From Balneolaceae bacterium (lineage in GTDB: Bacteria; Bacteroidota; Rhodothermia; Balneolales; Balneolaceae): a DNA stretch of 64,000 nucleotides. The notes under the pieces are model-generated. The model did no database searches, was not told the DNA's origin, and saw only the letters and a list, made by a program, of their open reading frames with translations. A program made the translations under genes and the position numbers. Below are positions 1 through 64,000 of this stretch, piece after piece (position 1 is the first letter of the stretch; every line of letters begins with the position of its first letter). Location of the stretch: assembly GCA_034521495.1 (NCBI GenBank), contig JAXHMK010000004.1, forward strand, positions 124,001 through 188,000. Reading direction: 5' to 3'.

Positions 1-53
1 TTTAAAGAGTCACAAATTTGGCAGATGCAAAAAGACAATCGGCAGACGAAGTT

Positions 54-1271
54 TTAATAACTCCATTTCAGACGGAAATAAAGCACATTTGGTGTGTCTA
101 TGAATTCAGTTAGAAATGAGCCTTTCAACAGTTGAGCCAGAGCTAAAAAATCGATGTTATTGGTAAGTGAGTGAGAAATCTGGGGAATCAATATCACAAA
201 TTCTTCATCGAAACTTCCTAATACTCCGCCGGAGATATTTGTTAGAGGTGTTACGGGGTAGGAAGCGCTCAAATAGAATCCGGTTTTAGTAACAAACAAA
301 TTGTCAGCGCTGGGAGGTTGGAGAAGTTCAAAAACCGGGCTTCCTCGTCCCCTATTCCCTCCGTTGTACAGAACCTCTCCTTGTGCATACAGTGAATTCG
401 AAAACATGTAATCTAAACCAGTTGTGGCGGTAATATTTCCTTTCGATTTCAAAAAGTTCTCCTCCGGTTGAAAGTAGGAGATCTCGCCTTTAAAACCGGC
501 ATCTTTAATATAACCGGCCCAACCAATACCAAGGGTAATCTTATCAAAATAATGCCCGCCTATAAATTGCAGATCGTATTGATTCCAGTTGGTTCGGTAC
601 ATCCCGGCGATTACCATCTCCTCGAACGTCTCGCCAAGCTTAACAGCCATTTCAATACTGGAAGCAAAATCGAGGTTGTATATGGCGGAAACGGCATCCA
701 CGCCGGGACGCTCTTCGTAATCGAAATCAAGAAATGCGTAATTGTTGAACAGGTCGTTGGGATTCCACACGTAGGTTTTTCCCCAGTTAATTCGCTGCCG
801 ACCGGCATAGATCTCCAGCGGTCCATTAAAATAGCTAAGATGCAGTCGGTCGATTTGGGAGTGTAACAGCAGCTTATCCGAATCTTCCCACACCCACCAC
901 AGATCTACAAGGTCAGGATCATTCTCATAGAACGCGTTCCCAGTCCCGGTGTATGTCTTACGCTATATCCGCTCAATAATCTTGTTCGAATATCTGCATT
1001 CAGTTCAAAATTATGCGTAAAACTCCACTCCGTTTCCAGCCGGTGATGCAAAATATTATCGTACCGAAAAGTTGATAAACCATTATCAATGGATACCTGT
1101 CCAAGTTCTTTCAGATATCCGCTGATATCAAGAATGTCAGAGAATTGGGCTTTTGATGAAAAAGGCAGGCACAAGAATTAATAAGAGGAAAGCGCAACTC
1201 TTGAAGGTCCGTTGGACTCTTCCAGCTTGCTTTGGTTTGATGATATTCTCTCTTTTTTGAGTACTTTTCAT
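54..1271 (-). pseudogene. Outer-membrane beta-barrel protein of the export operon, interrupted by two frameshifts
   Basis: About 390 residues of an outer-membrane barrel in three reading-frame pieces. The ATG at 1271 overlaps the TGA of the upstream ATPase gene (ATGA, 1268-1271), so the start is well supported and translation is probably coupled. The first piece reads into a hydrophobic stretch, FLLLILV, and then stops. Shifting frame near 1182 restores a signal peptide ending LPFSSKAQ. A second shift near 950 joins residues ending HTPG to GNAFYENDPDLVDLWW and the long C-terminal barrel, which contains GRQRINWGKTYVWNP and ends in the aromatic LKWSY. It is the last gene of a TetR, LolA-like, permease, permease, ATPase operon, so it may be the outer-membrane end of that exporter. 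Indels may be real or sequencing errors. Confidence 0.7.
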
Positions 1272-1951
1272 CTCTTTTCATCTGTATCAATTTTACCGTC
1301 CACGAGGGTTACCACTCTCCTCGCACGGTCAATAACCCGCTGATCGTGGGTGGAGAATACGAAGGTCATCTCTTCGCGTTCATTCAGTTCCAGCATCATG
1401 TCCAACAATTCTGCGGTGGAAACGGAATCGAGATTGGCAGTCGGTTCATCGGCCAAAACAAATGCGGGTTTGGATGCCAGCGCTCTCGCCACGGCCACAC
1501 GCTGCTGCTGTCCTCCGGAAAGTTCTGAAGGTCGTTTGTTAATTTTATCTTCCAGGCCAACCTCTTTTAACAACTCCATACTTTTTTTGCGACACTCTTT
1601 TGCCGGGCGACCCTGCATCTGCATGATGAAGGATACATTTTCGATCGCTGTCAAAACCGGAATTAAATTATACGCCTGGAACACAAACCCGATGTGATGC
1701 AGCCGAAAATTGATCAGCTTACGGTCTGAAAGAGTGCTCAAATCGGTATCCTGAATCTGTGCTCTTCCTTCGGTCGGTTCATCCAATCCACCAATAATAT
1801 TGAGCAGAGTTGTTTTTCCTGATCCGGAAGGCCCCACGATAGACGTAAACTCCCCTTTCTCAATCGTGAGATCCACTCCTCTGAGGGCATGAACCGGCAC
1901 CTGATCCGGGTTGTACACTTTGGTTAATCCGGTTGTTGTTATGACTGACAT
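1268..1951 (-). CDS. ABC transporter ATP-binding protein, LolD/MacB type
   Basis: 227 residues, the usual length for stand-alone LolD/MacB-family ATPases. Walker A is GPSGSGKTT near residue 40, followed by a Q-loop (FQAYNLIPVLTAIENV), the signature [15 protein letters not shown] near residue 140, Walker B (FVLADEPTANLDS) and a switch His in STHDQRV. Such ATPases power FtsX-type permeases that extrude lipoproteins, peptides or small molecules from the inner membrane rather than importing solutes. The two permeases directly upstream (2226-3449 and 3451-4673) are the natural partners. A 274-bp spacer with two strong hairpins separates it from the nearer permease gene. The stop overlaps the start of the beta-barrel gene. 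Confidence 0.93.
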   Translation of the reverse strand: MSVITTTGLTKVYNPDQVPVHALRGVDLTIEKGEFTSIVGPSGSGKTTLLNIIGGLDEPTEGRAQIQDTDLSTLSDRKLINFRLHHIGFVFQAYNLIPVLTAIENVSFIMQMQGRPAKECRKKSMELLKEVGLEDKINKRPSELSGGQQQRVAVARALASKPAFVLADEPTANLDSVSTAELLDMMLELNEREEMTFVFSTHDQRVIDRARRVVTLVDGKIDTDEKR

Positions 1952-1981
1952 GGCGATCTGGTTACAGGTTGCGGGTTACTT

Positions 1982-2127
1982 GTTCCGAAGGCCTTCCTTC
2001 GGAACATTGCCCTTGGAAGCTCTGCTTCTGGTAAAATATCTGTAGTGTTTGAATCCATTTGATTGGTGTGATGGTTGAATGGAAGCGGAGCTTCAGGTTG
2101 GCGTTCCGAAGGAGGACCTTCGGAACG
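1982..2127. repeat. Two perfect hairpins in the 274-bp gap between permease and ATPase genes
   Basis: The intergenic stretch 1952-2225 holds two near-identical stem-loops: arms GTTCCGAAGG/CCTTCGGAAC at 1982-2005 (4-nt loop), and 11-bp arms CGTTCCGAAGG/CCTTCGGAACG at 2102-2127 (4-nt loop). They share the core TTCCGAAGG. The short reading frames across them look non-coding. They may be REP-like repeats, or mRNA stem-loops that tune expression of the ATPase and barrel genes relative to the permeases. Confidence 0.7.
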
Positions 2128-2225
2128 AGTAAAAAGTAGCAACACTCATCCGATGACTGTTTTGTATAAAATTTGATGTTCATGAATTTTGTACTTGATG
2201 TTTCCACATTCCGCACTCCTCATCT

Positions 2226-3449
2226 TTAATTAAACTTTCGAATCGCTTGAACGGGTTTCAGCTTTAAGGTTCGCCAGGCGGGATATAAAGCTGACAATAA
2301 TGACGCCGCTGCAATCATCAGCATGATATTCAGATAATACGGCCATGTGAGTGACGGATACACGACCGTTCCGATTCCCCACTGATTCAACCCCTGTGCA
2401 AACGCACTCAAATCTATTCCAACATTTCCAAAATAGGTGATAAAGATCCAGCCCAGGAAGACTCCGCCGGGAGCGCCCACCATCGTCAGAAATACAGTTT
2501 CAATCATTACCATACTGAAGGTTCGCGATTTATTCATTCCAATGGCACGCAGCATTCCAAGTTCGCGGGTTCGTTCCAGGACGGCCATCAACATGGTGTT
2601 GATGATGCTGAAGATCAGGCCAATAATAATAATGATCATTACGATGTAGAGTGTGAGATCCATCATATCAAAAGAGTATCTCAACTCGGGAGCAATATCT
2701 CGCCAGGTTTTTACTTCTACATCGGGGAACTCTTGCTTGATTTGTGCTGCATACATTTCAGCCATCGAAAGATCATCCGTATCTATCCTGATATTGTGGA
2801 TGGCATTCATATTTCCAAGAAGCCCGTTCAAATCACTCTTCCGGACAAATACATTTCCTTCATCAAACTGATTCATAAAAGTGTCGAAAATTCCTGCAAC
2901 ACGAAATGCTCCACCGGTGATATCACCCGTCACGTCCTGGAAACTTAACACCATTCTTGATCCTAATTCCAGGTCAAGCCGTTCGGCGAGTTCAATGCCA
3001 ATCAGGATTGGATTCCAGGTGGTGGTGTTAATCATTTCGCCCTTTGTGATATACTGCTTCACAGTCAGTGAGGTATCTGCTTCAAGATCAATTCCGTAAA
3101 TGTTAACCCCAAAACTGCTGTGGGGACTTTGAGCCAAACCGGTCGCCATACTTTTGGCCGACACATCTTCTGTATATGATTTTTCTTCAGCATACTGAAT
3201 GATCTCATCCGCATTTGAAATGGAAAATTTCGGATTGTTGAGATCCCCGAATTGAGGGTGCTCAATCTGGATGTGCCCGATAGATAGTTCAATCTGGTTG
3301 TGCAGATAATCTTCCATAAATCCGTTAAAAAATCCTGCACTGAAAATACCGGCCCAGGTTCCCAGCAGCACCGCTACAATGACCACTCCGCTGCGCGCCG
3401 GATTTCTCCATACATTTTTCCACCCGAGTTTTATGATGTTTTTGACCAT
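2226..3449 (-). CDS. ABC transporter permease, FtsX/MacB (LolC/E-like) family, intact copy
   Basis: 407 residues. An N-terminal membrane segment follows WKNVWRNPARSG (residues about 9-45), then comes a periplasmic domain of about 220 residues, then three membrane segments in the last 150 residues, including an FtsX-type region around RTRELGMLRAIGMNKSRTF. The end KLKPVQAIRKFN is typical of the family. It is paralogous to, and the same length as, the neighbouring permease at 3451-4673, with one base between them. Together they should form a LolCE-like heterodimer served by the ATPase at 1268-1951. Substrate unknown: the LolA-like protein upstream suggests a lipoprotein or lipid, an inference from context only. 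Confidence 0.9.
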   Translation of the reverse strand: MVKNIIKLGWKNVWRNPARSGVVIVAVLLGTWAGIFSAGFFNGFMEDYLHNQIELSIGHIQIEHPQFGDLNNPKFSISNADEIIQYAEEKSYTEDVSAKSMATGLAQSPHSSFGVNIYGIDLEADTSLTVKQYITKGEMINTTTWNPILIGIELAERLDLELGSRMVLSFQDVTGDITGGAFRVAGIFDTFMNQFDEGNVFVRKSDLNGLLGNMNAIHNIRIDTDDLSMAEMYAAQIKQEFPDVEVKTWRDIAPELRYSFDMMDLTLYIVMIIIIIGLIFSIINTMLMAVLERTRELGMLRAIGMNKSRTFSMVMIETVFLTMVGAPGGVFLGWIFITYFGNVGIDLSAFAQGLNQWGIGTVVYPSLTWPYYLNIMLMIAAASLLSALYPAWRTLKLKPVQAIRKFN

Positions 3450-3450
3450 A

Positions 3451-4673
3451 TTATCCTCTCAATGCCTCCACCGGGTTGAGCCTGCTGGCTTTAATCAAAG
3501 GAATAATGCTGAAAACCAATGTGATGATAAAAATTGTGACAGCCTGCGAATAGAACACAACCGGCTCGGTGGAAAATTGCATCACAGCTTCCATTCCATA
3601 GGATTGATATACCTCGGCAATATCACCTGAAAACTCGATGGGATTGATGTTGAAATACCATGCAATGGGAATCGAAACCAAAATACCGATTCCGCTTCCC
3701 ACCAGCGCCATCAACAGAATTTCGATTGCCAGCATCAAGGCGATGACAAAACGCGGCGTTCCAACCGAAATCATCACCCCAAATTCGTAGGTTCGTTCGG
3801 TAATCATCATCAACACCGTTCCTAAAATTCCAAAGCCTACTACGATGTACAAAACAAATATCATGATCAATCCGGCGCCTCGATCGGCTTCTATGGTTTG
3901 AACCAATTCGGGCATCATCGTTTGCCAGCTCATAACTTCGAACTCATCAGAAAATATTGATTGAAGACTCTTTACGGTCGCATCAACCTGTTCCGTATCA
4001 TCCAGGATAATGGAGAGGGAGGTCAGACGGTTTTCTGCGGCAAGAAAGTATTGAGCCGTTTCGAGCGGCATCATCACCAGGTTTCGGTTGAGCTGTGGAT
4101 TTGGAAAAGCAATGGTCCCGCGGATTCTGTAGAGGCCGGTGGCACTTTGTCCCCTGAAACCCTGGCCAATCATGACTAAACTATCGCCAAGCTGAACATC
4201 CAGCCGCTGCATTAATTCCTGGCCCAGGATTACGGATCGCTCATTCATTACTTTCAAAGTATGACCCGGACTGAATACGCTTTTCGGGATCACTCAATGA
4301 TTTCTCGGCATTCTACATCTATTCCCATCACCATCGCAGGCCGGCTTTGATTTTCTCCTGCTGCCAGTGCAAACGATTCCAGCCGGGGAACCACGGCTTG
4401 TACAGATTGCTCGCTCTGAATGTTGGCATATACCGAATCTGCAGCAACGAAGGTATTATCGAGTGTTTTATCCTCCCAGTAACCTTTTCCATGGACCTGC
4501 ACATATCCAGAAAACGTGCCTACCGTGTTTTCAACCATATCTGTGTACTGCCCTTCCTGCATGGAACGCATCACAGCTGCCAGTAAAACAGCCACAACAA
4601 TGGAGAGCATCGTGATAATTGTACGACGCTTATTCCTCCAGATATTTCGCCAGGCTAATTGTAAGTATAGCAT
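3451..4673 (-). pseudogene. ABC transporter permease, FtsX/MacB family, broken by two nearby indels
   Basis: Two open pieces (N-terminal 127 and C-terminal 280 residues) add up to the 407 residues of the paralogue downstream. The N-terminal piece has the membrane anchor after AWRNIWRNKRRT and runs to VMGIDVE. The natural continuation, NAEKSLSDPEKRIQSG then SYFESNE, lies in a second frame at about 4305-4245, and ERSVILGQELMQRL returns in the third frame. The first break fits loss of one A after GTAGA. The second fits a 4-bp duplication (AATGAATG). The C-terminal part carries membrane segments and ends ASRLNPVEALRG. If both indels are real, the transporter lacks one of its two permeases unless the other homodimerises. 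Confidence 0.75.
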
Positions 4674-4696
4674 ATTTAGTTGATGCTAAAGTATGT

Positions 4697-4729
4697 AGCC
4701 GTCAGACCGTTTGGAGCGGTCAGACGGCT
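4697..4729. terminator. Strong hairpin between LolA-like and permease genes
   Basis: Arms AGCCGTCAGACCG and CGGTCAGACGGCT (13 bp with one mismatch, 7-nt loop). It lies in the 101-bp gap after the LolA-like gene stop. On the minus strand it is not followed by a clear T-run, so it may be an mRNA-stabilising or attenuating stem rather than a full terminator. Confidence 0.5.
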
Positions 4730-4774
4730 GAAGATTTTAAACTGATAACTGCTTATTGTTTACTGCTAACTGTT

Positions 4775-5530
4775 TCACTGTACCCTCTTCATATTTTGAA
4801 TGCTAAAGAAACTTTCAGAGATATCGATATTGAATTCAATATCCTGGTACGTAATAACCGTTCTGTTTCCTTCCTCTTCAACAGGTATCATCTCCATTTT
4901 TGTTGGAATGAGCCGTCCCCCCAATACTTTCACCTCAGATCCAGCCATGATGCGAACCAACGTATCATCTTCATCAAAATATTCAACCCGAAGGTTCAAA
5001 TATTCATCTTTTGAAATATAGCTGACTACCCTCGCCCACACGATGGGAGCATCCGGTTTAGGGATCATCTCGATAACATGGCAATCGTACCCATCCACAG
5101 TCTCACTATCCATCATAATGTATGTATAATCTGTTATGACCGAAGATTCGCGAACCAGATCATTATTGGAAAAGTCAGAACCCATCCACGACTGGCTCAT
5201 CATAGAAGGCGGCATTTTGATGGTCCGGTTTACATCCGGCAGCCAGTTCCATATTTCATTGTTTCTCATCAGGAATGATGTTCCTTCATCACGGGCAGGG
5301 GCAGTAATCAAAATCAGGCTGTAATCTTCTCCCAAGCTCCAGCTTTTCATGGATACACTTCGGGTCCAATTAGGGCGTACAATTTCCATTGTAATCTCTG
5401 CTCGCGAACTCTCGCCCTCCATTTTTTTATATGCTTCGCGTACAATTTCTTCAGCTGATTGAGCCGAAACTGAAATTGAAATCAACCCAAACAAACAAAC
5501 TGCAATAGCAACTCTTTTAATCAGGTACAT
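4775..5530 (-). CDS. LolA-like outer-membrane lipoprotein-sorting protein
   Basis: 251 residues with a clear signal peptide (hydrophobic AIAVCLFGLISISV, cleavage near SAQS). The mature part matches the LolA-like lipoprotein-sorting family by pattern: SLGEDYSLILITAPARDEGT, then NEIWNWLPDVNRTIKMPP, then a middle segment with SDFSNNDLV, and a C-terminal FNIDISESFFSIQNMKRVQ. LolA-like proteins carry acylated cargo across the periplasm. Its start overlaps the end of the TetR gene by 14 bp, so the two are co-transcribed, and FtsX-type permeases follow. I infer that it accepts a lipid or lipoprotein from the ABC complex, perhaps delivering it to the barrel at the operon end. Confidence 0.88.
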   Translation of the reverse strand: MYLIKRVAIAVCLFGLISISVSAQSAEEIVREAYKKMEGESSRAEITMEIVRPNWTRSVSMKSWSLGEDYSLILITAPARDEGTSFLMRNNEIWNWLPDVNRTIKMPPSMMSQSWMGSDFSNNDLVRESSVITDYTYIMMDSETVDGYDCHVIEMIPKPDAPIVWARVVSYISKDEYLNLRVEYFDEDDTLVRIMAGSEVKVLGGRLIPTKMEMIPVEEEGNRTVITYQDIEFNIDISESFFSIQNMKRVQ

Positions 5531-6095
5531 ATTCCTCCAGTATTTTAGCTTTTAATTCCTGTAACGGATAATCATCGCCCATAGCAATATATCCCATCAA
5601 AATTCCATCCAACATGGCCCCCAGTTGATACGCTTCCAGTTCGGGCTCGGAGCACCCCAAATCCCACATAATCTCTTTAAACATCAGAATCTGTCTCTCT
5701 TGAACTTTATCCAGTTTTGGTTTGAGGCTGTCAAATACATCCGGTTGAAGCGCTAACGAAACCATCAATCGGCCCATTCCCGTTTCGTTCTCTATGAAAT
5801 CGAAGGTTTGCTCCAGGGTTTGTTTGATCTTTTCCACGGGACCAGACTCTTCCGGGAAGTCCATCATTTGATCTCCCATGCTCACCAACTGATCAAAAAT
5901 AGCTTCTAAAATGGCTTCTTTGCTATCAAAGTAATGATAGATCAGTCCTTTGGAAATCCCTGCTTTTTTAGCAACTGCCGCAATACTCGTTTTAGAATAG
6001 CCTTCATTGGCAAACAACTCGAATGCAGAATCAATAATTTGCTTTTGGGTTTGCTGCCGAATTTCCTCGTTTTGTTGTGCTGTCCGTGGGCTCAT
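5517..6095 (-). CDS. TetR/AcrR family transcriptional regulator
   Basis: 192 residues. The N-terminal helix-turn-helix (residues about 15-60) contains IIDSAFELFANEGYSKTSI, AAVAKKAGISKGLIYHYF and DSKEAILEAIF, the standard TetR pattern. The C-terminal ligand domain has no recognisable specificity. First gene of the exporter operon, overlapping the LolA-like gene by 14 bp. A 20-bp near-perfect palindrome lies seven bases upstream of its ATG (6102-6121), so autoregulation of the whole operon is likely, with induction by a small hydrophobic ligand as in other TetR repressors. Start at 6095 follows the domain boundary. Confidence 0.93.
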   Translation of the reverse strand: MSPRTAQQNEEIRQQTQKQIIDSAFELFANEGYSKTSIAAVAKKAGISKGLIYHYFDSKEAILEAIFDQLVSMGDQMMDFPEESGPVEKIKQTLEQTFDFIENETGMGRLMVSLALQPDVFDSLKPKLDKVQERQILMFKEIMWDLGCSEPELEAYQLGAMLDGILMGYIAMGDDYPLQELKAKILEEYVPD

Positions 6096-6101
6096 TTTTA
6101 A

Positions 6102-6121
6102 TTGACTAAACGTTCAGTCAA
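6102..6121. promoter_or_regulatory. Predicted TetR operator
   Basis: TTGACTAAACGTTCAGTCAA is an inverted repeat with 9 of 10 positions matching between half-sites. It sits seven bases upstream of the TetR start codon. Size and spacing are typical of an operator bound by a TetR dimer. Confidence 0.75.
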
Positions 6122-6296
6122 AAATTTAGATAAAAAATTGTACAAAACAAACAAAATACTTCGATTACGCTTCGGTGCCTCAATATGAGGTGAGCGGAAG
6201 TCCTGTAATGAGTTTTGAATCTTGTTAGTATAGCAGCCGGTAAATTAATATAGTGTTAGAATCAATAAATCAATTTAATAGTCAACTTTAAAAGAG

Positions 6297-6348
6297 GCCA
6301 CAAAAGCACAAAAACACTAAAAATTTTGTGGTTTCGTGTTTTTGTGGC
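6297..6348. terminator. A/T-rich inverted repeat after the laminarinase gene
   Basis: The 303-bp gap 6122-6424 holds the TetR operator, an AT-rich presumptive promoter region and this inverted repeat, whose arms resemble GCCACAAAA...TTTTGTGGC with internal mismatches. It lies downstream of the laminarinase stop on the minus strand and could act as its terminator. I see no gene in this gap. Confidence 0.4.
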
Positions 6349-6424
6349 TATCTGATTGGCTATACTTTTTTAAAGATTATAACACTAATTGGGGAAAGAC
6401 AATTAGAATTGCAGGATACTCTCA

Positions 6425-7626
6425 TTACTCAAATACACGAATGTAATCCACTACCATCTCTTGAGGGAATTCGGTGGTTTGATCGGGCGGACCGGGCCAG
6501 TTCCCACCCACAGCCACATTCATGATGAAAAAGAAGCGCGCATTAAAAGGATAGAAATTTACATTGGGATCGAAGCCGAAAAGGTCTTAAACCATTGATT
6601 GTCCACATACCAACTAATTTGATCTTTCTCCCAAACCAAGGTGTAGACGTGAAACTGATCGGAATATGTTCCGCAGGATAACCCCTTCATACCGGTTGAT
6701 GAATCGTATCCGCCATCATCGTAATGAACAGTGCCGTGAACAATGCTTGGTTCATGCCCAACCAACTCCATGATGTCAATCTCACCGCTCATCGGCCAGC
6801 CAACCTGATCGATATTGGCACCAAGCATCCAGATAGCCGGCCAGATTCCTTGTCCTTTTGGAAGTTTGGCGCGGATATCAATCCGGCCGTATTGAAGTTC
6901 CACTTTATCTTCGGTTTTGATTCGTGCCGATGTGTAGTCACTGCCATCCTTCCGGGCAGTTATTGTAAGCATACCATTTTCGACATTTGAATTCGAATCG
7001 ATATCCGTGTAATCCTGAAGCTCTCTATTCCCCCATTGGCAGAGATCAGGACAACCATCCCCAATTTCATAGGTCCAATCGGCGGTGTTTAGCTGATCAC
7101 CATTGAATTCATCACTCCATTTTAAACTCATGGACGGATATTCTTCAGGTGTATAAAATCCATCTTCATCCGAGAGGATTTCGGCCATATCATCGTTGTC
7201 AGAAATGGTGATTATAAATGTTGTTGAACGGCCATCAGCTGTCAGCTTTACTTTAAATGTTTCCGAGAGTTCAAAATACTCATCACCCATCACCTCTACC
7301 GGAATAACGGCTTTTAAATTATCGGGACTAAAGGTTATCTCTCCATTTGTTGCATTCAGATCATCCCCATTTAATGCCGTTCCCTCTTCAATTTCATACG
7401 ATACAGTTACGTCCGAAACCAGCGACCCCTCCAAATTAACAGGGATTTCGGCGATGGTATCAGCATTACCCTCAACTATTGTTGCAGTTTGAATCGTGAG
7501 CTTGTCAATTTCATTTTCCTGATTACTCTCTTCACTACATCCTGAAAAAATCATGAACAGAATAAAAAAGAGAAGAAGTATAGAACTTTTGGCGGCACTC
7601 AATGCATCAATCATTTTATAGTACAA
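6425..7626 (-). pseudogene. GH16 laminarinase-like lipoprotein with Calx-beta-like domain, one frameshift near the 3' end
   Basis: A lipoprotein signal (MIFSGC, lipobox Cys30) precedes a Calx-beta-like module (residues about 45-147, ending ISDNDD) and a GH16 beta-glucanase domain. The catalytic motif EIDIME is at residues 282-287, with expected nucleophile Glu282 and acid/base Glu287. The open frame stops after FKTFSASIPM at 6559. Restoring one G near 6570 gives SDPNVNFYPFN, then VAVGGNWPG and DYIRVFE before a TAA at 6425, which is the normal GH16 C-terminus. So the gene is full length apart from one base in a short G run, either a sequencing slip or a recent mutation. Expected role: surface hydrolysis of beta-1,3-glucan such as laminarin. 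Confidence 0.85.
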
Positions 7627-7686
7627 TTTGATCGGTCGTTTGATACTAAATTAACAATATTTCACAGAACAAATTGCATGAACCTC

Positions 7687-7926
7687 TCAAAAGAGTTGAA
7701 TACCGGCAGACATCTCTACCCAAAAATCGAAATTATGAGTGCCTCTGTTGCCATCAAAAAAGGAATACCATGAATAGTTGGGTGCTTCAACGCCATTGGT
7801 ACTCAAACCGGGAAGAAGAGTCACCCGAAAAGTTCTATACTTCAGGTCAGAATTTTGTTGAGCTTTTGTTGTTTCAAGCCCCAGAAAACAGGATAATAAA
7901 AGTAAAAACAGCAGATTTTTCTTCAT
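7687..7926 (-). pseudogene. Truncated secreted-protein fragment
   Basis: 79 residues with an excellent signal peptide (KKNLLFLLLLSCFLGL, then AQQ) followed by YRTFRVTLLPGLSTNGVEAP, which resembles the start of Bacteroidota surface or outer-membrane proteins that are normally several hundred residues long. After about 50 mature residues the frame ends at 7687 and I find no continuation in the next 60 bases towards the laminarinase gene. It is best read as the 5' remnant of a deleted gene. A genuine short secreted protein cannot be excluded. The rest of the 7627-8113 gap shows no other gene. Confidence 0.5.
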
Positions 7927-8113
7927 TTCTTTGGATAGTATAGTTGAGCTTATTTATTAAAAACCAGTACGAAAAAATGGCTTCTTTGTTTTATAAAAAT
8001 GATCCAAAAAATTTGTTTGTATGAAAGCCAATTCTCACACTTTACTGATCGATTCTTCTTAAAAAAGCTGCACGAAAAAGCGTATCTTCATCCTCTCATT
8101 TAACCTGAACTCT

Positions 8114-9334
8114 ATGAATATCAATATTTCTTCTGAAACCGGCGTGCTTCGGGGCTTGATTGTACATTCGCCCGGACGTGAAGTTTCCCTGGTGAATCCA
8201 AATATTAAGGAAGAGCTTCTTTTTGATGACATCATCTTTGAAAGTGATGCCAAATATGAACATATCGATATGCTGAAAATCTTCAGCACTGCAATGCCTG
8301 ATGATGGAGAAATTTTTGAAATTCTGGATCTGGCCGAGGAGGTTTTTGCATCAGAAGATATACGCGCAGAATTTATTGAATGGATGATTAAAGAGCAGCC
8401 ATTTGAAAATATTCATACCGTAGAAAAAGAACTTATCCGGCTCCATCCGAAAGAATTTGTCCGGTTTGTGGCCGAGGGAGTTTTGGGAGATCACACGTTC
8501 AATCTTCATCCAGCCCCCAATTTACTGTTCACCCGCGATCTTGCCGCCGTTGCACGAAATACTGTAATTCTTTCACGAGCAGCAAAAGAAGCCCGGGCAA
8601 GGGAATTTTTGTTGATGCGGACGATTGTGCATCATCATCCACTGTTTGAATCGGTAAAAGAAAACGCCATAACAGTTGGCGGGCATCAAACCATCGAGGG
8701 CGGAGATGTATTGATTGCATCAGACGATATTGTACTGATTGGTATGAGCGAACGCACCTCATTCAGCGGTTTGATGGGAGTTGCCGAGCAGTTACTGCAT
8801 CACGGAGTGGAACATGTGCTGGCAGTTGATATTCCCAAACAACGATCGTCCATGCATCTCGACACCATTTTTACATTTGCAGATAAAACTGAATGTGTAG
8901 TCTTTCCACCCTCTATTGAGGAGAAAGAGAATAATGTTGTAGATCTTTTTTTAAACGGTGATGCAGTTCAGTGCAGGCAGTGTACATCTCTGAAAGAGAT
9001 ATTGGAGGAATTAACCGGCAAAGAGTTTACGTTTATTAAATGCGGCGGCGAAAAACGTATCGATCAGTTTCGGGAACAATGGACAGACGGTGCAAACTTG
9101 TTTGCCCTGGCACCGGGAATTGTTGTAGGATATGGCCGCAACACAAAAACGTTTGAGGCGTTAGTGAGCCATGGCTACAGGCACATGAACCAATATGAGT
9201 TTATTGAAGAATTTGAAAACAAAGATCTTAATCCTGAAAAAGAGGGTAAGATTGCAATCAGCTTTGAAGGTCACGAACTTTGTCGGGGCCGGGGCGGAGC
9301 GCGTTGTATGACGATGCCCATTTCACGTACATGA
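8114..9334 (+). CDS. arcA: Arginine deiminase
   Basis: 406 residues, the normal length. Hydrolyses arginine to citrulline and ammonia in the cytoplasm. Family landmarks: VLRGLIVHSPGREVSLVNP at the N-terminus, FTRDLAAVARNTVILSRAA with the substrate-binding Arg/Asp, IEGGDVLIA, catalytic His in SMHLDTIFTF, and nucleophile Cys398 in GGARCMTMPISR at the C-terminus. No ornithine carbamoyltransferase or carbamate kinase lies nearby, so arginine catabolism to ATP by a full ADI operon is not supported here. Monocistronic, with the M50 protease gene 35 bp downstream. Confidence 0.96.
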   Translation: MNINISSETGVLRGLIVHSPGREVSLVNPNIKEELLFDDIIFESDAKYEHIDMLKIFSTAMPDDGEIFEILDLAEEVFASEDIRAEFIEWMIKEQPFENIHTVEKELIRLHPKEFVRFVAEGVLGDHTFNLHPAPNLLFTRDLAAVARNTVILSRAAKEARAREFLLMRTIVHHHPLFESVKENAITVGGHQTIEGGDVLIASDDIVLIGMSERTSFSGLMGVAEQLLHHGVEHVLAVDIPKQRSSMHLDTIFTFADKTECVVFPPSIEEKENNVVDLFLNGDAVQCRQCTSLKEILEELTGKEFTFIKCGGEKRIDQFREQWTDGANLFALAPGIVVGYGRNTKTFEALVSHGYRHMNQYEFIEEFENKDLNPEKEGKIAISFEGHELCRGRGGARCMTMPISRT

Positions 9335-9369
9335 CAGTTTTAATTGAAAAAAATTTAATCTGAAGTAGT

Positions 9370-10575
9370 TTGGCATTTCCAGAGGCAGAAACACAGACGC
9401 AGGAACTTCCCAATATTAAAGAGCAGCCTAAGAATCAACCCGGCTTATGGACTATCCTGAAGCATGTGGCGTTGTTTATTGCCACGTTTGCATGCGTCAC
9501 ATTCGTCGGAATCTTCTGGGTGGGTCAATCGGCAGATACCGCATCTTATCTTGATATGTGGCCGGAAGGAGCTCTATTCGCCACTTTGCTTCTGGCATTC
9601 CTGGCCACGCATGAGTTCGGACACTATTTCGCAGCCGTTTATCACAATGTAAAAGTTACCCTGCCTTACTTTATTCCTATTCCACTCGGGATTGGAACCA
9701 TGGGCGCCGTTATTAAAATTGAAGAGCGCATCCAGGAAACGAAGAAACTGTTTGATATCGGTATAGCGGGGCCAATTGCAGGCTTTCTGGTGTCTCTTAT
9801 TGTTTTACTTTATGGATTCTCAACCCTGCCTGATCCATCATTCATCGAAAATTTTGCAGGACACGAAGAGGTTATCAGCCATGTTCAGGAAACGGGACAG
9901 TACCCGGAAACGCCCCCGGAAATTGAAAATGCGCCCGAGGGTTCAACCATTATGCTGGGACATACTTTACTGTTTTCATTCCTGGCCAGCTTTTTTGAGA
10001 ATGTACCGCCCATGTACGAAATGTATCATTTCCCGTTTCTTTTTGCAGGATGGCTGGGACTCTTTTTTACAGCGCTGAACCTAATGCCGATTGGCCAGCT
10101 TGACGGCGGACATATTTTATACTCTTTGATTGGATACAAAAAACACCGAACGGTGGCCAGAATTTGCTTTGGATCTATTGCTACACTCGGAGGAATTGAA
10201 GCGATCCCTTTTCTCTTTCTAAATATTGACGGATGGATGCCCGGATATGGATTTCTCTCCATAATGCTCTGGGCACTAATCTTATTATTTCTGTTTAGAA
10301 AAGGATTTTACAGTGAACATGTCTGGATCGCCCCCATGTGGGCCATATCTCTGATATCAACGGTAGCATACCTTTATTTTACATCCGGGTTTACACAAAC
10401 CGGATCGTTAATCTGGGTATTTTGGAGTTTCTTTCTTGTTTATTTTGTAAAAATGGAACACCCTCCTGTTATCTTTGAGCGGCCATTGTCGCCATGGAGG
10501 AAACGGCTCGGCTGGATCAGTATGGCTGTATTTATCCTCTGTATCAGCCCGACACCCATTTATTTTGTGAATTGA
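9370..10575 (+). CDS. Membrane-embedded site-2-type metalloprotease (peptidase M50)
   Basis: 401 residues and several membrane segments. The zinc motif HEFGH is at residues 81-85 and the distal ligand motif LDGGH near residue 245, both embedded in hydrophobic helices as in S2P/RseP intramembrane proteases. A short FIPIPLGIGTMGAV segment follows the HEXXH helix. No PDZ domain is apparent between the helices; instead a loop of about 60 residues (rich in Glu and Pro) is present. The first plausible codon is TTG at 9370, since no nearer ATG precedes the first helix. Substrate unknown; a role in cleaving a membrane-bound regulator would be typical. Confidence 0.9.
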   Translation: MAFPEAETQTQELPNIKEQPKNQPGLWTILKHVALFIATFACVTFVGIFWVGQSADTASYLDMWPEGALFATLLLAFLATHEFGHYFAAVYHNVKVTLPYFIPIPLGIGTMGAVIKIEERIQETKKLFDIGIAGPIAGFLVSLIVLLYGFSTLPDPSFIENFAGHEEVISHVQETGQYPETPPEIENAPEGSTIMLGHTLLFSFLASFFENVPPMYEMYHFPFLFAGWLGLFFTALNLMPIGQLDGGHILYSLIGYKKHRTVARICFGSIATLGGIEAIPFLFLNIDGWMPGYGFLSIMLWALILLFLFRKGFYSEHVWIAPMWAISLISTVAYLYFTSGFTQTGSLIWVFWSFFLVYFVKMEHPPVIFERPLSPWRKRLGWISMAVFILCISPTPIYFVN

Positions 10576-10579
10576 TAGC

Positions 10580-10692
10580 TTCCCCCTTTGAAGGGGGAAT
10601 GTGAGCACGACGAATGTCGTGTGAACTCGGGGGATGACACCCCGTTCTCACGACATTCAATCATGCGCACATTCCCCTTCGAAGGGGAGATT
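10580..10692. repeat. Nested inverted-repeat element
   Basis: Outer arms TTCCCCCTTTGAAGGGGGA... and ...TTCCCCTTCGAAGGGGA (each also self-complementary) enclose inner arms CGAATGTCGTGTGAAC/GTTCTCACGACATTC, which in turn flank CGGGGGATGACACCCCG. The whole 113 bp can fold into one long cruciform. Similar C/G-rich arms recur at 26319-26468 and 57895-58050, so this is a dispersed genomic repeat, possibly also serving as a terminator for the M50 gene. Confidence 0.75.
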
Positions 10693-10738
10693 AATTTACC
10701 TCAAACTATGACCTGATATTTAATCCTTTTTTCGTTCA

Positions 10739-11173
10739 ATGAACCTTCTTAAACTTTCGATCCCTCTTTTTCTCTTACTCCTGATCTCCTGCGGTGAATC
10801 TGAACCCGATGTTGTAGATGAAAACGCCCCGCTTCCCGAAAAGGTAGATCAGTTAATTCAGGCCAATGAATATGAAACGGCTCTCTCTTTGTTGAGTGAA
10901 GAAAATCAACAAGATCCAACGATTCAACAACTGCTGGAAAAAACACACCTCAATTACGGGCTTCACAGCATGAATACATTCGATCAGACCGAGATGAGAA
11001 CACGTATGAACAGGGCTCTAACTCAATTTACAGAAGTGTTACGCATCAACCCGGAAAACCAGGTTGCCCGAACGAATATCAACCAAATTCTGTCGATCTA
11101 TAAAACCATTCCTGACCGCAACCCCGAGCCGGATGTTTTGGAAGGATTAGAAGAAGTGGGAATTGAGTATTAA
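10739..11173 (+). CDS. Small TPR-like lipoprotein
   Basis: 144 residues. A lipoprotein signal peptide (LSIPLFLLLLISCGES, lipobox Cys about 18) is followed by a short acidic linker and helical repeats: LIQANEYETALSLLSEENQ, then LTQFTEVLRINPENQVART, a pattern of tetratricopeptide units. Probably periplasmic and protein-binding. No enzymatic motif. Alone between a repeat element and smpB. Confidence 0.75.
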   Translation: MNLLKLSIPLFLLLLISCGESEPDVVDENAPLPEKVDQLIQANEYETALSLLSEENQQDPTIQQLLEKTHLNYGLHSMNTFDQTEMRTRMNRALTQFTEVLRINPENQVARTNINQILSIYKTIPDRNPEPDVLEGLEEVGIEY

Positions 11174-11287
11174 AAATCTTGGGTTTCCATCGGCTACATT
11201 GTCGTGTTCATTATTCTGAGTTCAACAAGAATCTGCTTACCTTGTTCAACAGAGAACGAATTCTAAACCTATCAATCACAAATCGCA

Positions 11288-11773
11288 TTGGCGAAAAAGA
11301 ATCAAAACTCAAATACAACACCCACTCTAAAAAACCGCAAAGCCCGGCACGATTTCCATATTGATGAAACGTATGAGGCCGGTATTTCTTTGAAGGGTAC
11401 AGAAGTTAAATCACTGCGCCAGGGGAAGGCCAGCCTGAATGAGGCTTTTGCTTATCTGCAGAACGGAGAGGTTTGGTTGAAGAATATGTATATCAAACCG
11501 TATAAGTTTGGATCCTATGCTAATCACGATGAGAGACGCGACCGAAAGCTATTATTGAAACGAAGGGAGATTCGCGAAATAGACAAGAACATTAATCAGA
11601 AAGGGTATACTCTTGTACCACTCAAGCTCTATTTTAAACGCGGATATGCAAAAATTCTGATGGGATTAGCTCGTGGTAAAAAACAGTACGACAAACGAGA
11701 AGACATTAAAGAGAAAGATATACGCCGCGAACTTGACCGGAAGATCAAAGGGAATTACAGCGTAAACCTGTAA
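11288..11773 (+). CDS. smpB: SsrA-binding protein SmpB
   Basis: 161 residues, the family length. Landmarks: NRKARHDFHIDETYEAGI, then LKGTEVKSLRQGKASLNEAF, YIKPYKFGSYANHDERRDRKLLL, and a basic C-terminal tail (REDIKEKDIRRELDRKIKG) that lies in the mRNA channel. SmpB binds tmRNA and delivers it to stalled ribosomes. The start is TTG at 11288 (LAKKNQ read as MAKKNQ); no ATG gives the conserved N-terminus. I see no tmRNA gene in the window. Confidence 0.97.
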   Translation: MAKKNQNSNTTPTLKNRKARHDFHIDETYEAGISLKGTEVKSLRQGKASLNEAFAYLQNGEVWLKNMYIKPYKFGSYANHDERRDRKLLLKRREIREIDKNINQKGYTLVPLKLYFKRGYAKILMGLARGKKQYDKREDIKEKDIRRELDRKIKGNYSVNL

Positions 11774-11831
11774 CCAACGTAAATTCTGGCAAGCTTTACC
11801 CTGAAACCGCGAAATCTCTCCTTGAAATAAA

Positions 11832-11862
11832 AAAGGCCTGATTCGAAATGAACCAAGCCTTT
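11832..11862 (-). terminator. Terminator between convergent smpB and DUF4168-like gene
   Basis: AAAGGCTTGG...CAGGCCTTTTTT read on the minus strand: a stem of 6-7 bp followed by a T-run, 24 bp downstream of the stop of the minus-strand gene. The plus-strand reading ends in a short CCTTTCAAT, so it may also stop smpB transcripts. Confidence 0.7.
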
Positions 11863-11885
11863 CAATCAACTTTTATTGTAAACTG

Positions 11886-12404
11886 TTATTGTTGGTTGCC
11901 TTGTTGTGGTAAGCCCAACTCATCTTCCACTCGGGACATCAGTTCGGGATCTTGTTGCGCTCCCATTATAATCTGCTGATATCGCTGCATTGTTAAACCA
12001 TTTTCCTCAATTTTAGTGCTCATTTGCTGACGAGCCTCGGTTTGAATCTGCATGAGTGTTGGCTGCAACGTTTGAATTTTGGATTTCTCTTCATCCGTAA
12101 TATTCACCTGCTGTGCCATTTGTGGATTCTGCATGGCCATCATCATCTGTTGAAATCTTTCAAAAGTCAGGTCTTCCTTTTCAACTGCTGATCTTATTTT
12201 CTCCTGTGTTTCTGCCTGAATAGGCTCTAACTCCTCAACAGCCTCTCCAAGTTGTGTGATCTCTTCATCGCTGACATCAGATGAGGTAGGTAAATCTTGC
12301 TGTTGCGGCGGCATTTGCGGTTGCTGCTGCGCCTGAGCAAACATAGAACCGGCAGCAAAAAGTGAACAAATAAGTGTAAGTACTAATTTTTTTGAAATAT
12401 GCAT
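11886..12404 (-). CDS. Secreted DUF4168-like protein
   Basis: 172 residues: signal peptide (LVLTLICSLFAAGSMFAQA), a Gln/Pro-rich linker (QQQPQMPPQQQDLP), then two related helical segments, LTFERFQQMMMAMQNP and LTMQRYQQIIMGAQQDPEL, each preceded by a Glu/Gln-rich helix. The duplicated [FY]-x-Q-[IM]-[IM]-M-x-[AM]-Q pattern matches DUF4168 proteins, which are periplasmic and of unknown function. Stand-alone; nothing around suggests a pathway. Confidence 0.75.
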   Translation of the reverse strand: MHISKKLVLTLICSLFAAGSMFAQAQQQPQMPPQQQDLPTSSDVSDEEITQLGEAVEELEPIQAETQEKIRSAVEKEDLTFERFQQMMMAMQNPQMAQQVNITDEEKSKIQTLQPTLMQIQTEARQQMSTKIEENGLTMQRYQQIIMGAQQDPELMSRVEDELGLPQQGNQQ

Positions 12405-12505
12405 TATGTAGAATTAATTCTTGTTGAATTTGCAGTTTGCTAACTACTGCAAGATGCTTTTATTATGATTAATTAAATGGCACATCATCTCAGATGTTTC
12501 GAAGA

Positions 12506-12538
12506 AAATTGGCTATTTCAAGACGAAACAGCCAATTT
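12506..12538. terminator. rnpB terminator
   Basis: Perfect 9-bp stem AAATTGGCT/AGCCAATTT directly after the 3' end of rnpB on the minus strand, followed by TTTTC. The plus-strand reading is also followed by a T-rich stretch. Confidence 0.7.
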
Positions 12539-12542
12539 GTTT

Positions 12543-12939
12543 AGGTTTTCGATAAGCCGAATTCTGTACCCCAACTATAAGTCGGGGTGGCAACCATTTA
12601 TCTGGCCCCGATGTTGCCATCGGGATCGTATGCGTTCTACCCGGTTGTATAGCGACGAGTGGCGCACAACCTGCGTGAACTTGCACCCTGTAAGGTTTGC
12701 CCTGCCCCCGAATGTCACCACCGGGGCGGTGAGCTCTTACCTCACCTTTTCACCTTTACCCTCCGAAGCTTCAGCGAAGGAGGATTTACCCCGTTCTTCT
12801 CCACTTTGAAGGGAAGTCTGTTTTCTGTGGCACTGGCTATCCCGTTATTGATCCGGAATCTTCCCGTTAGGAAGTACAGTACTCGTAGGTGTTCGGACTT
12901 TCCTTCCCGACCGTGGCCGGAACGATTGCCTGAAAACCT
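12543..12939 (-). ncRNA. rnpB: RNase P RNA, bacterial type A-like
   Basis: The catalytic RNA of RNase P, which matures tRNA 5' ends. On the minus strand the conserved core reads GGAAAGTCCGAACACC near the 5' end, AGTGCCACAGAAAACAGAC in the middle, and ACAGAATTCGGCTTAT at the 3' end, the universally conserved P4-associated segments. The ends pair as helix P1 (AGGTTTTC at 12932-12939 with GAAAACCT at 12543-12550), giving a 397-nt molecule of normal size. Reading frames across it on either strand are not genes. A terminator hairpin follows immediately. Confidence 0.96.
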
Positions 12940-13139
12940 TTTAAAAGATAATGATTATAAGGCGATTTAAATAACGATTGGACTGACGATTCCATTTTGC
13001 AGAAATATTAAACCGCTCGCTGAGCTGGTATCATCCGTTCTACAACGGGCAGCTTGCCCATTATTTCTAAACGTTGATTCAGTTACGCTCACTACACAAC
13101 GGAAGAATGATTCAGTACGGTTGTTCCCGATATGATATA

Positions 13140-13270
13140 AGAAGGCTTTGCAAAACCGTGGGTATGCGTCTATCTGAACTCGATTCAGATTCTCCATTCG
13201 TCTTTATAGCCAGTATCTGGAGATCCTGAATCAAGTTCAGGATGACGGTCATTGTTTTGCATAGCCTTCT
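13140..13270 (+). mobile_element. 131-bp terminal-inverted-repeat element (MITE-like), copy 1
   Basis: Begins AGAAGGCTTTGCAAAAC and ends GTTTTGCATAGCCTTCT, terminal inverted repeats of 17 bp with one mismatch. The interior holds two small palindromes, CTGAACTCGATTCAG and TCCTGAATCAAGTTCAGGA. Near-identical copies lie at 40783-40913, 48309-48468 (inverted) and 54060-54190 (inverted). It encodes no protein, so any transposition would need a transposase in trans. The surrounding gap 12940-13510 otherwise holds only two hairpin regions. Confidence 0.85.
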
Positions 13271-13340
13271 ATAATAGATCTATATCATATTGTACGTATT
13301 TAGCGCGCGAAAGACTCCTTGTTCCAGGCCATTCATCGTT

Positions 13341-13372
13341 TCGCCCTCTCCCCCGCGAGAGGGGTGAGGGCG
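13341..13372. terminator. G/C-rich hairpin followed by A-run
   Basis: TCGCCCTC...GAGGGCGA with an inner CCCC...GGGG stem, followed by AAAAAA on the plus strand. Terminator-like on the plus strand, but no plus-strand gene precedes it closely; it may be a dispersed palindromic repeat. Confidence 0.5.
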
Positions 13373-13448
13373 AAAAAACGGTCTGTGCCAAGAGATTGGC
13401 TTTTTTTCGTCTGTCAGATCGCTAAACAGGTACATCAGATCTATTCGA

Positions 13449-13495
13449 TACCGGAGAAACCCCGGTAGTTCGGGATGGGCCGGTCACTCTCCGGC
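13449..13495 (-). other. Two adjacent hairpins just 3' of the coiled-coil gene
   Basis: Stems TACCGG/CCGGTA (13449-13467) and GCCGG/CCGGC (13479-13495) lie 16-62 bp downstream of the stop at 13511 on the minus strand. The second has a 7-nt loop. There is no T-run immediately after. Either a 3'-UTR processing structure or part of an unrecognised small RNA. Confidence 0.4.
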
Positions 13496-13510
13496 ACATA
13501 ACGGTCAGAT

Positions 13511-14245
13511 TTAAATCTCAAGCTGTTTTTTAGCCTCTTCAAAAAAGGAGGGATCAATTACAATACGGCCGCTGTTTTCGTCAATAATAACTTTGTTCTT
13601 GCGGCGAACTTCAACCTGCGTTTGGGGAGGGAGTGCCATTCCCAGGGCAGCGCCTTTCTCCATACCGACAACAGCAATTCCGTTTGATAAACCATCTCTG
13701 AGACGATTATAGCTGCGAACGTAGCGGTTGTCAAGCTCTTCTTCCAGCTCTTCTCTTTTTTCAAGGAGCTTCTCCTCTTCAGATTTAGTGTTCTCAATAA
13801 CTTCATCAAGATTCTCTTTTTTCTCTTCGTGAAGTTTATTGGTCTCTTCAAGCCTTTCCTCTATTTCACCCAATTTCTCATCGAGCTCTTCCTGGCGTTT
13901 TTCAATCTCTTCGATTCTTGAAGTTGAGTTTTCAACAAACTGTTTTTGAGCCTCAATCTCTTTAGTCAGAGCATCGTACTCTCGGTTGTTTCGGACAGTT
14001 AGTTGCTGCTCCTCGTACTTCTCTGTTTTTTCAAGAGAAGACTCAATTTCAAGCTCCAGTTTTTTCTTTTCGCCTGTAAGCTCTTCCTTCTCTTCCTTGA
14101 GCTGATTAATTTTAGCGTTTAACCGGTTAATATTTGTTTCAATGTCCAGAACTTCTTCTGGTAAATCACCACGGAGCTGCCGTATTTCATCAATCCGGCT
14201 GTCAATGTATTGAAGATTTGCGAGTTGTTGGAGTACCTCTTGCAT
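13511..14245 (-). CDS. Coiled-coil protein with a cysteine-less C4-zinc-ribbon-type C-terminus
   Basis: 244 residues. Residues about 20-180 are an almost unbroken heptad coiled coil, very rich in Glu and Lys (for example EEKEELTGEKKKLELEIE). The C-terminal 60 residues align by pattern with the zinc-ribbon tail of the CdsZ/YacG-like family: ALPPQTQVEVRRKNKVI and ENSGRIVIDPSFF. In the canonical form this region has two CxxC knuckles (CGGC and CENC). Here they read AALG and DENS, so no zinc site remains. It is followed at 20 bp by nif3, a common pairing in Bacteroidota. Function unknown; related proteins have been linked to ribosomal or secretion roles. Confidence 0.8.
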   Translation of the reverse strand: MQEVLQQLANLQYIDSRIDEIRQLRGDLPEEVLDIETNINRLNAKINQLKEEKEELTGEKKKLELEIESSLEKTEKYEEQQLTVRNNREYDALTKEIEAQKQFVENSTSRIEEIEKRQEELDEKLGEIEERLEETNKLHEEKKENLDEVIENTKSEEEKLLEKREELEEELDNRYVRSYNRLRDGLSNGIAVVGMEKGAALGMALPPQTQVEVRRKNKVIIDENSGRIVIDPSFFEEAKKQLEI

Positions 14246-14264
14246 GGTATTGAATTAGGAAATT

Positions 14265-15317
14265 TTAAATGTTTTTATTTTCAAATTCGGTAACGTAAAT
14301 CTCCATCGGGTTTGTTACGTTTTCTGTTGCGTCAACCTGCAGGTTTTCAAACGCTTCAGATAGTTCTTTACGGATCGCTTCTACAACCGGGAATTCACTT
14401 TCATAGTGCCCGGCATCCACCAGTAAAAAATTCGTTCGTTCGATAAAGTAGTCATGATATTTAATATCGGCGGTTACAAAAGCATCTGCCCCCGATTTTA
14501 TGGCTTTGTCCTTCAGAAAAGCACCAGCTCCACCACATACAGCTACTTTTTTAATTCGTTCTGCATTGCCGGAATATCGCAGGGAAGGAACATCCAGTGC
14601 CCTGCATACCAGATGTAAAAATTCATCCTTCGCAATTCCATCATCAGGATAGTAGCCCAACACTCCCATTCCAAAATTATTGGTTGGGGTAGACATCTCA
14701 ATCACCTGGAAACTTCCCTTTTTAAGCAGACCCTCTTTCTCGAGCGCATTGCGAAGCTGCGAAACGTAGTGCTGATCAATAATCGCTTCAAAATTTTTCT
14801 GGCCGTCTTTTCTTCCGTCCACTTCATAAAAGTGAGCTTCCTCGGCAGAATAGTAATTCAAAAGTTTTAAGACGGCTTCAGTGTCCTCATAGTCCGTAGT
14901 GAGGGAAATTTTACGGCTAATGTTATAAGCTTTATCGAGAAACTGAAGGTTATCCAAACCCAAATTATTTGCCAGTACAAACGAAACACCATCCAAAGCA
15001 GCGTCTAAGTTTGTGTGTGCGGACAGAAGGGCAATGTTGTTTCGGATCATTTTATAGATGATCCGCCCTTGCTCGTGGGTGGGATTGATGCTGGAAATTT
15101 CTTTGAAAATAAGTGGATGGTGGGAAACAATGAGTTCACATTCTTTCTCGAGTGCTTCATCAACAACCTCTTCGGTCACATCGAGGCAAACAAGAATTCG
15201 TGAAACAGAAGCCTTGGGATCGCCAAGTAAAAGTCCAACATTATCATAACTCATTTTTATGCCCGGGGGAGCCCACTGGTGCATAAAGTTTGTTATATGA
15301 CTTACCTGGATGTTCAA
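14265..15317 (-). CDS. Nif3-like dinuclear metal centre protein
   Basis: About 350 residues, the long form in which a PII/CutA-like insert (residues about 125-235) splits the Nif3 domain. Metal-binding motifs: SHHPLIF with His66 and His67, SAHTNLDAA with His and Asp, and C-terminal LVDAGHYESE. Nif3/YbgI proteins form hexameric toroids; biochemical role is unsettled, and the older GTP cyclohydrolase label is unproven. The start is TTG at 15317 (read as MNIQVSHITNF); the next Met, at residue 12, would remove conserved residues. Upstream gap is 347 bp. Likely co-transcribed with the coiled-coil gene. Confidence 0.9.
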   Translation of the reverse strand: MNIQVSHITNFMHQWAPPGIKMSYDNVGLLLGDPKASVSRILVCLDVTEEVVDEALEKECELIVSHHPLIFKEISSINPTHEQGRIIYKMIRNNIALLSAHTNLDAALDGVSFVLANNLGLDNLQFLDKAYNISRKISLTTDYEDTEAVLKLLNYYSAEEAHFYEVDGRKDGQKNFEAIIDQHYVSQLRNALEKEGLLKKGSFQVIEMSTPTNNFGMGVLGYYPDDGIAKDEFLHLVCRALDVPSLRYSGNAERIKKVAVCGGAGAFLKDKAIKSGADAFVTADIKYHDYFIERTNFLLVDAGHYESEFPVVEAIRKELSEAFENLQVDATENVTNPMEIYVTEFENKNI

Positions 15318-15664
15318 GTTTGTTCTCCTCCCCTCAAGAATTGATATGTTCTTTCAGACTTTCGGGATTTGAACCCTGCGGCTTTCCTATGTATGGACTT
15401 TCGCTGGTGTGTCATTGTTTTTTTCACAGATCTCAAAAATACGAATCATTTTATTCCATTAAAAACAATTTTTATCCATTTTTACCTGATCTGATAATTA
15501 AGTTTGAAAACCTGTTTCTTTCATATTGAAAATTGGAATCAAATCTGAGCTTTTACACATTACTTGTGTTTATGTGAATCAATCAGATACCTTTATTGTA
15601 TTATCTTGTAGTTGCAGCAATGAATTAACAACTGTCTATAATAAAACGTGCCAAAAGATTTTCT
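15318..15664. other. Intergenic region with divergent promoters, no gene seen
   Basis: Lies between divergent nif3 and yggS genes. AT-rich in 15430-15660. On the minus strand 15355-15385 contains a GGTTCAAATCC motif that looks like a tRNA T-loop, but no acceptor stem, anticodon arm or CCA can be folded around it. Confidence 0.5.
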
Positions 15665-16363
15665 ATGAGCGAAATTATACATGAACGATATCAACAGGTA
15701 AAAAACCAAATTAAAGAAGCCTGCATAAAAGCGGGCAGAGATCCCTCAGAAGTATTACTAATTGCAGTAAGCAAACTGAAACCGGATGAAGATATCCATG
15801 AACTGCTAAAAGACAATCAGGTTCACTTTGGCGAGAACCGTGCGAAGGCCCTGGAAGACAGAATGGAGTCCATCCCGGATGAATCAATTCAATGGCACTT
15901 CATCGGGAATTTACAGACCAATAAAATTAAATATATGGCTCACCGGGTAAACTGGATTCAATCGGTTCATAAAAAGAAAGCCCTGAAAGAGATTGAGAAG
16001 CGAGCATCGAGGGAGGGAAGAATCATCAATGCCCTGGTTCAGGTAAATATCAGTGATGAAGATCAAAAAAGCGGATGCGATCCCGAAGATTTGGAAAAAA
16101 TTCTAAAATACGGACAGGATCTTAAACACACGCGTGTACGGGGGTTGATGGGAATGGCAACCTTTACAGATGACCATGATGTTGTTCGGCCTGAATTTAA
16201 ACTCTTGAAACAACTTTCGGATGAGCATCAGCATTTAAATGATGGAGCTGTAAACCTGGAGCATATTTCCATGGGAATGACAAACGACTTTACTGTGGCT
16301 ATTGAAGAGGGCTCCACCATGGTTCGCATTGGAACAGCCATTTTTGGTGAGCGCAACTATTAA
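15665..16363 (+). CDS. YggS/PROSC family PLP-binding protein
   Basis: 232 residues, standard length. PLP-binding Lys37 in LLIAVSKLKP, then HFGENRAKALEDR, WHFIGNLQTNK, GLMGMATF, and MGMTNDFTVAIEEGSTMVRIGTAIFG at the C-terminus, which binds the cofactor phosphate. The family holds pyridoxal 5'-phosphate and maintains vitamin B6 and amino-acid homeostasis, without known catalysis of its own. First gene of a plus-strand run that continues with three small membrane proteins and a DivIVA protein, an arrangement that recalls Gram-positive yggS-divIVA neighbourhoods. Confidence 0.95.
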   Translation: MSEIIHERYQQVKNQIKEACIKAGRDPSEVLLIAVSKLKPDEDIHELLKDNQVHFGENRAKALEDRMESIPDESIQWHFIGNLQTNKIKYMAHRVNWIQSVHKKKALKEIEKRASREGRIINALVQVNISDEDQKSGCDPEDLEKILKYGQDLKHTRVRGLMGMATFTDDHDVVRPEFKLLKQLSDEHQHLNDGAVNLEHISMGMTNDFTVAIEEGSTMVRIGTAIFGERNY

Positions 16364-16459
16364 AGAGTACAAACGTTATAAAAATCGTCTTGAAAAACTT
16401 GCTATTTACGCATTTGATCTTTTACATAGACCGTAGGGTTCAATTTAAATAAACACATT

Positions 16460-16774
16460 ATGTCTGGCGCTTTAGTTGCTGTTATTATCCTGGTTGCTAT
16501 TCTTGGAGGATATTTGATTGACTATCAAAAGAACAAGCTTCAATGGGAGTCTAAAAATAGTAAACAGGATGAAGAGGTAGATGACCTGCGTAAATTGGTT
16601 CAGCAGATGAAAAAGAGAATAGAAAATCTTGAAGCCATAGCAGCACAAAATCCGGATGATTTTAAAATGAACGATGCAAATCCCCGGGATTTTATCGAAG
16701 TTGATGATAAGCAGTCCATAACGGAGGAAAACAAACAAAAAGTGGCTGACCGTGCAAAAACAAAACGTGAATAA
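16460..16774 (+). CDS. PspB-like small membrane protein, tandem paralogue 1
   Basis: 104 residues. An N-terminal membrane helix (ALVAVIILVAILGGYLI) is followed by a cytoplasmic coiled coil, DDLRKLVQQMKKRIENLEAI, then a polar tail. The topology and the [LR]-x-E-x-[MK]-[KR]-R-[IV]-x-[NT]-LE-[AK]-I pattern resemble PspB of the phage-shock system. The next two genes share the layout, so this is a three-gene paralogous array. No PspC-domain gene is present in the window. Two bases separate it from the next gene. Confidence 0.7.
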   Translation: MSGALVAVIILVAILGGYLIDYQKNKLQWESKNSKQDEEVDDLRKLVQQMKKRIENLEAIAAQNPDDFKMNDANPRDFIEVDDKQSITEENKQKVADRAKTKRE

Positions 16775-16776
16775 AT

Positions 16777-17142
16777 ATGGAATATCTACAATTTCTTGAA
16801 CCGTGGATGATCCCCATCGTCATTATGATCTGTGTGACGGTGATTGTTATTGTCTCGTCTGTAACAACGATTATCACGACGTCAATAAAGGAAAAGAACA
16901 GGAGTGGAGAACTGACCGAAAACAAAGAGTTTTTAAATGCTCTGCGCGAATTCAAAGAGAATATGGATTCCCGTGTGCAAAATCTTGAAAAAATTGCGGC
17001 GGCTGAAAATCCTGCCGCAGACAGATCGAAAAATCGAGTTACTCAAAAACAGAGTTCAATTGAGTTTGATTTAGATGACAACAGAACTGAGAAGGAAGCA
17101 TTGAACCCGCCATCTAAACTCAAAAATATGTTAAACAAATAA
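16777..17142 (+). CDS. PspB-like small membrane protein, tandem paralogue 2
   Basis: 121 residues. The first 35 residues form a hydrophobic anchor (PIVIMICVTVIVIVSSV). Then comes NKEFLNALREFKENMDSRVQ NLEKIAA, a coiled coil almost identical in plan to the next gene. A low-complexity acidic linker ends in SKLKNMLNK, a C-terminal motif also found in paralogue 3 (GKLRNMLNQ) but absent from paralogue 1. The conserved tail suggests a binding partner. Confidence 0.7.
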   Translation: MEYLQFLEPWMIPIVIMICVTVIVIVSSVTTIITTSIKEKNRSGELTENKEFLNALREFKENMDSRVQNLEKIAAAENPAADRSKNRVTQKQSSIEFDLDDNRTEKEALNPPSKLKNMLNK

Positions 17143-17154
17143 ATAACCGCTATT

Positions 17155-17511
17155 ATGAATGAAGATATTTTTATCGTAGCAATTGTATTTGGCAGCATCG
17201 TATCGATCGTCTTTTTAGGCGTTATTGGCAGTATTATCAAGGCCTGGGTAAAAAAGGGATCCTCAAAGAATCTCTCTGAAAACCAGGAATTTCTATCCGC
17301 ACTCCGGGAATTTAAAGAGAAGACCGATCAGCGATTATCGAACCTGGAAGCTATTGTTAGCGACGAAAAACCCTCGTCTCAAAAGAGATCAAGCACGAAA
17401 GAGCTACCCAAAAAAGAACAAAAAAGTGCTATTGAGATAGAAATTGAAAATGATGACAAAAAAGAGGACTCAAAAGAAAGTGGGAAATTGCGCAATATGT
17501 TAAATCAATAA
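17155..17511 (+). CDS. PspB-like small membrane protein, tandem paralogue 3
   Basis: 118 residues. Membrane helix IVAIVFGSIVSIVFLGVIGS, then NQEFLSALREFKEKTDQR and LSNLEAIV, then a Lys/Glu-rich linker with DDKKED, ending GKLRNMLNQ. Strong similarity to paralogue 2 over the coiled coil and tail shows a recent duplication. The intergenic spacing of 12 bp implies co-transcription. Expected to sit in the inner membrane with the coiled coil in the cytoplasm; the exact function is unknown. Confidence 0.7.
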   Translation: MNEDIFIVAIVFGSIVSIVFLGVIGSIIKAWVKKGSSKNLSENQEFLSALREFKEKTDQRLSNLEAIVSDEKPSSQKRSSTKELPKKEQKSAIEIEIENDDKKEDSKESGKLRNMLNQ

Positions 17512-17608
17512 CTGTTAATTTTGGGGACTGTTTGTTTTTAAGACTTTACTCTATTTTATTATTTCATAGCTACAACATCTTATTGAATCCACATAGATCA
17601 TCCCCCAC

Positions 17609-18214
17609 ATGAAATTAACAGCACTTGAGATCAAACAACAGCAGTTTGAAAAATCTCTCCGCGGTTACGACACAACAGAAGTTCAATCTTACCTGAATCT
17701 TATTGCCAGCGAATGGGAGCATATGGTTGGAAAAATTCGCGAGCTCGAAAACCAGGTTGATAAAATGAACAGCAAACTACAACACTACGAACGGGTAGAA
17801 GAAGCACTGCATGAAACCCTTCAAACTGCTAAAAGCTCTGCCGAGGAGAAATTGAGTGGAGCAAAAAAAGAGGCGAATATGATTCGCGAAAAGGCCGAGA
17901 TGGAGGCAGAATCGATTGTTAAGGACGCTAATCAGCAGCGCAGGGAAGTCCGGCAAAGCATCATGCAGCTTATTGACAAACGCGAAGAGATGATTCGCAG
18001 CATGAGATCTTACCTTGAAAATACGCAGGAATCCCTCGAGCAATTCAATAAAGACGACCGATCACTTTTCACACCACCCGAGCACATCGAACAGGAAGCC
18101 AATCCTGTAGTTCAAAAGGAAAAAACAAAAGAAGAGAAGACGCATTCACCAAAGGAGAGCCGTAACATCCCCGGAGCGGAAAAAATTGACGATATCATCG
18201 ACGAACTTGATTAA
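17609..18214 (+). CDS. DivIVA-domain coiled-coil protein
   Basis: 201 residues. The N-terminus MKLTALEIKQQQFEKSLRGY and DTTEVQSYLNLIASEWE is the DivIVA membrane/curvature-binding module with its conserved [FY]-x-x-[SA]-[LF]-R-G-Y-[DN]. A long coiled coil (residues about 30-150) and a charged disordered tail follow. DivIVA proteins recruit partners to curved membranes at poles or septa. In Gram-negative Balneolota the role is not established. It closes the run after yggS and the PspB-like genes; the purine phosphorylase gene starts 27 bp later. Confidence 0.88.
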   Translation: MKLTALEIKQQQFEKSLRGYDTTEVQSYLNLIASEWEHMVGKIRELENQVDKMNSKLQHYERVEEALHETLQTAKSSAEEKLSGAKKEANMIREKAEMEAESIVKDANQQRREVRQSIMQLIDKREEMIRSMRSYLENTQESLEQFNKDDRSLFTPPEHIEQEANPVVQKEKTKEEKTHSPKESRNIPGAEKIDDIIDELD

Positions 18215-18241
18215 TGAATCACCTTTTCAATATTTAATAAA

Positions 18242-19078
18242 ATGGCATTAGACTCAGTAAAACTCTTTAGGGAAAAACGCGACGAAGCTTTACAATTTAT
18301 TCAATCTCATACAGACTTACGTCCCAATTATATGTTAATACTGGGAACCGGTTTGGGGCAGCTTGCCGATGAGATGAATATAGTTGACCAGATCTCTTAC
18401 GATCAAATTCCTCATTTTCCTGTTTCAACTGTGGAAAGCCATGCCGGAAAATTGCTGTTTGGCACTCTTGGCGGAAAGGAGGTGGTAGCCATGCAGGGAC
18501 GCTTCCACTATTATGAAGGATACACCATGCAGCAGATCGTTTTCCCGATTCGCATACTGAAGGAGAATGGAGCTGATACACTGTTTGTAAGTAACGCTTG
18601 CGGCGGAATGAATCCCCAATATAAACGGGGGGATATCATGCTGATTTCAGATCATATCAATCTGTTGGGAGACAACCCGCTCATCGGCCCGAATGATGAT
18701 GAACTGGGACCAAGATTTCCTGATATGAGTGATCCTTACACCGAACGTTTACGTGAAATTGCACAGACTGTAGCACTTGAAGACTCCATACCGATGCATC
18801 AAGGCGTGTATGTAGCTGTAAGCGGGCCAATGCTTGAAACCAAATCTGAATATCGTTTTCTGCGTTTGATCGGTGCGGATGTGGTTGGAATGAGTACCAT
18901 CCCTGAAGTGATTTCTGCCGTACATATGGGAATGGATGTTTTAGGTATTTCCGCAATTACAGACGAATGTTTTCCCGACGCACTGGAACCTGTTAATATC
19001 GAAGATATTTTAGAAGCGGCCGGCATAGCAGAACCTAAAATGACAAAAGTGATCATCCGGGTTTTAGAAAAACTATAA
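18242..19078 (+). CDS. punA: Purine nucleoside phosphorylase, trimeric type
   Basis: 278 residues, the length of trimeric PNPs. Motifs: LILGTGLGQLADEM (phosphate loop), STVESHAGKLLFGTLGG, MQGRFHYYEGYTM with the phosphate-binding Arg and His, SNACGGMNPQYKRGDIMLI, and GPMLETKSEYRFLRLIGADVV with the conserved Glu, then MSTIPEVISAVHMGM. It splits inosine and guanosine to base plus ribose-1-phosphate in purine salvage. ATG at 18242 is supported by position in the operon and the family N-terminus. Confidence 0.95.
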   Translation: MALDSVKLFREKRDEALQFIQSHTDLRPNYMLILGTGLGQLADEMNIVDQISYDQIPHFPVSTVESHAGKLLFGTLGGKEVVAMQGRFHYYEGYTMQQIVFPIRILKENGADTLFVSNACGGMNPQYKRGDIMLISDHINLLGDNPLIGPNDDELGPRFPDMSDPYTERLREIAQTVALEDSIPMHQGVYVAVSGPMLETKSEYRFLRLIGADVVGMSTIPEVISAVHMGMDVLGISAITDECFPDALEPVNIEDILEAAGIAEPKMTKVIIRVLEKL

Positions 19079-19085
19079 GCACGAG

Positions 19086-19160
19086 TGGTTTAAAGTTAAA
19101 GTTTATTGATCAGAGTTTGATGTCAATAACCTTAGACATTGAACCTTAAACTTTAAACCA
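19086..19160 (+). terminator. Inverted repeat after the purine phosphorylase gene
   Basis: Arms TGGTTTAAAGTT and AACTTTAAACCA (12 bp) with a 51-bp interior, followed by ATTTTAA. It begins 8 bp past the punA stop and probably ends the operon transcript. Confidence 0.55.
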
Positions 19161-19292
19161 ATTTTAACTACGGATAAATACTTAAATTTTGCCTGGTACT
19201 GTTATTCTTTTTGGAAAGATTGTATTTTGCATATGGAGTTCAACAGATCATTTTCCTTTTTACTTTAACCTCTAATCATATAGCGTCACTGC

Positions 19293-20075
19293 ATGAGCAC
19301 AGACGGTTTTAATGATGGTTCCACTTGGAACGAATTCCAATGGGAGTCTCACCTTAATGAAATTGAAAAGCGCAGCGAACAGTTGCGGCGATTCATCACC
19401 TCTGACCCAAAAGGAAAAACCCCTCGATGGATTACTCTTTTGCAGGAAAGCCTGGATGAACTGGATGCCGTTGAAGCATTCATAGAAGAGGAACTTCTGC
19501 TTGATGAAGCTTACTTTCCCGAAGATGAAGATGACTGGGAAGATGATGAAGATGAGTTTGATGATGACGACTTTTTCTTCAAAGATTCATCTTTTCCGTT
19601 TTATGATGAAGAGGATGAATTTGACGATGACGATTTTGACTATGGCGAAGAATGGAAAGAGTTAAGCGATGATTTTACGCTCTCCGATTATGGCTCCATA
19701 GAAAACCTTGATATCTACCAGGATGCCCGATCCTATGCTGTTGATACTCTGAAATGGGCTGAAATGATTCCCCGGCAGATGCAAAACAAACATGTACATG
19801 ATTACATCACCAACGTTCTGAAGATAACGGCCAAACTTGCCGGTGGTTATTCGTTTGGCTTTGAGCAAGATGTGTTGGGCGGAAACATCGCCTATACAAA
19901 AAAAGCTCTCTACAGTGCCAATTCAGCGTTGAAACATCTTCATTACATGAAAAAGGAACCTTACATTACCTCTCTTGCCTATTCTAAATTTCACGAGCGG
20001 TTGTTTGAGCTTCGAAACGATATAGGAATTTACATCCAGGAATTACGAGATCGATTTCAGCTGGGGCTTGAATAG
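19293..20075 (+). CDS. Hypothetical protein with a very acidic Asp/Glu-rich centre
   Basis: 260 residues with no family I recognise. Residues 1-65 look helical. Residues about 70-130 are an extreme acidic tract (DEDDWEDDEDEFDDDDFFF and EEDEFDDDDFDYGEEW) with Phe and Tyr interspersed. Residues 150-260 form an all-helical C-terminal domain (WAEMIPRQMQNKHVHDYI, then NVLKITAKLAGG). No signal peptide or membrane span, so cytoplasmic. Acidic tracts of this kind can bind cations or basic partners. The gene end overlaps the convergent PLP decarboxylase by 19 bp. Confidence 0.75.
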   Translation: MSTDGFNDGSTWNEFQWESHLNEIEKRSEQLRRFITSDPKGKTPRWITLLQESLDELDAVEAFIEEELLLDEAYFPEDEDDWEDDEDEFDDDDFFFKDSSFPFYDEEDEFDDDDFDYGEEWKELSDDFTLSDYGSIENLDIYQDARSYAVDTLKWAEMIPRQMQNKHVHDYITNVLKITAKLAGGYSFGFEQDVLGGNIAYTKKALYSANSALKHLHYMKKEPYITSLAYSKFHERLFELRNDIGIYIQELRDRFQLGLE

Positions 20076-21523
20076 CCGCGCTTCTCTTTAATCTCTCTAA
20101 TTTTTTCCCGGATGATGTCAACCAACTCATTCACCTCATTCAGATGTGTTCGTACCGACAGAATTGCAACACGAAAAAAGAAAACTCCATCCACTTCTGT
20201 TGTTGAGAGGAAAAAACGCCCATCTTTTAAAATCAATTTGTGAAGCTCTCTATTTAATGCATCTAAATCATCACCACCGGGATTCCACCGAAACATAAAG
20301 ATGCTCAGTTGAGGTTCAGGGCCAACTTCAATTTCATCCATCGACTTCATCTTTTCCCACAAGTATCGGGCTAATAACTGCTTTTCATCCAGGGCATCCC
20401 GAAATCGTTTCACGCCATGTAACTTCAACGGCATCCACATTCGTAAGCCCCGAAAATGTTTACTCAATTCAGGTGATATCTCAGCCGGAGAATAGATACC
20501 GGATTTAATATTCGCATCTTTCATATAGTTGGCTTCAAAGCGGTGAGCTTCGGCCAGCTTCTTCACATCTTTTACAATTAGAGCGCCGGTTCCGTAGGGA
20601 AGAAACAACCCTTTGTGGGGATCCATCACAACAGAATCTGACTTTTCAATACCCTTGAGCTTTTTCTTCCCATCTTCCGTCAGGATAAAAAATCCACCGT
20701 ATGCGGCATCCACGTGATACCATAAATCGTTCTTTTTTGCCGTTTCACCAATCTCATCCAATGGATCTATCGCCCCGGTATCAGTTGATCCGGCCGATGC
20801 CACCACAACCCAGGGAATCAATCCATCTTTCCGATCCTGATCTATGCTTCTTTCCAGTTCAAATGGAATCATCCGAAACTTATCATCCATCGGGATATAC
20901 CGGCGGTGGCACTCTCTCATCCCAATAATATTCAGCGCCCGGTCTACGCAGTGATGTGTTTGCTTCGTCAGATATACTACGGCTTTGGAATAGTCCGCAG
21001 CTTTTAACCCGGCACTGTCTCTTGCCGTAACCAACGCTGTGAGATTTGCATGACTTCCGCCGGATGACAAATACCCACCCGGCTGCTCATCATACCCGAT
21101 CAATTCACACAACCAGTTTATAAGCCTCGTTTCAATAACAACCGCTCCGGGCGAGGATGCATACACTCCCGCATATCGATTGGTCATAGCAGCTAAAAAG
21201 TCTCCTACAGCCGATGAAGCCAATCCTCCGCCGGGGATATAACCAAAATGGCGGCCCGATACGGTATTAAGGCCGGGCCGAACCACAACATTTTCAATTT
21301 GCCGGATGATCTTTTCTGCCCCGCCGGGTTCCTCATTTACCGGTTCATCCAGCAATTTTTTTACGGATTCATCAAACTCCCGATATGCTTTTTGATCTTG
21401 CTGAGAATCATAAAACCGATTGGCATAATTGATGGCCACATTTTGCAGGTGAATTCTCTCTTTCGGATCTGGATCTAACTTTGAAGAACTTTGTTTGAGT
21501 TCTATAAGTTTTTTTTGAATCAT
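20057..21523 (-). CDS. PLP-dependent group II amino-acid decarboxylase
   Basis: 488 residues, the size of group II decarboxylases (aromatic-L-amino-acid, 2,4-diaminobutyrate and related). Active-site features: THH at residues 190-191, stacking on the cofactor; VDAAYGG with Asp272; and the PLP Schiff-base Lys304 in DPHKGLFLPYGTGAL. YLSSGGSHANLTAL binds the cofactor phosphate. Substrate cannot be assigned from sequence; an aromatic amino acid is the most usual. No transporter or partner gene adjoins, so a polyamine or siderophore operon is not supported. ATG at 21523. Confidence 0.9.
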   Translation of the reverse strand: MIQKKLIELKQSSSKLDPDPKERIHLQNVAINYANRFYDSQQDQKAYREFDESVKKLLDEPVNEEPGGAEKIIRQIENVVVRPGLNTVSGRHFGYIPGGGLASSAVGDFLAAMTNRYAGVYASSPGAVVIETRLINWLCELIGYDEQPGGYLSSGGSHANLTALVTARDSAGLKAADYSKAVVYLTKQTHHCVDRALNIIGMRECHRRYIPMDDKFRMIPFELERSIDQDRKDGLIPWVVVASAGSTDTGAIDPLDEIGETAKKNDLWYHVDAAYGGFFILTEDGKKKLKGIEKSDSVVMDPHKGLFLPYGTGALIVKDVKKLAEAHRFEANYMKDANIKSGIYSPAEISPELSKHFRGLRMWMPLKLHGVKRFRDALDEKQLLARYLWEKMKSMDEIEVGPEPQLSIFMFRWNPGGDDLDALNRELHKLILKDGRFFLSTTEVDGVFFFRVAILSVRTHLNEVNELVDIIREKIREIKEKRGYSSPS

Positions 21524-21649
21524 CTACTGGGCAAATAACTTTTGATATTTTAATTGGTTCAAATATCGCGAAAATTTTTTCCATTTTAGACAAACATTCT
21601 GTACTTATTCTCTAATTAAACCTCAACTCATTCAGATAAAATTCACGGC

Positions 21650-22792
21650 ATGAAAAAACTGACTGCACTCTGTATCACGTGTTTCATTTTCTTTCTTTCA
21701 TCGAGCCTGCTTTTCGGTCAGCAGAACAACAGAGGTGATTATAAAATTGTAGGATATGTAGCCGGCTGGCACGATTGGTCCACCGGGATGATTGATGCAC
21801 AGAAACTCACTCACATCAACTACGCTTTTGCTGATATTATTGACGGCAAAGTTGCCTCGTACCTGGATAATGATAACTACAACTTTCGGATGCTGGATTC
21901 GCTCAAGACAGATAATCCCGATCTGAAAATTTTGATTTCGGTCGGCGGCTGGTCTCGTTCCAAATTCTTCTCAGACGCAGCTTTGACAGAAAAATCCCGC
22001 GAACTGTTTGCAGAAAGCGCTGTTGATTTCATGAAAAAATATAAGCTTGATGGCGTGGATCTCGACTGGGAATATCCCGGATTATCCGGCGATGGAAATG
22101 TCTACCGCACAGTAGACAAACAGAATTTCACGCTGATGTTAAAAACATTGCGCGAACACCTCGACAGGCAAACAGAATTAGATGGGAGAGATGAGAATCC
22201 ATATTTACTGACTATTGCCACCGGTGCCAGCAAAAATTACCTGGAGCACACCGAAATGCACAAAGCCCATCAGTACCTCGATTTCATCAATATTATGACG
22301 TACGATTTTCACACCGGCGGATCGCCTGTTGCGGGTCATCATTCCAACTTGTATCCATCGCAAAGCATCCATTTTACGGGTCCATCGGCCGATCAATCGG
22401 TACAATGGCATATTGATGCCGGAATTCCGTCTGAAAAGCTGGTACTTGGCGTGCCGTTTTATGGAAGATCGTGGTCAGGTGTTCGGCCAGAGGATAACGG
22501 TCTTTATCAATGGACGGGCGGTGACGAACGCGGCTCAGCCGGATTTGACAGGCTTAAAGATGAACTGATCAACAAAAATGGATTTACCCGTTACTGGGAT
22601 GATGAAGCCAAAGCCCCTTACCTTTGGAATCCCGATACACAAACCATTTTTGTGTACGATGATGAGGAATCACTCCAAATTAAAACGGATTACATCAAAG
22701 CTCGCGGCCTGGGAGGAGCGATGTTCTGGGAATACAGCAGTAATCTTGGGGAAGAGTTGTTAAATGTCCTCTATGATGGCTTGAATGATTGA
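21650..22792 (+). CDS. Secreted GH18 chitinase-like glycoside hydrolase
   Basis: 380 residues. Signal peptide (ALCITCFIFFLSSSLLFG) followed by one GH18 barrel. The catalytic motif DGVDLDWE is at residues 134-141, with proton donor Glu141 preceded by the assisting Asp residues; LISVGGWS and the C-terminal GAMFWEYSS are the other family marks. No chitin-binding or carbohydrate-binding domain is fused. Expected to cut beta-1,4-GlcNAc polymers outside the cell; together with the GH16 laminarinase it suggests polymer scavenging. Single gene in divergent orientation to the decarboxylase. Confidence 0.93.
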   Translation: MKKLTALCITCFIFFLSSSLLFGQQNNRGDYKIVGYVAGWHDWSTGMIDAQKLTHINYAFADIIDGKVASYLDNDNYNFRMLDSLKTDNPDLKILISVGGWSRSKFFSDAALTEKSRELFAESAVDFMKKYKLDGVDLDWEYPGLSGDGNVYRTVDKQNFTLMLKTLREHLDRQTELDGRDENPYLLTIATGASKNYLEHTEMHKAHQYLDFINIMTYDFHTGGSPVAGHHSNLYPSQSIHFTGPSADQSVQWHIDAGIPSEKLVLGVPFYGRSWSGVRPEDNGLYQWTGGDERGSAGFDRLKDELINKNGFTRYWDDEAKAPYLWNPDTQTIFVYDDEESLQIKTDYIKARGLGGAMFWEYSSNLGEELLNVLYDGLND

Positions 22793-22843
22793 TACTCAAA
22801 AAAATAAATAGTCTCTCTCTTTTTAAACCTGATTAAGAATAGA

Positions 22844-23506
22844 CTATAAATCCTCGGCCATTTCGCCTGACACTAAATAGATAATACGTTCGCAAATATT
22901 GGTTACCCGGTCGCCAATTCGCTCCAGGTTATGGGATGCCCACAACAGATGAGTACATTGAGAAATATTATCGGGATTTTCGATCATAAACGAGAGAAGC
23001 TCTCTGTAAACCTGGTTGTACAGATCATCGATATCATCATCCTGGCTGTGGATCATTCTGGCGGATTTTTCATTGTGATTCACATACGCCTTCATCGAAT
23101 TTTCAACCATATCTACTGCAATTTCTCTCATTCGCGGAACATCAATCAGCGGTTTTACGTGCTTCTCATCACCAATCATCAGAGTGATTTTTGCAATTCC
23201 GGCAGCATAGTCACCAATTCGCTCCAATTCTGTATTAATGGTAAGAAGTGCAATCAGTTCTCTTAAATCAGAAGCGACCGGCTGCTGTGTAGCAATGAGA
23301 TTAATACAATCATCTTCAATTTCCCAGCGAATATCATTGATGATTTTGTCCTCTTTTTTAATCAGTTTCGCTTTTTTCAGGTCCTGATCAACCAAAGCAT
23401 CTACAGACTCTTCAATCGCTGATATAACTTTTTCTGACATATCAATCAGCTTCTGATTAATCTCTTCAATTTGTTCTTGTGTTATCGTATTCATCATAAT
23501 ATCCAA
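22844..23506 (-). CDS. phoU: Phosphate transport regulator PhoU
   Basis: 220 residues with two copies of the three-helix PhoU repeat: VDQDLKKAKLIKKEDKIIND with RIGDYAAGIAKIT, and VNHNEKSARMIHSQDDDIDD with NLERIGDRVTNICERI. The ERIGD motifs bind metal and contact the Pst transporter. PhoU dampens phosphate uptake and phosphate-starvation signalling. Last gene of the pst operon, 20 bp after pstB. No PhoR/PhoB genes are in the window. Confidence 0.96.
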   Translation of the reverse strand: MDIMMNTITQEQIEEINQKLIDMSEKVISAIEESVDALVDQDLKKAKLIKKEDKIINDIRWEIEDDCINLIATQQPVASDLRELIALLTINTELERIGDYAAGIAKITLMIGDEKHVKPLIDVPRMREIAVDMVENSMKAYVNHNEKSARMIHSQDDDIDDLYNQVYRELLSFMIENPDNISQCTHLLWASHNLERIGDRVTNICERIIYLVSGEMAEDL

Positions 23507-23526
23507 ATTACTTAAAGGCTATATCA

Positions 23527-24363
23527 CTATCCAAAACGCCCTGTAATATAATCTTCTGTCTTCTTCTTTGTTGGATTTGTAAACAACGTTTTTGTATCTC
23601 CGAGCTCAACAAGGTTTCCTACATAGAAAAAAGCCGTTTTATCAGAAACGCGGGCTGCCTGCTGCATATTATGAGTAATAATGACAATAGTTATATCCTT
23701 TTTCAGCTCGTGTATTAAATCTTCAATTCGAAGTGTTGATTGAGGATCGAGTGAACTGGTTGGTTCATCCATCAGCATCACTTCGGGTTCTACGGCTAAA
23801 GCACGTGCTATAGAGAGGCGCTGCTGCTGCCCGCCGGAGAGGTCAACAGCGGCTGTATCTAAACGATCTTTCACTTCATCAAACAGAGCCGCCTGTTTCA
23901 GGGCTTTTTCACATGCTTCGTTTAGCGTATTTTTATCCCGGATTCCCACCAATTTTAAACCGGCCACAACATTATCATAAATAGACATGGTTGGAAACGG
24001 TGTGGGCTTTTGAAATACCATACCAATTTTTCTGCGGATAATAACCGGGTTGATATCCTCGCCATAGATATTGGTATTTTCAAGAAGTACTTCTCCTTCA
24101 ACTTTGGCAACCCTGGTTAGATCGTGCATTCTGTTTAGCGCACGTAAAAAAGTTGTTTTACCGCATCCAGATGGACCAATCAGTGCCGTAACTGTTCTAT
24201 TTTCAATTGGAATAGAGATATCTTTTACACCGATCTCTTCTCCATATTTTACAGTTAGATTTTTGGTTTCCATTTTTAAACTCATGTCACGATGGTCTTT
24301 GGTTTCATAGAATTTAATAGCAGATTTCTTTTGCTGTTTTGGCTCTTTGACTACAATCGACAT
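23527..24363 (-). CDS. pstB: Phosphate ABC transporter ATP-binding protein PstB
   Basis: 278 residues, a little longer than usual because the first 30 residues extend the family N-terminus; [20 protein letters not shown] is where the conserved domain begins, so an internal Met (MSLKMETK) may be the true start. Walker [18 protein letters not shown], signature [19 protein letters not shown], Walker [17 protein letters not shown], and [18 protein letters not shown], which is diagnostic of PstB. Energises phosphate import through PstC and PstA. Confidence 0.96.
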
Positions 24364-24375
24364 AGTATCATCTCC

Positions 24376-25242
24376 CTAACTTTGCTGCATTTTATGTCTT
24401 GTTAAATACCTGGCGGTTACAAATGTTAAGATTACAAAACTAAACAGAACGATTGCCGCTGCCCAACCCATACCATGCCACTCTTCGTAAGGACTGATAG
24501 CCAGGCTGTAAAGCCGCTGTGGCAAGGTATCTACCGGCTCGAAGAAAAATCCCAGCCAACTGTTGGGCAGGTAGTTATTGCCAAAAGAAGTAAACAGCAA
24601 TGGAGCCGCTTCACCTGCCGCACGGGCAAATGCCAGCAGAACGCCGGTAACCAATCCGGTTTTAGCCGCGGGCACGACCGTTGAAAGTACCACTCTCCAA
24701 CGGGGAATTCCAAGCGCGAGACCGGCTTCCCGGATCGTCCAGGAGATTCCCTGAAGAGCACTTTCGGTTGTTCGGGCAATAATCGGCAGCATCACAAAAC
24801 AGAGGGCAACCGAACCGGATATTCCCGAAAAGGTTCCCATTGGTTTAACAATTAAAACAAACGCAAACAGTCCTTTTAAAATGGCCGGCATTCCGTTCAG
24901 CGTATCATTCATAATTCTGAGAGTGGGATTCAGCGCATGCTCGGGATATTCGGAAAGCATAATGCCTGCACCTATTCCAATCGGCACGGCGATAGCCAAA
25001 GCGAGGAGGTCAACAACTACAGTTCCAAGAATGGTGTGAACAAGGCCTGTAGGCTCTCCCAACATAGCCCTTGATGGCGAACCAAGTTCTTCTGTAAAAA
25101 AATCGTAGTTTAAAGCACTCACTCCCTCAATAATTACATGAGCGAAGATAATAACCAATGGAGCAAGCACAACGATTGTTGCAACAATCAGCAGGCCCTC
25201 CATTATTTTTTCATGAATTCTGCGCCTTTTTAAACTTTTCAT
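24376..25242 (-). CDS. pstA: Phosphate ABC transporter permease PstA
   Basis: 288 residues, six membrane helices. The binding-protein-dependent permease motif is EAGLALGIPRWRVVLSTVVP, followed by ARAAGEAAPLLFTSFGN, typical of PstA. Its start overlaps the pstC stop by 4 bp, and pstB follows 12 bp after its stop, so the genes are tightly co-transcribed. Confidence 0.95.
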   Translation of the reverse strand: MKSLKRRRIHEKIMEGLLIVATIVVLAPLVIIFAHVIIEGVSALNYDFFTEELGSPSRAMLGEPTGLVHTILGTVVVDLLALAIAVPIGIGAGIMLSEYPEHALNPTLRIMNDTLNGMPAILKGLFAFVLIVKPMGTFSGISGSVALCFVMLPIIARTTESALQGISWTIREAGLALGIPRWRVVLSTVVPAAKTGLVTGVLLAFARAAGEAAPLLFTSFGNNYLPNSWLGFFFEPVDTLPQRLYSLAISPYEEWHGMGWAAAIVLFSFVILTFVTARYLTRHKMQQS

Positions 25243-26237
25243 ACTGCGTTGCTGCCTCCAACTGAAATTTTCCTGTTAATGTATGCAGCGGTTAGATTTA
25301 CAATTAGTGAAATAATAAAGAGAAGAAAACCGATCGCCATCAAACTGGACAGATGCAGGCTTTCAACCGCCTCACGAAATTCATTCACAATAACAGACGG
25401 CATCGTTGCGGCGGCACCGAAAACAGAAAACGGAAGCGTGTTTTTATTACCAATCAACATAGCTACGGCCATTGTCTCGCCTATTGCACGGCCCAGCGAC
25501 AGAATAGCTCCGGCCACAATACCGCCTCTTGCATAGGGTAAAACAGCCATGCGAATTACTTCCCACCGGGTTGAACCCAACGCCCACATCGCTTCCCGCT
25601 GATCTTTTGGAACGGCCTGGATGGCATCTTTTGCAAGAGATGTTGTGTAGGGCACAATCATCAGTGCCAAAACAATGGTAGCGGTAGCCATTCCATACCC
25701 GATTGGGTTTCCAAGTATCGGTAATAGCGCCGGATAACTTGCTTCTGCCCATTCGTAAATTGGTACGTAAACCGCGTCACGCAACCAGGGTGCAAGGATA
25801 AAAATACCCCAAATCCCGATAACCACACTCGGGATGGCTGCAATGAGTTGAACTAAATTGTCGATAATACTTGAAAGCCATTTAGGTGCATACTCTGCTG
25901 AAAATATAGCCACCGCAAGAGCCGGGAAAAAAGAGATCAGCAGTGCAACACTGCTGGTAATAATAGTACCGAAGAGAAATGGCCATGCACCAAATACCAG
26001 TTGAACAGCAGGGTCCCAGGTTGTATTCGTAAGGAACTCAAAAAAACCGAATTTATGAAGAGCTAAACTTCCCTCATCATATAAAACCCAAGCCATCCCC
26101 AGGGCAAGTAATATGATAGAAATCCCCAGGCTTATGACGACTACAGAGAAGATTTTATCGCCCAGCCACCGGTAAAGAATACCCGGTTCTTTTTTTAATT
26201 CGTCCCCGTCAGGCGACTGCTTTGATAATTCAGACAT
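25239..26237 (-). CDS. pstC: Phosphate ABC transporter permease PstC
   Basis: 332 residues. After a short cytoplasmic tail there are about six membrane segments, the permease loop EAMWALGSTRWEVIRMAVLP, and SLGRAIGETMAVAMLIGN, a hallmark of PstC. SVVIGIWGIFILAPWLRDAV marks the conserved central helix. Partner of PstA. A repeat-filled gap of 276 bp separates it from pstS. Confidence 0.95.
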   Translation of the reverse strand: MSELSKQSPDGDELKKEPGILYRWLGDKIFSVVVISLGISIILLALGMAWVLYDEGSLALHKFGFFEFLTNTTWDPAVQLVFGAWPFLFGTIITSSVALLISFFPALAVAIFSAEYAPKWLSSIIDNLVQLIAAIPSVVIGIWGIFILAPWLRDAVYVPIYEWAEASYPALLPILGNPIGYGMATATIVLALMIVPYTTSLAKDAIQAVPKDQREAMWALGSTRWEVIRMAVLPYARGGIVAGAILSLGRAIGETMAVAMLIGNKNTLPFSVFGAAATMPSVIVNEFREAVESLHLSSLMAIGFLLFIISLIVNLTAAYINRKISVGGSNAV

Positions 26238-26318
26238 CGTTTAAAATTCTATTTATCGCAGAGTTAAAATATTCTAAAATGATTAGTGTCGAGTCAAGAA
26301 TCAAATGTCGGTTAAAAA

Positions 26319-26468
26319 GTCCCCTACTTTCCTCCAAAGGGATACCTTCGGGAGAAGGGGGAAAGCGAACGGAGTGAGCAGGGGGAATGTACACCCCTCC
26401 CGGCTTCGCCGTACTCCCCTCCAGGGGAGAATAACCACCCCGGCCCCTTCTTCATAAGGAGGGGAAAA
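26319..26468. repeat. Palindrome cluster between pstS and pstC
   Basis: Contains AGTCCCCTACTTTCCTCC, GGAGAAGGGGGAAAGCG, TACACCCCTCCCGGCTTCGCC, CTCCCCTCCAGGGGAGA and CCTTCTTCATAAGGAGGGG; several are self-complementary. Related to the elements at 10580-10692, 32035-32160 and 42591-42631. In this position it may process or terminate part of the transcript so that pstS is expressed above the membrane genes. Confidence 0.6.
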
Positions 26469-26513
26469 TTATAACTCCATTCAGAAAACTGAAATTTTAT
26501 ACTTGACATAGTA

Positions 26514-27632
26514 CTATATCAACCCTTGTTCTTCGAGTAATTTCCGTCCAATCTCTTCACCTTCCCATTTTATCTGCCGGATCATCGCGATATTTTTTTC
26601 TAAAGCTGCATCCGGAATTCTCGCAAAGCCAAGCGGTTCCGCCAGATCCTGCCCTTCCGTGATACTCCAAATCAGGAATTTGACAAGCTCTTCTGCCTGC
26701 CGCCGGTTTTCAATGGCATTGTTTTGATCGAGATTTTCATAAACCAGCATCCAGGCAAAACCGGCAATCGGATATCCATTTTCGGCCGGTGTATTGGTAA
26801 ACAGAATTCGTGTGTCATCGGGCAGTTCAATATCTGCGGCTGCCGTGGTTGCTTCGTAGGAGGGTCGAATAACATTCCCGGAACTGTTTATTACCGATCC
26901 GTACGACATATCGTTTAAGACGGCATAGGTAAGGCTGTTATATCCAATGGCACCCGGTGTATTCATCACCGTTCCGGCAACTCCTTCGTTTCCGTTACCC
27001 CCAATCCCGGTTGGCCAGTTGACGCTGGTTGCATATCCTACTTTTTCTCTCCATTCATCAGAAACTCTGGTCAGGTAACTGGTCCACACATTTGTGGTTC
27101 CCGATCCGTCCGATCTGTGGACAACCGTAATGTTTCTGTCCGGCAGATCTACATTTGGATTCAGCTCGGCAATTTTGGCATCATTCCATCGTGTAATATT
27201 CCCTAAAAATATATCGACCAACACCTCACCGCTAAACACAAGGTCTTCTTCAACCGATGGCAGGTTGTAGGTTGGCACAACATCAGCCAGGGTTATGGGC
27301 ATATTAAACGCCTTTCCACCTGTCTGCTCTTCGATATTTGCAATCACTTCATCGGAGAGAAAAGCTTCACTCATTCCAAACATCACGGTCTGTTCCATAA
27401 ATTGCCGGACACCTCCGCCGGAACCGATGGACTGATAGTTGACGGTAACACGACGATTTGTAAGATCTCTGTATTCATCAGCCATATTTGTAATTAATGG
27501 CGCAGGAAATGTAGCACCAGCACCCAGTATGTTTGTTTGTTCCTGCGAAGTGGATCCCTCTTCACCCCCACCACACGAGATTATTAAAACCGACAGAACC
27601 AGAACTCCTAATAAGCTGCTAAGTCTTTTCAT
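26514..27632 (-). CDS. pstS: Phosphate-binding lipoprotein PstS
   Basis: Lipoprotein signal peptide LLGVLVLSVLIISCGGG fits a start at 27632 (MKRLSSLLG) better than an in-frame upstream codon at 27674, giving about 372 residues. Periplasmic-binding motifs: GAGATFPAPLI near the N-terminus, SIGSGGGVRQF, and VVHRSDGSGTTNVWTSYL, which hold phosphate in PstS. First gene of the pst operon. Upstream gap 27675-28431 should carry its promoter, but I could not identify a Pho box by eye. Confidence 0.95.
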   Translation of the reverse strand: MKRLSSLLGVLVLSVLIISCGGGEEGSTSQEQTNILGAGATFPAPLITNMADEYRDLTNRRVTVNYQSIGSGGGVRQFMEQTVMFGMSEAFLSDEVIANIEEQTGGKAFNMPITLADVVPTYNLPSVEEDLVFSGEVLVDIFLGNITRWNDAKIAELNPNVDLPDRNITVVHRSDGSGTTNVWTSYLTRVSDEWREKVGYATSVNWPTGIGGNGNEGVAGTVMNTPGAIGYNSLTYAVLNDMSYGSVINSSGNVIRPSYEATTAAADIELPDDTRILFTNTPAENGYPIAGFAWMLVYENLDQNNAIENRRQAEELVKFLIWSITEGQDLAEPLGFARIPDAALEKNIAMIRQIKWEGEEIGRKLLEEQGLI

Positions 27633-27674
27633 TTTGATATAACGGATTTTGTTAATTGCATTTTCTGAAATCAT

Positions 27675-28431
27675 TTAGTTCTAAAACTTACAAACTCAAT
27701 GTTACCTAACTATTAACAATTGGAAATTAATGCGTTCATTGGTAAAAGGACCCTAAGCGTCCGAAGGTCCATCTTTAACAAAGTGATCGCTTTGTGGGAA
27801 ACGTTCTTTTATGGAGACTTGCTTTAAGAAAACATGACGCTTGCCCCAACGGGATGCCTTGAGTAAAGAGCTTCCGCTCTGTCTGTCTGCCGAAACCTCG
27901 GCAAAGGTAAGCTTCAGCCGCTTCTCCAATAGGGATCCATCGCGGGGAAGGACATTTTTTGGTTAACCGGCAAATGCGTGGGAATTAGACTGAGGACTTA
28001 CCCCATTTTTATGATGTAACCTTGTTGCACATGCTTTATTCTTTTGTCTTGATACAAAAGAAAGAAAAGATCAAGGCTGTGAATAGTCGGCGGCGGACAC
28101 GAGTTCACCGTGGAATCCTTTCAATGGTCCATATCGCCCAAAAACTTTAAAATTCGCTATTCACCGGTATGAAAGGATTCTTCTCACGGTTCAATCGTTG
28201 TCCTTTTTTCCGCCAACTATTCAAGGCCTACCCATACTAATTAATTAAGTTTCCACTTATAAAATAATACAAAGTATTGATATTATTTTGTTTATAGATT
28301 ATGAATTTTGAATTTCGGGGTAACTCCACAATTAGACTGGGTAGATTTTTTCATTTACCCAGCAAATTTGCAATGGGTATTTAGGATGGGCTGTAAAAAA
28401 AGATTGGCAAATTTGTTGGCTGAGGCTTCAA
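27675..28431. other. Repeat-rich gap between pstS and moaA
   Basis: No credible gene. Contains REP-like stems around 27755-27920 (GACCCTAAGCGTCCGAAGGTC; CTGTCTGCCGAAACCTCGGC), a segment shared with 31518-31560 (GAGGACTTACCCCATTTTTA then TGATGTAA at 27993-28020), and the long inverted repeat at 28072-28229. Downstream of the latter, 28250-28300 also resembles 31655-31700 by pattern (CCACTT-ATAAAA...), so the two regions are diverged copies of one mosaic repeat. Confidence 0.6.
28072..28229. repeat. Long imperfect inverted repeat, arms of about 55 bp
   Basis: The left arm contains AGGCTGTGAATAGTCGGCGG, then CACCGTGGAATCCTTTCA; the right arm is its reverse complement with some mismatches (TGAAAGGATTCTTCTCACGG, CCGCCAACTATTCAAGGCC). 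The interior is about 45 bp. No coding capacity. It could form a large cruciform or a long stem-loop RNA. Confidence 0.75.
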
Positions 28432-29391
28432 TCAGCCGCCAATTGTTGTCATCGTCCGGTTTTTCTGATTGGATAAGTTAAACATACCGGCGTGTTTGGC
28501 TTTTTTGTGATAGAGTGCTTCCCTTATGATGGATTCCAGGTTGTCGCCATTTCGTAAGGGTTGCAGAAGATTGGTCTCGTCGGGGGAGAACAGGCAGTTT
28601 TTGATGGAGCCGTTGGCCAGCAGGCGAATGCGATTGCAGCTTCCGCAAAATTGCTCACTCATGGAACTGATGACACCGATTTGTCCTTTGAATCCATCGA
28701 TGGAGTAGTGCTTGGTGGTGTCATGCGGGGCATCTTCATCACGAATTAATGTGTATCGCTCCGAGAGGCGTTCCCGGATCTCATCTGCCGACACCATTTT
28801 TTCATTATTCCAGCGGTTACCGTCAAACGGCATAAATTCGATGTAGCGGATAATGATCGGAAGGTCTTTCGCAAGTAGCGCGAAATCTGCAATCTCTTCC
28901 TCATTCATTCCTCGCATCACCACCATATTTATTTTGGTATTAAATCCGCGCTCCACAAGGGTATAGATATTTTCAAGCACGCGATCAAAGCCAGAACGGC
29001 GGGTGATCAGGTTGAATTTATCGGCGTCCAGCGTGTCCAGGCTGACATTTACATTTCTCAGGCCGCATGATTCAAACACGTCAATAAACCGGTCGACGAT
29101 CAATCCGTTGGTTGTGATGGCAAGCTCAACCGGCCGCTTGCCCAGTTCGTGAAGAATGTGATCGGCATCTTTTCGCACGAGAGGCTCCCCGCCGGTAAGG
29201 CGTATTTTATTGACTCCCAGTTCAATAAACGTATCAATAATTTGCAGCAGCTCTTCGTAGCTGCAGATATGTGATTTCGGAGTCAGATCAATTCCTTCTT
29301 CCGGCATGCAGTAGGTACAGCGAAAATTACACCTCTCGGTGAGAGATACTCTCAGGTAATTGTGAACGCGTCCATGTTTGTCTTTTAACAT
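28432..29391 (-). CDS. moaA: GTP 3',8-cyclase MoaA
   Basis: 319 residues, slightly short of the usual 325-340 but complete. The radical-SAM cluster is Cys21, Cys25 and Cys28 in CNFRCTYCMPEEGI; the C-terminal GTP-binding cluster is Cys249, Cys252 and Cys266 (CGSCNRIRLLANGSIKNC); and the functional C-terminus ends in Gly-Gly (MTTIGG). LTGGEPLVRKD and INMVVMRGMNEEE are present. It makes the first intermediate of molybdenum-cofactor synthesis together with MoaC, which is encoded at 46364-47281. Isolated from the main moa/moe operon by 14 kb. Confidence 0.96.
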   Translation of the reverse strand: MLKDKHGRVHNYLRVSLTERCNFRCTYCMPEEGIDLTPKSHICSYEELLQIIDTFIELGVNKIRLTGGEPLVRKDADHILHELGKRPVELAITTNGLIVDRFIDVFESCGLRNVNVSLDTLDADKFNLITRRSGFDRVLENIYTLVERGFNTKINMVVMRGMNEEEIADFALLAKDLPIIIRYIEFMPFDGNRWNNEKMVSADEIRERLSERYTLIRDEDAPHDTTKHYSIDGFKGQIGVISSMSEQFCGSCNRIRLLANGSIKNCLFSPDETNLLQPLRNGDNLESIIREALYHKKAKHAGMFNLSNQKNRTMTTIGG

Positions 29392-29615
29392 GTATTATTG
29401 GATATCGATGTTCAAAATTCTAAATACTGGCTGCGGAGCAAGTTCAATCTAATAATCAGGTAAATTTTAGTTTTACCCACATCCTAAAAAGTACGCTGAA
29501 TAAAGCTCATTTTAAAATCATTTCGGTCGCTTTTCTGTCCACTACCGCAACATTATCAAGAAGAGATATTTCGGTAATTTTCCCTATTTCATTCGATGTG
29601 AATTAGCTACATGAA

Positions 29616-30596
29616 TTATAATAGCAAATTAAACAGGTACCCGGAAAGAATAATGAAGAGGGTAACGATTCCGAAAAAGATGGCAATTAATTTAAATGTC
29701 ATCACTTTTTTCAACAGAGTACCTTCGGGCAGAGATAGGCCAACCGTAGCCATCATAAAAGCCAGGGCGGTTCCGAGCGGTATCCCTTTTGTGACGAAGA
29801 CTTCAATAACCGGCACGATTGCCGCTGCATTTGCGTACATAGGAACAGCGAGTATTACCGCAGCCGGTACAGTCCACCATCCGCCACCGCCCAAATAGGT
29901 GGCAAAAAAGTTTTCAGGAACATATCCGTGCATGGCAGCGCCAATACCAATTCCAATGATAATGTAAACCAAAACACCGCTGACAATACCCCACGCTTCC
30001 CGGGATATTCCGGGCAGGCGATCCCGAAACGAAGGATTCTCTTCCTCATGATATTCTGTATTTGACTGGTTGGAGTTCTCAATGATTTTTTTGGCCCAGT
30101 CAGAAAGCAAGGGTTCTAAATTGAACTTTCCTAAGAGCCAGCCGCCAAATGTACCCAGCAGAATTCCCGATCCGGCGTATATCAGTGTGGTTTTTACACC
30201 AAACAGCCCGATAAACATCGCAATTGCGATCTCATTTACAAGCGGTGAGGTTATCAAAAACGCAAATGTTACGCCCAGCGGTATTCCACCCTGCACAAAA
30301 CCGATAAACAGAGGTACGGACGAACAGGAGCAAAAAGGTGTGACCGCTCCAAAAATTGCCGAGATAAAGTACTCCAAACCATACAGCTTTTTCCGGTGCA
30401 GAAACGAACGAAGCCGTTCAACCGGAAAATAGGCGTTTACGATTCCCATCAGGAAAACGATGATGAAAAGCAGAATGAGTATCTTTATGGTATCGTATAC
30501 AAAAAAGTTCAGGGCTGTTCCAAGCTGTGAATCCGGACTTAATTGTATCGTCGAAAAGATGAGCCAGTCTGCAAATGATTGAATCCATTCAAACAT
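29616..30596 (-). CDS. YraQ/ArsP-like (DUF318) metalloid or metal permease
   Basis: 326 residues with about eight membrane segments. The family signature is TPFCSCSSVPLFIG, with Cys89 and Cys91, followed by PLGVTFAFLITSPLVNEIAI; a second repeat unit PLGTALAFMMATVGLS closes the second half. DUF318 permeases include ArsP, which exports trivalent organoarsenicals, and relatives linked to zinc or copper. Here it is co-transcribed after a thioredoxin and a rhodanese and lies behind an ArsR-like operator (31330-31345), so arsenic export is my inference. The cytoplasmic linker (residues about 165-190) is poorly conserved. Confidence 0.85.
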   Translation of the reverse strand: MFEWIQSFADWLIFSTIQLSPDSQLGTALNFFVYDTIKILILLFIIVFLMGIVNAYFPVERLRSFLHRKKLYGLEYFISAIFGAVTPFCSCSSVPLFIGFVQGGIPLGVTFAFLITSPLVNEIAIAMFIGLFGVKTTLIYAGSGILLGTFGGWLLGKFNLEPLLSDWAKKIIENSNQSNTEYHEEENPSFRDRLPGISREAWGIVSGVLVYIIIGIGIGAAMHGYVPENFFATYLGGGGWWTVPAAVILAVPMYANAAAIVPVIEVFVTKGIPLGTALAFMMATVGLSLPEGTLLKKVMTFKLIAIFFGIVTLFIILSGYLFNLLL

Positions 30597-30619
30597 AGTA
30601 TGAACCTGCTTCTAATTTT

Positions 30620-31012
30620 TTAATTTGATGACGTACTGCAGCAAGAATCACCCATGCTGCCATCAAGAATGAACTGGGGATCACCAATAGTTGGAAAACC
30701 CTTTGAAACCCAGCGATTCAAACCAAATTTCATATTTGCCACGAGGTTGTTGTCGAACCCATTGTGAATGAGAAAATTAACAGCTCTCAGGCTTCTTTCA
30801 CCCATTCGACACACAACCACTACCTGCTCATTTTTTGGAATATCGTTATAGCGATTTTCAAACTCAGATAGTGGAATGTGCTTGATTTTCGGCGCATCAA
30901 ACGCCAGTTGATCAACTTCATTCTGTTCACGTACATCAACCAGTAATGCCCCGTCTTTAATCCACGTTTGAGTCGTTCCGGGACATATTTCTTTTATTTG
31001 ATCTTGTTCCAT
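30620..31012 (-). CDS. Rhodanese-domain protein in the ArsR-like regulon
   Basis: With the ATG at 31012 (MEQDQIKEI) the protein is about 130 residues. Single rhodanese domain with LLVDVREQNEVDQLAF, HIPLSEFENR, and active-site Cys68 in VVVVCRMGERS, followed by NFLIHNGFDNNLVANMKFGL and NRWVSKGFP. A C-terminal GDSCCSTSSN adds a vicinal Cys pair suited to bind metal or metalloid. Upstream in-frame sequence to 31060 overlaps the thioredoxin gene and is unlikely to be translated. Between thioredoxin and permease, so possibly a sulfur-transfer or reduction step tied to export. Confidence 0.88.
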   Translation of the reverse strand: MEQDQIKEICPGTTQTWIKDGALLVDVREQNEVDQLAFDAPKIKHIPLSEFENRYNDIPKNEQVVVVCRMGERSLRAVNFLIHNGFDNNLVANMKFGLNRWVSKGFPTIGDPQFILDGSMGDSCCSTSSN

Positions 31013-31031
31013 TGTGCTTCTCTTGATTTGT

Positions 31032-31268
31032 TTACTGTTCCAATAATTTTTTGATTTCACTCACCTGGGCCACTCGTCCCTTAATGTGAATTGTGTCGTC
31101 AATCAGCAGTACCGGAGTCGTTAATACGTTGTATTTTAACATCTCTTCCATCTCTTCTACTTTTTCTACATCCGCCTGAATATCTGTATCCTCTAAGGCT
31201 GTCAAAACATTTTGATAGGTGGTTTTACATTTAGGGCAACCGGGGCCGAGAATTTTTATTTTTTTCAT
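31032..31268 (-). CDS. Small thioredoxin-like protein (MTH895/TrxA-like)
   Basis: 78 residues. Glutaredoxin-size fold with active-site Cys11 and Cys14 in GPGCPKCKTTYQNV and a cis-Pro segment VLTTPVLLIDDTIHIKG, as in MTH895-type thioredoxins that often accompany DUF318 permeases. First gene of a three-gene operon (thioredoxin, rhodanese, permease). The start ATG lies 61 bp from the ArsR-like palindrome at 31330-31345, which probably represses the operon when metalloid is absent. Confidence 0.9.
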   Translation of the reverse strand: MKKIKILGPGCPKCKTTYQNVLTALEDTDIQADVEKVEEMEEMLKYNVLTTPVLLIDDTIHIKGRVAQVSEIKKLLEQ

Positions 31269-31329
31269 GTCTGATTAAGTATGTTTGTGTTTTTATTTCA
31301 TCGCAAATATACGAATAATTACTCCATTT

Positions 31330-31345
31330 ATCGTAATTTTACGAT
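31330..31345. promoter_or_regulatory. ArsR-like operator upstream of the thioredoxin-rhodanese-permease operon
   Basis: ATCGTAATTTTACGAT: perfect 7-bp arms ATCGTAA/TTACGAT and a 2-bp spacer. The same core stands at 54671-54692, 57208-57223 and 62131-62148, all beside arsenic genes. Confidence 0.8.
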
Positions 31346-31727
31346 GAATAGGTTGATTGTTTTTATCTATTGATATCATCAGGGAAGTTATTTACCGAGA
31401 ATTGAATTACTTTTGGCTCTATTTTGATCGGTGTGGGTAAAATTAAGTATTCTTTTATTACTACAAGATACAAGCCCAATCTACACTGGTATTCTGCAGT
31501 CAGCAATACGACCCTGAAAGAGGACTTACCCCATTTTTATGATGTAAACATGTTACATGTAGTTTGTTCTTTTGTCTTGATCCGCCGGTGGTCGGAGATT
31601 CTACAAAAGAACGAAAAAAATCTAGGCCCATTACACTCCCATGTTTACCATTTCCACTTTATAAAAATTATAAAACACTGATTATATTTGTCTTAGATAT
31701 TTTAATATGAAAATATTGGGTTAACTT

Positions 31728-32250
31728 CTCGACCCTGAAAGGGTTATAGAACACAGCCTGGGGCATCGCCCCAGGTAAACGGATACAGGTTAAAATACCA
31801 TCGGCTCTTCATCCAATTATAGCACATATCCCATTTCGATGGTTGTTCTCCGGGCCGAAACAACGCCCAGTTACTCCTAACTGATTCACAGACACGACCC
31901 CTTCGAAAAGGCATGGAGCGTTGATGGCATCTGTTGCCTCGGGATATGATTGACTCGAACCTGCAAACCTGGGGCGATGCCCCATAAGCGTTAAGTTAAA
32001 CTAAATATAGTAGAAATTGGTAGAATTTCCCCTCCTTATGAAGGAGGGGCTGGGGGTGGTTGGACCGGAATCTCTTCCTTCAAAAGGAGTGTGAAAAATG
32101 ACATGACCTATTTGAACCACCCCTTAATCCCCTCCTTGGGAAGGAGGGGAGATATTCAGAAACTCAAAATATATTATAAGTAAATATTAAGTTAGCGTTC
32201 ATGGGGCGGTGCCCCAGGCTGAAATATGTGACCCTTTCAGGGTCTGATTC
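31728..32250. repeat. Inverted-repeat island between operator region and TauE-like gene
   Basis: The gap 31269-32417 contains the operator, a diverged copy of the 28-kb mosaic repeat (31518-31700), then this island. Its outer arms read CGACCCTGAAAGGGTT ... GCCTGGGGCATCGCCCCAGG at 31728-31775 and the inverse near 32195-32246 (GGGGCGGTGCCCCAGGC, then GACCCTTTCAGGGTC). Nested inside are CCCCTCCTTATGAAGGAGGGG with GGGGGTGGTTGGA (about 32035) and its inverse AACCACCCCTTAATCCCCTC (about 32115-32150). No gene seen. It resembles a composite of two or three repeat families. Confidence 0.7.
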
Positions 32251-32417
32251 AAAAGCTGATATCAGGAGTATCTATCTCATTTAAAACCTTTCAAAATTAT
32301 TGAAAAGCAAATAACCTTCATTTGTAACTTGTAATAAAAAACCATCTCATATCCACACTGATCAATATAGAGACGAATTGTTTAAATCCGTGATTGGTTT
32401 CTACTACCAAACACATG

Positions 32418-33164
32418 TTAAAACGCAAACTGTGCAAGCATTTTAATACCTGCAATCAGCAAAACGATGGAGAGCAAATATTGGATATAAAAAGCCTTCA
32501 CTGATTTAACGCCATAACGGGAACCGATAAAACCACCAATCACGACAGGGATAACAAAATAGAGTGCCAGAGGCCACTGTATCTGTGTTGAAAACGCATG
32601 GCCTATGATTCCGCTGGTAGAATTGACAAGAATAAACAGTGCGCTCACAGCCGCAATATTTTTCAATTTTCCCCAGCCAAGGAAGAGCATAAACGGAGTT
32701 AGAAAAATACCGCCTCCCACGCCAATCAGCCCCGAAATAAATCCGATCACCAAACCTGAGAGTAGCGCAACAGGAACATGAATAGGTTTGTTTTGCTCTA
32801 TTTCCTCTTTTTTTAATGTTCTCAGAAAGACGATTCCTGCCATTAATAAAAGAACCATACCGACAATCGTGAAAAACAGATTGGCACCTACAGTAACATA
32901 TCCGCCTAAAAAAGCGGCCGGAATTGAAGTCACTGCAAACGGCCAGAAAAGAGTCCACTCAAAATGTCCGCGGCTCCCATAGTTATAAAGTGCAATAGAT
33001 GATACCAGGATGTTGAGAATCAGCACCACGGGAACCAGTTCCGGCGAAAAATATCCGGTGAGTGTAAGTACAGCTATGTAACCCGAAGCACCGCCATGGC
33101 CGACTGAACCGTAAATAAACGCAATCAATAAAAAAAGAAACAGCAGATAGAGAGGAAACTCCAT
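32418..33164 (-). CDS. TauE/SafE-family (TSUP) anion permease
   Basis: 248 residues, eight predicted membrane helices. Starts LYLLFLFLLIAFIYGSVGHG, contains GGYVTVGANLFF, and the family-defining GLVIGFISGLIGVGGGIFLTPF with the repeated glycine pattern, then PVVIGGFIGSRYGVKSV. TSUP proteins export sulfite, sulfoacetate or related anions. It lies next to a carboxymuconolactone-decarboxylase-like gene and a molybdoenzyme operon, so disposal of a sulfur oxyanion product is possible, but the exact substrate cannot be read from sequence. Confidence 0.88.
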   Translation of the reverse strand: MEFPLYLLFLFLLIAFIYGSVGHGGASGYIAVLTLTGYFSPELVPVVLILNILVSSIALYNYGSRGHFEWTLFWPFAVTSIPAAFLGGYVTVGANLFFTIVGMVLLLMAGIVFLRTLKKEEIEQNKPIHVPVALLSGLVIGFISGLIGVGGGIFLTPFMLFLGWGKLKNIAAVSALFILVNSTSGIIGHAFSTQIQWPLALYFVIPVVIGGFIGSRYGVKSVKAFYIQYLLSIVLLIAGIKMLAQFAF

Positions 33165-33197
33165 TATAAACTTTGAATACTACCTGTAAGGATCTAT

Positions 33198-33641
33198 TTA
33201 CTCTTCTGCTTCTTCATCAATAATATCATCCACCCAGGTCATGGCAGCCATCATCGACGGCATTCCAAGTGTGGGCAACAAGAGCAATACCACATGATGA
33301 ATCTCTTCCTTTGTGCAGCCTGCCTCAAGTGCTTTCCTCGTGTGTGAATGCACAGCTCCCTCTTTTTGAGCTCCGCACGACATCGCCAGTTTCACAAGTT
33401 CTCTCGTTTTCTGATCGATGGGACCCGCATTATGAACAGCATGGCCCAACTGGGCATACGCCTGGCCCACATCGGGGTATTCTACTGTAAAATCGATGAA
33501 GGGCTTGTGGGATGTTTTTTTTCTTTTTGTCCATAAATTCTTTTTGAATTTAAAAAGTGGTGAGGTGCTGAAAACTATTTTTCGGCACCATTGAGTAATG
33601 TAATCATTTTGCATGTGCTTAGCGGTGAAAAAAGCAATCAC
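33198..33641 (-). CDS. Carboxymuconolactone decarboxylase (AhpD-like) family protein
   Basis: Up to 147 residues; the conserved domain begins around FIDFTVEYPDVGQAYAQLGH (residue 48), so a start nearer that point is possible. The rest follows the family: GPIDQKTRELVKLAMSCGAQ, then EGAVHSHTRKALEAGCTKEE, and LLLPTLGMPSMMAAMTWVDD. The redox CxxC of AhpD is absent; instead the form with EGAVHSH is typical of the non-peroxidase subgroup, often paired with molybdoenzymes or electron-transfer clusters. 33 bp upstream of the TauE-like gene on the same strand, so probably co-transcribed. Confidence 0.85.
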   Translation of the reverse strand: MIAFFTAKHMQNDYITQWCRKIVFSTSPLFKFKKNLWTKRKKTSHKPFIDFTVEYPDVGQAYAQLGHAVHNAGPIDQKTRELVKLAMSCGAQKEGAVHSHTRKALEAGCTKEEIHHVVLLLLPTLGMPSMMAAMTWVDDIIDEEAEE

Positions 33642-33683
33642 TCCAAAATCTGAAAAGTTTTCAATTCGTTTATTAATTATCTA

Positions 33684-33932
33684 TTACCGTCTGCTTTAGC
33701 TGACGGAGAATTGGGGATCAAGAAGGAACTGGCTTTAGCCACAATCGGCTTAAGAAACTCATTTTATCATATAAGGCGAACATCATCCCTTTAGCTTTTC
33801 CCAACCATACTTTTTATATAAACTCATGTTCTGTTCCTTTCCGAGAGAGATCAGACAATGAGCATATCAGATGTGGCTAAAGCCACTCGTTTTCTGGACG
33901 CTGCTTGTCCGTCAGCTAAAGCAAACGGTAAT
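33684..33932. repeat. Inverted repeat flanking a 110-bp core
   Basis: The gap 33642-34026 is filled by this element. Left arm: TACCGTCTGCTTTAGCTGAC and CTGGCTTTAGCCACA (33684-33745). Right arm: TGTGGCTAAAGCCA and CCGTCAGCTAAAGC ending ACGGTA (33872-33932), the inverse with a few mismatches. No protein encoded. Another MITE-like or long-stem element. Confidence 0.75.
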
Positions 33933-34026
33933 GGATATCTCTGGCTTTCTTGTAGCCTGCTTTCCCGAAATATATCGAGGGATTTTCAGTTCCTCAAACC
34001 GCTAAACAGAAACATAATTTTATTGA

Positions 34027-37000
34027 TTACACTTTTTCCACTTTCACCCAGGTATCGTAAAATACCGCGCTGCCGCCAGTAATATCGCTGAAAGCCGTGT
34101 TTTTCAAATAAGGATCTACAGCCATTACGGCATTGGCGTGTATACCACGTCCGCGACGTTCATCGCCTTCAATCACATCACCATCCACAATAGTATCACG
34201 GGCACCGTTACCCCACTGGCCAAAGCCAAGCGAGAAAGTAATGGTGCCGGGGCGCAATCCTTCTACAACTTTAATTTTGCCTTTTACTTTTTTGGTTCCC
34301 ATTTCACCAAGGTTCCAAATTCCTTCCGGGTTGGTTTTGCTTTTAATGATGACCTCATCATCTGATTTTAACCCTTTTTCACGTGCTGTCATACTGTTCA
34401 TCAGCACGTAATTTTCAGGACTGATGGCCAACAGCCAGTATGAAACGTTTGTTCTGGATTTTGTCTGTGTTGTTTGCCGATACGTACTCAACTGAAGATC
34501 ATAGCCTTCTTCCCAATCTCTGACTTCTCTGCCAAGGCTATCTGTAACGGGGTTATGCTCAGGAATACCACTGAAATGTTTACCGGTCATACTGTTAATG
34601 GTTCTTGCCGTATTTTCGCAATACATATTGACCTGTTTATCATAAGCATTGGTAAGCTGCTCACCTTTGTAAGTATCCGGATAGTTCATAAATCGCCCGC
34701 CTCGCGTCATCACATAAGCTACTTTTTTCCAGAGTGTTTCATCGCCAACGCTCTCTTTCCAGCGGTTGACATCAAAGACATACGGTTCGATGTGTTTCCG
34801 GGTCTTTTCCAGAAGCTCGAGTTCTTCAACTGAGGCATCGGGCACCGGTGTACCATCGGAAGCCATGTTGGCCACCATTTTCAGATAGAAGTGATCGGGA
34901 TGGGTGAATTTCTCGCCCTCTCCAAATCCATTTTCTCCAAAGCCGCTCAGATTTATGCCTTCAGCAAACGCCATGAGCATACTTTCCAGGCTCATATACT
35001 GCTCTTCGCCGAATACCTTACAAGAATCTACAAGAGGAGTAATGACCGGAGTACGAACACCCTGTACGGTTTGGGTACAGTTGGGATGCGTACCATGAAA
35101 TTCCCATCGTTCGAGGTAGGTTCCGTCCGGGAAAATATAGTCAGCGAATGCGGAGGTGGCCCCCACCGTAATATCACTTGCAATAAACAGAGGTATTTTA
35201 TCTGTATCGCTCATAATTTCATTGAGCTCATGTCCGGCAGGCAGCGAGTAGTTCGGTGCTCCCATATACATTATAAAAGCTTTGACCGGGTACGGATAGG
35301 CGTCGCCCATGGAAGGAATCACTTCCTGATAGATATCAGACGAAAGCGGATACCACGGTCGTTTAGCCGGGTAGCCTTCAAATGCGGTATGCTTTTCATA
35401 CGACTCCCCGTGGCGTACGATGTCGGTGCCAAACGGGTATAACTTATCAGGATGCATATTTTTAAGGTAGAATGGGAGGCCATCTTTACTGCCATCTACA
35501 TTGTAGGTAGATGGATAGCTCAATCCACCTTTCCAACCATAATTACCAATCAATAAATTCAGGCTCATCCATGCCGCAACATTATAATAGCCATTTGTAT
35601 GCTGGGATACTCCGCGGTGAATATCCGCCACTGCTTTTTTACCGTGTGCTGTAAATTCCCGTGCAACTTCGGCAATCAGTTTGGGCTGAATATCACAAAG
35701 TTCAGCCCACTCCTCAATAGTATACTCTTTGGATGATTCATAGAGTAACTGCATACTGCTTTTTACTCGAATGCCACCAACCGTTGTATCTACTAACAGA
35801 TCTCCGGTAACGGCGTTTCGGGTATCATTTGGATTTAATGATCTGATATTGCCGTTTTCCAGTACAATAAATTGATCTGAATCTCCTGCCGGACGGATAT
35901 TGGAAGGCAGGTCACCTGCTCTCAGAAAATCGCCCGGTTCTCCGTTTTGGTCAATTTTTACCAGCCAAGGCGCGTTGCTCCAGTTGGGTTCATTAACAGC
36001 CGTGGCTGCTGCCTTATTTGCCGCTCGCAGGTAGGTTTCGTCATATCGTTTATTGTCGATAATCCATTGGATCAGTGCCAATGCAAGTGCTGCCTCGCTG
36101 CCGGGTTTAGCCGGCATCCATTTCCAGGCTTTGGCTGCCAGCTTGCTCATTCTTGGGTCAACGACCGCAAACTTGAGCCTTCCTTCAGTAAGTCCGTTTG
36201 TAATTTTGTTTGTTCTAAGCGGGGGGCCGTAACCACCTTCAAAAGCGTTTGATCCGGCAAAAATGACAAATTCGGAATTCTGTAGATCCGCTTGCCAATA
36301 GGCTTTTTCACTGCCGGTCCATTCTCCGTCAATGTATTGAGTATTCATAGCTTTAGAAGCAAAATAGAGTGATCCCTGGCATGTTGTAGTGTGTCCAGGT
36401 TTGTTAACACTGCCGAAAGCTTCATGCACAAAGCGTTTTACAAATTCGGATCGGCCGGCTTTCATACGTCCGTAATTGAATACGAGCTGGTTGTTTTTCG
36501 GGCCTAAATCGGGATGATCAGGATCGATGAGTTTATCCAGATGCTCACTGTATTTTTGTTTGAATTGAGCAACGGTCATCTCTTCGTTATGAATTTTATC
36601 CACATCAGCTTTCATATCCTTCATCAGTTTGGGATCGCGCATGGCGCAAATATCCTTCAGTCCTTCAACCTCGCGATTTTCTTCACCCTGCAGGTGGCTG
36701 AATATCTTACCACCATTTACAATTTCATTTACGGCCTGATCATAAGGAATGCTTTTCCATTTACCGCTTCCACGCTTCCCATCTCGTTTCAACACGGTAC
36801 GAATTCGGTATGGATCATACATGGTTTGGATGCCGGCCTGACCTTTGGGACATATGGCACCGTCCAGTTTTGCAATCTGCTTGTTGGCCGGACTGTGATT
36901 GTAGCGTATATGAGGATTCATCGTCCAGGGGCTGAACGGATTCCCGTCAATTTTAACTACCACTCCGTCAGAAATTTTTGCTTTAATATGGCATCCTGTA

Positions 37001-37206
37001 TTGCAATTTAGGCAGGTAGTGTAGATGATATTTTCCGGGTTCGCAATATCATAGAACTGCTCTTCGGAAAGTTCTCCAGACATCACTTTTTCCGTCATTT
37101 CGTCCGCGCGTTGGCATTGCGATAACAGTGCCGGAACACCACCAACAAATGCTGCTGTTTTTAAAAAATCTTTTCTGCTAACGCCTTTTTTATTTTCTGA
37201 ACTCAT
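34027..37206 (-). CDS. Molybdopterin oxidoreductase catalytic subunit (PsrA/TtrA-type CISM)
   Basis: 1059 residues. A Tat-like signal (SRKDFLKTAAFVGG, Arg-Lys instead of Arg-Arg) ends near LLSQC, a possible lipobox. The 4Fe-4S site is Cys65, Cys68, Cys72 and Cys119 (CLNCNTGC...ICPKG). A Cys in HTTTCQGSLYF is a candidate Mo ligand. FAVVDPRMSKLAAKAWKWMP, ADYIFPDGTYLERWEFHG and a C-terminal cofactor domain (KSDDEVIIKSKTNPEG, then LGFGQWGNGA) complete the family. The layout is closest to tetrathionate, polysulfide or arsenate/arsenite-type enzymes; substrate is not determinable here. Downstream of NrfD-like and Fe-S subunits in the same operon. Confidence 0.88.
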   Translation of the reverse strand: MSSENKKGVSRKDFLKTAAFVGGVPALLSQCQRADEMTEKVMSGELSEEQFYDIANPENIIYTTCLNCNTGCHIKAKISDGVVVKIDGNPFSPWTMNPHIRYNHSPANKQIAKLDGAICPKGQAGIQTMYDPYRIRTVLKRDGKRGSGKWKSIPYDQAVNEIVNGGKIFSHLQGEENREVEGLKDICAMRDPKLMKDMKADVDKIHNEEMTVAQFKQKYSEHLDKLIDPDHPDLGPKNNQLVFNYGRMKAGRSEFVKRFVHEAFGSVNKPGHTTTCQGSLYFASKAMNTQYIDGEWTGSEKAYWQADLQNSEFVIFAGSNAFEGGYGPPLRTNKITNGLTEGRLKFAVVDPRMSKLAAKAWKWMPAKPGSEAALALALIQWIIDNKRYDETYLRAANKAAATAVNEPNWSNAPWLVKIDQNGEPGDFLRAGDLPSNIRPAGDSDQFIVLENGNIRSLNPNDTRNAVTGDLLVDTTVGGIRVKSSMQLLYESSKEYTIEEWAELCDIQPKLIAEVAREFTAHGKKAVADIHRGVSQHTNGYYNVAAWMSLNLLIGNYGWKGGLSYPSTYNVDGSKDGLPFYLKNMHPDKLYPFGTDIVRHGESYEKHTAFEGYPAKRPWYPLSSDIYQEVIPSMGDAYPYPVKAFIMYMGAPNYSLPAGHELNEIMSDTDKIPLFIASDITVGATSAFADYIFPDGTYLERWEFHGTHPNCTQTVQGVRTPVITPLVDSCKVFGEEQYMSLESMLMAFAEGINLSGFGENGFGEGEKFTHPDHFYLKMVANMASDGTPVPDASVEELELLEKTRKHIEPYVFDVNRWKESVGDETLWKKVAYVMTRGGRFMNYPDTYKGEQLTNAYDKQVNMYCENTARTINSMTGKHFSGIPEHNPVTDSLGREVRDWEEGYDLQLSTYRQTTQTKSRTNVSYWLLAISPENYVLMNSMTAREKGLKSDDEVIIKSKTNPEGIWNLGEMGTKKVKGKIKVVEGLRPGTITFSLGFGQWGNGARDTIVDGDVIEGDERRGRGIHANAVMAVDPYLKNTAFSDITGGSAVFYDTWVKVEKV

Positions 37207-37244
37207 ATCAATACCGTGCTTAGTGATGAAAAATTTTGTGATGA

Positions 37245-38423
37245 TTACTGATTATCAAGTGTTCGTTCGAAATAGGGCTGAAGGATGTATTTATATCCAA
37301 GCGTAAAAATGAATAGTGCAAGGCCAACGGCGAATATAACGACCAACCATTCAACCAATGCGGGAGTGTACTCGAACGATAACTTAGAATGATTAAATGC
37401 CTCCGCAATTCCTTCCATGCCCGACATTGGATAGGCCAGTCCAGGAATGATAATATTGACAGGAACCATGGAGAAGCCGATCAGATAGAAAACAGCAGCG
37501 GCTCCCATTGCTTTTAAGTTTTTACTATAAAAGAACAGCAGTATAAGTGGAATTACGATCCCTATACCAAGGTGTATGATCCATGTGGTCCACCAGTAGG
37601 GACCAAAAAGAACAAGATCCAGGGCATCGTTATAGGCCGGGACATTGGGAAAAGCAATAATTAACGCGTTCCCGAGAGCTGCGATAATTCCAATAGAGAT
37701 CGCTCCCAAAAACGCACGAGATAAATTTTCTGCTGTATCTGTATATGCTTCTGTTCCCTTAGTTGGAGAGAATAGCAGATGAATAAGGGTCAGTAGCGCG
37801 ACACCTGCCACAATAGAGGCAATGAAGAACATGAGCGGCATAACCGATACGTTCCAGAACGGACGCGCTGCAACCACACCAAACAGGGCTCCAACCAAAC
37901 TAATAAAAACAATCCCAATCGGAACACTGATATAGCTCAGCCGTTTCAGAAGCACATCCTTATTTTTAATGGTGGCGTAGAGCATGCCTAACAGCAGAAA
38001 AATAAAGAGGATATGCGTCCAGATTTCCCAAATCATTACCGAGCTAAAGCTGGGTTCCAGGAACACTTTCCATGCCCGGAATGGGTGACCAAGTTTAGTT
38101 CCCACAAGAGTCATCGCTGCCGCCAGTGCGGATATTGCAGCTATGAGCACCACGGGCGTCAGCTTTTTCAAAGATTTCATTTTCATGCCATAGTAGAGAA
38201 TAGTGAAGGCAAGAATGGTCCCTACTTCTATCCATATCATATAGATATATGCGCCAACCAGAAGACCCCAGGGAACATAACTGGTGAGAGCGCCGTGATT
38301 GTGCATCACAAACATCTGGAACAGGCCAATAGCTCCGACAATTAAAGCCAGAATGGCTACACCCAATGATATTCTGAAATCTTTTTTTCTTTCTATTTTA
38401 AATGTTGCTGTGCTTGAAGACAT
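37245..38423 (-). CDS. NrfD/PsrC-like quinone-interacting membrane subunit
   Basis: 392 residues, about ten membrane helices. Family features: RISLGVAILALIVGAIGLF at the first helix, TSYVPWGLLVGAYIYMIWIE with the conserved quinone-site Glu, and FGPYWWTTWIIHLGIGIVIP. It anchors the Fe-S and molybdenum subunits to the membrane and exchanges electrons with the quinone pool. Start at 38423, 30 bp after the Fe-S subunit. Confidence 0.92.
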   Translation of the reverse strand: MSSSTATFKIERKKDFRISLGVAILALIVGAIGLFQMFVMHNHGALTSYVPWGLLVGAYIYMIWIEVGTILAFTILYYGMKMKSLKKLTPVVLIAAISALAAAMTLVGTKLGHPFRAWKVFLEPSFSSVMIWEIWTHILFIFLLLGMLYATIKNKDVLLKRLSYISVPIGIVFISLVGALFGVVAARPFWNVSVMPLMFFIASIVAGVALLTLIHLLFSPTKGTEAYTDTAENLSRAFLGAISIGIIAALGNALIIAFPNVPAYNDALDLVLFGPYWWTTWIIHLGIGIVIPLILLFFYSKNLKAMGAAAVFYLIGFSMVPVNIIIPGLAYPMSGMEGIAEAFNHSKLSFEYTPALVEWLVVIFAVGLALFIFTLGYKYILQPYFERTLDNQ

Positions 38424-38453
38424 AACGAAATGTTCTAAAGTGTTAAAGATATA

Positions 38454-39450
38454 TCAGGTGAGGTAGTAAACCCGCGGTTTGGTACCCAGCTCTTCTTTCA
38501 ACCTGAATTGATTGCGCTGTCCAATCAGTTCTGAAACCAGGCTATTTGGATCGTTTGCATCACCGAAATAGGTGGCATACCCGATGCAGGTGGTTACACA
38601 GGATGGAAGCATGCCTTCATCGAGTTTATGCGTGCAGAAATGGCACTTTCGTACACTGCCAATCACAGGGTCTCCCGATTCGTGCGTATAACCTTTGCCA
38701 TATTCGTAATTGGCTGCTATTTCATACGGCTGCTTGGCGGGAGTTCCATCGGTGTAATTAATACCAAAATCGAACGTCCGTGCGTGGTACGGACATGCTG
38801 TAATGCAATATTTACATCCAATACATTGGTCGTAATCCATATCAACAATACCATCAGGCCGTACCCAGGTTGCATTTACCGGGCAAACAGGTACGCAGGG
38901 AGGCTCCTCACACTGCATACAGGGTCGCGGCAGCGATTGTTGAGATACGTTTGGATAGGTTCCAATTTCTTCTTCAATTACCGGCCGATAAACCACGGCC
39001 GGAGGAAGATGATTCTCTGCAACACAGGACACTGTACAGGCACCACAACCCGTACATTTTCGCAGATCGATGATCATCACCCAGCTTCGTTCCTTCAATG
39101 GGTTTTTCCATCGCCATGCTGCAGTTCTTTCTGCATTCGGATGATCATATTTTCATGCTCATCTATATCAAAGACAGGCCATATCCTTCAAGGAAGTTGA
39201 TCATCCGGTGCATCCGTTCAGGATCTTCTTCAACGGCTGCCAAGCCCTTCTTTCACTAACAGCCGGTAAAGACATACATTCCGGTTCCGAGCAGAGTTAT
39301 TGCCTGTTTTAGAAATCGTTTACGATTATTTTCCGGCATTTCCTCCACCGAGTCTTCCGGCTCCATTCCAAAGATCTCTTTTAACTGATTCTCGTCCTCA
39401 ACTACTGAGATATCTTTAGTGGGCTTTTCTGACTTGTAAAATGGATTCAT
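38454..39450 (-). pseudogene. Four-cluster ferredoxin subunit (PsrB/TtrB type) with several frameshifts near the N-terminus
   Basis: The main open part (38454-39098, 214 residues) has four Cys motifs for 4Fe-4S clusters: [35 protein letters not shown] and [17 protein letters not shown] second open piece at 39256-39450 carries KSEKPTKDISVVEDENQLKE and NNRKRFLKQAITLLG. Between them, three frames each hold part of the expected link: LAAVEEDPERMHRMI then [26 protein letters not shown]; and [20 protein letters not shown]. So at least four indels interrupt one gene of about 325 residues, similar to TtrB/PsrB proteins that have such an N-terminal region. Whether the oxidoreductase is functional depends on resequencing. 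Confidence 0.75.
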
Positions 39451-39472
39451 AATCTTTGGATTTTAGTATCGG

Positions 39473-40586
39473 CTAAAATGAGTAATAAATGGTTGTTCTC
39501 AGAATAATATCTGTTTTACGGTCTTCAATTTCATCTCTTTTTTCATCATAAATATTAAAGTAGAGGTTGGGCATGATGCTTACCCGTTCTATTGGCTGGT
39601 ATTTTAACCCAAGGATTACAAGGGATTGATTGGAAAAAAACCGGAGATCGTTGGGATATATTTTATTGGTACTGAAATCAGTGTCGGGATCAAACCTGTC
39701 ATATCGCCCAAAAAATTCTAAATCATTACTGATTCGAGGTATGTTAAATGCAGCGAATACCGAATATAAAAGTGGCTTTACTTCATTAAATCCCTGAGCT
39801 GTTTCTACATTATTAATAATTCGGGCAACTTCCCCGCCAAGACGAAATCGATCTGTCTCATAGCCTAAAAATCCGCGAAGAATAGAGTTTTCTCTGTCAT
39901 CTCCCTGCGACTTATAGTTAAACATAGTTTCAACTGTAAGTCGGCTGTCCAGAAATTTTGCGAATACAGATCCGGTGTATTCCAGCCGCTTGGTTTCTGT
40001 TGGCCTGTTTCCGGTTCCGTTTCCTACCAACGTAGTAAAACCGAAGTTTGAATTTTCATCAAACGTTGCACTGTATGAAATACCCTGGTCAGCAGAGCGT
40101 CCAATGCCCCGGGCATCCAGAGCCTCTTTTTCTACGGAACGGTATCCGAATGATTTTTCCGGAAAGGAAAAGATTGGAGTTGGAATAAGCCCAACGCTCA
40201 CAACATTGTTGTGAAGAAAATCTACTGGAACATTCCACCGAATATAGCCAAGCTTCACAATTGGAGAAAATTTTCCGCTTGGATCTATCGTACCCGAATT
40301 TGTTTCAAATAGAACACGAGTTGTTAGATTACTTGAAATATCATGATCGAAGCCCACATAAATTCTACGTAGGTTACCTCCGATGGCGTTTTTCTCAGTA
40401 TTCATAAATTCTCCACGTCCCCAGAGCGCCTCATCTCCATCCGCTTTCCAATACATATCTCCAAAAACGTATCCCCAAACTTCTAATTTTGGTTCATCTT
40501 CGGAACTGGTTTGGGCAGTTACCACTCCCTGGGTTAAGGAAGGCAAAGCCCAAAAATATTATTCCAATTTTTAATAAGAATCTCAT
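39473..40586 (-). pseudogene. Outer-membrane porin of the oxidoreductase operon, one frameshift in the signal peptide
   Basis: About 370 residues; the long part (39473-40546) is a beta-barrel in the OprP/O or phosphate-selective-porin-like style, with aromatic-alternating strands (VEVWGYVFGDMYWKADGD-like start; ends LRTTIYYSF). The annotated start at 40546 lacks a secretion signal. Adding sequence from ATG 40586 in another frame gives MRFLLKIGIIFLG, and joining it to LPSLTQGVVTAQ by a one-base deletion in GGCTTTG restores a complete signal peptide. It could bring substrate to the molybdoenzyme across the outer membrane. Promoter likely in the 524-bp gap 40587-41110. Confidence 0.7.
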
Positions 40587-41110
40587 AATCAATGAATTTT
40601 ATTTATAACGGCTTTTTTTAAACTAAGACAAAGGTATTTATTCCGTCATTAAAGTCCGAAATACCTTTTTCTTTAACTATTAGTAGAAACCTGTGTATCA
40701 GATAGGTGGATTCATGAAGAGGCTATGGGGGAATTCCTGATAGTTAAATTATTTGACTACCATTAACATACATTTAGTTGTTAGAGGGCTTTGCAAAACC
40801 GTGGTTATTGGTCAATCTGAACTCGATTCAGATTCTCCATTCGTCTTTATAGCCAGTATCTGGAGATCCTGAATCAAGTTCAGGATGACGGTCAGAGTTT
40901 TGCAAAGCCTTCTGTTAAAAAATCTTGCGGGAGCCTTAGAAGCACCAATTTTTACTCTTCCCATTCCATTTTTGGTTCGTTTAAAAAGTTGTGTGGAAGT
41001 ATTTAAACGTTCTCTTTATGTAATCTATACATTCACTAAAAAATATCATCAAACCCAATAATTAAGTAGCTGTTCTATCAATATCGCTACTGGTTATCAT
41101 CATCAAATTT
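40587..41110. other. Intergenic gap with promoter region and element copy 2
   Basis: The gap between divergent porin and DsbA genes. It holds the 131-bp element (40783-40913), AT-rich flanks at 40600-40640 and 41030-41110 that should contain both promoters, and no credible gene. Confidence 0.55.
40783..40913 (+). mobile_element. 131-bp terminal-inverted-repeat element (MITE-like), copy 2
   Basis: Starts AGAGGGCTTTGCAAAACC and ends GTTTTGCAAAGCCTTCT. Same orientation and length as copy 1 (13140-13270), with nearly the same interior from CTGAACTCGATTCAG through TCCTGAATCAAGTTCAGGA. No coding capacity. Confidence 0.85.
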
Positions 41111-41788
41111 ATGCTAATGAATAAACGTATTCTGTTATGGAGCACCCTTATTGGGGTAATGCTTTTAATTGTATATATAATGATAAGCCTTGCAGATAAT
41201 GAGCCGGTTTCATCGGTAAATAACGACGCACCAAACACAATTAGTAGTGATGATATACCCGGCATTCTGCAAGTAAGAGGAAGAGACTGGACCAAAGGTA
41301 ACCCCCAGGCTGAGGTTGTTATTATAAAGTACAGCGACTTTCAGTGTCCGGCATGCAGGTATTATGCTGCTTTCGACGATCAGCTTAGCAAAGAGGCAGG
41401 AGAAGAAATTCTCTTTGTGTATCGCCATTTTCCATTACAAAGTTTTCAGTATTCGCGGATGGCAGCCATATATGCTGAGGCTGCAGGTAGACAGGGAGAG
41501 TTTTGGAGTATGCATAATCTCATCTATATAAACCAACACCAATGGTCAGGAGGTAATGCTGAATCACTATTTCGACAGTATGCAGAGACCCTGCATCTTG
41601 ACATGGACCAATTAGATAAAGATTTGCAGGATCCCTCTATTGCAGAGCGCATACAATCGGACTACGAGAGCGGACGAGAACTTGGGGTGAATTCCGTACC
41701 TGCTCTCTTCATTAACGGTGACCGTATTCAGAACCCAAATTCACAGGATGCCTACCGCGAGCTGATAGAGTCGTATATTAACGAATAA
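41111..41788 (+). CDS. DsbA-like periplasmic thiol-disulfide oxidoreductase
   Basis: 225 residues. N-terminal signal anchor (LLWSTLIGVMLLIVYIMI), then a thioredoxin fold with active-site Cys79 and Cys82 in SDFQCPACRYYAAF, an inserted helical domain, and cis-Pro in VNSVPALFINGDRI. Oxidative folding enzyme of the periplasm. Followed 114 bp later by a VKOR-like protein that is its likely reoxidation partner. Confidence 0.9.
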   Translation: MLMNKRILLWSTLIGVMLLIVYIMISLADNEPVSSVNNDAPNTISSDDIPGILQVRGRDWTKGNPQAEVVIIKYSDFQCPACRYYAAFDDQLSKEAGEEILFVYRHFPLQSFQYSRMAAIYAEAAGRQGEFWSMHNLIYINQHQWSGGNAESLFRQYAETLHLDMDQLDKDLQDPSIAERIQSDYESGRELGVNSVPALFINGDRIQNPNSQDAYRELIESYINE

Positions 41789-41902
41789 CTATTATTACAG
41801 GGAACTTTGAAACAGTATTGTTTTGACCTCCCCAACCCTCTCCTAATGATTCAACAGGGGATTATGAGGAAGTCTTTCAAAGCCCTTTCAGAAAAAAATC
41901 AG

Positions 41903-42340
41903 ATGGACAAACCAACTTCAAACCATTTTTCTTGGGTAATAGCTTATATGGCTTTTGCACTCTTCGGTTTTGCAGATTCAGCCTATCTTACCGCATCACA
42001 TTATTTGGGCAGCTTGCCGGTTTGTACGGTGTTAGAGGGGTGTGATGAAGTAGCATTAAGTGAATATGCAACGATTGGGCCTGTGCCAATAGCCCTGCTC
42101 GGATCACTCTTTTATTCGGGTTTATTAGTAATTGGTGTTGTATGGTTAGACACGAAAAAACCCTTTCTATTTCGATACCTCCCCTTTGTAACAGTCCCTG
42201 CTTTTCTTTTCTCTATGTGGCTTGTATATGTAATGTTTTTTGTGATCAATGCACTTTGCATCTACTGCCTGATGTCAGCAGGATCTACTACTCTTATCAT
42301 GCTGCTATCAATCCGGTTTCGCAGGGTATTATTACATTAA
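41903..42340 (+). CDS. VKOR-family membrane oxidoreductase
   Basis: 146 residues from ATG 41903; an in-frame codon at 41807 would add 32 residues that do not look like family sequence. Four membrane segments. Cys41 and Cys47 in VCTVLEGCDEV form the loop pair, and Cys119 and Cys122 in INALCIYCLMSAGS the quinone-facing active site. VKOR proteins replace DsbB and reoxidise DsbA-like enzymes. Together with the gene before it this forms a complete disulfide system, here beside an Fe-S molybdoenzyme operon. Confidence 0.88.
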   Translation: MDKPTSNHFSWVIAYMAFALFGFADSAYLTASHYLGSLPVCTVLEGCDEVALSEYATIGPVPIALLGSLFYSGLLVIGVVWLDTKKPFLFRYLPFVTVPAFLFSMWLVYVMFFVINALCIYCLMSAGSTTLIMLLSIRFRRVLLH

Positions 42341-42783
42341 CCATACTTCAGCAGTTAATCTACTATCAAGGAAACAATAAAATATTGGGCATGGAAGACT
42401 TCGGAAGTCTTTACAAACATTTTCAAAAGCTGTGTTTTTATTTATAAAATCAACTCAAACGATACTAAAGAAGACTTCCGAAGTCTTTGCTTTTAAAGCC
42501 TCCTGTACGTTAAAAATATGATGCCTTATTTTTTCGAGGCGTGTAATTTAATCAGGGCTGAAATTGAAAATTCGACTGATTCATTCTTTTCCAACCACCC
42601 CTAAATCCCCTCCTTGAAAAAGGAGGGGACTTTAGATACACTTTGATACAGATTAAGAATCAAACTCAAGTTAATAAGATTATATGTCAAGGCTGTAAAA
42701 AGCTTACATTTGTACTGCTGGACCAACAAAATTCGACTGCTCCGGCAATGATTCATATGTTACACTGAAATAAATGTCCTTCT
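42341..42783. repeat. Gap with paired hairpins and a palindromic C/G-rich repeat
   Basis: Two 17-bp palindromes, AAGACTTCGGAAGTCTT (42395-42411) and AAGACTTCCGAAGTCTT (42471-42487), are inverses of each other about 60 bp apart. A further repeat, CCACCCCTAAATCCCCTCC then AAGGAGGGGACTTT (about 42591-42631), belongs to the family at 32035-32160. The moeA promoter should lie in 42640-42783. No gene seen. Confidence 0.65.
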
Positions 42784-43985
42784 ATGATTTCTATTCCTGA
42801 AGCTAAATCACGGTTATTCAACATTATCCAGCCTCTTCAACCCGGCAACAGACCGGTATCTGAAAGTGAAGGCTACATTTTGGCAGATGATCTTTTTTCT
42901 GATATCTCTATTCCCATGTTCAATCAATCGGCAATGGATGGGTATGCTGTGAGAGTTGAGGATGAAACACTGGCCAGCCAAAAGAATATTACTTTACCGT
43001 TGAAAGGGGAAGTTCAGGCCGGCGGGTTTTTCAATGACGCCATCACGCCCAATAGTGCTGTGCGTATTTTCACAGGTGCGCCAGTCCCGGACCAGACCCG
43101 ATGCGTGGTTCGCCAGGAGTATGTGGAAACGGACGGAAAATCAGTGATCATTTCGAGTGAGGATATAGCCGGTGAAAACAATATCCGGCCGGCAGGTTCC
43201 CGGATAAAAAAAGGAGATTTAGCACTGAAGAAAGGTTCCAAACTTACGCCCGCAGCCATCGGCTTTTTGAATGCTTTGGGTATTTCTGAGGCAGAAGTAA
43301 TCCGAAAACCAGAAGTGGCTATTCTTGCCACAGGTAACGAGTTACGAAAACCGGGTGAAGAATTGCAGCCCGGCGAAATCTACGAAAGCAACTCTTCCAT
43401 GCTGAACGCCGCACTTCGGCAGTCCGGCTTTACCGCACAAATAGCAGAATCGGTTCAGGATACCTCGCAAGATTTGAAAACATCATTGGAAAACCTGTTG
43501 AATCAATCTGATCTGGTTATAACAACTGGCGGCATCTCGGTGGGTAAATACGACCTGGTGAAACAGACGCTTGAGGAGCTCGGCGTTGAGCAGATCTTCT
43601 ACAAAGTAAAACAAAAACCGGGCAAGCCGATCTACGCCGGCAAGAAGAGGAGATAAACTGGTTTTCGCACTGCCCGGAAATCCCGCCTCAGCCCTGGTCT
43701 GTTTCTATGAATATGTGCTGCCATCCATTAAAAAAATGAGCGGTTATTCTGATTATGAACTTCCCCAAAAAAACCTGCCGCTGACCAATTCGTTTCACGA
43801 TGAATGATACCCGTGCTATCTTTTATAAAGCCAAGGTTACTAATGGAGAAGTAACCATTTTAGGCGGACAAGGATCCGATATGCTCCAGACCTTTGCCGA
43901 AGCTAACGCACTGGTACTGTTGCCTGCAGGAGAAAAAGAATATAAACCCGGAGACAACGTGGAAACTCACTTGTTGCCTGTATGA
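42784..43985 (+). pseudogene. moeA: Molybdopterin molybdenumtransferase MoeA, two frameshifts
   Basis: About 400 residues in three frames, so full length when joined. Piece 1 (42784-43650): SAMDGYAVRVED, TGAPVPDQTRCV, PEVAILATGNELRKPGEE, and TTGGISVGKYDLVK. One extra base in the AAGAAGAGGAG region breaks the frame before FALPGNPASALVCFYEY. Piece 2 runs to TNSFHDE; a second shift near 43798 leads to piece 3 (RAIFYKAKVTNGEVTI, then PGDNVETHLLPV). MoeA inserts molybdate into adenylylated molybdopterin; its loss would stop Moco synthesis. Since all neighbouring Moco genes are intact, sequencing error is quite possible. The stop region overlaps mobA by 4 bp (ATGA). Confidence 0.85.
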
Positions 43986-44572
43986 AAAATTCAAACCCGA
44001 TCACCGCCATAATATTAGCCGGTGGACAGAGCCGCCGGATGGGTCGCGACAAAGGGTTGGTTTTGTTGAATGGCAAACCGATGGTACAGCACATAATAGA
44101 TAAAGCCCAAACTATTACGAAGAAGGTTATGATTATCACGAATCAACCCGGCTACGAACATTTTGGCGTACCCACCTATTCCGACCTGATACAAGACAAA
44201 GGTCCGCTGGGTGGAATTTACACCGGACTCCACTATGCGCAAACAGAATACAACCTGGTGCTCAGTTGTGATATTCCCCTGGTTCCTGTTTCTTTCCTGA
44301 AAAGACTGGTAAATTATCAGGATGAATATCAGGCGTGGGTTCCGGTTCAAGGAGAACAATTGCAACCGCTCTGCGCTGTTTATAAAAAAGAGATTGCGGA
44401 CCGAATGAAATTATCTATCGAAGACGGACAGTTAAGCATGCATAAATTTCTTAAAACAATTAATACGGCCTTCATAGATGTTTCAGATGTTGAACCTGAA
44501 TATAAAAACTGGTTTGCCAATTTGAATACCCCCGAAGAAGTAAAAGAACATGAGACAAATTATGACGATTAA
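43982..44572 (+). CDS. mobA: Molybdenum cofactor guanylyltransferase MobA
   Basis: 196 residues. Nucleotide-binding motif LAGGQSRRMGRDKGLV near residue 12, then KDKGPLGGIYTGL and LVLSCDIPLVP with the conserved Asp. It attaches GMP to Mo-molybdopterin to form the bis-MGD cofactor used by DMSO-reductase-type enzymes such as the one at 34027-37206. ATGA overlap with moeA and overlap with moaD indicate one operon. Confidence 0.95.
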   Translation: MKNSNPITAIILAGGQSRRMGRDKGLVLLNGKPMVQHIIDKAQTITKKVMIITNQPGYEHFGVPTYSDLIQDKGPLGGIYTGLHYAQTEYNLVLSCDIPLVPVSFLKRLVNYQDEYQAWVPVQGEQLQPLCAVYKKEIADRMKLSIEDGQLSMHKFLKTINTAFIDVSDVEPEYKNWFANLNTPEEVKEHETNYDD

Positions 44573-44795
44573 AGCAACATTATTCGGAGTGCTGGCGGAC
44601 AACGCTCAGGCCAGTAAAATTGAAATTTCAGACGTATCAACAACGGAAGAACTGTTACAAAAAGTGAACAGCAAGTACCCTTCATTTAAAGGTGTGAATT
44701 ATAAAATCTCTGTTAATCAGGCCATTGTTTCGGGAGATCAGAAGATTTCTCCCAATGATGAAATCGCATTGCTGCCGCCATTTTCAGGAGGTTGA
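44562..44795 (+). CDS. moaD: Molybdopterin synthase sulfur carrier MoaD
   Basis: 77 residues from ATG 44562; an in-frame ATG at 44550 would add four residues. Beta-grasp fold ending in the functional Gly-Gly (ALLPPFSGG), which is thiocarboxylated to donate sulfur to molybdopterin. Lies between mobA (overlapping) and moeB (3 bp apart). Confidence 0.93.
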   Translation: MTIKATLFGVLADNAQASKIEISDVSTTEELLQKVNSKYPSFKGVNYKISVNQAIVSGDQKISPNDEIALLPPFSGG

Positions 44796-44798
44796 GGA

Positions 44799-45929
44799 AT
44801 GTTATCTGAACGCGAACAGAACCGTTACAGCCGGCATTTGCTTTTGCAAGAGCTGGGACCTGAAGGCCAACAAAAATTAAAGCAGGCCAAGGTGTTGGTA
44901 GTGGGCGCCGGCGGACTGGGATGCCCTGTTCTGCAATACCTGGCGGCTGCGGGTGTGGGAACGATCGGGATTGTGGATCATGATGTGGTGGAATTGACGA
45001 ATCTTCAGCGGCAGGTGATTTTCAGGGAATCGGATATTGGACATCCCAAGGCAGAACGGGCTGCCGATTATCTCCGCAAGCGGAACTCACTGATCGACAT
45101 TCAGCCACACAACACGCAGCTTACAAGCAGTAACGTCCGGGAACTGTTTGAACCTTATGACATGGTCGTGGACTGCACGGATAATTTCAGCACCCGCTAT
45201 TTGATTAATGATGCCTGTGCCATCCTGAAAAAACCGATGGTGTACGGATCTATTCATCGCTATCAGGGTCAGGTGAGCGTGTTTCATGATTACCGCAGCT
45301 CGAAGGAACCGCCATCCTACCGTTGCCTGTTTCCACAGCCGCCAGAAGAAGGATCGGTCATGAATTGCGCGGAGGCCGGTGTGCTCGGTGTATTGCCCGG
45401 ACTCATCGGAACCGTGCAGGCGAATGAAGTCATTAAATGGATTACAGGAATCGGGGCTGTTCTATCCGGAAAATTGTGGATGCTGGATGCGATGACCATG
45501 AACACGACCCTGTTGACACTTGAACGAAATCATGAATCAGCAGAACAAACCCCAAAGAATTTTGAATCACTTCAAGCATACAGCTACGACTTCGCCTGTG
45601 ATACCAGCAACATTCAGGAAATTACGCCCAAAGAGCTCGAAGAACTGCTTCAAACATCAGATCAGCTCCAATTCATCGATGTGAGGGAATACCATGAGGG
45701 CGACTCGCCGGTGGAATTGAAAGGACGCCGCGTTCCTTTGAGCAAGCTGAAACAGAAACTGGATAGCATCAAACTTAAAAACAAAACAGTTGTTTACTGT
45801 GAAGTTGGCAAGCGCAGCGCTTCGGCTATTCGTCAGCTATCAGAAAAAGATCACAATAGCAGCCTGTACAATCTCAAAGGCGGGCTCAAAGAATGGAATC
45901 AATTTCAACAAAACGGACACCATGAGTAA
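44799..45929 (+). CDS. moeB: MoeB/ThiF adenylyltransferase fused to rhodanese domain
   Basis: 376 residues. The E1-like domain (residues 1-245) has the ATP-binding GAGGLGCPVLQYLAAAGVG, GIVDHDVVELTNLQRQ and EAGVLGVLPGLIG. A C-terminal rhodanese domain (residues about 270-370) has active-site Cys in VVYCEVGKRSASAI. The fused form adenylates MoaD and can also supply sulfur. It has a good ribosome-binding sequence, GGAGGTTGAGGAATG. Overlaps moaE by 8 bp. Confidence 0.95.
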   Translation: MLSEREQNRYSRHLLLQELGPEGQQKLKQAKVLVVGAGGLGCPVLQYLAAAGVGTIGIVDHDVVELTNLQRQVIFRESDIGHPKAERAADYLRKRNSLIDIQPHNTQLTSSNVRELFEPYDMVVDCTDNFSTRYLINDACAILKKPMVYGSIHRYQGQVSVFHDYRSSKEPPSYRCLFPQPPEEGSVMNCAEAGVLGVLPGLIGTVQANEVIKWITGIGAVLSGKLWMLDAMTMNTTLLTLERNHESAEQTPKNFESLQAYSYDFACDTSNIQEITPKELEELLQTSDQLQFIDVREYHEGDSPVELKGRRVPLSKLKQKLDSIKLKNKTVVYCEVGKRSASAIRQLSEKDHNSSLYNLKGGLKEWNQFQQNGHHE

Positions 45930-46359
45930 ATCATCATCGCTTTTTATGGAAGGGGCCATCACCCCGGCGTTTATTTCAGAAGCTATTGCCAAACACAGCA
46001 CCAAAACCGGTATCGGTGCCCACCAGATATTTTTGGGACAGATCCGCGCCGATGAAAAAGAAGAGGGTGTGGTGCAATCCATTGAGTTTACCGCTTACCG
46101 GGAGATGGCGGAAAAAAAGTACGCGGAGATTCGTGAAGAACTCTTTGATGAATATTCCCTGTCGTGCATGCACGTGTATCACAGCCTGGGAAATATCAAG
46201 GTTGGCGAAATCAACCTGTTTGTATTTGTCTCGTCCAAACACCGGAAAGATGCCACCGAAGCCTGCAGGGTTTTGGTTGAAAAAATTAAAAACGAACTGC
46301 CGATCTGGGGAAAAGAGATCCTTGACGATGAAAATTATAGCTGGAAAGTAAACCGATAA
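45922..46359 (+). CDS. moaE: Molybdopterin synthase catalytic subunit MoaE
   Basis: 145 residues from ATG 45922 (MSKSSSLFMEG), which gives the standard length; the longer reading frame back to 45790 only shadows moeB. Motifs GAHQIFLGQIRADEKEEGVV, CMHVYHSLGNIKVGEI, and VFVSSKHRKDATEACRVL with the catalytic Lys. Works with MoaD to insert the two dithiolene sulfurs. Confidence 0.95.
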   Translation: MSKSSSLFMEGAITPAFISEAIAKHSTKTGIGAHQIFLGQIRADEKEEGVVQSIEFTAYREMAEKKYAEIREELFDEYSLSCMHVYHSLGNIKVGEINLFVFVSSKHRKDATEACRVLVEKIKNELPIWGKEILDDENYSWKVNR

Positions 46360-46363
46360 GATT

Positions 46364-47281
46364 ATGGTCGATATCACACATAAATCATCTACGCTCCGGT
46401 ATGCAAAAGCGCAGGCCGTGGTAAAGGTTAGTAAACAGGAAACCATCACAGCCATTGAGCAAAAAAAGGTGCCAAAAGGAGATCTTTTTGAAATGGCCAA
46501 AGCGGCCGCGCTCTTCGCCGCCAAACGAACCAGCGATATGATTCCCGATTGCCACCCGCTGCCCATCGAATATGCCGGTGTAAACTTCACCATTGAAGAT
46601 TTAACCATTCGAATTGAAATGGAGATCAAAACCATCTACAAAACCGGGGTGGAGGTAGAGGCGATGCATGCAGCCAGTGTGGCGGCTCTCACGGCGTATG
46701 ATATGTTAAAACCGATTGATAAAGAGATCGAAATCGGCTCTATAAAACTGCTCGAGAAAAAAGGGGGAAAAAGCAGCTATTCCAAAAAACTTCGGGAAGG
46801 ACTCTCGGCCGCCGTTATTGTCTGCTCCGATTCCATCTCGAAAGGCACAAAAGAAGACCGGGCCGGAAAAGCGATCATCGCCAAACTGGAAGAGTCTGAC
46901 ATTTCCATAGCAGAATACACGATTATCCCGGATGAGAAGAGGCAGATTGTTGACCTCACCCAAAAACATGTGGATCAAAAAACAGATATGATCATCTTTA
47001 CCGGCGGCACGGGAATGTCGCCCCGTGATGTAACCCCCGAAGCGCTGCGCCCCATGCTGGACCGTGAAATTCCGGGCATCGAGGAAGCCATCCGCAGCTA
47101 TGGACAAGACCGCACGCCCTACAGCATGCTCTCCAGAAGCGTGAGCGGGCTCATTGAAGACTCCCTTGTGCTGGCCCTGCCCGGCTCAACAAACGGTGCC
47201 AAAGAAAGCATGGATGCCATCTTTCCGCACGTACTCCATATTTTCAGGGTAATGGAAGCCGCCCGGCATGATGAGTTGTGA
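46364..47281 (+). CDS. Fused MoaC-MogA bifunctional Moco biosynthesis protein
   Basis: 305 residues. Residues 1-150 are MoaC (MVDITHKSSTLRYAKAQ, MIPDCHPLPIEYAGVNFTI, MLKPIDKEIEIG), which converts the MoaA product to cyclic pyranopterin. Residues 158-305 are MogA/MoaB (AAVIVCSDSISKGTKEDR, IIFTGGTGMSPRDVTPEAL, LALPGSTNGAKES), the molybdopterin adenylyltransferase. Fusion of these domains is known in Bacteroidota and some others. Last gene of the operon; separated by 4 bp from moaE. Confidence 0.94.
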   Translation: MVDITHKSSTLRYAKAQAVVKVSKQETITAIEQKKVPKGDLFEMAKAAALFAAKRTSDMIPDCHPLPIEYAGVNFTIEDLTIRIEMEIKTIYKTGVEVEAMHAASVAALTAYDMLKPIDKEIEIGSIKLLEKKGGKSSYSKKLREGLSAAVIVCSDSISKGTKEDRAGKAIIAKLEESDISIAEYTIIPDEKRQIVDLTQKHVDQKTDMIIFTGGTGMSPRDVTPEALRPMLDREIPGIEEAIRSYGQDRTPYSMLSRSVSGLIEDSLVLALPGSTNGAKESMDAIFPHVLHIFRVMEAARHDEL

Positions 47282-47815
47282 AATTTTAGGGGTATTTGAA
47301 CACGAAGAAATTCATCTGTGAACTGACCGTTCAGAATCCAAGAGATTAAGTTATTAAGGATCTACATGAAACATTGTGGGTAAATGATTTTTTTCTCAAC
47401 AGCCTAAGTATTTTGAATATAATTGGAGAATATGAATCCTGCAGTAGGAGACGCTGTCGGCCTTGAAAAAATTGGCGGAATGAGGGAGCTGGAGGATCTG
47501 CGGGGACCTTTTATCATACCGGTGAGAAACCAATTAACAAGCGTTAAGTGCGGCGGACCATTGATAAAAGGTAGCAGAAACTCCGTGACCGCCGACAATT
47601 TTTTCACAGCCTTGAATTTTTGGTTCGTTTTGTTTCAAGACAAAATGAACAGAAAGGTTCTCCATGATCAATTGATTTGGTTTACTTACCCACAATGGTT
47701 CCCGTAGTTATTTATTTCCGCGATCAGTACTAATAGTTTGGTGTAAAATCATACAATCGTTCAATTGCCATTTATTTGAGAAATTGACTTGAATTTTCTT
47801 GCTGAAATATCCGCT
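47282..47815. other. Intergenic gap after the Moco operon, no gene seen
   Basis: A 94-residue open frame at 47423-47707 is not convincing: its composition is unlike the neighbours and it overlaps a common repeat pattern (TTGGTTCGTTTTGTTTCAAG, then ACAAAATGAAC). No terminator hairpin of high quality is visible directly after the moaC-mogA stop. Confidence 0.5.
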
Positions 47816-48121
47816 TTAAAATTCATAATGCCTTTTTTCTTCAGGTACTTTTCTTACCTGGTCAATGTTTTCGATGATACGATCAAGTGTCAGATTTAAT
47901 GCATCGGTATCCGGTAATTTACCGAAGAATAGGTCTGTTAATTCATCTTCATCTAACGATCGGATTTCGGAAATTAAGTCGGTGGCTTTATTCAGGTACT
48001 CTTCTTCGTCTTTGCAACTTGAGGCTAAAACTCCAAAACGAAGTGTCAAATCGTGGTCGAATTTTTCTGCCTCTATGATGATACCTTCATATGCCTCAGT
48101 CGATAAATCGTCAGTGTCCAT
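47816..48121 (-). CDS. Small acidic hypothetical protein
   Basis: 101 residues, predicted all-helical and acidic: DTDDLSTEAYEGIIIEAEKF, then FGVLASSCKDEEEYLNKATD, and ELTDLFFGKLPDTDAL. No family recognised. ATG at 48121, with typical neighbour-like codon use, supports it as a true gene rather than a shadow. The next gene on this strand (48479-48883) lies past an element copy. Confidence 0.65.
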   Translation of the reverse strand: MDTDDLSTEAYEGIIIEAEKFDHDLTLRFGVLASSCKDEEEYLNKATDLISEIRSLDEDELTDLFFGKLPDTDALNLTLDRIIENIDQVRKVPEEKRHYEF

Positions 48122-48308
48122 AGTCGCTTTTTTTAATCCAATTATTATTAAACAGGATGAAAAGTTGAGATCTCTTCTATCATTTCCAAACTTTCATTCA
48201 ACGATTCATTAGAGACACTACATTTATTGATTTCAGTTTCTCTATCAAAGGCTGACACTGACTTTCAAATCTGTTTTTTTCGAATTCACTACGTTTCAAA
48301 TTTATCGT

Positions 48309-48468
48309 AGAAGGCTTTGCAAAACTCTGACCGTCATCCTGAACCTGTCTGCCGAAGCTTAGTGCAAGCAGGCTTGATTCAGGATCTCCAGATACTGACT
48401 ATAAAGACGAGTGGAGAATCTGAATCGAGTTCAGTTTGACCGATAACCACGGTTTTGCAAAGCCTTCT
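48309..48468 (-). mobile_element. Terminal-inverted-repeat element (MITE-like), copy 3, with 29-bp insertion
   Basis: Inverted relative to copies 1 and 2: AGAAGGCTTTGCAAAACTC at the left, GGTTTTGCAAAGCCTTCT at the right. It is 160 rather than 131 bp because CTGTCTGCCGAAGC...GCAAGCAGG, itself a small hairpin, is inserted within the TCCTGAAC...GATTCAGGA palindrome. Fills most of the 357-bp gap 48122-48478; no gene there. Confidence 0.85.
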
Positions 48469-48478
48469 CCTATTCTTT

Positions 48479-48883
48479 CTAATGGTTTTTAAAATACCAC
48501 TTCTTGTAATGATCAATCATCTCTTTATTTTTATCCGTTTCATCCACCTCAATAAAATGAAGATAAATTTTTTTAGTTGCATTCCTTGAAGTTTTACAAG
48601 AGCATTTTATCGGTTGTTTTGATCTGTTTTCTATTATACCCTCTACTTTTATTTGAACTCTTTTTTCACCAAACATCCCATTATCGATATTGTGATATCC
48701 GACAAATGGAAATTCTAATTTTTCATTAAGAAATGTAGCATACTTCTCAATATTACCAACAGTATACTTTAACTGTAAAGATTCCAGTTCTGATAAAAAT
48801 TTCTTCCTGTTTTCTTCCTCCAGGTTTTTAAAGAAATCTTCATCAACAAATTCAATAATTATTTTCTTATCCTCTTTTGCCAT
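48479..48883 (-). CDS. Hypothetical protein, possibly CcbP-like
   Basis: 134 residues, no signal or membrane span. The middle and C-terminal pattern (LNEKLEFPFVGYH, then VQIKVEGIIENRSKQ, then IYLHFIEVDETDKNKE and a final HYKKWYFKNH) resembles the small calcium-binding CcbP family by layout; low-confidence assignment. Three Cys in KCSCKTSRNATKK region are unusual for it. AT-rich compared with the window. Single gene. Confidence 0.6.
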   Translation of the reverse strand: MAKEDKKIIIEFVDEDFFKNLEEENRKKFLSELESLQLKYTVGNIEKYATFLNEKLEFPFVGYHNIDNGMFGEKRVQIKVEGIIENRSKQPIKCSCKTSRNATKKIYLHFIEVDETDKNKEMIDHYKKWYFKNH

Positions 48884-50137
48884 CTGTTTGTTCGATTAAG
48901 TATAAATCCTGTTCTGATTAGCCTTGGTTCGTACGTATGTTTGATTCATGGTATTCTTAAAATAACAAGGGTATATATAAGAACGTAGTTACACCTCATT
49001 TTTTCATGAACTCAAACCAGTCGAATTCTAACAGTGGTTCAATATGGCACTGATATTTGAATTGGTGATTACTTAAACCCAACGACTCGAATATTTCGTG
49101 CCTGTTTAGCGACCTGAGAGTGATCGTGCTTTTCGATCTCCTGCAAGAGTCGCAAAACTTGGCTGTCATTGCAAAATGTCTGTGAACAACCGAACTCTGA
49201 CAGGATTTCACTACGTTCAAGCTCTGTCAGGTTCTCAGTTCGCGCTAAACAGATACAATATTTTCCTTTCGGGAATGCTGTGTACAGAGTACGAACATCT
49301 GTAACAATTGAGCAGCAGCTTGGTCACTATCTTTATCGTGATCTTGGTTGGCACCTCCACCTAAAACTCAATATTTCTAAAATAGCGCTGAACTTCTTTC
49401 TCACCGTTTCCATCGGTTTTCCTGCTATTCTCGTAAATCCTGGTTGTCGATTATAGATTAATTAAATTCGGCCTTGATGGGTGGAGGAATTGCATGATTT
49501 GCAGCACAGCACGGGAGAAATCGCTCTGCGCGCTCACCCTGTGAGCATTCGCAGAGTGTACCCGTGCGGGCAAACCATGCCCGGAAGCCATCACAGCCGA
49601 GAGTTTTTGATTACTTTTGGCGGTCCAAAAGTAATAGGAAAGAAATAGAATAGGGCAGTTTATGCCGTTTTAAAGCATATTTTAAAAATCTGTAATCGGT
49701 ACCTCCAATGGAATACTGGGTTCCTCTTTTATATTATATCCTGATTAATCCAGGACAAGATGTAATCCTTTTCCATTTGGGTATCACGTACTCCGACCTC
49801 ACGGGCCTGTTGTTGAATTTCTGCAGGTACAATCATGTGATTATAGCGGATTTATGGACATCCCACATTTACCACTTCTCAATGTTTTAATTGCCTCTCG
49901 TGGATTCGATAATCCTCAATTTACCTACAAGATCAATCCATTACGTATTGAAAACCAGACAGAAGAATATTTCGAATGAAGGAGATTCGACTTTACACAA
50001 CCAAAAAAAGGCTGATCATTAGCCCACAACTATCTTGTAAGATGAGAGGATGATTACTATTTGGATATAGCATTCATTGAACAGAATCTATCCTTGTAAT
50101 TGACGGAAGAGAAAACTCCCAAAGATGTAATTCCAGT
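48884..50137. other. 1.25-kb gene-poor region with decayed fragments and repeats
   Basis: No intact gene. 48996-49220 (minus) may be a decayed C-terminus (separate entry). 49490-49600 is G/C-rich, unlike its flanks. A perfect 11-bp stem ATTACTTTTGG/CCAAAAGTAAT stands at about 49610-49636. 49700-49910 has short frames without family character. It looks like a degraded insertion site. Confidence 0.5.
48996..49220 (-). pseudogene. Possible C-terminal remnant of a winged-helix/Fic-like protein
   Basis: The last about 40 residues (LNRHEIFESLGLSNHQFKYQ and CHIEPLLEFDWFEFMKK) look like a true protein end: a winged-helix tail as found at the C-terminus of Fic or AlbA_2-type proteins. The residues before it (CDSCRRSKS...) do not continue that fold, and no upstream exon-like frame is present. 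I read this as a decayed fragment. Confidence 0.35.
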
Positions 50138-53076
50138 TTAAATTCCAATATTACTATGAGCCCCTTTTTGTCTTTCTTTAAAGGTGAACTCTAATCCAAA
50201 ACCATCCTTATTTAACAACTTATAATCGGCTTCCAGTTGTCTTAACAGGAGGTGTACGATATTAAAGTCTGTATCTTTTGGATTTTCAAATTCCAATTTA
50301 TCTATTCCGGGTCCTGTGTCATGGTAACGCACGTTATAGGATCCATTGAGACTGGAAATATTTATTTGAATGTGTCCTCGCTTGTTACGGTTCAACGCAT
50401 ACTTCGCTGAATTTGTAAGTAATTCGCTTAACAACATTCCCAAAGGTGTGAGTTCATTAACATTCATCTGCAGCCTATCAACCTGCAGATCCACATGGAG
50501 CCCATCACCAACATTTATGGTATCTGTAATATGCTCAATCAAATGGTCCATATACTTTTTAACATTGATATCCACCAGATTTGATCCTTCATGCAGGAGC
50601 TTGTGGATCTCCGCAATGGAATAGATTCGGGTCATCGCCCTCTCAAGGGTTAATCGCTCGGGGCTTTGTTCATTAAGATCCTCCAGTTGCAATTCCAGAA
50701 AACCGATAATAATGGCCAGGTTATTTTTTACCCGATGGTGGATCTCCTGGACAAGCGTTTCATTGACCTGTTGTTGGCGAACTTCATCAGTAATATCCAC
50801 AATGAGCGTATCCCATTGAATCGTGCCGTTTTTCAACTGTGTGGGGCGCCCGGTTCCCCGTATCCATTTTTTTCACCCTGTGGAGTCTCTATTCGATATT
50901 CTTCATACCACGGTTGCAGCGTTTCTGCAGATTTTTCAACTGATTTAGTAAATCTGTCTAAATCTCTCTTATCAACAGATTTCCACAATTTTTCGGTTGA
51001 TTCCTTAGCTTCCTCAGTCGTAACTCCAAGTATCCGTTCAATACCGCTGCTGATATATACCATTTTATCGGTGCCATCAGATCTCAATATATACCGGTAT
51101 AAGACACCTTCGATATTATCAACAATCGCCGTGATCTGTCGTTGATTGGCGGCTAACTCTAACTCTTTTGCTTTTCGATCGGTAATATCCTGAACCACTC
51201 CATGGAGTTTAACAGTGGTTCCCTGCTCATCTGTATTGGCAAAACCATCCGCATGAATGTACTTTTCTTTGCCTTTTTCTGTGTGAAGTTTTAGATCCAA
51301 AGCATAGCTTTCTCCAGTTTCAAAGGCTCGTTCTACCATCTCATGATGAAGTTCCGCATCCTCGGGGTAATAGGCAGCCAACTCCTCATATCCCGGAGGT
51401 CCCAGGGATGGATCCCGGTCATAGATCTCATACATTTGATCTGACCAGAATATCTCTCCTGTTTGAATATCATAATCCCAATCTCCAATCTTTCCAATCC
51501 GTTGAGCTTCTTCTAATCGATGCTGCTTCTCATTTAATTGACTTACGTTATTTTTACGCTCCGTGATGTCTTCCTGGATAGAGAAAAACTTGACTACATT
51601 TCCATGCTCATCTGTAATGGGTGAAACATCCAGATCAACCCAATAGGGTTCTCCGGTCTTGGTATAGTTGAGAATTTCTGCTGTGAACTCCTCCCTGTTC
51701 TCCAACTTTTCGTGCATGAAGGCCACCGTCTGTTGGTTGGTGTCAGAACCTTGTAAAAAATCCGGTTTTTTTCCTTTTACCTCTTCAAATAGATATCCAG
51801 TTTGTTTCTCAAAAGCACGGTTCACCCATTCTATTTCCCGATCCAAAGTCGTAATAATAACTGCATCTTGTGTTTCACTGGCAACTTTCGAAAGCATCTT
51901 CATTTGGGATTCGGCTCTCTTGCGCTTGTCAATATTCTGGAAACTTCCGTATACCCGAACGCACCTTCCATTTTTGAAGACCGGTTGACCTATCGTTCGA
52001 ATCCACCGTTCATTCCCTCTGCCTGTCACAATTATAAGCTCCAGATCCCAGGGTATGCCCTGTTCTACGGCTTTTGTAAAGGCTTCAGTAATGGTATCCC
52101 GATGTTTGCCCTCCTTATAAAAGTTGAGGCCTTCGGAAAGAATGGGTTCATAGCCCTTCTTCATTTCATGAATTTTGTACACCTGGGGAGACCACATCAT
52201 TGTTGATTCAACCAGATCCACCTCCCAGTTCCCAATTTGTGCAAGATCGTTGGCACTCTCCAGAAGCTTCTGTTTATGGTCCAGTTCTTTTTTGTCCAGA
52301 AGTCGATTGATTTTCAGTGACAATATGTCCAGTACCGACTCAATCAAATGCTGTTCTTCAGTTAAAAAAGGCCCGATATCCAATGCAGATTTTTCTTCCA
52401 GGTAGATCACCTGAATGATAAGAGGGCCATTCGTTATCGTATCATTTGTAGCCGTTAATGACCATGGTGTATCTCTGTAATTCTCAGTTTGATAGCTGTT
52501 CCCATCATATTTTATAATGGCTTCTGTAATGCCCGGATATTGCAAACCTGCTGGCAAATAATCGACAACTTTGGACAATAGCTCTGAAATCGAATATTTT
52601 TGTTCATCCATTCGTGAAATTTGATGCAGGCATTGCTGCTCTTTAACTCTTTCTTGAAGATGGTGGAGAGCCACATCTCTTTGCTGCTGGATTTTAACCC
52701 TTTCCCTGTAATGTAAGATCTCTCTTACGACCACTGGTCTCAGGCGTTCAAGTTCATCCTTGTTAATATAATCGTCTGCACCCGCCACCATGATCTCCAC
52801 AGCTTTTTTCTCACCCAGATATCCAGACACCAAGATGAAGGGCAGGTCCGAATGGTTTTTCACGATGTCAAGTGCATCCTTGCCCGTAAAATCTCCCAGG
52901 TTATAATCACTAATAACCAAATCTGCCTTGTCCTGTTCCAGGGACTCCATCAGCCCGGATATGGTCTGAATACGAATGATGACCATATCCAGTTCACTTT
53001 TGGCCAACTGTAGTTCAATCAACTCCGCATCATCGGGCTGGTCTTCTATAAGCAGAACTGTGTATTCATTTTTCAT
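50138..53076 (-). pseudogene. Response-regulator/multi-PAS sensor histidine kinase split by one frameshift in an A-run
   Basis: One protein of about 978 residues in two frames. N-terminal receiver domain (phospho-acceptor Asp57 in LVISDYNL), then a GAF-like region, then several PAS domains (for example NLAQIGNWEVDL-like start near 285, and IGKIGDWDYDIQTGEIFWS near 540). The kinase part has an H-box HHRVKNNLAI of the HisKA_2/HWE kind and ATP-binding LLSELLTNSAKYAL and DTGPGID. The break is at GAAAAAAATGG (7 A): with 8 A the frame reads GEKKWIRGTGRPTQLKNG, the normal PAS end. So this is either a sequencing slip or a slippage-prone on/off switch. No partner regulator nearby. Confidence 0.85.
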
Positions 53077-53305
53077 GGTAAGTCCACCATTAAATAAAAA
53101 AGGGTTGAAGAAGTCGTTCCATAGCCAGCCTGGATTTGCTTTTGGAAAACACTATTGTATGCATGAATAGTATGGCTTGGTTGATCACCTGCAATGAATA
53201 ATGGAAAAGTAGAAAGCTCTGGAATCTCTTTTTTTATCTGTATGCCCATATCTTTCTGTTATTTTTTAAGTTCTACGAGCTTCATAAACTAACAGGCAGG
53301 TAATA

Positions 53306-53331
53306 TTTATTATTAAATATTTAATAATAAA
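53306..53331. promoter_or_regulatory. Perfect 26-bp A/T-only palindrome upstream of the kinase gene
   Basis: TTTATTATTAAAT followed by its exact reverse complement ATTTAATAATAAA, 230 bp upstream of the kinase start. Could be a dimeric operator, a nucleoid-protein site or a weak terminator; nothing around identifies which. Confidence 0.45.
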
Positions 53332-53415
53332 AATCCATTTTTTTATCAAATGCTAAAAACAACGTATCAGTATTCATGCTGTAGCGTATTGTCCTCCCCA
53401 TTCAGATATGTTTTA

Positions 53416-53524
53416 GGAGGCTTTGAAATACCCATCTGTCGGTTGTTTTTACCGGCTGATGGGTGTCCCCAACCCGTCAGCCCGCACATACAGCGTGCAG
53501 ACGGGCAGTAATGCAAAGCCCTCT
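53416..53524. repeat. Short inverted-repeat element with two internal hairpins
   Basis: Ends GGAGGCTTTG ... CAAAGCCCTC are close to those of the 131-bp element family, but the interior differs: CCCATC-TGTCGGT/ACCGGC-TGATGGG and CCCGTC ... GACGGG with GCAC/GTGC. Possibly a related family using the same transposase. Confidence 0.55.
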
Positions 53525-54059
53525 TTTATTTGGACAGATCACTTGAATGATAGGTTGTCGTGTTATTCCAAACCCTTCACTATAATCAGGGCTTCTTCAA
53601 AAAATCGAAGAGTTTTTAAATGCCACAGCTTTAAAAGTATCCTCTTCATCTAATGTCACCCCGGTAAATGTATATCTGCCCTGCAACCGTAGTTGATCGA
53701 GGTAGTGAGACAGGTATTTATATCTATTGGAGTGATTCATTTTTTTTCTTAGAAACAAGTTTAGCCTCCCTGACTGCGTTACGAAGATGGATCTTCGAAA
53801 CGAGCAAAAATGAGGGAATTGGAGTTAATTTAAAAGATTGAATATCGCCTTTCGCTAAAGCATTATAGTGACAGTAAGATGGACCTTCGTAACTTGTGTT
53901 AAGTCAAATATGAAATGTATGAAGCAACCTGTCAGCACCCACTGGATCTGACAGCGTTGATTTCTTGACGCTGACAGAAACCCGGAAAAGCACCGGGAAT
54001 GCTGTCAGGTCTATATCCGACAAATGAGAATTGACATGACATTAGCAGATCATCATCAC

Positions 54060-54190
54060 AGAAGGCTTTGCAAAACTATGACCGTCATCCTGAACTTGAT
54101 TCAGGATCTCCTGATACTGGCTATAAAGACGAATGGAGAATCTGAATCGAGTTCAGATTGACCAATAACCACGGTTTTGCAAAGCCCTCT
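54060..54190 (-). mobile_element. 131-bp terminal-inverted-repeat element (MITE-like), copy 4
   Basis: AGAAGGCTTTGCAAAACTA at the left and GGTTTTGCAAAGCCCTCT at the right; inverted relative to copies 1 and 2 and of the same length, lacking the insertion seen in copy 3. Confidence 0.85.
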
Positions 54191-54266
54191 GTTCATGTAA
54201 GCTTCCTGCATTTAATGATGTCATTATAATCCCTAAAAATAAATTAACAGCTTCTTATCAGAGTAT

Positions 54267-54491
54267 TTACAAACCACACATACCGCCGGAACAGCAACCT
54301 CCAGTAGTAGGTGGCGTGGAAGATTCACTTTTTGAATCAGTGAGGGCGATTCCGCTAAACACCTGCGTAAACTCTTTTGATGAGCAGTTCTCACATTGCA
54401 GTGATGATACCATTTCCTGCTTTTTATCGTACGATGAGCGGAACTCGATGATCTCTCCACAATCGACACACTTATATTCGTATAAAGGCAT
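54267..54491 (-). CDS. FmdB-type small zinc-ribbon protein
   Basis: 74 residues. Zinc-ribbon Cys8, Cys11, Cys33 and Cys36 (YEYKCVDCGEIIEF and LQCENCSSKEFTQVFSG), matching FmdB regulatory-type proteins. The C-terminus GGCCSGGMCGL adds three Cys and Gly residues. Family members are of uncertain function; some are adjacent to metal and formamidase genes. Here it faces away from the arsenic cluster that starts at 54671. Confidence 0.85.
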   Translation of the reverse strand: MPLYEYKCVDCGEIIEFRSSYDKKQEMVSSLQCENCSSKEFTQVFSGIALTDSKSESSTPPTTGGCCSGGMCGL

Positions 54492-54670
54492 GATGCTGAA
54501 ATTTTTTGTTGAAAATTAACTTTTTGATCCGAATTAAATCAAACAGAAAGAAATCAGCCTGTAATTCGGAGTGTTTTGTCTAAATATAGAAAATTTTTTA
54601 ATGAGTGTCTTTTTCAGCTATTCAGAAATAAATCAAGGGAAAGAAGAATTGTGATTGGAAATCACTATCA

Positions 54671-54692
54671 TTAATCGTATTTTTACGATTAA
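54671..54692. promoter_or_regulatory. ArsR-like operator before the chimeric ars relic
   Basis: TTAATCGTA-TTTT-TACGATTAA: perfect 9-bp arms with 4-bp spacer. Contains the same ATCGTA...TACGAT core as the sites at 31330, 57208 and 62131. It lies about 90 bp upstream of the arsD' start. Confidence 0.8.
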
Positions 54693-54779
54693 ATAAAAGG
54701 CTTGCTAATCCGAATAAAAAAATAGCATGAGATCCGAAATTAAGATTGGATGTTTTAAACCATCACAGACAGATAAAAC

Positions 54780-55287
54780 ATGACAACTCAGACAGACACG
54801 AAAACAATTTTAGAAGTTTATGATCCGGCAATGTGTTGCAGTACCGGCGTCTGCAGCCCGAATGTAGACGACGAAATTGTCAGTTTTGCAAATGATGTAA
54901 AATGGTTAAAGACGCAGGGGGTAGAAGTAAAACGTTATAACTTGGGACAGGAGCCGGAAGCGTTTTAAAATGAATCCACAGGTTCTCTCAAGGCTGCAAA
55001 AGAAAGGCACTGAATGTTTGCCACTCATTTTAGTAAATGTAGATGTGGTATCAGAGGGCGGCCACCCCGGAAGGATTACAATTCTGAAAATTTTAATGGA
55101 GCGAGATTCTTGTTTCTGCGGTGATATTGCTGATGTTCTTCCTCTGGCACAATCTACTATATCACAACACTTGAAAGCTCTGAAAGAAGTCGAATTAATC
55201 TCAAGAACTGTAGATAGCGTTCGTACCTGTTACTGTCTTAATCCGGATGCAATTAGTGAACTAAATAATATATTATTAATCCTCTAA
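54780..55287 (+). pseudogene. Chimeric relic: arsD 5' part joined to arsR 3' part
   Basis: The first about 280 bp are a near copy of arsD at 57256 (YDPAMCCSTGVC; NDVKWLKTQGVEVKRYNLG), but an extra T in GCGTTTT (54963-54966) creates a stop at 54966. The frame continues at 54970 with MNPQVLSRLQKKGTECLPL, then after EGGHPGR changes to the C-terminal half of an ArsR (MERDSCFCGDIADVLPLAQ, STISQHLKALKEVELI, TVDSVRTCYCLN). The junction lies where ArsD has GGYPDR and ArsR has GHPAR, so recombination at short homology is likely. If the second frame is translated it would retain a DNA-binding helix without a normal N-terminus. Confidence 0.8.
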
Positions 55288-55312
55288 ACTTGTTAAAACC
55301 TGCTGCTGACTT

Positions 55313-56077
55313 ATGAAAATCGCCCTTTTTAGTGATATACATGCAAATATTGATGCCCTTAAACCAGTACTTAATGATATCTATAACCGTAAACCTGATG
55401 CCGTGTATTGCCTTGGGGATCTTGTTGGATATGCGCCCTATCCAAATGAAGTGATTGAAACCATCAGAGAAAAAGGAATTCCGGTCATTGCAGGAAATTA
55501 TGACCAGGGTGTCGGATTGAAAAGTGATGACTGCGGCTGCGCTTACAAAAATGAAGAAGATGAAGCCAGGGGTGTTGAATCCATCACCTACACCAATAAG
55601 ATTATCTCTGAAGAGAATCGAAAGTATTTACGGTCACTTCCCGCACATCTCAGAGTTGAGTTTGGGGTGAATACGGATCCTTATCATCTGCTGCTTGTAC
55701 ATGGAAGCCCCAGGAAAATTAATGAATATCTTTTCGAAGACCGACCCGATAAAAGCATGATCCGAATGATGGAGAAAGCAAACGCTCATCTCATGGCGTT
55801 TGGCCACACCCACAAACCTTATCACAAAAGATTGGAAGACAGCGACGGGAACTTTCGCCATGCGATTAATATCGGATCCGTGGGAAAACCGAAGGATGGC
55901 GATCCGCGTGCCTGTTATGTGACGCTGGAGTGGGAAGATGACCTGGATTTGTCCCGCCCTAATGGACTAAACGTTGAATTTATTCGTGTGGAATATGATG
56001 TTGAAAAAGCAGCAAAAGCAGTTGAAGAGAGTCCGCTCCCCAATCCGTTCGCTGACATGCTCCGTAATGGAGGTTGA
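55313..56077 (+). CDS. Calcineurin-like metallophosphoesterase (MPE/YfcE-like)
   Basis: 254 residues. All five metallophosphoesterase blocks: SDIHANIDAL, LGDLVGYAPYPNEV, AGNYDQG, LLLVHGSPRKINEYLF, and AFGHTHKPYHK, with the two-metal site residues intact. A Cys-rich insert (SDDCGCAYKNEEDEA) is unusual for the family. Similar phosphoesterases occur in bacterial ars operons, some acting on arsenylated sugar phosphates; that role is inference. 25 bp downstream of the relic, so likely in the same transcript. Confidence 0.9.
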   Translation: MKIALFSDIHANIDALKPVLNDIYNRKPDAVYCLGDLVGYAPYPNEVIETIREKGIPVIAGNYDQGVGLKSDDCGCAYKNEEDEARGVESITYTNKIISEENRKYLRSLPAHLRVEFGVNTDPYHLLLVHGSPRKINEYLFEDRPDKSMIRMMEKANAHLMAFGHTHKPYHKRLEDSDGNFRHAINIGSVGKPKDGDPRACYVTLEWEDDLDLSRPNGLNVEFIRVEYDVEKAAKAVEESPLPNPFADMLRNGG

Positions 56078-56236
56078 TTTTTATTGAAATATGCGGAAAA
56101 AGGTGCACTCGTTTTATCAAATAAATTTAAGAAGCTGAATTTGAAACCAAAGAACATACGGAATAAAACTACACTGATTACACACCAGGGTGTAATACCT
56201 TCATTAAAACTTTCAAAGATCAATAAAAACAGTCCT

Positions 56237-56617
56237 ATGAGTAATATCAAACCTTTTTCGACAAAAAACCTTTACGCTTACTCAGCGGTATTTATCTCGA
56301 TGACCATCTTAAGTCTCCTGCTTTGGAGCCTCTATCTGATGATGAAGTACGGCGGATTTGAACTTCAATACTTCTCCACATATAGCATGGAACTTGTCTT
56401 CAGCTTTATAATGGTGATGAGCGGAATGATGATCATGTTTGTTGCTTCTCTGTTGAATTTGAGAAAAATGAGATCGGGCTGGGAGAAAATGGCGAAAGGA
56501 GAACAGGATGTAGATATCCCGAATGTTTGGTGCCCGGTTTTGACAACCGCCAAGCAGGCTGCAGAAGAGTTCACAAAAAACAAGATAGACCCAACAAGAA
56601 TAGAAACTAAAAAATAA
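56237..56617 (+). CDS. Two-helix membrane protein of unknown function
   Basis: 126 residues from ATG 56237 (MSNIKPFSTKNLY); a longer reading back to 56084 lacks a plausible N-terminus. Two membrane segments (YSAVFISMTILSLLLWSLYL; ELVFSFIMVMSGMMIMFVAS) followed by a charged tail ending ARIETKK-like Lys-rich residues. One Cys (IPNVWCPVLTTA). No family recognised. Seven bp before the DinB-like gene. Confidence 0.65.
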   Translation: MSNIKPFSTKNLYAYSAVFISMTILSLLLWSLYLMMKYGGFELQYFSTYSMELVFSFIMVMSGMMIMFVASLLNLRKMRSGWEKMAKGEQDVDIPNVWCPVLTTAKQAAEEFTKNKIDPTRIETKK

Positions 56618-56623
56618 AAGATT

Positions 56624-57067
56624 ATGAACAATCAACTATTTTACGACATGTGGAAGATGGGACGAACCCGTTTAACCAATCAGCTGGAAAGCATGAAAAA
56701 AGAGGACTTACTGAAACGAGTTCACAGCGATAGCAACAGCGTGGGCTGGCTGATGCGCCACATCGCAGAAGTGGAATTGTTATTTGCCAAGAATGTCTTC
56801 GGACGAGAGCTGAAATTAAAAGCTCAAACCATCGGCTCCATCGCCAAAGACCACGGACAGTTTGATGAGCTTGAACCTCTGCTGGAGCTCATAGAAAGAG
56901 CGGGAGATGAACTGGGTGCAGCCATTCAGGAGATTGAGGATTGGGAAGGCGAAGTTACTACGGCTGAATTTGGCACTGTCACCCGTGCGGAAGCTCTTGG
57001 CAGAATAACAACACATACCGCCTATCACGCTGGACAGGCTGCGCTGGCAAAGAAATACGGGGAATAA
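56624..57067 (+). CDS. DinB-like four-helix metal-binding protein
   Basis: 147 residues, four-helix DinB/DUF664-like. His residues in SVGWLMRHIAEVELL and TTHTAYHAGQAALAKKYGE, near the expected metal triad. DinB-fold enzymes include thiol-dependent transferases such as bacillithiol S-transferases, and are found in some metal and arsenic gene sets. No catalytic role can be proved here. Confidence 0.82.
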   Translation: MNNQLFYDMWKMGRTRLTNQLESMKKEDLLKRVHSDSNSVGWLMRHIAEVELLFAKNVFGRELKLKAQTIGSIAKDHGQFDELEPLLELIERAGDELGAAIQEIEDWEGEVTTAEFGTVTRAEALGRITTHTAYHAGQAALAKKYGE

Positions 57068-57207
57068 TTAAATTCCAGAATTCCCCGAGTCCAGCATTAT
57101 GCTAGTCAGATGTATATAAAAACAGTAACTAATCTGAAAAAGGCTGGGCCATCCGAATAAAAAAATAGCAGGAGATCCGAAATTAAGGTTGGATGTTCAA
57201 AACATTA

Positions 57208-57223
57208 ATCGTAATTTTACGAT
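57208..57223. promoter_or_regulatory. ArsR-like operator before arsD-ahpD
   Basis: ATCGTAATTTTACGAT, identical to the site at 31330-31345, 33 bp upstream of the arsD start. Upstream of it, 57151-57197 repeats 54708-54754, so the leader was part of the duplicated segment; the operator sits after it here but before it at the first copy. Confidence 0.82.
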
Positions 57224-57255
57224 GAATAAAATAACCACTCACAAATAGGTATAAA

Positions 57256-57891
57256 ATGACTACTCAGACAGACACAAAAACAATTTTAGAAGTTTATGAT
57301 CCGGCAATGTGTTGCAGTACCGGCGTCTGCGGTCCCGATGTAGACGACGAAATTGTCGATTTTGCAAATGATGTAAAATGGTTAAAGACACAAGGAGTAG
57401 AGGTAAAACGCTACAATTTGGGTCAGGAGCCGGAAGCGTTTAAGATGAATCCACAGGTTCTCTCAAGACTGCAAAAGGAAGGCACTGAATGTTTGCCACT
57501 CATTTTAGTGAATGGAGATGTAGTTGCAGAGGGCGGCTATCCGGATCGATCTCAACTCGAAAAAATGCTGGAAATTAATTCAAACACAAAAAAATCAACT
57601 GCTGAAGGTAAACAGATGGATCAATCACAAAATGTCATGACAGAACAAGTACAAGAGTTAGTTGCATTAGGTGCAGCTTTGGCATCAAATTGTGAATCTT
57701 GCCTTAAATTCCACTATAAAAAATCAAAAGAACTGGGATTGACGGAAGAGGATATTTCACAAGCATTGCAGATTGGTCAAAATGTAAAACAGGTTCCGGC
57801 AGGCAACATGATCAAGCTTGCAAACAAATTGTTGGGTGTAGAACAACAAGCTCCTGCAAACGGATGCGCTCCGGGCAGCGGATGTTGTTAG
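57256..57891 (+). CDS. arsD: ArsD-AhpD fusion: arsenic metallochaperone with CMD domain
   Basis: 211 residues. Residues 1-112 are ArsD, with the As(III)-binding Cys19, Cys20 and Cys25 (CC-x4-C as in ArsD of E. coli plasmid R773). It passes As(III) to ArsA. Residues 120-195 form a carboxymuconolactone-decarboxylase/AhpD-like domain (MTEQVQELVALGAALASNCE, then SCLKFHYKKSKELGL) with Cys-x2-Cys and His. The tail CAPGSGCC adds three Cys. Linkage is in frame, without a stop. A fused redox domain may reduce chaperone thiols or arsenical. Next gene is arsA. Confidence 0.88.
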   Translation: MTTQTDTKTILEVYDPAMCCSTGVCGPDVDDEIVDFANDVKWLKTQGVEVKRYNLGQEPEAFKMNPQVLSRLQKEGTECLPLILVNGDVVAEGGYPDRSQLEKMLEINSNTKKSTAEGKQMDQSQNVMTEQVQELVALGAALASNCESCLKFHYKKSKELGLTEEDISQALQIGQNVKQVPAGNMIKLANKLLGVEQQAPANGCAPGSGCC

Positions 57892-57894
57892 TGA

Positions 57895-58050
57895 AAATTC
57901 CCCTCTTGAGAGGGGAAAAGTGTAGACGAGCATGCGAAGCATATCGAGTCAAGCGAAGGGTGTGTTCTTTTGATTAACTCATTGCCCTGCTAAACACACC
58001 CCTGATGAAATCGCTAAACGCGTTTTCATCTGTCCCCTCTCAAGAGGGGA
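57895..58050. repeat. Inverted repeat between arsD and arsA
   Basis: TTCCCCTCTTGAGAGGGGAA at the left and TCCCCTCTCAAGAGGGGA at the right, with CATGCGAAGCATATCG and GAAATCGCTAAACGCGTTTT between. Each end is itself a palindrome and the whole 155 bp is again an inverted repeat. Same plan as 10580-10692. It splits the ars operon without an apparent new promoter. Confidence 0.7.
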
Positions 58051-58092
58051 TTTACTACCAAGAAATTTCAAGCCATTAGAACCAATACCATT

Positions 58093-59877
58093 ATGAAGAA
58101 CTTACCGCAAATCACACCTTATATCTTTTTCACCGGCAAAGGCGGAGTGGGGAAAACTTCTCTTGCCAGCGCAACGGCCGTTAAACTTGCCGATGAAGGC
58201 AAAAGCGTGCTGTTGATCAGTACCGACCCGGCCTCAAATTTAAAGGAGGTTCTTGAAACGGATGTGACGGAGAAAATCACTCCGATAAAGGGAATTGAAA
58301 ACCTGCATGCGGTTAATATTGATCCGGAACTGTCGGCGGAGGAGTATAGAAATCGGGTAATCTCTCCCATGGAGGATATACTTCCTGACCATGAAATTGA
58401 AAAAATACGGGAAGAATTGTCCGGCGCATGTACTACGGAGATCGCTGCGTTTGACGAATTTGCACGATATGTAGCGGGCGATGAGGATGATCAGCCGTAT
58501 GATGTGATCATTTTTGATACGGCGCCAACGGGTCACACGCTTCGTTTGCTGGAACTGCCCGCAGCGTGGAGCGATTTTATTGAGTCGAATCCTGATGGAG
58601 CTTCCTGTATTGGACCGTCATCTGCGTTGAAGACGAGCCAGGAGCGCTATCAAAAAGTAGTGGAACGCCTGCAGGATGAAGGATCAACGACCATCTATCT
58701 TGTGAGCCGCCCGGATGGTTCCGCACTTCGTGAGGCCAACCGATCGGGTATGGAGCTGGATGAAATGGGGCTCTCAAATCAGGTACTGTTGATCAATGGA
58801 TATTTTGAGCCGATTGACGAAACCGATTCATTTGCCATCAAGATGAAAGAGAGAGCGGATGAGACTTTGGAAAATATGCCCGAACGCCTCAAAAAAATGG
58901 AGCAGATGGTATTTCCGCTAAGGCCGTATAATTTACTGGGACTTGATCGCTTGCGGACTGTTTTTGAATCGCTTGATAAGGAAGCAATCAAGAGGGATAG
59001 CACGTCTATTTTAACGGAAGATCATGAAAGTGAGCTGCCTGATATAGATGCACTGGTTGATGATATCTCTTCCGAAAAAGAGCACGGACTGGTTATGACT
59101 ATGGGGAAAGGCGGTGTGGGTAAAACCACGATCGCAGCAGCAGTTGCCTTTAAACTGGCCGAGCGTGGATATCCCGTTCACCTGACCACCACAGATCCTG
59201 CAGCCCATTTGATGGATCATATCGGAGAGATGACAATACCCGAAAATATGACGGTGGATCGCATCGATCCGGATGAAGAGAAGCAAAACTACATTGAAAA
59301 AGTGTTAAAACAGCGCGGAAAGAATAAAACCGATGAAGAGCTGAAGCTGCTGCGGGAAGATCTGGAATCTCCCTGTACGGAAGAGGTTGCAGTTTTCCAG
59401 GCGTTTTCGAAAGCGATCCATGAGGCCAAACGGAAGTTTGTGGTGATGGATACGGCGCCGACCGGACACACCCTGCTGCTGCTCGATACAACGGGAAGCT
59501 ATCACAAAGAGATTCTCAGAAACACACAGATGGATAAAGACAAGCTTAAAACTCCATACATGTATCTGCAGGATCCGGATTACTCCAAACTGCTAATCGT
59601 TGCTCTGCCGGAAACCACTCCGATTACGGAAGCGGCAAAGCTTCAGGATGATTTGAGAAGATCCAATATTGAACCCTACGCGTGGATTGCCAATCAAAGT
59701 ATGTCGGCAACCAATATTTCAGATCCTCTGCTCAAGCAGCGGGCAGCTGAAGAGGTTCCGCTATTGGATGAAATCGATAAAAAACATGCAAAAAAACTCT
59801 ACGCGATTCCATGGGTTGCAGAGGAACCGGTTTTGAAAACACTTGTATCAAAACAGAAAAAGGATGTTACGGCCTGA
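58093..59877 (+). CDS. arsA: Arsenite-efflux ATPase ArsA (fused two-domain)
   Basis: 594 residues. Two ATPase halves, each with a P-loop (GKGGVGKTS at 15-23; GKGGVGKTT at 338-346), followed by DTAPTGHTLRLLELP and DTAPTGHTLLLLDTT. As(III)-binding Cys113 and Cys172 fall at exactly the E. coli R773 positions, and Cys428 corresponds to Cys422. It energises arsenite export with a membrane pump (ArsB in the classical case; here Acr3, 60923-62005). ArsD feeds it As(III). Confidence 0.96.
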   Translation: MKNLPQITPYIFFTGKGGVGKTSLASATAVKLADEGKSVLLISTDPASNLKEVLETDVTEKITPIKGIENLHAVNIDPELSAEEYRNRVISPMEDILPDHEIEKIREELSGACTTEIAAFDEFARYVAGDEDDQPYDVIIFDTAPTGHTLRLLELPAAWSDFIESNPDGASCIGPSSALKTSQERYQKVVERLQDEGSTTIYLVSRPDGSALREANRSGMELDEMGLSNQVLLINGYFEPIDETDSFAIKMKERADETLENMPERLKKMEQMVFPLRPYNLLGLDRLRTVFESLDKEAIKRDSTSILTEDHESELPDIDALVDDISSEKEHGLVMTMGKGGVGKTTIAAAVAFKLAERGYPVHLTTTDPAAHLMDHIGEMTIPENMTVDRIDPDEEKQNYIEKVLKQRGKNKTDEELKLLREDLESPCTEEVAVFQAFSKAIHEAKRKFVVMDTAPTGHTLLLLDTTGSYHKEILRNTQMDKDKLKTPYMYLQDPDYSKLLIVALPETTPITEAAKLQDDLRRSNIEPYAWIANQSMSATNISDPLLKQRAAEEVPLLDEIDKKHAKKLYAIPWVAEEPVLKTLVSKQKKDVTA

Positions 59878-60036
59878 AAAAGAAAGAGTACAAATAAACC
59901 TCAGTTCAATTCTTAATCTTTAATGAAATGCTCCAAAAGTCCCCTTTTTACGAAGGAGGAGAGCATCTTTTATCATAATTTTAAAATCGAACTAAGGTTT
60001 ATAACATAAATCTAAATCAATATTTGGAGACATAAA

Positions 60037-60870
60037 ATGAAATTAAAACACGCTCTAATAGCTCTCGACTTGTCAAAATCCAGTAAAGATCTGGTGTACT
60101 GTATGGGTGATCTTAAACCGCTTGGGATTGAAAAAATCACCTTGGTTACGGCCGTTTCAAAACCGTATCCCGGCGGGCCTGAAAAATTTGATACGTCATC
60201 CTTTGAAGCCAAGCTGGAATCCTATTCACAAGACTTGCGCGATCAGGGGTTTGATACAGATTGGGAATTAAAAATAGAATCGAATATCTACGCTCCGGTT
60301 ACCATTCTGAAAACAGCAAAAGATCTTCAAGCTGATCTGCTAATTTTGGGACACCGAGGCCATAATCGTTTTTCTGAACTTTTTCTCGGAAGTGTAGCAA
60401 CAGAAGTTATTCAAAGAGCGATTTTACCGGTTCTTCTGCTCAGAATATCAGATGATCCCGACAAGAATAATGTTTCCATCTGCAAAAACATGACTCACAA
60501 CATGTTACTGGCTACTGATTTCTCAGAAAACGCCGACAGGGCAATGGAAGTGTTTGAAAATGAAAAGTTGAGCCAATCCAAAGTCACGATCTTTCACGTT
60601 CAACCTACTTCAACCAATGATACTTCTGCGTTAATGGAAGATCGTGAAAACAAATTAAAAGAAATGGGGCTGAAGCATGTCCGGTCGGATACAAAAAGAG
60701 GTAACGTTGGACTGACAATAACAGAATATGCCGATGAAAATGATATCTCCATGATTATTATGGGGTCCCAGGGTAAAAATTTTGTGGAAAACCTGTTTGT
60801 TGGAAGTAACAGTATGCGTGTTGCCCGTCACACGTCAAAACCACTATTATTGATTCCGGCTGACCGCTAA
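60037..60870 (+). CDS. Tandem universal stress protein
   Basis: 277 residues with two Usp domains. First half: LKHALIALDLSKSSKDLV and the ATP-binding-like LGHRGHNRFSELFLGSVATEV, with RAILPVLLL. Second half: NMLLATDFSENADRAMEVFE and MGSQGKNFVENLFVGS, then RHTSKPLLLIPAD. Stress-protein genes of this kind occur in some ars and metal clusters; role unknown. Located between arsA and acr3, so likely co-expressed. Confidence 0.9.
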   Translation: MKLKHALIALDLSKSSKDLVYCMGDLKPLGIEKITLVTAVSKPYPGGPEKFDTSSFEAKLESYSQDLRDQGFDTDWELKIESNIYAPVTILKTAKDLQADLLILGHRGHNRFSELFLGSVATEVIQRAILPVLLLRISDDPDKNNVSICKNMTHNMLLATDFSENADRAMEVFENEKLSQSKVTIFHVQPTSTNDTSALMEDRENKLKEMGLKHVRSDTKRGNVGLTITEYADENDISMIIMGSQGKNFVENLFVGSNSMRVARHTSKPLLLIPADR

Positions 60871-60922
60871 TCATTTTTTTTAATAAAAAATATCATCTAA
60901 CACATAATTAAATAGAAGAATA

Positions 60923-62005
60923 GTGTCTGAAGAAAAAAAATCGATCGACTTTTTTGAAAAGTACCTTACCGTTTGGGTTTTAATCTGTATTGCAGTTGGA
61001 ATTGGCCTCGGATATCTCGCCGGGGATTCCATTGAGGTGCTTAGCGACTTTAACCTTTACAATGTAAACATTCCCATCACGATACTGATCTGGGCTATGA
61101 TCTACCCGATGATGCTGCAAATTGACTTTGATTCATTGAAAGATGTGGGTAAAGCTCCGAAAGGTGTTGTCTGGACTGTTATTATAAACTGGGCGATTAA
61201 GCCGTTCACAATGGCTTTCTTTGCGTGGATCTTCTTTTATCACATCTACGGCGCGTGGATTGATCCATCCATGGCGCAGGAATACATCGCCGGAGCTATT
61301 TTATTGGGAGCCGCACCCTGTACGGCCATGGTTTTTGTGTGGTCGTATCTGTCTGATGGCGACCCTACGTATACGCTGGTACAGGTTTCCGTAAATGATC
61401 TTTTAATCCTGATTCTCTTCATCCCGATCGTAGCTTTTTTATTGGGGATTACAGATATCACCATTCCCTACAATACACTGGTAACATCTATTGTGGCATT
61501 TGTGGTTATTCCATTGGTTGCGGGTTATTTCACACATAAGATACTCGTGAATAAAAAAGGAATGGAGTGGTATACCATACGATTTCTGCCAAAATTTAAG
61601 CCGGTATCGATAAGTGCTCTTCTGTTGACGTTGATTCTTTTGTTCGCCTACCAGGGAGACCGGATTTTAAATGACCCTGTAGTCATCCTGCTCATCGCCG
61701 TTCCGCTGATTATCCAAACCTATTTCATTTTCTTCATAGCATGGTACGGTGGAAAATGGCTAAACCTGAACTACCAAACCTGTGCACCGGGTGCAATGAT
61801 TGGAGCCAGTAACTTTTTCGAGCTGGCGGTTGCCGTGGCGATCATGCTGTTCGGCATTCAATCGGGTGCCGCGTTGGTTACGGTTGTCGGTGTACTAATC
61901 GAAGTACCGATCATGCTGTCGCTGGTTAAGTTTGCCAACAGTCAAAGAGCGAGCTACAAAACGAGTGTTGAAAGAAAAGAAGAGAAAGAAAAAGTAATGG
62001 AATAA
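60923..62005 (+). CDS. acr3: Arsenite efflux transporter Acr3
   Basis: 360 residues, ten membrane segments; the start is GTG 60923. Family markers: LLGAAPCTAMVFVWSYLSDG with the essential Cys133, NDLLILILFIPIVAFLLG, and the C-terminal GASNFFELAVAVAIMLFG with the conserved Glu. Acr3 exports arsenite by proton antiport, and ArsA may couple ATP to it. In some strains called arsB. 52 bp after the stress-protein gene. Confidence 0.95.
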   Translation: MSEEKKSIDFFEKYLTVWVLICIAVGIGLGYLAGDSIEVLSDFNLYNVNIPITILIWAMIYPMMLQIDFDSLKDVGKAPKGVVWTVIINWAIKPFTMAFFAWIFFYHIYGAWIDPSMAQEYIAGAILLGAAPCTAMVFVWSYLSDGDPTYTLVQVSVNDLLILILFIPIVAFLLGITDITIPYNTLVTSIVAFVVIPLVAGYFTHKILVNKKGMEWYTIRFLPKFKPVSISALLLTLILLFAYQGDRILNDPVVILLIAVPLIIQTYFIFFIAWYGGKWLNLNYQTCAPGAMIGASNFFELAVAVAIMLFGIQSGAALVTVVGVLIEVPIMLSLVKFANSQRASYKTSVERKEEKEKVME

Positions 62006-62130
62006 CTCATATTTCCTACAACGAAAAATATTGTCTCGCCAAAGTGATGGTGAAATGATGCTTCCCAACTGTACAAAAAGTAAGAAGCAGTAAATGCACA
62101 TTGAAAAGAGAATAAAAGTGCGGTTTATTA

Positions 62131-62148
62131 AATCGTAAAATTACGATT
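62131..62148. promoter_or_regulatory. ArsR operator before arsR
   Basis: AATCGTAAAATTACGATT: perfect 8-bp arms with 2-bp spacer, 12 bp upstream of the ATG at 62161. The strongest copy of the shared palindrome, suited to autoregulation. Confidence 0.88.
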
Positions 62149-62160
62149 AATGTGACACTT

Positions 62161-62496
62161 ATGGGCATTACTAAAGCAAAATTATTTAAATCCTCGCAAA
62201 AGCGATCCGCTGAGTTGATGAAAGCTCTCGGACATCCAGCGCGTGTTGCCATTATAGAACTGCTCGCAGATCGGGAAACTTGTATTTGTGGAGATATAGC
62301 AGAAGAGCTGCCGCTGGCCCAGTCAACCGTTTCGCAACATCTAAAAGCACTAAAAAAAGTTGGTATTATTACCGTTGAAATGGATGGTGTGCGAACTTGT
62401 TATTGTTTGAGTGAAAAGGGAATTCAGGAACTAAACGATCTATTGATTCCATTAATTAACGATGTAACAACCAAAAATAAGGAGAACTGCTGCTGA
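62161..62496 (+). CDS. arsR: Arsenic-responsive repressor ArsR
   Basis: 111 residues from ATG 62161; a GTG at 62152 lies right behind the operator and is less likely. Winged helix: ALGHPARVAIIELLADRE, then ELPLAQSTVSQHLKALKKVG, MDGVRTCYCLSEKG. Cys in CICGDI lie at the As(III)-sensing position of ArsR. A final CC is present. It should repress the sites at 31330, 54671, 57208 and 62131 and let go when arsenite binds. Confidence 0.93.
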   Translation: MGITKAKLFKSSQKRSAELMKALGHPARVAIIELLADRETCICGDIAEELPLAQSTVSQHLKALKKVGIITVEMDGVRTCYCLSEKGIQELNDLLIPLINDVTTKNKENCC

Positions 62497-62840
62497 TATG
62501 AGTACCAATAAATAAAGACAACTATCCCTGATCTGTAATGGGACATCCCATAGAAGACATTGAAACTACATCCAGCTAGTTTCCCTGCTGGCGTAAGCCT
62601 GGCGCTGATTATACCTGCAATGTCTTCTCTGACCAGTTTAATGTTGGAGAAAGGATAGGACTGGTGGCAGGCGGTTCCTTTTTGAGAGCAGTCCTGTATG
62701 CTGTGGATATACATCTGCCCTATTTTCCATTTATCATCGCCGTGTTAACGGTTTCGGTAGCTAAGGTCGCAAGGGTTATCAGGTGCAAACGCAACTTTAG
62801 ATAGACATCTATTATAATATAAATCCAAGTAGGTCTCATC
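62497..62840. other. Gap after arsR with a possible decayed membrane-protein fragment
   Basis: 344 bp. Short in-frame hydrophobic stretches (FPAGVSLALIIPAMSSLTSL and LRAVLYAVDIHLPYFPFIIA) in different frames hint at a degraded transporter. No intact gene, and the evidence is too weak to name a family. Confidence 0.4.
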
Positions 62841-63971
62841 ATGAAAAACGTAATTAAGACTATTCAACCGCTGTTGGAGTCGGCGGATATCCGGATTAAC
62901 GGCTCCCGTCCGTGGGATATTCAAGTGTATGACGACCGGTTGTTTGAACGGGTTATTCGCAAGAGTTCCCTGGGATTGGGAGAAGCATACATGGACAAAT
63001 GGTGGAATGCCGAAGCCCTCGACCGGTTTTTTTATAAAGTCTTGCAAGCGGGACTGGAGGAAAAAGTAATGTATAAACCGGTGGTCATCCTTGAATATTT
63101 AAAATCCCTGTTGACCAATCGTCAAAGTAAAAGAAAAGCGTTTGAAATCGGCGACTACCATTACAATATAGGGAATAGCCTGTACCGGACTATGCTCGAC
63201 AAGCGCATGGTTTACACCTGCGGGTACTGGCAGGAAGCCGATACGCTGGATGAAGCCCAGGAAGACAAGCTGGAGCTGGTATGCCGAAAAATAGGCCTGC
63301 AGGAAGGCCAGCGCGTGCTTGATATCGGCTGCGGCTGGGGCAGTTTTGCCAAATATGCCGCTGAAAATTATGGGGCCGAGGTGGTGGGCATCACGGTATC
63401 CGATGAGCAGGTGCAACTGGGCCGGGAACAATGCAAGGGCCTGCCGGTGGAGATCCGGCTGCAGGATTACCGCGAAATTAATGAGCCGTTTGATCATATT
63501 GTCTCGTTGGGCATGATCGAGCATGTGGGGAGTAAAAATTATCGGACCTTAATGCAGGTGGTACACCGATGTTTAAAAGACGAAGGCGTCTTCCTGCTGC
63601 ATACCATCGGCAGCAACAGGTCGGTACACACCACTGACCCGTGGATCGAAAAATACATCTTTCCAAATTCCCACCTGCCTTCCATCCGGCAACTGGCCCT
63701 GGCTTCCGAGGGACTGTTCGTGATGGAAGACTGGCAGAACTTCGGGCCCTATTATGACAAAACCCTGATGGCCTGGCATCAAAATTTTGAAGACCATTGG
63801 GATGAATTGAAATCGAACTATTCCGAGCGGTTCTACCGCATGTGGAAGTATTACCTGCTCAGTTGCGCAGGCAGTTTCCGGGCGCGGAAGAACCAGCTCT
63901 GGCAGATTGTTTTTTCGAAGCAGGGTATACCCGGTGGTTTTATTCCACCCCGCTATCGCAGGGAAGAGTAA
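62841..63971 (+). CDS. cfa: Cyclopropane-fatty-acyl-phospholipid synthase
   Basis: 376 residues, normal length. N-terminal lipid-binding part (PWDIQVYDDRLFERVIRKSS, GLGEAYMDKWWNAEALDRFF), then a SAM-dependent methyltransferase with DIGCGWGSFAKYAAENYGAE, the active-site MIEHVGSKNY, and C-terminal YYDKTLMAWHQNFEDHW. It adds a methylene bridge to unsaturated membrane lipids and protects against acid and osmotic stress. GC is visibly higher than in the genes before it, which hints at recent transfer or simply expression level. The stop lies 29 bp before the window end. Confidence 0.95.
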   Translation: MKNVIKTIQPLLESADIRINGSRPWDIQVYDDRLFERVIRKSSLGLGEAYMDKWWNAEALDRFFYKVLQAGLEEKVMYKPVVILEYLKSLLTNRQSKRKAFEIGDYHYNIGNSLYRTMLDKRMVYTCGYWQEADTLDEAQEDKLELVCRKIGLQEGQRVLDIGCGWGSFAKYAAENYGAEVVGITVSDEQVQLGREQCKGLPVEIRLQDYREINEPFDHIVSLGMIEHVGSKNYRTLMQVVHRCLKDEGVFLLHTIGSNRSVHTTDPWIEKYIFPNSHLPSIRQLALASEGLFVMEDWQNFGPYYDKTLMAWHQNFEDHWDELKSNYSERFYRMWKYYLLSCAGSFRARKNQLWQIVFSKQGIPGGFIPPRYRREE

Positions 63972-64000
63972 TAGCCGGGCACTACAGCCATACCGGTCAA

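Follow-up and report, generated by a model that had tools for sequence, protein, structure and literature searches.

An arsenic operon headed by an ArsD fusion

The stretch of DNA analyzed here, to which we refer as the window, spans 64,000 nucleotides of a Balneolaceae genome and contains a run of genes encoded on the same strand in the order arsD-CMD, arsA, usp, acr3 and arsR (Table 1). The first of them encodes an ArsD protein that continues, within one open reading frame, into a CMD/AhpD-like domain (hereafter CMD), in agreement with the original prediction of an in-frame fusion, and the gene that comes next is arsA. The two are separated by an interspersed inverted repeat, which we take to be MITE- or REP-like, with 50 matches listed in the same genome and a fold z-score of -8.5 relative to shuffled sequences. 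A related copy (G000:C16:4065-4135) occupies the same position on contig 16 of this genome, between a decayed arsD-CMD copy and a broken arsA. The repeat may affect arsA expression.

Table 1 Features of the arsD-CMD locus (window coordinates)
Feature	Position	Strand	Basis
Decayed arsD copy, frame-shifted after residue 62, then arsR remnant	54780..55287	+	ORFs, Pfam, own-genome search
arsD-CMD fusion gene	57256..57891	+	Single ORF, ATG start, 211 aa plus stop
ArsD domain, residues 11-119, thioredoxin-like fold	57286..57612	+	Pfam and structural model matches
CCSTGVC, As(III) site Cys19/Cys20/Cys25 (R773 Cys12/13/18)	57310..57330	+	Invariant in alignments A1 and A2
CMD/AhpD-like domain, residues 129-175 (Pfam envelope); model helices 130-192	57640..57780	+	
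Putative relay E134-x11-C146-x2-C149-x3-H153	57655..57714	+	Spacing equal to that of AhpD and PA0269
C-terminal tail CAPGSGCC, residues 204-211	57865..57888	+	Read from translation
Interspersed inverted repeat, 166 bases, between arsD-CMD and arsA	57893..58058	+	
arsA, arsenical pump-driving ATPase	58093..59877	+	TIGR04291, 756 bits (cut-off 650)
Universal stress protein (usp), two Usp domains	60037..60870	+	Pfam
acr3 arsenite efflux transporter	60923..62005	+	TIGR00832, 380 bits (cut-off 283)
arsR/SmtB-type regulator	62152..62496	+	NF033788

The genome carries a second complete fusion (C4:190634-191254, 59% identity), located 9.4 kb further along the same contig in an ars group with the order arsR, usp, dinB, arsD-CMD, arsA and acr3. 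The arsA of this second group (L037, 3515-5288) is divided into two overlapping frames of 184 and 462 amino acids, the result of either a frameshift or an assembly error. With two intact copies in this genome and full-length fusions in 22 of 92 genomes of the family, a frame read-through or an assembly accident can be ruled out as the origin of the architecture. The decayed arsD copy in the window is 92% identical to the intact product over 64 residues, after which its frame shifts; the broken gene continues directly into the C-terminal portion of an arsR to form a chimeric ArsD/ArsR reading frame of 105 residues (54970-55287). On two contigs, the upstream side of arsD-CMD is adjoined by a nearly identical block (55313-57067 in the window and L038 872-2626) that encodes a metallophosphatase, an unknown protein of 177 residues and a DinB-like protein and that represents a recent segmental duplication; the copy on contig 16 is the one followed by the decayed arsD-CMD and the broken arsA.

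Domain organization and predicted structure of the fusion

Profile searches with the window protein returned a complete ArsD domain (PF06953, E = 1.2e-41, 142 bits, cut-off 27; NF033727, 126 bits, cut-off 90) and a CMD (PF02627, E = 7e-10, 39.2 bits against 23), both above their Pfam cut-offs, and the NCBIfam ahpD_dom model was passed marginally (TIGR00778, 28.4 bits against 27.8). The chain contains nine cysteines (19, 20, 25, 79, 146, 149, 204, 210 and 211), and all of the elements first noticed in it, namely the Cys19/20/25 triad, the CxxC with its histidine and the cysteine-containing tail, are present. According to the cited parts of PMC4562236 and PMC12607644, R773 ArsD binds As(III) via Cys12/13/18 and hands it to ArsA, and the C-terminal Cys pairs of ArsD have been linked to a regulatory role. 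The fusion resembles characterized ArsD structures and models (3kgk, 3mwh, 3ktb, PF06953, NF033727) in its complete domain, its CCSTGVC site and its arsA neighbour, and has CC pairs as R773 does, but differs from them in that its CC tail is separated from the ArsD core by a CMD of about 70 residues.

AhpD is described in the cited passages of PMC3141380 as an adaptor with a reactive dithiol that hands electrons to a partner, its relay being formed by Glu118, Cys130, His132, Cys133 and His137 in M. tuberculosis AhpD and by Glu36, Cys48, Tyr50, Cys51 and His55 in PA0269; the His/Tyr between the cysteines is, according to the same passages, not absolutely conserved. Four of these five positions and all of the spacings agree in the window CMD, the exception being the middle position, where neither His nor Tyr is found (Ser148); the other fusions mostly have CEPC or CESC. 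Gamma-carboxymuconolactone decarboxylase proper has no CxxC relay (PMC3141380, same passages) and is excluded for the window CMD, in which both the CxxC and the relay residues are present; the domain is thus AhpD-like and not a decarboxylase. Among the closest NCBIfam models are those of the GSU3128 (seleno)protein (NF041047, 31.7 bits, below the cut-off of 110) and of an ArsM-AhpD selenoprotein fusion (NF041537, 25.7 bits against 510, with the AhpD part alone matching), which would fit a redox chemistry in the handling of arsenic. Both share the small AhpD-like domain with our protein, in NF041537 likewise joined to an arsenic-handling protein, but the fusion scores far below the two cut-offs and has Cys instead of Sec, and the partner in NF041537 is a methyltransferase.

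An AlphaFold2 model of the window protein, built from a 45-row alignment, reached a pLDDT of 86.8 and a pTM of 0.55, with low values in the linker (residues 116-122); given this pTM, the relative placement of the two halves is unsure. The predicted ArsD half matches 3ktb (Z 16.1) and 3kgk (Z 15.0), while the CMD half matches 3bey (Z 9.9, rmsd 1.4, 64 aligned), RclX (7y4r, Z 9.7, rmsd 1.7, 69 aligned) and 2cwq (Z 8.2) and is predicted to adopt an AhpD-like helical fold. With AhpD-like proteins (M. tuberculosis AhpD, PA0269, RclX and O27018/3bey) it shares the E-x11-C-x2-C-x3-H pattern and, as predicted, this fold; unlike them, it has Ser between the cysteines and is a short domain carried on a chaperone.

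The fusion is widespread and appears undescribed

A domain search for the same architecture, as suggested in the original prediction, recovered 23 full-length fusion loci in 22 of the 92 genomes of the family, with one further genome holding a fragment at a contig end, and additional fusions in other phyla. No unfused ArsD was matched in the 92 family genomes. In the phylum sample, full-length matches came from 12 of 395 genomes, all belonging to two families of one order, and another 57 genomes matched the ArsD part only, so that 57 of the 69 ArsD-matching genomes are without the CMD. The cross-species scan, run with alignment A1 on one genome per species, found at least 574 relatives; the 80 highest-ranking loci were retained and all read, and fusions make up 52 of these best 80 loci, a proportion that overstates their frequency because the loci were chosen by similarity to the fusion. 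In 51 of the 52, a single ORF of at least 180 amino acids includes the C-terminal domain, and the remaining one, from Geothrix paludis SG195, was assigned after re-reading. ArsA is encoded within the retrieved DNA at 48 of the 52 fused loci.

The fusions are assigned, by record title and NCBI lineage, to Balneolota, Acidobacteriota, Verrucomicrobiota, Pseudomonadota, Myxococcota, Planctomycetota, Actinomycetota, Spirochaetota and Thermodesulfobacteriota, as well as to a Candidatus Ozemobacteraceae MAG. Their sources are mostly MAGs; two are cultured isolates with strain names, namely Geothrix paludis SG195 and Anaeromyxobacter sp. PSR-1, the latter of which encodes five ArsD proteins that include two CMD fusions. 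The architecture is accordingly neither unique to the source organism, a possibility ruled out by the cross-species scan, nor rare, since it extends over about ten phyla. A common plasmid cassette was likewise ruled out: none of the 2125 plasmid records with a match spans 80% of the query at a single location. The long ArsD frames of G294, G395 and G265, considered as other fusions, were rejected, because these frames are over-extended and ArsD is located close to their end.

The same domain is also found unfused. In three genomes (G374, G221 and G157), the CMD has a gene of its own (80-85 amino acids, with a CxxC) that adjoins an arsR-like regulator gene and is followed by fmdB, arsD and arsA, and a separate CMD lies upstream of arsD-arsA in L136, L149, L150 and L159 (the arsD frame of L159 is ambiguous). 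These groups resemble the fusion in that a homologous CMD stands together with arsD and arsA, but they encode two chains where the fusion has one. Because separate CMD genes adjoin arsD, the domain is tied to ArsD independently of fusion. An ArsD without a CMD occurs in one Balneolales MAG (L119).

Joining of ars functions is a recurrent theme: the cited part of PMC6205960 describes ArsN-ArsD, ArsR-ArsC, Acr3-ArsC and AqpS-ArsC fusions, with arsN joined to arsC or arsD, so that ArsD already has one such partner in ArsN; a CMD/AhpD partner is not among the ars fusions described there. We found no description of an ArsD with a CMD/AhpD domain in the open-access literature (PMC), and the architecture seems to be undescribed, fusions of this general kind being known (ArsN-ArsD, ArsM-AhpD). 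Since the fusion passes the NCBIfam ArsD equivalog cut-off, automatic annotation would label it plain ArsD, and the arsenic-export pathway may thus include a redox module that has escaped notice.

Conservation of the redox site and its probable loss in Balneolia

We compared the residues of the putative relay in 65 fusions (26 from Balneolia and 39 others), which were read by regular expression and not by alignment. The complete E-x11-CxxC-x3-H pattern is found in 36 of the 39 fusions from outside Balneolia and in 3 of the 26 within it (the window copy, L002 and L010); for the CxxC alone, the figures are 36 of 39 and 5 of 26. Half-way forms exist in Balneolia, with CESG in L081 and a CEPC lacking the His in L008, and Cys-less fusions were also found in one Flavobacteriales and one Rhodothermaceae MAG. 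The cysteine positions, whose inactivity would have spoken against the original prediction, are therefore intact in the window copy but affected in most relatives of its class. The CC pair within the last eight residues behaves differently, being present in 26 of 26 Balneolia fusions and 33 of the 39 others, where the tails often carry several such pairs. It occurs just as well in 24 of 32 unfused ArsDs, and the CAPGSGCC tail, originally counted as part of the redox equipment, loses its value as redox evidence.

The comparison and the trees used 13 of the 23 full-length family fusions (the window copy and 12 more). The ten left out (L011, L013, L015, L019, L020, L023, L024, L026, L027 and L028) all have a CMD without CxxC; six of them seem to be the same contigs as cross-species loci and four were omitted by choice. 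In a tree of fused ArsDs only, the CxxC label changes at least three times within Balneolia, gain and loss being indistinguishable on it, and a tree of the ArsD domain from fused and unfused proteins (97 columns, L159 omitted because its frame is ambiguous) shows 15 changes of the label that bears on one or many fusion origins, only 3 of them forced by starred branches. As the site is standard elsewhere, we infer that it was lost within Balneolia.

Despite this probable loss the domain persists. A model of the Cys-less L087 protein (pLDDT 83.6) retains a CMD that matches 3bey (Z 9.7, rmsd 1.7, 63 aligned), and dN/dS over the CMD part is 0.08-0.24 in Cys-less pairs (those with dS below 1.2) and 0.12 in the site-intact pair L002/L010. 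Because the fold is still predicted and dN/dS is low, the Cys-less CMD is kept and is not debris. Thus, in most Balneolia fusions, the redox site has probably been lost while the helices, under purifying selection, and the CC tail persist. As 21 of 26 Balneolia fusions and 3 of 39 others lack the CxxC, the arsenic role cannot depend on the redox site in every case.

A candidate thiol relay on an As(III) chaperone

Fusion of two domains hints at a functional partnership. Our main reading, to which we assign a probability of roughly 45%, is that the AhpD-type dithiol domain attached in this protein to an ArsD metallochaperone for As(III) would serve as a thiol relay, and that the same domain would be a redox-dead scaffold in most Balneolia. 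ArsD would pass As(III) from Cys19/20/25 to ArsA, while the CxxC of the CMD, fed by a cellular reductant, would act as a local thiol/disulfide relay, as in AhpD, that keeps the ArsD thiols in, or returns them to, the reduced, As(III)-binding state; the CC tail and ArsA thiols might be re-reduced by it as well. In most Balneolia the redox site would since have been lost, leaving a folded CMD that would serve as a scaffold, probably for oligomerisation or for binding a partner. The Pfam and NCBIfam domains, the AhpD spacing, the E/C/C/H residues conserved across phyla, the predicted fold, the arsA neighbour and the low dN/dS of the site-intact pair all point to a relay; Ser148 in the fifth position, the loss of the CxxC in many fusions and the ArsD-matching genomes of the phylum that manage without a CMD argue against it. 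The redox module proposed at the outset thus stands in so far as a thiol-redox-type domain with AhpD spacing is joined to the arsenite carrier, its relay residues are kept in nearly all fusions outside Balneolia and separate CMD genes lie beside arsD, and falls short where most Balneolia fusions have no CxxC. Methionines 121 and 128 in the window linker would permit the internal start that had been raised as an objection, but a linker Met occurs in just 11 of the 39 site-intact fusions (the count covers Met, not GTG or TTG), and separate expression of the CMD half in this way is not favoured by the sequences.

A stronger version, which we put forward tentatively and regard as rather doubtful, would make ArsD-CMD a self-reducing chaperone, in which the tethered relay gates the loading and delivery of As(III) and Balneolia lost the gate stepwise while keeping the scaffold. 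If true, arsenic export would be redox-responsive, gated by the thiol state of the carrier, and Balneolia would constitute a natural experiment. The series from intact through half to lost site, within one clade and one operon context, makes the role of the domain testable with natural variants.

The persistence of the Cys-less domain bears most directly on an alternative that we consider unlikely as a general account, namely that the CMD half acts chiefly as a scaffold for oligomerisation or docking, by which ArsD becomes multivalent for ArsA or the operator, its redox site being ancestral and dispensable. The retained fold of the L087 model, the purifying selection on Cys-less pairs and the oligomerisation of AhpD-like proteins noted in the cited parts of PMC3141380 and PMC7950407 agree with it, but the relay is strictly conserved in most other phyla and survives in the window copy and its paralogue. 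We prefer a scaffold for the Cys-less Balneolia, and a relay for the window copy and for most of the other phyla. Equally, the nine cysteines in one chain, the invariant CC tail of the Balneolia fusions and the multiple CC pairs of other phyla would suit an enlarged As(III) buffer, in which the CMD dithiol and the tail provide extra sites that pass the metalloid via Cys19/20/25 to ArsA with no redox turnover; this, too, is improbable, as Glu and His are conserved at AhpD spacing together with the cysteines (36 of 39) and a mere sponge needs neither.

Less plausible still is a peroxidase or other detoxifying enzyme that acts on oxidants of arsenic stress and is fused to ArsD just for co-expression and co-location. 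RclX, one of the structural matches, is AhpD-like and protects against HOCl (cited part of PMC7950407), and PA0269 reduces H2O2, though weakly (cited passages of PMC3141380). Against this, Ser148 replaces the relay His/Tyr, the repeated joining to ArsD in one chain suggests that the substrate is part of ArsD, and no oxidant link was seen within the operon. The handling of As(V) or thioarsenicals ahead of ArsA, raised in the original prediction, found no positive support and is very improbable: the window has no arsenate-reductase motif of the low-molecular-weight-phosphatase type and the genome no PF03960 ArsC, but at C4:100192 the genome does encode a protein of the low-molecular-weight-phosphatase type that may be an ArsC, such a motif near 9 of the 52 fused loci means that the CMD is no replacement there, and we know of no precedent for arsenate reduction by an AhpD-type protein.

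Other ArsD extensions and neighbours

Several further arrangements were observed at the loci read. Two ArsDs of Anaeromyxobacter sp. PSR-1 (L193, 381-1109 and 9744-10394) carry another C-terminal extension of about 80-110 residues, without a CxxC, and Pfam finds nothing beyond ArsD in the one that was scanned. In a genome of the Thermodesulfobacteriota sample, which was seeded with a fusion-bearing genome, an ArsD-like domain with the changed motif CCSGGGCG is fused in frame to an Acr3-type transporter (L174, 1492-2883, 463 amino acids). Directly upstream of the fusion in Geothrix paludis SG195 lies a separate CMD-like ORF with a Cys-rich tail and no CxxC (L090, 5671-6297). Finally, the minus strand near the window arsD (54267-54491) encodes a small zinc-ribbon protein of the FmdB type with a Cys-rich tail, and three distant genomes of the phylum (L061, L062 and L063) have a gene for such a protein adjacent or close to arsD as well, making it a possible further ars partner.
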